Below are positions 1-32,013 of a stretch of 32,013 bases of DNA, one piece after another (position 1 is the stretch's first letter; every line of letters starts with the position of its first letter). A program made the translations under genes and the position numbers. The notes under the pieces are model-generated. The model was given only the letters and a program-made list of their open reading frames with translations, had not been told where the DNA came from and did not search any database. The stretch is from Deltaproteobacteria bacterium. GTDB lineage: Bacteria > Myxococcota_A > Polyangia > Polyangiales > Houyiibacteriaceae. The DNA is taken from positions 1-32,013 of the forward strand of contig JAADHO010000300.1 in the NCBI GenBank assembly GCA_013151775.1. Reading direction: 5' to 3'.

Positions 1-380
1 ATCTGAGTGCAGGAGGCGCTGTCTCCGGCGGTGCCGGCCGGGGCGCAGACGGGAGCGGGGCCCCCCGCGTCGGGCGCGCCCGAGGAGAAGTAGCAGGCCT
101 GGCCCGCGTCGCAGCCGGTGTTGCTGAGGATGTCGCAGGCGCCCGTGGGGCAGACGCCGCCGCCGCCGTCGGGCGTGGTCGTGCTGGTGTCCGCCATGCC
201 GCTGTCGACGGGCGAGCCGGTGTCCACGCCAGCGTCCATCAGCGTGACGCCCGTGTCGGGCGTGCTCGTGTCGCTTCGGGTGCCCGAGTCCATGGGACGC
301 CCGCCACCGCCTCCGCAGCCGGCCAGCATTGCCAATCCGAGGCCCAAGGCCAACAGCATACGCTCGTCTCGCTTGATCAT
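1..380 (-). CDS. Exported lipoprotein, 3' end outside the window
   Basis: Reads leftwards from an ATG at 378-380 and is still open at base 1, so only about 126 N-terminal residues are visible. A strong AGGAGG ribosome binding site lies just upstream. The N-terminus is a lipoprotein signal with lipobox LAGC (acceptor Cys22), then a Gly run and a linker rich in Asp, Thr, Ser and Gly (repeated DSG, DTG and DAG). A Cys-rich segment follows (Cys at about 83, 87, 95 and 102). Such lipid-anchored, linker-then-Cys-rich proteins are common in myxobacteria and usually lack an assigned function. It lies on the pyrG strand, 173 bp downstream of pyrG, and probably has its own promoter. Lipoprotein call firm; function unknown. 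Confidence 0.8.
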   Translation of the reverse strand, partial: MIKRDERMLLALGLGLAMLAGCGGGGGRPMDSGTRSDTSTPDTGVTLMDAGVDTGSPVDSGMADTSTTTPDGGGGVCPTGACDILSNTGCDAGQACYFSSGAPDAGGPAPVCAPAGTAGDSASCTQ

Positions 381-502
381 CGTTCCTCCTGTCGGGCCGC
401 CTCGACCCCAAACGCGCCCGTAGCCGGGCTTGCGAGAACTCAGTAGCACGCCCCATGCCTAGTGGGCCAGCCCACGACATGCGGCCAATTGCTCTCCGCC
501 AA

Positions 503-521
503 GCGCGACAATCTTGTCGTG
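503..521 (-). terminator. Candidate hairpin downstream of pyrG
   Basis: An inverted repeat with arms CGACAA (506-511) and TTGTCG (514-519), extended by a wobble and a C-G pair, lies about 35 bp beyond the pyrG stop on the minus strand. There is no T-tract after it, so termination is only a possibility. A second short dyad, GTGGGC/GCCCAC, lies at 462-475. Confidence 0.25.
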
Positions 522-553
522 GCTGGGACGCGAATGTCCTGCTTCGAGGGGGG

Positions 554-2550
<1,997 letters not shown>

Positions 2551-3564
2551 ATGCGCACCCTGCTCACGCTGCTCAGCGTCTCCCTGATCGCCTGCGGAGG
2601 CGCCGACCGTGCCACCCCGAGCGCCACCGCTCCCGAGCCCACCACAGGTGCCGAGTCCTCGACGCCCGAGGCGCCCTCGCCGGAGACGCCCACGCCCGAG
2701 ACCGCGCCGAGCCCGGCGGACCCGATCCCGGAGATCACACTGCTCGACGCCGGTGCGGAGCCGCGACGCGTGCTGCGCTACCAGATCCCGGAGGGTGCGA
2801 CGGAGCGCATCCAGGTGAGCCAACGGGTGGAGACGACCATCTCCCTCGAAGGCCACCGCATGGGCTCGCCCACGGCGCTCCCGATCGTCACGCGCGTGAG
2901 CTTTGGTCCTGCCTCGATCACCCAGAGCGGAGGCGTCATCACTCCCTTCCGTGTCGACGCCATGGAGTTGGGACGCGGCGAAGGCATGGCCGAGGCGGCG
3001 CAACGTGCAGCGGCAGCCGCCGTCGAGCCCTTGGTGGGCACCACGGGGTCGCTCCAGACGGACGCTCGGGGGCGAGTGATCCGCTCGAACATCGACGTGC
3101 CACCAGGGGTGACGCCCCAGATGGCCAGCACGCTCGAGAACATGCGCAAGGCCATGGTGGACGCCGGCGTGCCGTTCCCGGAGCAGGCGGTCGGCGTCGG
3201 CGCGCGTTGGCAGGTGCGGAAGCGCATCGCCCAAGGTGGGCTGCAGATCGAGACGGTGGCGACCTACACCCTGCAGGAACTGACGGCCGACGGCGGTCGC
3301 CTCGACAGGCTGCTCAGCGGGAGCGCCCCGCCACAGCCCTTCCCGGCCACGCCAGACGGCAGCACAGCGGAGCTCGAGTCACTGACTCTACGTGGCGGAG
3401 GCGAGACCCGCTTCTCCTTCACCCAGCTTGCGTCCCCGTCCAACAGCTGGGTCGAGATAGACATTCAGGCGCGGATCCGCAGCCGGGGTGAATCCCATGG
3501 CATGCAGACGCACATGCGCCAGACCGTCGTGATCGAGCCCATCACCGAGGGCCTCGCGCAGTAG
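2551..3564 (+). CDS. Secreted lipoprotein resembling DUF6263
   Basis: 337 residues. The start at 2551 places a clean lipoprotein signal at the N-terminus (lipobox LIAC, acceptor Cys15). A GGGAGG lies about 15 bp upstream, slightly far, and an in-frame ATG at 2536 is the alternative. After Cys15 comes a Pro/Glu/Thr/Ser-rich linker (about 18-60). The globular part (65-337) is rich in alternating beta-type sequence, with phrases such as GVPFPEQAVGVGARWQV and a late RFSFTQLA strand. This recalls the poorly characterised DUF6263 family of secreted proteins in Planctomycetes and myxobacteria. No catalytic motif is visible. It converges on dinB with only 7 bp between the stops. Export is well supported; the family assignment is from memory and tentative. 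Confidence 0.82.
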   Translation: MRTLLTLLSVSLIACGGADRATPSATAPEPTTGAESSTPEAPSPETPTPETAPSPADPIPEITLLDAGAEPRRVLRYQIPEGATERIQVSQRVETTISLEGHRMGSPTALPIVTRVSFGPASITQSGGVITPFRVDAMELGRGEGMAEAAQRAAAAAVEPLVGTTGSLQTDARGRVIRSNIDVPPGVTPQMASTLENMRKAMVDAGVPFPEQAVGVGARWQVRKRIAQGGLQIETVATYTLQELTADGGRLDRLLSGSAPPQPFPATPDGSTAELESLTLRGGGETRFSFTQLASPSNSWVEIDIQARIRSRGESHGMQTHMRQTVVIEPITEGLAQ

Positions 3565-3571
3565 CGCCAGA

Positions 3572-4744
3572 TCAAGGGTCCCGGTCGAGCAGACGCGCGC
3601 GCCCGAGGGCGTCTGCGCCGAAGCGTTCTTGAACATCCGAGACCACGCGCTGCAGACGCTCGCGGCGCAGGCGAACCTCGTCCGGGAAGAGCTCGGGCGC
3701 TGGCGCCAACACGAACTCGGCGGCGGACACGCCGACCAGGCGCACGCCACGCTTCAGGTTCTGAAACCCCCGGGCCAGCTCCCGAGCGACTTCGAAGATG
3801 GCGTCCGTGTCGGCCACGGCGCGGGCGAGACGACGGCGGCGCGTGCGCGACACGTGGTCCGAATACTTCAGCTTCACCACCACGACCTGCGCGTGCAGCT
3901 CCGCCGTGACGAGCCTCGAGGCCACGCGCGAGGCGTGACGCAAGAGCTCTCGCTCGATCTGCTCGAGGGAGTGGAGATCACGCTCGAGTGTGCCCTCGGC
4001 GCCGATGGACTTGGCCGCACCGCGCGCCTCCACCTCGCGCTCGTCCTCACCTCGCGCCATGGCGGCGAGACGCGACGCGCTCGCGTGCGCCCGGGACTCG
4101 CCCAGCGCTCTGTCGAGGGCCCGCAGATCCGCGCGGGCCAGATCGCCCAGCGTCTCGTAGCCGGCCGCGTGCAGGCGCATGGCCGTCTTCGGGCCCACAC
4201 CCGGCAGCCGCTCGATGGGCAGCGGCCCGAGCAGCGCCCGCACCTCGCCGGGCTCCACGACCACGAGCCCGTCGGGTTTGTCGAGGTCACTCGCGATCTT
4301 GGCTACGAGCTTGTTGGGCGCGACGCCCGCGGAGCACACGAGGCCCGTCTCCGCGCGCACCTGCGCCTTGATGCGCCTCGCGATCTGAGCGCCCGAGCCG
4401 AAGAGGGCGCGCGAGCCCGTGACGTCGAGGAAGGCCTCGTCGAGGCTCAGCCCCTGCACCTGGGGTGTGTAGCGCCGAAAGATGGCGAAGACCTGCGCGC
4501 TCAGCTCCTGATAGCGGCCGATGCGGGGCTCGAGCACGGCAGCGTCCGGACAGCGCGCGAGGGCCTCGACCATGGGCATGGCCGAGCGCACACCGAACAC
4601 CCGTGCCTCGTAGCTCGCCGCCGCCACCACGCCGCGACGGCTGCGGCCACCGACCAACACGGGGCGACCTCGCAGCGCGGGATCGTCGAGCTGCTCCACG
4701 CTCGCGAAGAAGGCGTCCATGTCGACATGGAGGATGCTGCGCAC
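3572..4744 (-). CDS. dinB: DNA polymerase IV (Y-family translesion polymerase)
   Basis: Copies past damaged template bases with low fidelity. The 390-residue length is normal for DinB/UmuC polymerases. The N-terminus holds the metal-binding motif VDMDAFFASVE (Asp8), followed by a palm/finger region with PVLVGG and ASYEARVFGVRSAMP. The second catalytic site is SLDEAFLD (Asp102, Glu103). A helix-hairpin-helix region (RLPGVGPKTAMRL) and a little-finger domain with KLKYSDHVSRTRRR follow. The C-terminus ends in a typical RFG-type segment. The start is GTG at 4742-4744, which leaves the conserved N-terminus intact; the ribosome binding site is weak. It is the second gene after the lipoprotein gene at 4802-5644 (57-bp gap), so cotranscription is possible. 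No LexA-like operator was recognised. Confidence 0.96.
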   Translation of the reverse strand: MRSILHVDMDAFFASVEQLDDPALRGRPVLVGGRSRRGVVAAASYEARVFGVRSAMPMVEALARCPDAAVLEPRIGRYQELSAQVFAIFRRYTPQVQGLSLDEAFLDVTGSRALFGSGAQIARRIKAQVRAETGLVCSAGVAPNKLVAKIASDLDKPDGLVVVEPGEVRALLGPLPIERLPGVGPKTAMRLHAAGYETLGDLARADLRALDRALGESRAHASASRLAAMARGEDEREVEARGAAKSIGAEGTLERDLHSLEQIERELLRHASRVASRLVTAELHAQVVVVKLKYSDHVSRTRRRRLARAVADTDAIFEVARELARGFQNLKRGVRLVGVSAAEFVLAPAPELFPDEVRLRRERLQRVVSDVQERFGADALGRARLLDRDP

Positions 4745-4801
4745 CCGCCCAGTATCGCCGCGCCAGGCGAAGACGCCAGGTGTTCGCTGGTCGCCCGAGC
4801 T

Positions 4802-5644
4802 TCAGCGTCGGGTGAGCTCGACGACGCCGGGCTCCCGCGAGCCGCTGGGGCTGGTGTCGCGGTAGTTCAGCTGCGAACCCGTGACACAGTACTCCCAGCG
4901 CTTGCCGCTGGTGCCGCCCACGATCTCCGTCGCCGTGGTGCTGTAGGTGTCCGTGTCGTCGATACGCGTCGCGGAGCGCACCACGCACTCGCAGTTGCCG
5001 GCGGCGTCCGCGGGGCAGTTGGCGTCGAGCCCGCGCGCCCGGATCTGGCTCTCGATCGTCGAGCAGCTGACGAAGCTCGCACACACGGCTGGCACGAAGA
5101 CATCGATCTCGACCTCGGACTCCGCCACACGGCGCGCGACGCCGTCGGCACCGAAGGCGACGCAGCCACGACCACGCCCCGTGCGACGCGTGACGCTCGC
5201 CCCCGGACAGCTCGAGAGCGTGCTCTCCACGGCGAACTCGAAGCAGCCGCCGCTGACGTCCCACGCGCCCACGATGTCGCCACCACAGGCGGAGAAGGCG
5301 GGGCATGTGCCCGGCTCTCCCACGGTCAAGTCTGCCCAGGCGGGCGCCGGAGAGCCGCAGCCCTCGGGCCAGCTCACCGCCGCGTCCGACGAAGCGTCCA
5401 TCACCGACGCATCCGACGTCGCGGCGTCGGGGCTCGCCGCGTCGGCCGTGGATCCGTCCGTGGTCGCGGCGTCCGAGACGTCCGCATCGGCGGCCGCGTC
5501 CGAGCCAGCCGCGTCCGAAGCGCCCGCGTCGAGCACGGCGGAGTCCAGAGCACTGGCGTCGCCAGCGTCCGCAGATCCGGCACCACCATCTCCACCACAA
5601 CCCAAGGTCACGAGGACAGAACAAACAAGCAAAGCACGAAGCAT
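4802..5644 (-). CDS. Asp/Ala-rich lipoprotein, unknown function
   Basis: 280 residues from the ATG at 5642-5644, which has a GGGAGG site 6 bp upstream; an in-frame start 30 bp earlier lacks this. The lipobox is VTLGC (acceptor Cys16). Residues 20-95 are almost entirely Asp, Ala, Ser, Gly and Thr in short DA/SDA units, likely a flexible acidic spacer from the membrane. The C-terminal part (about 100-280) is globular with more than ten cysteines, often close together (CPAF..CGG, CASFVSC, NCECVV), suggesting a disulfide-stabilised exported domain. No known enzyme motif was recognised. Upstream of dinB on the same strand and divergent from the TRAP genes. Surface or periplasmic location is well supported; function is unknown. 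Confidence 0.82.
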   Translation of the reverse strand: MLRALLVCSVLVTLGCGGDGGAGSADAGDASALDSAVLDAGASDAAGSDAAADADVSDAATTDGSTADAASPDAATSDASVMDASSDAAVSWPEGCGSPAPAWADLTVGEPGTCPAFSACGGDIVGAWDVSGGCFEFAVESTLSSCPGASVTRRTGRGRGCVAFGADGVARRVAESEVEIDVFVPAVCASFVSCSTIESQIRARGLDANCPADAAGNCECVVRSATRIDDTDTYSTTATEIVGGTSGKRWEYCVTGSQLNYRDTSPSGSREPGVVELTRR

Positions 5645-5671
5645 CGAGAACCTCCCAGATGACCCCCCACG

Positions 5672-5708
5672 CACTTGAGTAGCCTCATCCAGGGGTGAGA
5701 TTCAAGTG
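5672..5708. promoter_or_regulatory. Nested inverted repeat between divergent genes
   Basis: Outer arms CACTTGA (5672-5678) and TCAAGTG (5702-5708) match perfectly. Inside them, CTCATC and GGTGAG can pair (one wobble) around a CAGG loop. It sits 28 bp upstream of the lipoprotein start (minus) and 94 bp upstream of the dctQ start (plus). It could be an operator or a leader RNA structure. Confidence 0.4.
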
Positions 5709-5719
5709 GCCTCGGCTAG

Positions 5720-5741
5720 GATCTCTCGGAACCCGAGGATC
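5720..5741 (+). promoter_or_regulatory. Second hairpin in the TRAP gene leader
   Basis: GATC-CTCGG pairs with CCGAG-GATC (nine base pairs, one bulged T, AAC loop). It lies 11 bp after the nested repeat and 60 bp before the dctQ start. No terminator-type T-tract follows. Confidence 0.35.
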
Positions 5742-5801
5742 TGGCACCGAGAGGCGGACTTCATTGACCCGCGGGCGCCGCGCCGCCTAGGCTCGACGCC
5801 G

Positions 5802-6863
5802 ATGACGGAGGCGGGAAAATCCAACGGGCTGGCGGTCCCGGCGCCGAGTGTCCTGCGCCGGCTCGACGACGGCATCTTCGCCGTGGAGCAGGCCGTGGTG
5901 ACGACCTTCCTCTCGGCCATGACGGTGATGGTCTTCCTGGACGTCGTCTATCGACGCCTGGTCGCTCCCGACAGCAAGCTCGGACACCTGCTGGCGCTGA
6001 TCTTTCGCGTCCACTCCGACGAGGGACGAGCGACCCTCGACCACACGGTGGCGCCCATCCTCGGCGTCGTGCTCGGCGTCAGCGCCCTCGGCTTCGGATT
6101 CTGGACGGCGGAGCGACGCGCAGGCGCAGCGAACGCCAAGCGCGCACTCCTGCGCACCATCCTCGCGAGCGCGGCGCTCGGCGGCTTGGGCTATCTGATG
6201 GTGTTGCCGAGCTTCTCCTCGCGCGCCTTCTACATATTGCTCTTCGCCCTCGGAGGCGGCAGCTACGCGGTGTCCTTGCTGCGTGCCCGCCCGCGAGGCT
6301 TCGCGCTGAAGCTCGGCGCCCTCGCAGTCACGGCGGCGCTCTTCGTGCCCTTCGCCCTGCGCTACTTCCCGCAGGGCTACACCTGGTCGAAGGAGGTCAG
6401 CCTGATGCTCCTGCTCTGGGTGGGCTTCCTGGGCGCGAGCGTGTGCGCCCACGAGGGCAAGCACATCCGCATGGAGGCGCTGGGCAAGCTCGTGCCAGCG
6501 CGTCTTCAGCGCTTCGCGCGGGCCTTCGGGTTCGCGCTCGCCGCCCTCTTCTGCGCCTTCATGGCGCTCTTGGGTTGGCAGTACACCTTCGACCCGACCT
6601 ACGGCGCCTACTTCCTCGGAGGCATCTTCGAGCAGACCGGCATCCCCGACTGGCTCGCCATCGCCGCCGTGCCCGTGGCCTTCGGGCTGACGGCCCTGCG
6701 CTTCACGGCGGTCACCGTCAGCACGCTGCGCGGAGGCAGCTATGGCGCGCCCATCTCAGAAGAAGAGGAGCTGACGGGCGCGAGCCACATGGCGCTGAGC
6801 GACGTGGAGGAGCAGGCGGAGCCGCCCGAAGATGGCGAAGGCGATGACGAGGTGAGCCCATGA
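5802..6863 (+). CDS. dctQ: TRAP transporter small membrane subunit (DctQ), enlarged
   Basis: Small membrane subunit of a tripartite ATP-independent periplasmic transporter, driving uptake of an organic acid or similar solute with DctM. The DctQ core is recognisable: a first membrane segment (about 33-53, ending DVVYRRLV), the segment WSKEVSLMLLLWVGFLGASV with HEGKHIRME after it (195-225), and two later segments (about 240-262 and 282-305). The protein is 353 residues against roughly 150-200 for typical DctQ. The excess is a block at about 60-190 with four extra predicted membrane helices between core helices 1 and 2. The C-terminus is acidic. The start at 5802 was chosen because upstream codons are hydrophilic and leader-like; its ribosome site is weak. 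The stop overlaps the dctM start by 4 bp. Confidence 0.85.
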   Translation: MTEAGKSNGLAVPAPSVLRRLDDGIFAVEQAVVTTFLSAMTVMVFLDVVYRRLVAPDSKLGHLLALIFRVHSDEGRATLDHTVAPILGVVLGVSALGFGFWTAERRAGAANAKRALLRTILASAALGGLGYLMVLPSFSSRAFYILLFALGGGSYAVSLLRARPRGFALKLGALAVTAALFVPFALRYFPQGYTWSKEVSLMLLLWVGFLGASVCAHEGKHIRMEALGKLVPARLQRFARAFGFALAALFCAFMALLGWQYTFDPTYGAYFLGGIFEQTGIPDWLAIAAVPVAFGLTALRFTAVTVSTLRGGSYGAPISEEEELTGASHMALSDVEEQAEPPEDGEGDDEVSP

Positions 6864-8503
6864 GTGCAGTGGCCGTCGTCAAGAAGAAGAGCCCCATCCC
6901 CTTCGCCATCGCGGCCGGCTTGGTGCTCTTGCTCCCGCTCCTGGGCAAGGGAGGCCTCCTCGCGAGCGCCATCTTGCTCTCCGCCCTGGCCGGCGCGCCG
7001 CTCTTCTTCATCATCGGCATGGTCACGGTGCTCAGCTTCATCCTCTGGGGCGGATTCCATCAGCTGAACGAGTTCTCCGTGCTGATCGAACGCATCCGCA
7101 CGCTCGCCGACAACCCCACGCTGCTCGCCATCCCGCTCTTCATCATGAGCGGCGCGGTGATGAGCAAGGGGCACATCAGCCGACGCCTGATCGACTTCGC
7201 GGAGGCCCTCGTAGGTTGGGTTCCGGGCGGTCTCGCCATGAGCGGCGTGATCGCCTGCATGCTCTTCGCGGCCATCAGCGGGTCGAGCCCCGCCACGGTG
7301 ATCGCCATCGGCGGCATGATGGGCCCGACGCTCTTGGCGGCGAACTACTCCGAGCGCTTCAGCCACGGCCTGCTCACCTCCGCGGGCTCCCTCGGCATCC
7401 TGATCCCGCCCTCGATCCCGATGATCATCTACCCGATCGTCAACCAGGGATCCTTCATCGAGGTGGAGCGCCTCTTCGCCTCGGGTATCGGCCCGGGCCT
7501 GGTGATCGGCTCGATCTTGATGGGCTTCTGCTTCGTGCAAGGGGTGCGCAACAAGACGCCGCGAAATCCCTTCGCGCTGAAGAAGCTCGGCATCGCTCTG
7601 CGCGACGGTTTCTGGGCCTTGATGTTCCCGGCCCTGGTGCTCGGCGGCATCTACCTCGGCTTCTTCAACGCCGTGGAGGCCGCGGCCATCAGCGTGGTCT
7701 ACGCCGTGGTGGTCGAGGTCTTCATCCACGGCGCCATTCGCATCCGCGAGCTTCCGAAGATCTTCCAGGAGACGGGCGTCTTCCTCGGATCGCTCTTGGT
7801 GATCATGGTCGCGGCCCTGGCCTTCAGCGAGTTCCTCGAAGGACAGGGCATCCCGCAGGCGATGGTCGAGTGGATCCGCTCCATGAACCTGAGCCAGTGG
7901 CAGTTCTTGATTGCGCTGAACGTGTTGCTGCTCGTCGTAGGCATGGCCATGGACATCCTCAGCGCCATGTTCGTCTTCGTGCCCCTGCTCGCGCCGGTGG
8001 CGACGGCCATGGGCGTCAGCCCGATTCACTTCGGCATCATCTTCATCGTCAACCTCGAGATCGGCTACCTCACGCCTCCCGTGGGCCTGAACCTCTTCGT
8101 CGCCAGCGCGCTCTTCGAGAAGCCCATCGGGCATATGATCCGCTCGGTCATGCCCTTCATCGCCCTGATGCTGGTGGGCCTCGGGCTCGTGACCTACGTA
8201 CCCGCGATCTCCATCGGGCTCGGCGACGTGATCATCGACAGCCTCTCGGGTGCGCCCGCGCGACCCACACCGACGCCCTCCTCGGGACCCGGCATGCCCC
8301 TGTCGGACGAGCCAGACGAAGCCACGCCTGCCGGCGGTGACGGCCACGTGCAGAGCCTCGAGGAGATGATGCGAGAGCTGGAGGGCACGGGCACGGACGG
8401 TGAGGCTGGCGACGGCACGGGCGCGGCGCCTTCGAGCGCGGACGACGGCCACGTGCAGAGCCTCGAGGAGATGATGCGCGAGGCTCAGGAGGCCGCGCCC
8501 TGA
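6860..8503 (+). CDS. dctM: TRAP transporter large permease subunit (DctM)
   Basis: Channel-forming subunit of a TRAP transporter, in the inner membrane. About 465 residues form a DctM core of a dozen or more hydrophobic segments, with family hallmarks AAISGSSPATVIAIGGMM (137-154), LGILIPPSIPMIIYP (178-192) and the late stretch EIGYLTPPVGLNLFV. The ATG overlaps the dctQ stop, giving translational coupling. Unusual is an 80-residue hydrophilic tail (about 468-547) with two identical copies of DGHVQSLEEMMRE (from 494 and 529), which typical DctM proteins lack. No gene for a DctP/TAXI solute-binding protein is adjacent, so the substrate cannot be inferred. Confidence 0.93.
   Translation: MSAVAVVKKKSPIPFAIAAGLVLLLPLLGKGGLLASAILLSALAGAPLFFIIGMVTVLSFILWGGFHQLNEFSVLIERIRTLADNPTLLAIPLFIMSGAVMSKGHISRRLIDFAEALVGWVPGGLAMSGVIACMLFAAISGSSPATVIAIGGMMGPTLLAANYSERFSHGLLTSAGSLGILIPPSIPMIIYPIVNQGSFIEVERLFASGIGPGLVIGSILMGFCFVQGVRNKTPRNPFALKKLGIALRDGFWALMFPALVLGGIYLGFFNAVEAAAISVVYAVVVEVFIHGAIRIRELPKIFQETGVFLGSLLVIMVAALAFSEFLEGQGIPQAMVEWIRSMNLSQWQFLIALNVLLLVVGMAMDILSAMFVFVPLLAPVATAMGVSPIHFGIIFIVNLEIGYLTPPVGLNLFVASALFEKPIGHMIRSVMPFIALMLVGLGLVTYVPAISIGLGDVIIDSLSGAPARPTPTPSSGPGMPLSDEPDEATPAGGDGHVQSLEEMMRELEGTGTDGEAGDGTGAAPSSADDGHVQSLEEMMREAQEAAP
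8339..8478 (+). repeat. 35-bp perfect direct repeat in dctM
   Basis: Copies at 8339-8373 and 8444-8478 are identical and 105 bp apart, in the same reading frame. Each encodes the acidic, helix-forming unit DGHVQSLEEMMR. The identity at DNA level suggests a recent duplication or gene conversion. Confidence 0.9.
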
Positions 8504-8552
8504 CTCCACTGGGCCATTGCCCAGAGCCACGAGCTTACGTAGGTTGGGTCTC

Positions 8553-9026
8553 GTGCAAGAGCCTCCGAGTTTCGACGACGCCACCGTCACCACCCTGCCA
8601 CCCTTCGTCGAGGTCGAGCTGGTCTACGAGACCGGTCGCCCGGGCATGGACCTGTCACCTTGGCGCTCCTTCGAGGTGTGGACGCGCAATCGCATCTACT
8701 CGACCAATTGGTCGATGGTCTGCATCGAGGTGCGCGACCGCAAGACGGGACAGGTGGTGCCAGACCACACCTTCCTGGGCGCCAAGCTCTCGGGCGGGCA
8801 GACGCGCGAGGAGCACGCCATCGAGGTCACCTACCCCTGCCCACGTCCGGGCTGCGAGGCGGTCTTCGAGCACGCCAAGCGCCGCGGCTTCATGACCACG
8901 AGCACGGTGGTGCGCGTCGTCTTGCGCTTGCGCGTGCTGACCGTGCCCCACGAACAGCTCGATCCCACCTGGGATGAGCTGACGAATCCGAGCAAGAAGA
9001 GCACGGTCGCAGGCAACTCGTTCTAG
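8553..9026 (+). CDS. Conserved-looking small protein, unknown function
   Basis: 157 residues from a GTG at 8553; the frame is open from a TTG at 8517, and a TTG at 8544 is another option, so the start is uncertain. No signal peptide or membrane segment is seen, so it is probably cytosolic. The sequence has a beta-rich, compact look: VEVELVYETGRPG, WRSFEVWTRNRIYS, MVCIEVRDRKTG, and two cysteines in YPCPRPGCEAVFEH. The last is a CPRPGC pair followed by a His, which might bind metal, though a full site is not evident. It follows dctM by 49 bp on the same strand and may be cotranscribed. I do not recognise the family. Confidence 0.72.
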   Translation: MQEPPSFDDATVTTLPPFVEVELVYETGRPGMDLSPWRSFEVWTRNRIYSTNWSMVCIEVRDRKTGQVVPDHTFLGAKLSGGQTREEHAIEVTYPCPRPGCEAVFEHAKRRGFMTTSTVVRVVLRLRVLTVPHEQLDPTWDELTNPSKKSTVAGNSF

Positions 9027-9031
9027 GAGAG

Positions 9032-9051
9032 AGCCCTTCGGACTCCGGGCT
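9032..9051. terminator. Candidate hairpin between convergent genes
   Basis: AGCCC (9032-9036) pairs with GGGCT (9047-9051) around a 10-nt loop, exactly between the stop of the plus-strand gene and that of the Rieske gene. The stem is short and there is no T-tract, so this is a weak bidirectional terminator candidate. Confidence 0.3.
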
Positions 9052-9625
9052 ACGCCGTGTGGATCATCAACTGCGTGCCGTCGAACTCCCAGGAATACTG
9101 CCGCAGCCCGGTGAGCGCGGGGCCCCGGCGCAGGCTGCCGTCGAGTCCGAAGAGCGAGCCGTGGCAGTAGCAGGGCAGGTCGTGGGTGGAGGCACGGTAG
9201 TCCACGTCGCAGCGCGCGTGGGGGCAGATGGAGGAGACGACGGCGAAGGCGTCGGCGCCGGCGTCCGCGGTGCGCACGATCATCAGGCGATCGAAGCCCG
9301 CGTCCACGATGCCCCAGCCGTCGACGGCCTGAAGCACGGCGTTACCCGGATCGCTGATGTCGAGGCAGACGTCCGTGTCCGCGCAGGCCGAGCCCGCGTC
9401 CATCACGGGTGAGTCGCCGTCTGGCGCGGCGTCCACCGGGCCGAGCCCCGCGTCCCCACTTCGGGTCCCGGAGCTCTGACAGCCCACGAGCGCTCCCATG
9501 GAGCTCACGCTGAGCACACCGAGACCGAGCCCCTGCATGGCGCGTCGACGCGAGCAAGCAGGAGCCTGCTCTTCGGAGTTCAATGTATCGAGATGGACAT
9601 GGTCCTCGCTCTTTGTAGTCGTCAT
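9050..9625 (-). CDS. Tat-exported Rieske [2Fe-2S] lipoprotein
   Basis: 191 residues. Carries a Rieske iron-sulfur cluster: Cys134 and His136 in CPHARC plus Cys152 and His155 in CYCHGS are the expected ligands, and Cys139 and Cys154 the expected disulfide pair. The 15-residue spacing between the two boxes is canonical. The N-terminus has a twin-arginine signal (SRRRAMQGLGLG, Arg26-28), as expected for a protein folded with its cluster before export, and a lipobox-like GALVGC (Cys49) followed by a Gly/Asp/Ala linker. It is therefore probably a lipid-anchored periplasmic electron carrier. The ATG at 9625 was chosen for an ACAGG nearby; in-frame ATG 9631 and TTG 9652 are alternatives. It is divergent from two dihaem lipoproteins, suggesting a shared electron-transfer role; no cytochrome b gene is adjacent. 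Confidence 0.92.
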   Translation of the reverse strand: MTTTKSEDHVHLDTLNSEEQAPACSRRRAMQGLGLGVLSVSSMGALVGCQSSGTRSGDAGLGPVDAAPDGDSPVMDAGSACADTDVCLDISDPGNAVLQAVDGWGIVDAGFDRLMIVRTADAGADAFAVVSSICPHARCDVDYRASTHDLPCYCHGSLFGLDGSLRRGPALTGLRQYSWEFDGTQLMIHTA

Positions 9626-9929
9626 AATCATATACCTGTTCGTTGGTTGCAAAACCCCCGGCAGATCCCATCCCGTCGAACGAACACCCGTGAGGGTGAT
9701 CTATTCCCCGACGGATTGAGCCTCGAAATGATTGTCGTCAAGCGAATTCCGGCCGACCATCGAATGAAATCTCGTCGACGCACAGCACCACGCTGACGTT
9801 ACCAAGACGGGCCATGTCCGCCCTGCGTACAGCTGTACGCTCGAGGGACATGCCGTTTGATTGGCGTCTCCGAAAGCGCCCCCACCAGGGAACGCTGACG
9901 TTGGCACAGAGAATGCTCAGCACGCGGTC
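9626..9929. promoter_or_regulatory. Divergent control region, Rieske / dihaem genes
   Basis: 304 bp between the Rieske start (minus) and the first dihaem lipoprotein start (plus), richer in A/T than the genes on either side. It contains the 16-bp palindrome at 9825-9840 and a smaller inverted repeat, CACCC-GTGA-GGGTG, at 9685-9698 on the Rieske side. A TTGACG on the minus strand (around 9735) could be a -35 box, but a good -10 is not evident. No gene was found here. Confidence 0.45.
9825..9840. promoter_or_regulatory. 16-bp perfect palindrome, likely operator
   Basis: GCGTACAGCTGTACGC is identical to its reverse complement over all 16 bases. It lies 90 bp before the first dihaem gene and 200 bp before the Rieske gene. 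A homodimeric repressor or activator is the simplest reader; which one is unknown. Confidence 0.5.
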
Positions 9930-10559
9930 ATGCGCAACAACGCAAGCACCCTTCTCGTCCTCATTGGGCTCTGTATTTCGTCGAGCGCCTGCGGTGGAAC
10001 AGGCACGAGGGTCGGTCCTGACGCAGGGTCGAGCGTGACGGACTCCGGCACGACCGACTCCGGCACGACGCTCGCACCTCCGGACTCGGGGACGAGCACA
10101 GGACCGGGCGGCTCGTTGCCCGACGGATCGGGAGACTGCGTAGGAGACCCCGTGTCCCTGCTAGGGGTCTCCCTGGACCGCTGGAGCTACGGCAACCTGG
10201 GCACTGCCTACATGCGTCCTGGAGGCGATTGCATGGACTGTCACGCACGCAACGGCGGACCGCGCTTCACGGTGGCGGGCAGCGTGATGGACGCCTGGCA
10301 CGAGCCGGACGACTGCTTCGGCATGCAAGGCGTCACGGTGGAGATCACGGGCGCCGATGGCGTCGTGACGCGCATGACGACCAACGAGACGGGCAACTTC
10401 TACAGCTCCGACTCCATCGCCGTGCCCTACAAGGCGAAGCTCACAGGCGCGGACGGCTCCGTGCGCGAGATGCTCGCTCCGCAGACGGACCTCGACTGCA
10501 TGAGCTGCCACACCCAAGGGGGCGCGAATGGTGCTCCTGGCCGAATCGGTCACCCGTGA
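9930..10559 (+). CDS. Dihaem c-type lipoprotein with inserted beta domain (copy 1)
   Basis: 209 residues, exported by a lipoprotein signal (lipobox SSAC, Cys21); the start at 9930 was chosen because it places this signal at the N-terminus. A Ser/Thr/Gly/Asp linker (22-70) follows. Two c-type haem motifs are present: CMDCH (101-105) and CMSCH (190-194). Between them, about 115-182 reads as a small beta-sandwich (VTVEITGADG, MTTNETGNFY, PYKAKLTGADGSVRE), resembling carboxypeptidase regulatory-like/Cna-B folds. The haems thus bracket a beta domain rather than sitting in a compact cytochrome. A probable extracytoplasmic electron carrier; partner unknown. It shares over half its residues with the next gene from the first haem motif onward. 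Confidence 0.9.
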   Translation: MRNNASTLLVLIGLCISSSACGGTGTRVGPDAGSSVTDSGTTDSGTTLAPPDSGTSTGPGGSLPDGSGDCVGDPVSLLGVSLDRWSYGNLGTAYMRPGGDCMDCHARNGGPRFTVAGSVMDAWHEPDDCFGMQGVTVEITGADGVVTRMTTNETGNFYSSDSIAVPYKAKLTGADGSVREMLAPQTDLDCMSCHTQGGANGAPGRIGHP

Positions 10560-10588
10560 ATAGATCACCAAGATGGAAAGGTCGAACG

Positions 10589-11155
10589 ATGACGAATCTC
10601 TGTACAGCTACTGGTTTTCTCACCGGCGCGCTGCTGCTCGCGGCGTGCAGCGGGGGTGGTCCTGGCGTCGCGGGCCCTGCGCTCAACACGGACGCGGGTG
10701 AATTCGGTGACGCGGGCGCTACGTCCGCGACGCCAACGCCGGACGAGTTCGGTTGCTACGGCACGGGCTCACGCTGGACCCGGGGCAACCGCGAGTCGCC
10801 CTTCATGCATCCTGGGGGCGACTGCATCGACTGCCACGAGGCCATGCGCGAAGGCCCGCGCTACGCCTCCGCGGGCTCGGTGAATAACTACTGGGACGAG
10901 CGCCTCGACTGCGCGGGCACCGCGGGCATCACGGTCGAGCTGACGGGAGCCGACGGAACCGTAGTCACCGCGACCACCAACGGCGCCGGCAACTTCTGGT
11001 TCCGCAGCACCGTGATGACACCCTACACGGCGCGCTTGATCGGTCCGGACGGATCCGTGCGCCAGATGTTCACGCCCCAGACCGACCTCGACTGCATGCA
11101 TTGCCACACGGAGATGGGCGTCAACGGAGCGCCCGGGCGGATCGTCGCGCCCTGA
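10589..11155 (+). CDS. Dihaem c-type lipoprotein with inserted beta domain (copy 2)
   Basis: 188 residues, starting at the ATG at 10589 with AAAGG about 7 bp upstream. Lipobox LLAAC (Cys20) and a short Asp/Ala/Gly/Thr linker. Haem motifs are CIDCH (79-83) and CMHCH (169-173), flanking a beta-type domain (VTVELTGADGT by homology to copy 1, here ITVELTGADG; GNFWFRS; PYTARLIGPDGSVRQ). Both copies share PGGDC.DCH, PQTDLDCM.CHT and a terminal NGAPGRI; I count about 67 identities in about 116 aligned positions, so a tandem duplication is clear. It is 29 bp downstream of copy 1 and surely cotranscribed. Probable periplasmic or surface electron carrier, perhaps exchanging electrons with copy 1 and the Rieske protein. 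Confidence 0.9.
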   Translation: MTNLCTATGFLTGALLLAACSGGGPGVAGPALNTDAGEFGDAGATSATPTPDEFGCYGTGSRWTRGNRESPFMHPGGDCIDCHEAMREGPRYASAGSVNNYWDERLDCAGTAGITVELTGADGTVVTATTNGAGNFWFRSTVMTPYTARLIGPDGSVRQMFTPQTDLDCMHCHTEMGVNGAPGRIVAP

Positions 11156-11247
11156 CCTCGAGCGCTGAGCCAAGGACGGCCTCGCCCGCGAGCGCGCGGA
11201 AAACATCGGATCGAATTCGCGCGCGGATGTACTAGAGTCCGCCTCCC

Positions 11248-13185
11248 ATGTCCTACACCGTCCTCGCGAGGAAGTACCGACCGCAGAGCTTCGAGGCTCT
11301 GGTCGGCCAAGAACACGTCGCCCGTACCCTCGGAAACGCGATCGCGCAGGATCGGGTCGCCCACGCTTTCCTGTTCACGGGCGTGCGCGGTGTGGGCAAG
11401 ACCTCAGCGGCGCGCCTGCTCGCAAAGGCGCTGAACTGCGAGCAGGGGCCGACGGCGACCCCCTGCAACGAGTGCGCGATCTGCCGGGAGATCACGGCGG
11501 GCGTCGACACGGACGTGCAGGAGGTGGACGGCGCCTCCAACAACAGCGTCGATGACGTGCGCCGGCTGCAGGAGTCTCTGCCCTATCGCCCCACGCGCGA
11601 CCGCTTCAAGGTGGTGATCGTCGACGAGGTGCACATGCTCTCGACGGGCGCCTTCAACGCCTTCCTCAAGACCCTCGAGGAGCCGCCGTCGCATGTGAAG
11701 TTCATCTTCGCGACCACCGAGAGCCACAAGGTCCCGATCACGATCCGCTCGCGCTGTCAGCGCTACGACTTTCGACTGATCCCCGAGCGCGTGATCGCCA
11801 AGCGCGTGTCCGAGATCCTCGAGCTCGAGAAGATCACCAGCGACGCACAGGCCATCTCCATCGTCGCGCGCGAGGCGGCGGGATCCATGCGTGATGCGCT
11901 CACACTGCTGGATCAGCTGGTCGCCCTCGGCGGAGAGCGCCTCGAGGGCGCGGAGGTCACGCAGGCGCTGGGCATCGCCGCCCGCGGAGCCGTGCACGAC
12001 GCGGCGCGCGCCGTCTTGCTCGGTGACGGCAAGTCGACGCTGGAGGCCGTGGCCGCCCTCGCGGAGCAGGGCGTCGACATGCTGCATTTTTCGCGACAGC
12101 TGCTCGAGCTCTTGCGCGACTACGTGGTGATCGACGTCGCGGGCGCCGACACCTCCCTGGTGTCGCTGGTCGAAGAGGAGCGAGCGCGAGCTCTCGAGCT
12201 GACGGAGCAGGTAGAGACGCTGGAGCTCGAGCGCGCCTTCGCCGCTGTGGGGCGTATCGTGGACGAGGTCGCGCGGGCGTCGTCGCCACGCACCTCCCTG
12301 GAAATGGGCCTGCTGCGGGTGGCCACGCGCCCCCACCTGCTACCCCTCGCCGAGCTACTCGAGAGACTCGACGCGCTCGAGAAGAGACTCGGCTCGGCTC
12401 CCCATCCGCCCGCCGGAGGAGGCCGCGATCGCCACCCGAAGGCCGCTCCCAAGGATCGTGGCCCGCGCGACGATGGCCCACGCGACGATGGCCCGCGCGG
12501 TGGTGGCGCCAAGGCCCCACGCGCCAAGGCCATGACCGCCGCCGAGAGCGTGGCCGAGATGGCACGTCAAGCCCAAGCCGAAAGCGGGAGCGACGGTCCA
12601 CACCGCGCCATGGGCGACGCCCCGAGCTCGACGACGACTGACGACGCGAGCGCACCTGCCGAGGCGACGAGCGCGCCGGTCACGACGCCTGACGACGCAC
12701 AGACGAGCGCGCCGGTCACGACGCCTGACGACGCGAAGACCAACGCCGTGGCCCTGACCCGACGGCCGGCGTTGCAGGAGTGGGAGCGCATGCTCCGCGA
12801 GCTGCGGGGCGACAACGCCCTCTTGGCGGCCGTGCTCGAACACGCCGTCCCACGGGTCGTCACCGCCGAGCGCATCGTCATCGCCTACGACGACGGCGGA
12901 AAGGGCGAATTCTACCGCGCCCAGGCCACCAGCTCGGAGGCCACCACGGCGTTGGTGAACTTGGCGGAGCGGATGCTCGGCGGGCGCCCCGAGATCGAGG
13001 TGCGACTCGAGGCCGGCGCCAAGCACGCGAAGACCACCGTGGCGGCGGTCACGGAGCACCGCCGCGTCGCAGAGAGCGAGTCCCGGCGACGCGCTGCGCT
13101 CTCCCACCCCAAGGTGCTCGAGGCCCTCGAGGTCTTTCCCGAGGCCGCGGGGTCGCTTGACGTAAGACTGAAGAGGCCCGCGTGA
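11248..13185 (+). CDS. dnaX: DNA polymerase III subunit gamma/tau (DnaX)
   Basis: Clamp-loader ATPase that loads the sliding clamp and ties the replisome together. The 645 residues start with the family hallmark YTVLARKYRPQSFEALVGQ. The AAA+ domain has Walker A GVRGVGKT (45-52), a four-cysteine zinc site (Cys64, 73, 76, 79), Walker B VVIVDEVHM (122-130), a sensor region FATTE (154-158) and the SRC arginine finger (168-170). Clamp-loader collar helices run to about 370. Residues about 385-510 are a low-complexity linker with repeats; a C-terminal tau-like domain (about 515-645) follows. No A-rich slippery site is seen in the linker, so a separate short gamma form is not indicated. First gene of dnaX-ybaB-recR. 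Confidence 0.97.
   Translation: MSYTVLARKYRPQSFEALVGQEHVARTLGNAIAQDRVAHAFLFTGVRGVGKTSAARLLAKALNCEQGPTATPCNECAICREITAGVDTDVQEVDGASNNSVDDVRRLQESLPYRPTRDRFKVVIVDEVHMLSTGAFNAFLKTLEEPPSHVKFIFATTESHKVPITIRSRCQRYDFRLIPERVIAKRVSEILELEKITSDAQAISIVAREAAGSMRDALTLLDQLVALGGERLEGAEVTQALGIAARGAVHDAARAVLLGDGKSTLEAVAALAEQGVDMLHFSRQLLELLRDYVVIDVAGADTSLVSLVEEERARALELTEQVETLELERAFAAVGRIVDEVARASSPRTSLEMGLLRVATRPHLLPLAELLERLDALEKRLGSAPHPPAGGGRDRHPKAAPKDRGPRDDGPRDDGPRGGGAKAPRAKAMTAAESVAEMARQAQAESGSDGPHRAMGDAPSSTTTDDASAPAEATSAPVTTPDDAQTSAPVTTPDDAKTNAVALTRRPALQEWERMLRELRGDNALLAAVLEHAVPRVVTAERIVIAYDDGGKGEFYRAQATSSEATTALVNLAERMLGGRPEIEVRLEAGAKHAKTTVAAVTEHRRVAESESRRRAALSHPKVLEALEVFPEAAGSLDVRLKRPA
12460..12738 (+). repeat. 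Short tandem repeats in the DnaX linker
   Basis: Three 15-bp units at 12460-12504 encode GPRDD-type repeats, and two 36-bp units at 12667-12738 (34 of 36 bases alike) encode TSAPVTTPDDA repeats. Between them the linker is Ala/Pro/Asp-rich. This is ordinary linker expansion between the clamp-loader and C-terminal domains. Confidence 0.8.
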
Positions 13186-13231
13186 GGCGGACCCAAGAGC
13201 GATCGGCGCGCAGGGCGCGCGAGGAGCGAGC

Positions 13232-13552
13232 ATGAAGTTTCGTGGCGGAATGGGCGAGCTGATGCGTCAGGCGAGTCGTATGCAGCGCCGAATCGAGCAG
13301 CGGCGCGAGGAGTTGAAGGCCGAGGAATTCGAGGCGGGCGCGGGCAACGACCGCGTCAAGGCCAAGGTCAACGGCGCCGCAGAGCTCATCAGCGTGATGA
13401 TCGATCCCGAGCTGATCGCCTCCGAGGGCATGGAGATGACACAAGATCTAGTGGTCGCCGCCTGCAACGCGGCGCTCGAGCAAGCGCGGACGCACGTGGA
13501 CGCGGAGATCGAGAAGGTCTCGGGCGGTCTGAAGATCCCTGGCGTCGGCTGA
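13232..13552 (+). CDS. ybaB: YbaB/EbfC nucleoid-associated DNA-binding protein
   Basis: 106 residues, matching the small YbaB/EbfC family (about 100-110). It starts FRGGMGELMRQASRMQRRIEQ, a long amphipathic helix, and contains the family's central strand pair with VNGAAELISVMIDPEL and the closing helix after DLVVAACNAALEQA. Family members bind DNA as dimers shaped like tweezers. The location between dnaX and recR is the classic bacterial arrangement and supports the call. ATG with GAGGAG about 6 bp upstream; 46 bp after dnaX and 4 bp before recR. Confidence 0.95.
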   Translation: MKFRGGMGELMRQASRMQRRIEQRREELKAEEFEAGAGNDRVKAKVNGAAELISVMIDPELIASEGMEMTQDLVVAACNAALEQARTHVDAEIEKVSGGLKIPGVG

Positions 13553-13556
13553 TCGA

Positions 13557-14162
13557 TTGGCGCCTGATCCGCTAGAGGAGTTGGTCTCTCTGCTCGCGCG
13601 TCTGCCAGGTATCGGTGAGCGCACGGCGACGCGTCTAGCGTTTCATGTGCTCGCGGCGGACCCCGAGTACGCGCGGTCCTTGGGCAAGTCCGTGGGCGAG
13701 ATCCACAGCCGAATCCGTCGCTGCGAGGTCTGTGGCAACTATGGCGCGGAGGCGCGCTGCGGCATCTGCCTCGATCCAAGGCGCGACGGATCCCTCGTGT
13801 GCTGCGTCGCCCGTGTGCCCGATCTGCGGGCGGTGGAACAGAGCGGGAGCTTTCGAGGGCGCTACCACGTGCTCCACGGCCTGCTCGCGCCCCTCGAGGA
13901 TGTGGGCCCTCGGGAGCTGCCCCTCGACTCCTTGACGGCTCGAGTGCAGCAGGAAGGCATCATCGAGGTCATCGTGGCGACTCCGCTCAACGTGGAAGGC
14001 GAGGCGACGGCGCTCTACGTCGCCCAGACACTGTCACCCTTGGGGGTGAAAGTTTCGCGCATCGCCAGCGGTGTGCCCCACGGCGGAGAGCTCGAATTCA
14101 CCGACCGTGTGACCCTCGGGCGGGCGCTCGCGGGGCGGCGCAGCTTGGACGAGCGACACTGA
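13557..14162 (+). CDS. recR: Recombination mediator RecR
   Basis: 201 residues, usual for RecR, which with RecO/RecF helps RecA displace single-strand binding protein at gaps. Order: N-terminal helix-hairpin-helix (LLARLPGIGERTATRLAFH), C4 zinc finger (Cys56, 59, 68, 71), then a Toprim domain from about 80 with GRYHVLHGLLAPLE and, later, VIVATPLNVEGEATALY. The start is an unusual TTG at 13557, 4 bp after the ybaB stop. The conserved opening PDPLEELVSLL follows immediately and no ATG or GTG is available in frame, so translation probably depends on coupling with ybaB. Confidence 0.96.
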   Translation: MAPDPLEELVSLLARLPGIGERTATRLAFHVLAADPEYARSLGKSVGEIHSRIRRCEVCGNYGAEARCGICLDPRRDGSLVCCVARVPDLRAVEQSGSFRGRYHVLHGLLAPLEDVGPRELPLDSLTARVQQEGIIEVIVATPLNVEGEATALYVAQTLSPLGVKVSRIASGVPHGGELEFTDRVTLGRALAGRRSLDERH

Positions 14163-14177
14163 CTCCCCGCCGCTCGT

Positions 14178-15494
14178 TCAGTAAGGATGCGAGAGGGTGA
14201 GGTAGAAGGACGGCGAGTAGCGCTCGAGGGCGCTGGTACCGACGTCGAAGCGCAGGACGAAGCTGCTGCCCCAATGGGCGCCGACTCCACCTCCGAAGCC
14301 GAGCAGGACGCGCTCGGGATCGCCGCCGAAATCGCGGTAGCCGACGCCCACGTAGCCGGCGTCGACGAACGCCAAGACCATGAGCGAGAACTTCTTCGGG
14401 TCACCGAAGAGCGTCGCGCGAAGCTCTGTCTGTCCGATGACCTTGATGCGCCCGATGTAGCGGCGAGCCCGAATCCCGCGCCCCATGTACTGTCCTCCAT
14501 AGGCGATCTCGGACCAAAAGCCGCCGACGGATCCGAGGACCGCCGTGGGTGGTGAGCCCACGAGCAGATCCGCCACCAAGCGCGTGGCCCACACGTAGCG
14601 ACGCCCGCGGTCGAGGGAGAGATAGAAGGCGCCGCCGAGGGTCACGCCCGCGTAGTCCCATGCGCTGCCGACGAAGGACGCCGCGCCGCGGAAGCTCGCG
14701 TCGAGCACGTATCCGCTCGAGGGTCGACGCTCGTCGTCGCGTCGGTCGAGCAACACGCCGAGCTGCAACTCGGAGCGCAATCCCTCTTCACCACCGGGGT
14801 AATCCTGTGCATAGAGGCTGCCCGCGAAGGGTCCGCTTTGGCGAAAGAAGCTCGGGATCTCGTAGGCCAGATGCCAGCCGACGCGCAACTCTACGCCGCC
14901 GGGACGCGGCAGATAGCGTAGGCCGGCGAAGAGCTCCGGCCGAGTGACCCGGAGGCGATAGTAACGGCGGACGAAGCGGCGAAAGTCGGGCGTGTCGACC
15001 ATCAGACCCGCGTCCGATGCGGCGGCGCGGGCGACGTCCCGGGAGCAGCTCACCTGATCGCCTAGACCACAATAGTTGCTAACGGTCGTGGCCACGAATC
15101 GACCGACGATGGACAAACGCAAGGGTCGGTCGAAGAGGCCGATGTGCTCGTAGCGGATCTCGTCGTAGATCACCCGCTTGGTGGTGACGGAAGAGACGAT
15201 CTGCAGCCGGTCGCGGTAGGGCTCACGTCCGTCTTCGTTCCAGACGAAGCCGGCGAGCAGGACGCCCGCGAGTCCGACGTCAGAGCTGTAGCCGACCAAG
15301 GGCAGAGCGAACCACTCGAAGGGCTCCGGCTCCTCCGCGCGCCCGAAGCTGCCCTCGTCGCCCGAGGCGTCTGGCGACTCGCTCGACGCGGACGCGTGGT
15401 GGTCAGGCTGGGCCCGAGCGCCAGACGTGACGAGGCCGAGGGCGACGAGGAGCAACGCGATCGAAGCGCGTGGGGCGACGGATGCGACACGCAT
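14178..15494 (-). CDS. Omp85-like outer-membrane barrel without POTRA domains
   Basis: 438 residues. A Sec signal peptide (cleavage after ARA, about residue 28) and a short acidic linker lead into a protein made almost wholly of amphipathic beta strands, ending in an aromatic residue (SFYLTLSHPY), as outer-membrane barrels do. The segment RGIRARRYIGR (from about 339) matches the RGxR signature of the BamA/TamA/D15 C-terminal barrel, and GLAGVLLAGFVW plus LGVLLDRRDDERRPSSG resemble other Omp85 strands. No room exists for POTRA domains, so it fits the stand-alone barrel class sometimes called noNterm-Omp85. Role unknown; transport or lipid/protein insertion is conceivable. It is divergent from sctV (128 bp between starts) and converges on recR (15 bp). 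Confidence 0.83.
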   Translation of the reverse strand: MRVASVAPRASIALLLVALGLVTSGARAQPDHHASASSESPDASGDEGSFGRAEEPEPFEWFALPLVGYSSDVGLAGVLLAGFVWNEDGREPYRDRLQIVSSVTTKRVIYDEIRYEHIGLFDRPLRLSIVGRFVATTVSNYCGLGDQVSCSRDVARAAASDAGLMVDTPDFRRFVRRYYRLRVTRPELFAGLRYLPRPGGVELRVGWHLAYEIPSFFRQSGPFAGSLYAQDYPGGEEGLRSELQLGVLLDRRDDERRPSSGYVLDASFRGAASFVGSAWDYAGVTLGGAFYLSLDRGRRYVWATRLVADLLVGSPPTAVLGSVGGFWSEIAYGGQYMGRGIRARRYIGRIKVIGQTELRATLFGDPKKFSLMVLAFVDAGYVGVGYRDFGGDPERVLLGFGGGVGAHWGSSFVLRFDVGTSALERYSPSFYLTLSHPY

Positions 15495-15622
15495 GGGCCG
15501 GCGGACGATAGCGCCTCAGCGAATCTGGGTCGACGAAGGCAGCCGGACGCGATACTCCTGCGCTGGCCTCGCAGCGTCCGTCCGACGCCGCAGGCGAGAA
15601 GCCAGAGCCGGAGCAGCAGAGG

Positions 15623-17689
15623 ATGAGCAAGGGGCAGGGTCGAGCCAGACGCTTCGCGGACGCGGCGCTCGCGGCGTTGGTGCTGCTGATCGTGGCCATG
15701 ATGATCGTGCCCCTGCCCACGGGGCTGCTCGACATCCTGATCGCGAGCAACATCTCGCTCGCGGTTTTGATGCTGCTGACGGCCATCTACATCTCGGGCG
15801 GGCTCTCCTTCACCGCCTTCCCCACCGTGCTGCTCATCACCACGCTCTATCGGCTGGCTCTGAACGTCTCCTCCACGCGCTTGATCCTGCTGCAGGCGGA
15901 CGCGGGAAACGTGATCTACGCCTTCGGCAACTTCGTCGTGCGAGGCAACTACGTGGTCGGCGGCGTGGTCTTCCTGATCCTGACGCTGATCCAATTCCTC
16001 GTGATCGCCAAGGGCTCAGAGCGAGTCGCCGAGGTGGGCGCACGCTTCACCCTCGACGCCATGCCCGGCAAGCAGATGAGCATCGACGCCGAGCTCAGAG
16101 CGGGCTCCTTCAGTCAGGAGGAGGCGCGAAAGAAGCGCTCGGATCTCCAGCGGGAGAGCCAGTTCTATGGCGCCATGGACGGCGCCATGAAGTTCGTGAA
16201 GGGCGACGCCATCGCGGGCATCGTGATCACCATCGTGAACATCCTGGGCGGGCTCGCCATCGGCGTCGGTCAGCGCGGCATGAGCGCCCTCGACGCGCTT
16301 CAGACCTACGGCCTGTTGACCATCGGCGACGGCCTCGTGTCGCAGATTCCCTCCCTGCTGATCTCCACCGCCGCCGGCCTGGTGGTCACGCGCGTCGCCT
16401 CGGAAGACGAGAACGGCTCTCTGGGCGGAGACGTGGCCAAGCAGATCTTCGGCGACCGACGCTCTCTGGCCATCGCAGCGGTCTTCTTGCTCGCCTTGGC
16501 CGTGGTGCCGGGGCTGCCCGCCTTGCCCTTCTTGGTGCTCTCGACGACCTTCGGCGTGCTCGCCTATCGACTCGGAGGCGAGAAGCAGACCGCGGAGACC
16601 GCCGTGGCGGTGGTGGCCAAGCAGGAGGCGGCGAGGGAGACCCAAGCGCGCAAGGCCATGGTGCCGCTGATGGTCCCCGTGGCCCTCGACCTCGGCGACG
16701 ACCTGGCGGACGCGATGCTCGATGACGCGGGAGGCGGGACCCTGCTCGAGGACGAGATCCCGCGCCTGCGCGACCGCCTCTTCCTGGATCTGGGCGTGGC
16801 CCTGCCGGGCGTGCGCGCGCGACGCAGCCCGGAGCTCGGGCCCGAAGAGTACGTGCTCACGCTCAAGGAGGTGCCCGTCGGTCAGGGCGAGGCGCGGGCC
16901 CAACGATTGCTCGCCTTGGCCACACCGAGCGAGATCGAGAGCCTCGGCCTGGAGGCGGAGCCTGCTGAAGATCCCGAGACCCTGGCGCCCGCCGCCTGGG
17001 TGCAGATGGAGGTGGCTGAGGAACTCGAGGCCGCGGGCATCCCGACCCTGAATGCCGCCGCCGTGGTCACACAGCACCTCGGGCGCATGGTCGAGCGGCG
17101 CGCCCACGAGTTCGTGGGACTGCAGGAGGTGCAGTCCATGCTCGACCAGCTCGAGCGCGCCTACCCGGCCCTGGTGCGCAACGTGGTGCCCAAACCTGTG
17201 GCGCTGCCTCTGCTCACGGACGTACTGCGCCGGCTGGCCGAGGAGGGCGTGAGCATCCGGCCCCTGCGCGAGATCCTCGAGGCTCTGGCCACCTACGCGC
17301 CGGGCGAGCGCGACCCCATCGCCCTCACGGAGCTGGTGCGCGCATCCCTGAAGCGCCAGGTGACCTACCGCTACGCCCGCGACGGCGTGCTACCCGTGTA
17401 CCTGCTCGACCCCGCCATCGAAGAGGCCATCCGCGACTCGATCCAGCGGACCGCCACGGGCAGCTACATCGCCATGCCACCAGACATGGCGCGCGACGTC
17501 GTGGAGGCCGTGAGGCGCGAGACGGGTGAGGGCGGTGAGGGCGAGACCGTGTGCCTGCTGACCCAAGCGGACGTGCGTCGCTTCACTCGACGCCTGCTCG
17601 AGGTGGAGCTGCCAGGCCTGGTCGTGCTGAGCTACCAAGAGCTGGCTCCCGAGGTGACGGTGCAACCCCTGGCGCGCATCTCCCTATGA
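15623..17689 (+). CDS. sctV: Type III secretion export gate protein SctV (FlhA/LcrD family)
   Basis: Inner-membrane export gate of a type III secretion machine; 688 residues, the normal length. The N-terminal half (to about 310) has around eight membrane helices and the family signatures FPTVLLITTLYRLALNVSS (66-84) and KGSERVAEVGARFTLDAMPG (130-149) followed by KQMSID. The wording SERVAEV plus MSID favours the non-flagellar SctV/LcrD branch over FlhA (usually GRIAEV and MAID). The C-terminal cytosolic domain (about 345-688) has the expected ring-forming architecture. No other secretion gene (sctR, S, T, U, N, J or C) is in the window. ATG with AGAGG/GGAG just upstream. Ortholog class is confident; whether it works in a full injectisome is unknown. 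Confidence 0.94.
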   Translation: MSKGQGRARRFADAALAALVLLIVAMMIVPLPTGLLDILIASNISLAVLMLLTAIYISGGLSFTAFPTVLLITTLYRLALNVSSTRLILLQADAGNVIYAFGNFVVRGNYVVGGVVFLILTLIQFLVIAKGSERVAEVGARFTLDAMPGKQMSIDAELRAGSFSQEEARKKRSDLQRESQFYGAMDGAMKFVKGDAIAGIVITIVNILGGLAIGVGQRGMSALDALQTYGLLTIGDGLVSQIPSLLISTAAGLVVTRVASEDENGSLGGDVAKQIFGDRRSLAIAAVFLLALAVVPGLPALPFLVLSTTFGVLAYRLGGEKQTAETAVAVVAKQEAARETQARKAMVPLMVPVALDLGDDLADAMLDDAGGGTLLEDEIPRLRDRLFLDLGVALPGVRARRSPELGPEEYVLTLKEVPVGQGEARAQRLLALATPSEIESLGLEAEPAEDPETLAPAAWVQMEVAEELEAAGIPTLNAAAVVTQHLGRMVERRAHEFVGLQEVQSMLDQLERAYPALVRNVVPKPVALPLLTDVLRRLAEEGVSIRPLREILEALATYAPGERDPIALTELVRASLKRQVTYRYARDGVLPVYLLDPAIEEAIRDSIQRTATGSYIAMPPDMARDVVEAVRRETGEGGEGETVCLLTQADVRRFTRRLLEVELPGLVVLSYQELAPEVTVQPLARISL

Positions 17690-17706
17690 GGCGCGGACTC
17701 CCGAGC

Positions 17707-17722
17707 GTGAACTCTGGTTCAC
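17707..17722. promoter_or_regulatory. Dyad operator-like site 1
   Basis: GTGAACTCTGGTTCAC: perfect six-base arms GTGAAC/GTTCAC around four bases. It starts 18 bp after the sctV stop and lies about 180 bp before the next gene. Centred 37 bp from the matching site 2. Confidence 0.45.
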
Positions 17723-17743
17723 ACCGACCTGCAAGGAGTCTCC

Positions 17744-17759
17744 GTGAACCGAGTTTCAC
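17744..17759. promoter_or_regulatory. Dyad operator-like site 2
   Basis: GTGAACCGAGTTTCAC: the same arms as site 1 apart from one base in the right arm, and the same 16-bp length. Two matching dyads in a short intergenic region suggest cooperative binding by one regulator of the gene at 17904. A terminator role is less likely as neither has a T-tract. Confidence 0.45.
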
Positions 17760-17903
17760 GATCCCCGTGGGAATGCGCACGAACGAGCGCTGGCGCGCAG
17801 ACGCTTCCAGAGTATCCTCAATGATCTCAGTCGGCAGGACCGCTCGAAGTGGGTTGGCACTGGCGTTGCTTACAGACATGATCAACTTCCTACCGAGGCT
17901 CCC

Positions 17904-18809
17904 ATGACTCGCCTGACCCGACTCGCGCTCGTACTCCCCTTCGCCGCTCTCTTCGCCCTCCCGCAGATGGCTCGGGCCCAATGCGCCGAGGGAGACATCT
18001 TCTGCGCCTCTGCCTCCATCTCCATCGGAGGCGGGCAGCCGGCTCCCCCTCCGGTCCCGAACGCGCGGGTCATCGTCACGACCCGACCGGCGCCCCCGGT
18101 CGCGAACCAGCAGGTCATCATCACGACCCAGCCCGCGCCTCCGCCCCGGGTGATCATTCAAGCCGCGCCGCCTCCCCCGCCTCCGCCGCCCGTAGTGGTG
18201 ATTCGCGCCGCACCGCCTCCCCCGCCGCGCACCGTAATCGTGGTGCGCACGAATCAGCCTCCGCCCCAACAGGTGATCGTGGAGCCGCTGCTCATCTCCA
18301 CGGAGCAGCGCATCGGTGTGCACGGCCACATCGGCGCCATGGTCGGCCCGGACGTTCAGATGGGCGGCTTCACCGGCGCCCTCCGGCTTCGCCCCACCCC
18401 TCACCTCGCCTTCGACCTCGGCCTCGGCGTGTACGCGGGTCAGGACTACAACGGCCGTGACCGCATCGAGGTGCCCGTAACCGTGGACGCGCTGTTCTTC
18501 GTAAACCCGCTGCATCGCATGCAGTTCTATCTGCTGGCCGGCGTCGGCGTCTCGCGAGCTCGCACCCAAGGCTTCGGTGGCTTCGGCGGCGGCTACAGCT
18601 CCCGCAGCTACACACACATCGGCGGAGAACTCGGGCTCGGCCTCGAGTGGCGCCTGAACCCGCACTTCGCCCTCACCTCCGACATCCGCACCTTCCTGCG
18701 GACTCGCGTGGACAGCAACCCGGAACCCGAGTTCGTGAACTCGTCGGGCGAGACGACCAACGTCAGCACGGGCGCGCTCCTGACCTTCGGCGGGACGATC
18801 TACTTCTAG
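17904..18809 (+). CDS. Exported proline-rich protein with OmpA-like beta-barrel
   Basis: 301 residues. Sec signal peptide cleaved after MARA (about residue 25). Residues 45-125 are proline-rich and repetitive (PPPVPNARVIV, PPPPPPPPVVVI, PPPRTVIVV), alternating Pro runs with Val/Ile-rich strands. From about 132 a small eight-stranded-type barrel follows (RIGVHGHIGAMVG, FDLGLGVYAG, FYLLAGVGVS, ELGLGLEWRL), ending in Phe (GGTIYF), consistent with an outer-membrane protein. The proline segment may span or reach across the periplasm; that is inference. ATG with CGAGG about 5 bp upstream. It is preceded by the two GTGAAC dyads. Function unknown. Confidence 0.85.
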   Translation: MTRLTRLALVLPFAALFALPQMARAQCAEGDIFCASASISIGGGQPAPPPVPNARVIVTTRPAPPVANQQVIITTQPAPPPRVIIQAAPPPPPPPPVVVIRAAPPPPPRTVIVVRTNQPPPQQVIVEPLLISTEQRIGVHGHIGAMVGPDVQMGGFTGALRLRPTPHLAFDLGLGVYAGQDYNGRDRIEVPVTVDALFFVNPLHRMQFYLLAGVGVSRARTQGFGGFGGGYSSRSYTHIGGELGLGLEWRLNPHFALTSDIRTFLRTRVDSNPEPEFVNSSGETTNVSTGALLTFGGTIYF

Positions 18810-18842
18810 GGCGCTGGCTACTTCTAGGGCGCTGGCTACTTC
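18800..18842. repeat. 18-bp tandem repeat across a stop codon
   Basis: Two perfect copies of an 18-bp unit (18800-18817, 18818-18835) and 7 bp of a third. The first copy contains the TAG stop of the beta-barrel gene; the second copy repeats it in frame. It also supplies a GGCGC/GCGCC dyad in the gap to the convergent gene. Confidence 0.85.
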
Positions 18843-18854
18843 CGGCGCCGGGGC

Positions 18855-19784
18855 TCAGCCGAAGAGTTTCTTGAAGAAGCCGCCCTCTTTCTTCTCCGGG
18901 TCGTCGTCGTCGTGAGGCTCTGCGTCACCGACCTCGGCGACCGCGGCCGCATCGGCGAGCACGCTGTCCTCGTCGACGCTGAGTTCGATCTCTTCGAGCC
19001 CCACGTCCTCGATCTCCCCGTCGTCGATCAGCAGGTCGAAGTCATCGTCCACATCGAGGGTCTCCACAACCGCCGGTGGGCGTTCGCTTTGGATGGCCGC
19101 GAGGTCATCCGCCGTGAAAAGCCCCGTGGCTTCGCCATCCTCTTCCTCGAAGCCGAACGCCTCGACCTCTTCGTCGACGATGGAATCGAGCTCGAGCTCG
19201 AGGCTCTCCTCGCCCACATCGCTCATCTCTCCGAAGAGGTCATCCGCGTCTAGACCCACGGCCGGAGGCTCGGTGGCGACGGCGATCGCGGGCGCAGGTT
19301 CGCTCGGCACGGGCGGAGGCGGTAGCGCAGACGCGGGCCGAGGCGCGGGTTCGCTCGGCACGGGCGGAGGCGGTAGCGCAGACGCGGGCCGGGGCGCGGG
19401 TTCGCTCGGTATGGGCGGAGGCGGTAACGCAGATGCAGGCCGAGGCGCGGGTTCGCTCGGCACGGGCGGGGGCGGTAGCGCAGACGCGGGTGGCGGAGCG
19501 GCCAGCTCTTCGCTCGGCAGCTCGAGGTCGTCGAGGGAGAGTTCATCCGTGGAGCGTCCAGGCTCCTGCTCTGCGAGGGGAAGCTCCGAATGTGAACTCG
19601 GCGCGGGCGATGGTGGCAGCGCGAGCCCCTCTGCCAGCGACGACAGGGCGGCGTCGATCTCCTCCAGGCTCGTGGATCGCTGCTCGAGCAGACGGGAGAC
19701 GACAGCGCGAGCGGCCTCTTCGTCGACGCCCAGAGCGTCGAGTTGGGCGTCGAGTTGCTCGAGGCGTTCAGCAGAGGCCGGCAT
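18855..19784 (-). CDS. Proline-repeat acidic protein with C-terminal amphipathic tail
   Basis: 309 residues from the ATG at 19784; upstream in-frame codons are arginine-rich and non-coding in character. There is no signal peptide, so it is cytosolic. Residues 1-55 form a predicted helical domain (AERLEQLDAQLDALGV, SLEEIDAALSSLAEGL). A linker with four 17-residue units of the type SALPPPPVPSEPAPRPA follows (about 98-166). The next 120 residues are very acidic (ELELDSIVDEEVEAF, DVDDDFDLLIDDGEIED). The last residues, GGFFKKLFG, form a short hydrophobic-basic tail that could bind membrane or a partner. I do not recognise the family. It is the last of six same-strand genes, 74 bp after the HCCA-like gene. 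Confidence 0.78.
   Translation of the reverse strand: MPASAERLEQLDAQLDALGVDEEAARAVVSRLLEQRSTSLEEIDAALSSLAEGLALPPSPAPSSHSELPLAEQEPGRSTDELSLDDLELPSEELAAPPPASALPPPPVPSEPAPRPASALPPPPIPSEPAPRPASALPPPPVPSEPAPRPASALPPPPVPSEPAPAIAVATEPPAVGLDADDLFGEMSDVGEESLELELDSIVDEEVEAFGFEEEDGEATGLFTADDLAAIQSERPPAVVETLDVDDDFDLLIDDGEIEDVGLEEIELSVDEDSVLADAAAVAEVGDAEPHDDDDPEKKEGGFFKKLFG
19297..19490 (-). repeat. 51-bp tandem repeat, about four copies
   Basis: Units begin at 19297, 19348, 19399 and 19450; each encodes 17 residues rich in Pro, Ala and Ser. The third unit has drifted most. In-frame length means copy number can change without breaking the gene. Confidence 0.9.
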
Positions 19785-19858
19785 GTGTGCGAGAGTGACC
19801 CAAAGGCCACCCTGTGGGCAAGTGAATGCGCGCGACGCGCTCGGGCGAGCGGGGGATC

Positions 19859-21154
19859 TCAGCGCGCGTGAGCGAGCCAGCGTTCGATGGAGGCGATGCG
19901 GTCTTGTCCCCACAGGGCGACCCCGCCCAGGCGCATGCTCGGGACACCCCAGAGGCCCAGCTCGTAGAGTGCGTCACGATTGTCCCGGGCCGCGTCGCGA
20001 AAGCTCTCGTCCTCGAGCGCGGACATCGCCTCGTCCGGGTCGAGCCCGGCGGCCTCGGCCAGCTCTCGCAGCACCGAGTCTCGCGTGAGGTCCTTGGCCT
20101 GAGACCAGATCCCGCGAGACAGCTCGAGCAGAAACACCAGGCCCTTGCCGCGACGCTCCGCCAGATGGTGAACGGCGAGCGCGCGCTCCACGCCCGCACC
20201 CAAGGGATCGCAGACTCGACCGAAGGGCAGGCCGTGCCGCGCCGCCTCGCGCGCCGCGTCCTTGGCGATGTAGAGGATCTTCGTCTTCGGCACGGCCAGG
20301 CCTCGCGTCACCATGGGCAACACGGGACGCACCCGAAGGCGCAGGGGATGGGACTCGGCCAAGGCGGCGAGCCTGTGTAGAGCCAGATAGGAGTAGGGAC
20401 TCCGAACGGAGAAGAAGAGCTCGAGGGAGATCCGCCCGTCCGCGTCGCGGGGAAGCTCCGGCGTGGGCGGGGCCGCGGAGGACGCGAGCGACGCCTCGAG
20501 CTCGACTCCCTCTTCGCGCAAGCGCTGCTCGAGGTGCGGCAGACGGTCCACGCCCCAATACCACTCGCCTCCGTAGTGGAGCATCCCGCCCTGATAGTGC
20601 CCGGCGGATCGCAGGCGCACGTAGTTGGCCTCGAGCATGGGTCCGACGCGCTGCCCCGGCACCGCCCCGAGCTCCCTCGACGCGCTGCGCAGCGCGCTCC
20701 CGTCACCCGCAAAGAGCGCGCTGCCCAGACGCACGGCGGCCTCGAGTTGCGCGCGCCCGGGACGCTCGAGCAGCAGGGACGCGTTGACGGAGCGCACGCG
20801 CGACGGCTCGGGCGCAGGCGTACCCACAGCGAAGTCGAGACCCTGCTCGGCGGCCACATGAGCCGCGTCACGCAAGGCCCAGCTCTCCCGCAGGATGGGC
20901 TCGGGATCGGCGTCCGCCGCGGGTTCGGGGACGATCACCAGTGAGATCTCCACGGGCCAGCTGTCGAGGCGTTTCATCAGCGCCTGCGCCAAGAGCTGAC
21001 TGTGTGGGTCGTCGACGCGATGGAAGAAGGTGAGCCTGCGCGGCCGACGGCTCAGGAAACGACCGGCCCGATGCAGACGTCGCCGGGTACCCGTCCCGGG
21101 CTCGCCCAACCAAGCCGCGATCGCCGCGCCGCGCACCCGAGGAACCAAAGTCAT
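19859..21154 (-). CDS. Tandem HCCA-isomerase/DsbA-like thioredoxin-fold protein
   Basis: 431 residues from the ATG at 21154; the ribosome site is weak. The second half (about 243-431) is a good match to the 2-hydroxychromene-2-carboxylate isomerase/DsbA superfamily: opening strand LELFFSVRSPYSYLA with Ser252-Pro-Tyr-Ser, the cis-proline GVPSM (403-407) and the closing LWGQDRI (414-420). Ser at the position of the DsbA Cys indicates a glutathione-type isomerase or transferase, not a disulfide oxidase. The first half (about 40-230) begins LTFFHRVDDPHSQLLAQAL and looks like a diverged second copy of the fold. No signal peptide. The substrate is unknown. 62 bp after the pilin-like gene. Confidence 0.85.
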   Translation of the reverse strand: MTLVPRVRGAAIAAWLGEPGTGTRRRLHRAGRFLSRRPRRLTFFHRVDDPHSQLLAQALMKRLDSWPVEISLVIVPEPAADADPEPILRESWALRDAAHVAAEQGLDFAVGTPAPEPSRVRSVNASLLLERPGRAQLEAAVRLGSALFAGDGSALRSASRELGAVPGQRVGPMLEANYVRLRSAGHYQGGMLHYGGEWYWGVDRLPHLEQRLREEGVELEASLASSAAPPTPELPRDADGRISLELFFSVRSPYSYLALHRLAALAESHPLRLRVRPVLPMVTRGLAVPKTKILYIAKDAAREAARHGLPFGRVCDPLGAGVERALAVHHLAERRGKGLVFLLELSRGIWSQAKDLTRDSVLRELAEAAGLDPDEAMSALEDESFRDAARDNRDALYELGLWGVPSMRLGGVALWGQDRIASIERWLAHAR

Positions 21155-21216
21155 GTCCCAGGCTAGCCCCCATCGGGTCGACTCTGCAAAGGCCCCGGCG
21201 CCGGTGATTCGCGCGG

Positions 21217-21744
21217 CTATCGTTTTCGGAAGCGGGCGAGCAGCGGGATCGAGGCGAGCATCGCGAGGATCGCGAAGAGCAGAGTCGCCGCGATCTTCCA
21301 CCAGCCTCCTCCGTGATGACCGGCGGACGCGTCCCCGAGGGCGGGCGCGCCGTCGGAGCGAAGAGGTGTGACCCTCCCGGCGCCGGCCTGCAGGCTGCCT
21401 CGCCGAGTCGCCTCGGGATCGCGATCGACCGGCTCACTCGGCGCCTGCTCTGGCGTCGGCGCAGAGGACATCGTGGACGACGCTCCGGGATCCGCCGACG
21501 AACCCGCGGAGCCTGCGCCCGAACCCGCGGAGCCTGCGCCCGCCTTGGAAGCGGCAGCGCTCCCGTTGCGATCGAGCGCGGTGATGCCGCCGCGCGCCTC
21601 CTCGACCTGCTGCCCCACGCTCGCCCCGAAGAAGCGCCAGGTGACGATGCCCACCACCACCACGAGCACCAAGATCAGGATGTACTCCACCGTGGAGAGC
21701 CCGCGCTCGTCGCGGCAGAGCAGGTGGAGCGTGGGACGACTCAT
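21217..21744 (-). CDS. Flp-pilin-like protein with a second C-terminal membrane anchor
   Basis: 175 residues. The N-terminus looks like a type IVb (Flp/Tad) prepilin: a polar leader ending in Gly15, then LSTVEYILILVLVVVVGIV with the expected Glu at +5 and Tyr at +6. A Ser/Ala/Gly linker (60-145) follows, including AGAGSAG units. Unlike normal Flp pilins (about 50-70 residues), it ends with GHHGGGWW, a hydrophobic segment (about 150-169) and a basic end, ARFRKR. This Gly, helix, Arg order recalls GlyGly-CTERM/MYXO-CTERM sorting signals. Its ATG overlaps the radical SAM stop by 4 bp with GAGG upstream, so the two are translationally coupled. No tadA, tadB or prepilin peptidase gene is nearby. 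Assembly into a pilus is not shown. Confidence 0.85.
   Translation of the reverse strand: MSRPTLHLLCRDERGLSTVEYILILVLVVVVGIVTWRFFGASVGQQVEEARGGITALDRNGSAAASKAGAGSAGSGAGSAGSSADPGASSTMSSAPTPEQAPSEPVDRDPEATRRGSLQAGAGRVTPLRSDGAPALGDASAGHHGGGWWKIAATLLFAILAMLASIPLLARFRKR
21500..21541 (-). repeat. 21-bp tandem duplication in the pilin-like gene
   Basis: Two perfect copies of a 21-bp unit (21500-21520, 21521-21541) encode seven residues each of Gly/Ala/Ser linker. In frame. Confidence 0.85.
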
Positions 21745-22916
21745 GAGAGCACCTCGCGCAGCAGGTCGAAGCCATCCACGCCCACGCCGGCGGCCCGCAA
21801 TGGCTCGAGCAGCGCGCGCTCGGTGCGCTCGAAGAAGGCGTCGGTCATCGCCTCTTCTAACCCATGATCCACGTACAGCTGCCGCACGCGATGGATGAAG
21901 TGCATCCTGTCCACGCGCACGGCACGCACCAGAGGCGCCAGGCGCGCGGCCAGCGCCGCGGGATCCATGGGCAGCAGCGGTTGGATCACGGCGAAGGTCG
22001 AGAGCCCCGCGCGCCTCAGCGCCTCCAGAGCAGCGAAGCGCTCGTCGATGGGATCTCCCCCCGGCTCGAAGATGGCGCGCATGCGATCGTCGTCGCTCGG
22101 GATGGACACCCCGACGGCCGCGTGTTCGAAGCGCGCGAGCAGCTCCGCATCCTCCATGACGCGAGCGGCGCGGGTGAGGATCACAGGAGAGAAGCCCGCG
22201 GGGAGCAACACCTCGAGACATTGGCGCGTGATGCGGTAGCGGCGCTCGGGGCCTTGGTAGGGATCCGTCAGGATGGGGCTGAAGCGCACGGGCCCGGGCG
22301 GGAAACGCCTCACCTCTTGGGCCAGGATCTCGGCGGCGTTCACCTTCACGTCGACGTAGCTCCCCCAGGGCATGGAGGGCAGGCCGACGAGTTCGCGGGA
22401 GAAGTCGGCGCGATCCGCCACGTAGCAGAAGTCGCAGCCGATCATGCAGCCCACGTAGGGGTTGATGTAGTACTGCCCGGCGCCCTCGGGGATCAGCACG
22501 CGGCTGACCTGCAGCTCCCGCAGCTCGGCGCGGCGGCTGGTCGCTTGGCGGGTCACGCGGGGCAGCGCGCCCTCGCGCCTGGCGATCACCTTCACCACCT
22601 GCTGCGCCAAGCGACGCTCCATGGGGCTGAGTTCACTCTGGGCGGAGAGCACGCGCCGCACGTGAACGTTGAAGCGTGAGGTGCGCGCCCAGGCCTCCTG
22701 CTCCGGGTCCAGGCGCTCGAGCTCGAAGAGCAAGATGGAGTCGTCGTGGCGCAGCGTCAGGCACAGGCCCTGCTCCGCGTCCCAGCTCACCACCTCCCAG
22801 CGCGCGGAGTCGGGGCGACCCTCGATCAGCGGCGCGAAGAGCGAGTACGCGAGATCCTCCACGTCGCGCCCGAGCGGCGCCTGCATCGCACACCCGTCTG
22901 TGGCCGTGTCCACCAT
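21741..22916 (-). CDS. Radical SAM protein (SPL-like/Rv2578c-like)
   Basis: 391 residues. The central radical SAM domain has the cluster motif Cys157-x3-Cys161-x2-Cys164 in NPYVGCMIGCDFCYV, which binds the 4Fe-4S cluster that cleaves S-adenosylmethionine. Later landmarks SPILTDPYQGPERRY, VILTRAARV and VGVSIPSDDD follow the order seen in the spore-photoproduct-lyase/Rv2578c type of the superfamily. An extra domain of about 140 residues precedes the cluster and has no recognised motif. The substrate is unknown. The ATG at 22916 has a weak ribosome site. It is 36 bp after ribE and overlaps the pilin-like gene, so a modification role toward that product is possible but unproven. Confidence 0.9.
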   Translation of the reverse strand: MVDTATDGCAMQAPLGRDVEDLAYSLFAPLIEGRPDSARWEVVSWDAEQGLCLTLRHDDSILLFELERLDPEQEAWARTSRFNVHVRRVLSAQSELSPMERRLAQQVVKVIARREGALPRVTRQATSRRAELRELQVSRVLIPEGAGQYYINPYVGCMIGCDFCYVADRADFSRELVGLPSMPWGSYVDVKVNAAEILAQEVRRFPPGPVRFSPILTDPYQGPERRYRITRQCLEVLLPAGFSPVILTRAARVMEDAELLARFEHAAVGVSIPSDDDRMRAIFEPGGDPIDERFAALEALRRAGLSTFAVIQPLLPMDPAALAARLAPLVRAVRVDRMHFIHRVRQLYVDHGLEEAMTDAFFERTERALLEPLRAAGVGVDGFDLLREVLS

Positions 22917-22952
22917 GGGCGCAGTGTACCCCAGACGGAGTCGCGACCGGGC

Positions 22953-23567
22953 TCAGCCGAGCTGCCTGCTGGCGAGCACGCGCTCCACCGTGTGCACGAT
23001 GGCCACGGTCTTGGGGTCGAGCTCCACGTTGATGCGCGCGCCGAGGGGCTTGTCGCCCAGACGCGTCAAGCGCAGCGTCTCGGGGATCAAGAAGACGTCG
23101 AAGCTGTCTTCGCCCAGCTCGGCGCCCACCGTGAAGCTCGAGCCGTCGAGGGCGATGAAGCCCTTGGGCAAGATGAAGCGCATCCAGTCCTTCAGAACCT
23201 GCACACGTAGGCGCACCTCGTGACCTTCCACAACGCGCTCGATCAGCCTGCCCGTGCCCGTGACGTGACCCGAGACTTCGTGACCACCTAGCTCGTCTCC
23301 GAAGCGGGCGCTGCGCTCGACGCTGACCTCGAGACCGACCTCGAGCTCCCCGAGGCTGGTCTTGTCGAGCGTCTCTTGGATGGCGTCGAAGTGGGCGACG
23401 CCGTCGGCGAAGCGCGTCACGGTCTGACACACGCCCTCGATGGACACGCTCGCGCCGGGCGAGAGGTCCGCGCCGTAGTCGCCGAGTGTCACGGCGAAGC
23501 GCAAGAGCCCCGGCTCACGCGAGACCTCGACCACCGGAAAGAGCCCACGAGTGATGCCGCTGAACAT
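22953..23567 (-). CDS. ribE: Riboflavin synthase alpha subunit
   Basis: Joins two molecules of 6,7-dimethyl-8-ribityllumazine to give riboflavin. 204 residues, the family length, with the two internal lumazine-binding repeats: SIEGVCQTVT, ETLDKTSLGE and GGHEVSGHVTGTG in the first and early second, then GFIALDGSSFTVGAE and LIPETLRLTRLG. The catalytic Cys in EGVCQT is present. Its end (GARINVELDPKTVAIVH) closely resembles the E. coli protein. The start MFSGITRG at 23567 is the family's usual opening; an in-frame ATG at 23579 is the alternative. It stands apart from any other rib gene, and no FMN riboswitch is visible in the 51-bp gap from the permease gene. Note that E. coli calls this gene ribC. 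Confidence 0.96.
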   Translation of the reverse strand: MFSGITRGLFPVVEVSREPGLLRFAVTLGDYGADLSPGASVSIEGVCQTVTRFADGVAHFDAIQETLDKTSLGELEVGLEVSVERSARFGDELGGHEVSGHVTGTGRLIERVVEGHEVRLRVQVLKDWMRFILPKGFIALDGSSFTVGAELGEDSFDVFLIPETLRLTRLGDKPLGARINVELDPKTVAIVHTVERVLASRQLG

Positions 23568-23618
23568 GAGCCGCAGCATGCCCAATCCGCGACGCTCACG
23601 CCACATGCATGGGACCGC

Positions 23619-25748
23619 TCACACGGGGACGGCCAAGAGGGTCGAGCCTTCGAGGCGCTCCGCCAGGTCGCGCTTCTCGCGCTCGGTCACGCCGTAGTCA
23701 CCGATCATGAAGAGGTGGCCGCGCAGATCGTGGCGCTCGTGGAAGGCCACCAGCGCGTCCATGGCGGCCTGCAGCATCGGTCCGTCCGGCGAGGGGTTGG
23801 GCACGAGCACCAGGAAGGTCTCCACGTCGGGCGTGACCAGCTGGGTCAGCTCGGTGAAGATGCGCACGGCGTTGTTCGGCAGACCCGCCGGCCGCATGCT
23901 GTCCTGAGCGACTCGATACACGCGCTCGGCCGTGACCACCGAGGTCATGTGAAACACGACCAGGCGCTCGAATTTGCGCGAGCGCTTCGCACCGAAGCTG
24001 CGCGCCTTCTGCATGGCACGGCGGATCAAGCGGCCGATGCGCGCGCCTCCCACCGCCACCACCATGGTGTCGTCGCCGGTCTCGAGTTCGGCCTCCTCGA
24101 CCGTCTCGACCACGCGCTGAAAGTAGTTGTGCGCCGTGCGGATCAGCGGGCGATGGTTGTACGCGAGCAGCACGAGACCCACGCCGATGCCCATGCTCAC
24201 GAGCAGCCCCTCGAGGGCGCCGATCTGCTCTGCGTACTGATCGTAGAGGCCGAGCAAGGCCATGCTGAGGAAGGCGAGACCGATGACCGCGGAGATGGGC
24301 ATGCTCACGCCACCGAAGTTGAAGTTCGGCTTGGCCAAGTAGACGCGCCTGTCGCTGGCCTTGAACTTGCGCAGCAGGATGAACGCCAAGACGCCCGAGA
24401 ACATCACCATGCCAAAGCTCGCGCCATACCAGCGCTCGAGCACGGAGGTCTCGGCGCCGGCCTGTCCGCAGAGCAGCAGGATGGCGATCAGCATCATCCA
24501 ATGCACCCGCTCGTAGGAGCCGCGCTCGTTGGTCGCGAGCACGAAGCGTGGCAGCAGGTTGTCGCGCGCCATGGTCACCCACAGACCGCGCGCGCCGGCG
24601 AAGCCCGTGTTGGTGGCGGCGATCAACATCAGCGCCGCGTTCGAGACGATCACGATCTTCCAAATACGGCCGAGCCAGGGCAGGCCGCTGACGCCCGTGA
24701 AGGCCGTCTGTCCGAGGGTCGCGAGCAGATACCCGGACTCGCCCACGAGCTGCTCCGGCTCGAGCACGAGGAAGAGCAAGATCGCCGTGGAGCCGCCCAC
24801 GAGCAGCAGGATGCTGAGCATCCAGCGGTAGATGCGCCGGACGGCGTGGCGAGGATCCGCCAGCTCCTCGGGGATGTTCATCACCGACTCCACACCCGAC
24901 GCGCCGAGGATCGACGAGCCCAGAGCGGCCGGGATCAGCGCGAAACCGAGGGTCGCGAAGCCGGGCAGATGGCTGGTGTGATGTCCCGGCTCGGGCGCGG
25001 GCGGAGGCGGGAGATCCACGCCGTTCATGAAGTGCTCGAGGTGAGCGCCGTGCAGGAAGAGGTAGACGATGCCGGCGAGGATGGTCAGCGCCATGACCAC
25101 CATGTTGACCAAGAAGATCGTCTTGCTGACCTTCACGCTCTCGCTGAGCCCGTAGTTGTTCAGCCGAAAGAGCAGCACCAAGGGCGCGAGCATGACGACC
25201 ACGTGGGCGGGCACGATGGTCGACAGGGCGATCCCGCAGACCGTCGTGACGCCGACCACGCCGACCGTCGCGCGCCACTGACGCGGCATCACCCAGACCC
25301 CGAAGCCGATGGCGGGCACGGCGCTCGCGGCGATGGAGATGGGCACGCTCGCGCCGCCAAAATCCGAGAAGAGCGACATCAAGTAGTCGGAGTAGCTGAG
25401 CAGGCTGACAATCGCCGTGGCGACGTAGGAGAAGGAGATCACCACACCCACGGCGGCCGCCGCCACCGTCGCCCAACGCCCGAAGCGGCTCAGGGCGTAG
25501 CGCGTCATCACATAAGTGCCGCCGTTGGAGAGGGTGAGCAGCACGGCCTCGATGTAGAGCGGCGCGAGCAGGAAGAGCAGCAGGTAGAGCCCGATCTGAA
25601 AGACCGGCGTGGCATAGCCGACGCCCGCGACGATCAACGCCCCCGACGAATAGAAGAGAGACGTGAGCGGATCGGGACCGACCAGGAAGAGACCGTCCTT
25701 CCAGGAGAGCTTCGGCTGCTCGACGTGTGCTTCTGCGGCGGGGGGCAA
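23619..25748 (-). CDS. APC-type permease with C-terminal soluble domain
   Basis: 709 residues. About twelve membrane segments fill residues 20-530, with APC amino-acid/cation permease features: GPDPLTSLFYSSGALIVAGVG at the start and SILGASGVESVMNIPEELADPR (from about 285), a typical loop. The last 151 residues (559-709) are soluble: GGARIGRLIRRAM, RLVVFHMTSVVTAE and GHLFMIGDYGVTE suggest an alpha/beta domain loosely like universal-stress or regulatory domains, possibly sensing a ligand. Substrate unknown. The start is a TTG at 25746-25748, with GAGGAG ideally placed 5 bp before it; no better start keeps the N-terminus. It heads the six-gene minus-strand series and is divergent from the giant gene. 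Confidence 0.87.
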   Translation of the reverse strand: MPPAAEAHVEQPKLSWKDGLFLVGPDPLTSLFYSSGALIVAGVGYATPVFQIGLYLLLFLLAPLYIEAVLLTLSNGGTYVMTRYALSRFGRWATVAAAAVGVVISFSYVATAIVSLLSYSDYLMSLFSDFGGASVPISIAASAVPAIGFGVWVMPRQWRATVGVVGVTTVCGIALSTIVPAHVVVMLAPLVLLFRLNNYGLSESVKVSKTIFLVNMVVMALTILAGIVYLFLHGAHLEHFMNGVDLPPPPAPEPGHHTSHLPGFATLGFALIPAALGSSILGASGVESVMNIPEELADPRHAVRRIYRWMLSILLLVGGSTAILLFLVLEPEQLVGESGYLLATLGQTAFTGVSGLPWLGRIWKIVIVSNAALMLIAATNTGFAGARGLWVTMARDNLLPRFVLATNERGSYERVHWMMLIAILLLCGQAGAETSVLERWYGASFGMVMFSGVLAFILLRKFKASDRRVYLAKPNFNFGGVSMPISAVIGLAFLSMALLGLYDQYAEQIGALEGLLVSMGIGVGLVLLAYNHRPLIRTAHNYFQRVVETVEEAELETGDDTMVVAVGGARIGRLIRRAMQKARSFGAKRSRKFERLVVFHMTSVVTAERVYRVAQDSMRPAGLPNNAVRIFTELTQLVTPDVETFLVLVPNPSPDGPMLQAAMDALVAFHERHDLRGHLFMIGDYGVTEREKRDLAERLEGSTLLAVPV

Positions 25749-26061
25749 ACAGGCTCCTCGGGTGACTCGTCCGTGGTCGACCGTCGCGACCGGCGGCCGA
25801 GCCTACCCGCACACGAATGCGGGCGCCACGGGACTGCGCCTGAGCCGCGCCTGAGCCGTTGAGGCGAAGCACGAGAGTATCCATCGGACGGGAGGGACAA
25901 CATGATTTACGCAAAGCTAATCACTGGAAGCTCGTATATATGACAATGTAATCGCTTTCCAGAAGAGACGGTCCGCGAAAAATCCTTTCACCCAATAATA
26001 ATCCGTTCACAGCGCCCACAAAAATCAGCGGACGGTGTATACTTGCGGGGCGGAGGATCGG
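25749..26061. promoter_or_regulatory. Divergent AT-rich control region before the giant surface gene
   Basis: 313 bp between the permease start (minus) and the giant gene start (plus). Bases about 25900-26045 are far richer in A/T than the rest of the window. A stem of CTGGAAGC (25924-25931) and GCTTTCCAG (25954-25962), with a bulged T, surrounds the AT-rich loop TATATATGACAATG. TATACT at 26038-26043 is a plausible -10 for the plus strand, 18 bp before the start codon; a good -35 at the right distance is not seen. No gene was found. Confidence 0.4.
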
Positions 26062-29000
26062 ATGGGCAGATCGAATCGGGCGATGTTTGTGCTCGCATGT
26101 CTGGGTGTGGGCGTGTTGGCGTCGCAGGTACGCGCGGACAATGTCGGGCAGGTACAGACGGCGAAGCGCATCGCGCGCTCCACGCTGGCGGTGATCGATC
26201 CGGAGACGGGCACCTCCACCGGCACGGCGGGCAGCGGCGTGCGTGTCGCGGTCGGCGACATCCTCACTTTCACCTTCCAGTTCACGCCCATCCCGAACGG
26301 CGCTCCGCGTGGCCTCGGCGGCTACATCACGGAGTACGTGCCGCCCAACACCGTAGTGGTCGGCGCCCGCATCATCGATCGCGACGGCAACACCGTCCCG
26401 CCCCATCGCGGCGGTCTGGGACCCAATGGCTGGGGCCTGCGCGGGAGCAACGCGGACTACACCGCCCTTGGGCTGCAGCAGGGCAGCATCTCGCAGCTCT
26501 ACGCGGACACGGGCATCTTCTACAGCACGGATCCGCGCACGACGCGTTTCCCCGCGAACCAGCTCATCACGGTCGACAACGGCATCCTCATGGGTGCGCC
26601 CGACACGGAGCAGCCGACGGGCATTCGCAAGCTGCTGACGCTGGTAGGCGCCACCTCGGCCCATGCCCACAACGAGTGGGATTGGATCCAGGCCATGGCC
26701 TTCGGCACGAAGAACAAGAACGGCCTCTTCGGATACCAGATCAGCACCACGGGTGAGGGCAACACGCCCTACCTCTATGGTTCGGCCGTCGCCGGTCCGG
26801 ACACCTTCTATCCCTACGAAGCCACGCGCACCTCGGGCACGGGCCCCAGCGGCACGATCGAGGCGACGACCACCACCGGTCCCTGGAATCGCATCCGCTA
26901 TCTCGGCTCCGAGACGGGCGTGGGCGTGGCCGCCACCTCCTCCGGGAACACCTTGGCCGGAGTGATGCGGGCGGGCGTCCCGGCCACGGCGGGCTGGGAT
27001 CTCAGCACCGCAAATCCTCTGCCCGGAGGCACCAACGCCGTGCGCTACGCGGTGGGTGAGCTGGTGGTGGGCGATGAGTATTTCGCGGAGATCTCCCTGC
27101 GCGTACTCGGTCTACCGCTCGACCCGGTCATGGGCGACAACTCGAACTGCTCCGAGGTCTTCGGCGGCGACGCCAGCTCCATGGGCATCGACAAGGGCGG
27201 CAAGGACAACGCCTGGCGTTACTTCATCCCATCGCCTGCCTGCGTCGCGCTCGACCTCTTCTTCGAGCTGAATGTCGACAAGATCATCGCCCTGCCCGGC
27301 CAGCTGCTCACCTACACCATCGAGGGCCGCAACCTCTCGACCTCGCCGCAGACCAACGTGGTCGTGACCGACGTCTTCGACCCAGGCCAGGTCACCTTCG
27401 TGAGCGCGACCGGCGGCGCCGTGCTCACGGGCGGCAACACCCTCACCTGGCCCACGTTAGCGTCATGGGCTCCGAGCGGCACCTTCACGCAGACGGTGAC
27501 CGTGCGCGTGCAGGGAGGCGCGACGGGCTCGACGCTGAACCGCGCGACCTACGTCTCCGACCAGCGGCCAGCGCCCGGCTTCTCCACCGTGGCGCTCACC
27601 GATCTCGGCGCGCGTGCCCTCATGCGCCTCGGCCTCACGCCGACCCCCAGCACCGTGTCCGCGGGCGGCGTCTATCACCTCGACGGCACCATCCGAAACG
27701 ACGGCAACGGCGTGGCCAGCGTCACGGGCTGTCGCGGCCTCAGCTGCCAGATCGTGATCGACCTGCCGGGCGGCTTCACCATCGTGCCCGGCACCAGCAC
27801 CATCAACGGCGCGGGCGTCCCTGACCCTGCGCTCACCGGCGCACGCTATCGCTACAGCTCGGGCCTCTCGGACATCCTGCCCGCTACGCCCCCCGCCACG
27901 CCGACGCCCCTGACCATCGGCTTCGACGTGCGCGTGCCGGCGGGCACCACCACGGGCCTCTACTCCTCCTGCATGGAGAGCTGGCTGGACGACCCGGGCT
28001 TCGGCAAGACGGTCAACGACTCCGTGTGCTCCGTGGGAACGGTCGCCGTGGGCGCGCCGCGCTCCCTGGCGCCCATCCTCGACGCTCCCATCTCGAGCAC
28101 GGCGAGCTGCATCAGCGGCAGCACCTCCGAGCCCGACGGCACCAGCGTGCACGTCTACCTCAACGGCATCGACCGCGGCACGGCCACGGCGACGGGTGGG
28201 CGCTTCACCGTCTGCGGCTTCCCGCCCCTCTACGGCGGTCAAGAGGTCACGGCGACGGCGCAAGCTCCCGGAGAGCTCATCAGCACGCCCTCCACCCCCG
28301 TCTTCGTCCAGACCATGGCGGTCTGCTCCGACGGCATCGACAACGACGGCGACGGGCAGGTGGACTTCCCCGCCGACCTCGGCTGCTCCAGCCCGTCGGA
28401 CTCGGACGAGACCAACCCGGAGTGCAGCGACGGCGTCGACAACGACGGCGACGGGGACATCGACTGGCCCGCCGACCTCGAGTGCAGCTCCCCCTACGAC
28501 ACGACCGAGGCGGGACCTCCCGCCTGCAACGACAGCGTCGACAACGACGGCGACGGCCTCGTCGACTTCCCGGCGGATCCCGGCTGCAGCTCGCTGACGG
28601 ATCGCAGCGAGGTGCAGTACCGCGCCTGCAACGACGGCGCCGACAACGACGGTGACGGCCTCGTCGACTTCCCGGCGGACCCGGGCTGCCACTCTCTCAA
28701 CGACAACGACGAGGCGGACGTCGCCGCCAGCGTGGCGGACATCTACGCCCGCATGCTCTTCGTCTTCGACACCTCGGGTTCCATGAACTGGAACACCTGC
28801 ACCAACACCTTCACGGGGGGAGACGGCTCGAGCGAGTGTGCAGGAGCTGACGTCAGCTGCGCCGCCTGTGGCGCCAGCGCCTGCGGCAACGGCGCCGCGG
28901 ACGACAGCCGCATCGCCCGCGCCAAGGCCGGCCTCTCGGACGTGGTCGCCGCCTATGGCAACCTCGAGTACGGGCTGATGCGCTTTCACCAGCAGGCCGT

Positions 29001-32000
29001 CCCCTTCTCGTGTCCGAGCACCAACGCGAGCCAGGGCTCCGGTGGCTGGCAGGGCGCGGGAGCGACGCCCTGTGGCGGCGGATTCAGCAGCGGAGATCTC
29101 TTGGTCGGCTTCAGCCAAGACAACCAACTCGACCTGCTCGAGTGGATGGACGGCCAGGACAACTACGCCGGAACGCCCGCGCCCCCCGGCCTCGACATCG
29201 AGCTGCGCGGCACGGGCACGACCCCCCTCGCAGGCAGCCTCACCTCGGCCCGCGACGTGCTCGTCGGGACCGCCAGCGGCGACCCCGCGGCGAGCTGCCG
29301 GCCCTACGTCGTCGTGCTGATCACAGACGGCGTGGAGACCTGCGCCGGCGACCCCGTGAGCGCCGCGAGCGCCCTCCGCTTCGCCGGCTTCCCGACCTAC
29401 GTCATCGGCTTCGCGGTGGCGGATCCCGCCGCCGTCGCCAACCTGAACGCCATCGCGGGCGCAGGCGGCACGGGGACGGCCACCTTCGTCACGGACTCGA
29501 CGGCGATGTCGGCGGCGATCTCCCAGATCGTCGGCGCCACCGTGTTGGTCGAGAGCTGCAACGGGCTCGACGACAACTGCAACGGGCTCGTCGACGAGGG
29601 CTTCCCGCTCTTCTGCGACAGGCCCGCCGGACACCCCGCCCAAGACCTCTGCGCCGATCCCGGCGAGAGCGTCTGCGATGGCGTCGACGACAACTGCAAC
29701 GGGCTCGTCGACGAGGGCCTGCTCAACGCCTGCGGCGCGTGTGGCCCGGCGCCCGTCGAGGTCTGCAATGGCGTGGACGACAACTGCGACGGCGTGATCG
29801 ACGAAGGCGGAGTGTGCGCGGGCTGCGTGCCCTCCGCCGAGATCTGCGACGGCATCGACAACAACTGCAACGGCGCCATCGACGAGGGCTTGTCCCGCGC
29901 CTGCGGCACGAGCGTGGGAGCCTGCACGACGGGCCTGCAAGCGTGCAGCGCGGGCGCTTGGGGCGCCTGCTCGGGCACGGGACCCACGGCGGAGATCTGT
30001 GACGGCATCGACAACGACTGCGACGGAGTCGTGGACGGCATGAGTCGGAGCTGTGGAAGCGCCACGGGGGCCTGCGCGCCCGGAGCGCAGCGCTGCGCCG
30101 CGGGAAGCTGGGGCACCTGCGTGGGTTCGCTCGGGCCGAGCGCGGAGATCTGCGACGGAATCGACAACAACTGCAACGGCGCGACCGACGAGGGCAACCC
30201 CGGCGGCGGCGGGAGCTGCGGCGGCAGCACGGGAGCCTGCTCCCCGGGCACCCTCGCCTGCATGGCGGGCGCGCTGACCTGCATCGGCGGCGTGAGCCCC
30301 TCAGCCGAGGTCTGTGACGGCATCGACAACAACTGCAACGGAATCGTCGACGATGGCGTGCCGACAGCCGGCGCCTGCGGCAGCACGACGGGAGCTTGCC
30401 GCACGGGTGTGCGCACCTGCACCGGGGGCAGCTTCGTCTGCACGGGAGCGGCCGGACCGAGCGCGGAGATCTGCGACGGAATCGACAACGACTGCAACGG
30501 CGCGACCGACGAGGGCAACCCCGGGGGAGGCGCGGCCTGCGGCACGAGCACCGGCTCCTGCTCCCTCGGCACGACGCAGTGCACGGGCGGCAGCTTGGTC
30601 TGCACCGGTGGCACGGCGCCCGCGCCAGAGATCTGCGACGGAATCGACAACGACTGCAATGGGCTCGTCGACGATGGCGATCCCGGCGGCGGAGGCAGCT
30701 GCGGCGCGCCCGCGGTGGGCGCCTGCGCACCGGGCGTCGAACACTGCACCGGAGGCAGCTTGACCTGCGTCGGCGGGACGGGACCGACGGCGGAGAGCTG
30801 CGACGGAATCGACAACAACTGCGACGGCGCCGTCGATGAAGGCAACCCGGGCGGCGGGGCCGCGTGCGGCGACTCCACCGGCGCCTGCATGCCCGGCGTC
30901 GTTCAGTGCGTCACGGGAGCGCTCTCATGCGCCGGCGGCGTCGGACCGACGGCCGAGGTCTGCGACGGAATCGACAACGACTGCGATGGAGTCGTGGACG
31001 ATGGGCTCCCGGTCGGCGCGCCCTGTGGCAGCGACGTCGGAGAGTGCGTGCCCGGCTTCAACGTCTGCCGCGCTGGCGCGGTCGTCTGCGAGGGCGGCGT
31101 CGGGCCGACGGCGGAGAGCTGCGACGGACTCGACAACGACTGCAACGGCGTGGTGGATGACGGCGTCCCCGCGGGCGGCGTCTGCGGCACCACCGACGGG
31201 GTCTGCACCCCGGGCATGCTCGCCTGTGTCGGCGGACGCGAGGTCTGCTCCGGGGCCGTGCCCGCGGGCCCCGAGGTCTGTGACTGCGCCGACAACGACT
31301 GCGACGGCAGGGTCGATGAGCCGCCCGCCGGAGGCAGCCTCTGCGGCCCCGACGCCTCCTGCGTCGATTGCCAATGCGCCCTGCCCTGCGCCATGAGCGA
31401 GTTCGGCGTCGCCTGCCCCTTGGGTCGCTCGCCGCAGACGGTCGACGGAACCTGCTTCTGCCTCGCCACCGCCTGCGACGCCGCGGCCTGCGCGGAAGAG
31501 ACGCATAGCGACACCATGGGCGCGACGGTCTGCGCGCCTGACACGAGCGGACTCTCGGTCTGCGTGTGCAAGGACAACGCCTGCACCTTCCCCTGCGACG
31601 GCGTGAGCTGCCCCGCGGGAACCATCTGCGACTCGAGCGATCCCGCGGGGCGCTGCGTGAGTGACGACTGCCGAGGTCTGGGCTGCCCGAGCGGTCAGCT
31701 CTGCGACCCCGTGGCGATCGCCTGCGTGGACGACGCCTGCGCGGGCGTGACCTGCGCTCCGGACGAGGCGTGTCGCGCCGGAGCCTGCGAGCCGAGCTGC
31801 GCCACGACCTCCTGCACGACGCCCGAGCGTTGCGTCCACGGCGTCTGCACCACGGACGCCTGCGATGGCGTGAGCTGCCCGGCGGGCCAGGCCTGCGACA
31901 CGACGGGCGCCTGCGTGGACGACGTCTGCGCCGCCCTCAGCTGTCCGGCGGACACCACCTGTTCGCTCGAGGTGGGCAGCTGCGTTCCTGGGCCCTGCTT

Positions 32001-32013
32001 CGACCTGCGCTGC
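26062..32013 (+). CDS. Giant exported VWA/MopE-repeat protein, 3' end outside the window
   Basis: At least 1984 residues, open at the window end; one frame throughout. ATG with GGAGG five bases upstream. The Sec signal peptide ends near VRA (about residue 25). In order: a globular N-terminal part (30-390); a DUF11-like beta domain (about 403-480, LPGQLLTYTIEGRNLS); two more beta-type regions; four acidic DNDGDG repeats (755-884), expected to bind calcium; a von Willebrand A domain with MIDAS residues D903-x-S905-x-S907 (VFDTSGS) and D1089 in ITDG; thirteen CDGIDNDCNG-VDEG motifs (1166-1753) of the MopE type, each with two Cys; and a Cys-rich tail with units such as CDGVSCPAGTICD. This is a calcium- and metal-rich secreted or surface protein, perhaps adhesive. 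Function is inferred from domains only. Confidence 0.9.
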   Translation, partial: MGRSNRAMFVLACLGVGVLASQVRADNVGQVQTAKRIARSTLAVIDPETGTSTGTAGSGVRVAVGDILTFTFQFTPIPNGAPRGLGGYITEYVPPNTVVVGARIIDRDGNTVPPHRGGLGPNGWGLRGSNADYTALGLQQGSISQLYADTGIFYSTDPRTTRFPANQLITVDNGILMGAPDTEQPTGIRKLLTLVGATSAHAHNEWDWIQAMAFGTKNKNGLFGYQISTTGEGNTPYLYGSAVAGPDTFYPYEATRTSGTGPSGTIEATTTTGPWNRIRYLGSETGVGVAATSSGNTLAGVMRAGVPATAGWDLSTANPLPGGTNAVRYAVGELVVGDEYFAEISLRVLGLPLDPVMGDNSNCSEVFGGDASSMGIDKGGKDNAWRYFIPSPACVALDLFFELNVDKIIALPGQLLTYTIEGRNLSTSPQTNVVVTDVFDPGQVTFVSATGGAVLTGGNTLTWPTLASWAPSGTFTQTVTVRVQGGATGSTLNRATYVSDQRPAPGFSTVALTDLGARALMRLGLTPTPSTVSAGGVYHLDGTIRNDGNGVASVTGCRGLSCQIVIDLPGGFTIVPGTSTINGAGVPDPALTGARYRYSSGLSDILPATPPATPTPLTIGFDVRVPAGTTTGLYSSCMESWLDDPGFGKTVNDSVCSVGTVAVGAPRSLAPILDAPISSTASCISGSTSEPDGTSVHVYLNGIDRGTATATGGRFTVCGFPPLYGGQEVTATAQAPGELISTPSTPVFVQTMAVCSDGIDNDGDGQVDFPADLGCSSPSDSDETNPECSDGVDNDGDGDIDWPADLECSSPYDTTEAGPPACNDSVDNDGDGLVDFPADPGCSSLTDRSEVQYRACNDGADNDGDGLVDFPADPGCHSLNDNDEADVAASVADIYARMLFVFDTSGSMNWNTCTNTFTGGDGSSECAGADVSCAACGASACGNGAADDSRIARAKAGLSDVVAAYGNLEYGLMRFHQQAVPFSCPSTNASQGSGGWQGAGATPCGGGFSSGDLLVGFSQDNQLDLLEWMDGQDNYAGTPAPPGLDIELRGTGTTPLAGSLTSARDVLVGTASGDPAASCRPYVVVLITDGVETCAGDPVSAASALRFAGFPTYVIGFAVADPAAVANLNAIAGAGGTGTATFVTDSTAMSAAISQIVGATVLVESCNGLDDNCNGLVDEGFPLFCDRPAGHPAQDLCADPGESVCDGVDDNCNGLVDEGLLNACGACGPAPVEVCNGVDDNCDGVIDEGGVCAGCVPSAEICDGIDNNCNGAIDEGLSRACGTSVGACTTGLQACSAGAWGACSGTGPTAEICDGIDNDCDGVVDGMSRSCGSATGACAPGAQRCAAGSWGTCVGSLGPSAEICDGIDNNCNGATDEGNPGGGGSCGGSTGACSPGTLACMAGALTCIGGVSPSAEVCDGIDNNCNGIVDDGVPTAGACGSTTGACRTGVRTCTGGSFVCTGAAGPSAEICDGIDNDCNGATDEGNPGGGAACGTSTGSCSLGTTQCTGGSLVCTGGTAPAPEICDGIDNDCNGLVDDGDPGGGGSCGAPAVGACAPGVEHCTGGSLTCVGGTGPTAESCDGIDNNCDGAVDEGNPGGGAACGDSTGACMPGVVQCVTGALSCAGGVGPTAEVCDGIDNDCDGVVDDGLPVGAPCGSDVGECVPGFNVCRAGAVVCEGGVGPTAESCDGLDNDCNGVVDDGVPAGGVCGTTDGVCTPGMLACVGGREVCSGAVPAGPEVCDCADNDCDGRVDEPPAGGSLCGPDASCVDCQCALPCAMSEFGVACPLGRSPQTVDGTCFCLATACDAAACAEETHSDTMGATVCAPDTSGLSVCVCKDNACTFPCDGVSCPAGTICDSSDPAGRCVSDDCRGLGCPSGQLCDPVAIACVDDACAGVTCAPDEACRAGACEPSCATTSCTTPERCVHGVCTTDACDGVSCPAGQACDTTGACVDDVCAALSCPADTTCSLEVGSCVPGPCFDLRC
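28324..28713 (+). repeat. Four DNDGDG acidic repeats
   Basis: Four units of about 32 residues, each with C-x-D-x-x-DNDGDG-x-x-D-FPAD(P/L)GC, then an acidic end. The DxDGDG loop is a thrombospondin type 3 / EF-like calcium site, and the cysteines probably pair between units. They lie directly before the VWA domain. Confidence 0.85.
29557..31320 (+). repeat. Thirteen MopE-type metal-binding motifs
   Basis: Consensus C(D/N)G(I/V)D(N/D)(N/D)C(D/N)G-x-x-D(E/D)G. The first three are closely spaced; from the fourth on they are usually 42-49 residues apart with spacers like CGSSTGAC-PG and CTGGxxxC. The motif is that of the MopE/putative metal-binding family. The thirteenth (CDCADNDCDGRVDE) is the most divergent. 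Nucleotide identity between units is high, consistent with expansion by recombination. Confidence 0.88.

Follow-up and report, generated by a model that had tools for sequence, protein, structure and literature searches.

A Tat-type Rieske lipoprotein gene divergent from two dihaem lipoprotein genes in a Polyangia genome: a possible acquired electron-transfer unit and its wider dihaem family

We analyzed a stretch of 32,013 nucleotides (hereafter, the window) that makes up one whole contig (JAADHO010000300.1) of a 6.05-Mb Polyangia genome (GCA_013151775.1). Within it, a gene on the reverse strand (9050..9625, with its ATG at 9625 and its stop at 9050) encodes a Tat-type Rieske [2Fe-2S] lipoprotein of 191 aa, and a divergent intergenic region of 304 bp (9626..9929) separates this gene from two forward-strand genes for dihaem lipoproteins, which we call A (209 aa; 9930..10559) and B (188 aa; 10589..11155). 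A preliminary description of this DNA had reported a Rieske lipoprotein divergent from two paralogous lipoproteins with two CxxCH sites each, around a shared region, and both its coordinates and its motifs proved correct. It was likewise right that no cytochrome b, oxidase or nitrite reductase genes lie beside the three genes, which are flanked by dctQ-dctM-orf8517 on one side and dnaX-ybaB-recR on the other.

The Rieske protein belongs to Pfam PF00355, scoring 32.8 bits where the cut-off is 20.3, and carries the cluster motif CPHARC...CYCHGS, which contains the ligand pattern C-x-H ... C-x-x-H. Its signal region combines a twin-arginine motif (RRRAMQGLG) with an LVGC lipobox at residues 46-49, both called by motif, not by a signal-peptide predictor. 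The cluster motif retains the two extra cysteines and, after CYCH, the serine of high-potential Rieske proteins, whereas phenylalanine takes the place of the usual Rieske tyrosine. In known Rieske proteins (bc1 literature), such extra cysteines and serine accompany a high potential. The protein resembles the bc1/b6f Rieske subunits (PF00355) in fold, cluster motif, extra disulphide cysteines, CxCHGS serine and Tat export, but differs from them in being anchored through a lipobox, where they have an N-terminal membrane helix, and in lacking a cytochrome b partner gene. An assignment as a bc1 or b6f Rieske subunit was rejected on the absence of a cytochrome b gene from the cluster and on scores far below the respective cut-offs (TIGR01416, 26.8 vs. 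97.4; NF045928, 33.8 vs. 250).

The two dihaem lipoproteins carry their CxxCH sites at residues 101 and 190 (A) and at residues 79 and 169 (B), and their lipoboxes read SSAC and LAAC, with that of A being the weaker. A matches the profile of its family at E 1.6e-53. The two proteins share 57% identity over 127 aa and are placed as sisters (support 100/93) in a 159-member tree of the family, indicating that they arose by local duplication. With conserved CxxCH sites and a Sec lipobox signal, A and B both qualify by sequence as c-type cytochromes whose haem loading is predicted, and genes for cytochrome c maturation are present in the window genome. Several known models were tried for A and B, respectively, and fell short of their gathering cut-offs, including Paired_CXXCH_1 (18.8 and 14.3 vs. 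20.6) and Cytochrome_C7 (15.8 and 16.1 vs. 24.8).

The intergenic region between the divergent genes has a GC content of 0.576, compared with 0.686 for the window, and contains next to A a 40-bp imperfect dyad (9813..9852) as a candidate operator, the core of which (9825-9840; GCGTACAGCTGTACGC) is a perfect 16-bp palindrome. Across the whole genome, this core had no further exact or one-mismatch copy, and matches with two mismatches stood at the level of a backwards control, which lends no support to a regulon that shares the palindrome core. We found no matches to sigma-70 promoters or terminators, and a structured leader RNA did not rise above background (z -1.76).

All three genes lie in a lineage-specific insert (9027..11247) between orf8517 and dnaX. 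The gap between these two genes measures 2,221 bp in the window, compared with 61-286 bp, free of genes, in four relatives from the host family (L236, L238, L239, L257), and it holds exactly the Rieske gene, A and B; in the family relatives, dctM, orf8517 and dnaX adjoin each other. The three genes therefore look acquired, with a gap that is otherwise empty in four relatives, and they were probably gained as one unit, a gain in two steps being also possible. A weak match to the dihaem proteins was found in one other genome of the host family and none in the other family genomes listed, and the GC content of the insert differs little from that of its flanks. In a fifth relative (L254), an unrelated gene, HDOD-like by eye, sits between orf8517 and dnaX, so that genes have entered this site on more than one occasion. 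The empty site in the relatives provides a dated gain and makes a before-vs.-after comparison possible.

We next consider the dihaem proteins beyond the window. In a class-wide search of Polyangia, 121 of 290 genomes, representing 74 of 146 genera, contained homologues, in many cases as several copies. A scan of contigs, run with a closer subset because of the excessive diversity of the class-wide alignment (A2), extended the range of the family to Myxococcaceae, with members in Myxococcus, Pyxidicoccus and Citreicoccus. No Pfam or NCBIfam model matches the family at its cut-off, the nearest sub-threshold models being CarboxypepD_reg, Paired_CXXCH and Cytochrome_C7, and the limited literature searched holds no description of the family, nor of YceI, b561 and Rieske proteins together. 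Its consensus runs C..W..G....S..MxPGxxCxxCH, followed by a beta segment, a conserved Met, the second CxxCH and GAPGRI. The haem motifs are more than chance occurrences: in a profile of 32 relatives, both CxxCH sites are invariant, as are two Met residues, one in MxPGxxCxxCH and the other about nine residues ahead of the second CxxCH, and among 164 members from distinct loci, at least two CxxCH are kept in 159, the MxPG form in 152 and the second Met in 157. Since the CxxCH sites and the two methionines are near-invariant, both haems would be His/Met-ligated, with the methionines as the probable second haem ligands. One or more extra CxxCH (a third or further) occur upstream in 73 of the 159 members of the tree set, such as L106, the one member scanned by profile, whose upstream part matches cytochrome c domains.

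The segment between the haem sites, where the preliminary description had placed a beta insert (115-182 of A), forms six strands in the AlphaFold2 models of both A and B. The model of B (mean pLDDT 83, pTM 0.80; the other four models reached only about 62) places a helix at the first CxxCH, then the six strands, then another, short helix where the second CxxCH lies, and that of A repeats this order of elements but is confident in the beta core only, being weak elsewhere (pLDDT 64); both models were built without haem, and the arms bearing the haem sites are confident in one of the two. In a structure comparison with VIA-align, the best rows included the transthyretin-like domain of carboxypeptidase D at Z 6.7, in a range (Z below 8) where matches are common and may reflect a shared arrangement, and a Foldseek search with the beta segment gave a best E of 0.029. 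The inter-haem segment may resemble the carboxypeptidase regulatory-like, transthyretin-like family PF13620 in predicted fold, although CarboxypepD_reg (PF13620) was rejected by sequence for A and B with scores of 16.4 and 22.5 against a gathering cut-off of 32.3. A sequence search of solved structures with the dihaem profile returned chance-level rows only (influenza haemagglutinin, E 0.02 and above). In its predicted form, the beta segment is not a cytochrome fold, which bears out the suspicion of an unusual layout. Collectively, the dihaem lipoproteins constitute a large unnamed family, and a family trait is the pair of haem sites flanking a beta sandwich, which is possibly transthyretin-like.

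To place the Rieske gene in this wider setting, we read the neighbourhoods of 145 distinct dihaem loci, the window included, using a home-made gene caller based on GC by codon position, so that every count of neighbours is a minimum, with some contigs stopping close to the dihaem gene. A Rieske neighbour was found at 4 of the 145 loci (the window, L092, L093 and L212), leaving 141 without one. The preliminary description had itself named the absence of Rieske neighbours from most genomes as evidence against its proposal, and a conserved Rieske-dihaem module must accordingly be given up. Nevertheless, the three Rieske neighbours outside the window, seen in 144 loci, compare with 0.08-0.5 expected (P from 8e-5 to 0.015, depending on the background rate), and the Rieske-linked loci are scattered in the tree, with well-supported branches forcing at least three changes. 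The Tat-type Rieske lipoproteins at L092, L093 and L212 represent three other families of the class: that at L092 is divergent as in the window, that at L212 lies on the same strand, downstream of the dihaem gene, and at L093, a tight operon on one strand encodes a b561-like protein with four TM segments, a YceI protein, a double-Rieske Tat lipoprotein and a trihaem member of the family. Viewed from the other side, loci of homologues of the Rieske protein have a dihaem neighbour in 2 of 29 cases and none in 27. The pairing is thus real but rare. As to the cooperation that had been proposed between the two kinds of protein, a local, acquired redox unit is still likely, and a working link is plausible given the single lineage-specific gap and the three other families with an adjacent Tat Rieske protein.

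The commonest redox neighbour of the dihaem genes is instead a porin with one haem site, found at 13 of the 145 loci, compared with about 0.12 expected, followed by YceI (10 loci), b561-like proteins (6) and multihaem cytochromes (5). Any such redox neighbour is present at 31 of the 145 loci, with the remaining 114 being solitary or beside unrelated genes. The haem porin is a protein of about 400 aa with a signal peptide, one CxxCH, a barrel-like C-terminal part and weak similarity to Porin_O_P (phosphate-selective porin). The order YceI, haem porin, dihaem protein is kept in two families (L102 and L111), the haem porin and dihaem genes lying a few bases apart. In both (L111:4262-8160 and L102:5220-8959), this operon of YceI, one-haem porin and dihaem protein is accompanied by another dihaem gene alongside, and its gene content suggests a conduit for electrons at the outer membrane of a kind not described before. 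By adjacency, the dihaem family is strongly linked to haem porins; counted by genome, co-occurrence of haem porin and dihaem genes does not exceed the chance level (odds ratio 1.5, P 0.12), adjacency alone being significant. The haem porin is absent from the window genome.

A known protein of comparable design is Cyc2, in which iron oxidisers have a cytochrome fused to a porin. The neighbouring haem porin is similar to Cyc2 in its signal peptide, its one CxxCH, its barrel-like part and an AxPx..R stretch before the CxxCH. Cyc2 is defined by the motif AXPXFAR[Q/K][T/Y] before its single CXXCH (PMC8406198), and an identification of the haem porin as Cyc2 was rejected since all 12 of the 12 sequences with their N-terminus present lack the strict motif while having the single CxxCH.

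Multihaem neighbours take several forms. At L043 (6036-9311, reverse strand), an OmcA/MtrC-like decahaem cytochrome with collagen repeats is divergent from a dihaem family member, and at L045 and L059, a hexahaem gene lies directly downstream of the dihaem gene. Near the dihaem gene of L177 (1279-5988, reverse strand), we also observed an open frame of 1570 aa with 22 CxxCH and matches to Cytochrome_C7 and to Geobacter-type CxxxxCH. The dihaem proteins would share with the MtrCAB/OmcA and Pcc conduits the use of outer-membrane lipoprotein c-type cytochromes, and an OmcA/MtrC-like gene adjoins the L043 member, but they differ in having only two haems with a putatively transthyretin-like domain between them. 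They also lack a partner of the porin or multihaem kind in the window, within which we found no cluster of porin and multihaem cytochrome genes such as marks an Mtr or Pcc conduit.

With a probability of about 0.5, we interpret the locus as a small acquired electron-transfer unit of the envelope, in which an exchangeable relay is wired to a Rieske protein. The Rieske protein would fold with its cluster in the cytoplasm, be exported by Tat and become lipid-anchored, while A and B would be exported by Sec, each have two c-type haems attached covalently by the cytochrome c maturation machinery of the genome, and likewise become lipid-anchored. Single electrons may then be swapped between the Rieske and dihaem proteins, a high-potential Rieske protein and His/Met haems being able to trade them easily, and the dihaem proteins may form a short relay that crosses the periplasm and leads to the outer membrane or to a terminal acceptor, a direction of flow that, like surface exposure, we infer. 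Across the family, the same relay would be coupled to varied partners, namely YceI with the haem porin, b561-like proteins, OmcA/MtrC-type or hexahaem cytochromes, and Tat Rieske proteins. This interpretation is supported by the invariance of CxxCH and Met, the maturation genes, the single gap, and an adjacency to Rieske and haem-porin genes above expectation. It is weakened by the 114 of 145 loci without a redox neighbour, the rarity of Rieske neighbours, the chance-level co-occurrence of haem porin and dihaem genes by genome, and a window genome that has no haem porin and carries its YceI genes elsewhere (contigs C380 and C350, away from the three-gene locus). A broader proposal, which we offer tentatively and regard as somewhat doubtful, is that the dihaem family is an undescribed class of envelope carriers with two c-type haems around a transthyretin-like domain, acting in the periplasm or at the outer membrane as partner of a new haem-porin conduit in Polyangia (the YceI, haem porin and dihaem operons) and re-wirable to other donors, Tat Rieske lipoproteins among them.

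One alternative is a chance meeting at one insertion site, the Rieske gene and the dihaem pair being accessory genes with neither a relation to each other nor a joint function. The 141 dihaem loci without a Rieske gene and the 27 Rieske-homologue loci without a dihaem gene favour such chance neighbourhood, as does an association that reaches only P 0.015 at the conservative background rate; against it stand the single gap absent in relatives, the control region that the divergent genes have in common, and independent recurrence in three other families, including the tight operon of L093 and the same-strand pair of L212. We therefore hold chance neighbourhood to be unlikely, if far from outlandish. 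A different role for the proteins is suggested by the company of YceI (a lipocalin that binds quinones or lipids) and b561-like proteins, whose genes adjoin the dihaem family together at L093 and L125. BcnA (YceI family) and LcoA (cytochrome b561) protect against lipid peroxyl radicals (PMC9113575), and by analogy the dihaem family could, instead of taking part in respiration or the export of electrons, serve redox defence of the envelope together with YceI and b561, returning electrons to lipocalin-bound quinone or removing lipid radicals. The published system, however, has no dihaem lipoprotein or Rieske part, the haem-porin, OmcA/MtrC and hexahaem neighbours suggest electron transfer across the outer membrane instead, and neither gene of the YceI-b561 detoxification system was found in the window; such a defensive role appears improbable to us.

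Least credible, and in our judgement very improbable, is that the two-CxxCH proteins are haem-based sensors, haem-trafficking proteins or dihaem peroxidases rather than electron carriers. Two haem sites with an interposed beta domain of a binding type could bind a ligand, and many loci are solitary or beside kinases and regulators. However, dihaem peroxidase families were absent from the Pfam matches of A and B, even with E values of up to 1 allowed, the invariant Met residues suggest six-coordinate haems of the electron-transfer type, and the frequent extra upstream CxxCH, along with the cytochrome-type domains of L106, also speak for carriers.

Polyangia are known as predators and degraders and are not usually counted among electroactive bacteria. 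If the electron-relay interpretation holds, these bacteria of soil and sediment would possess a large family of envelope cytochromes that has no name as yet and that many genomes encode several times over, the operons with a haem-bearing outer-membrane porin would offer a gene set for testing electron transfer across the outer membrane, and the locus itself would illustrate how a small electron relay is swapped between donors.

Two further genes of the window deserve mention. An FlhA/SctV-type export protein is encoded at 15623-17689 (FHIPEP, E 1e-233), with no other export genes noticed in the window. Finally, a large open frame at 26035-32013, which runs off the contig, shows nine matches to MopE-type copper-binding motifs along with DUF11 and VWA domains, and its product is possibly a metal-binding protein of the cell surface.
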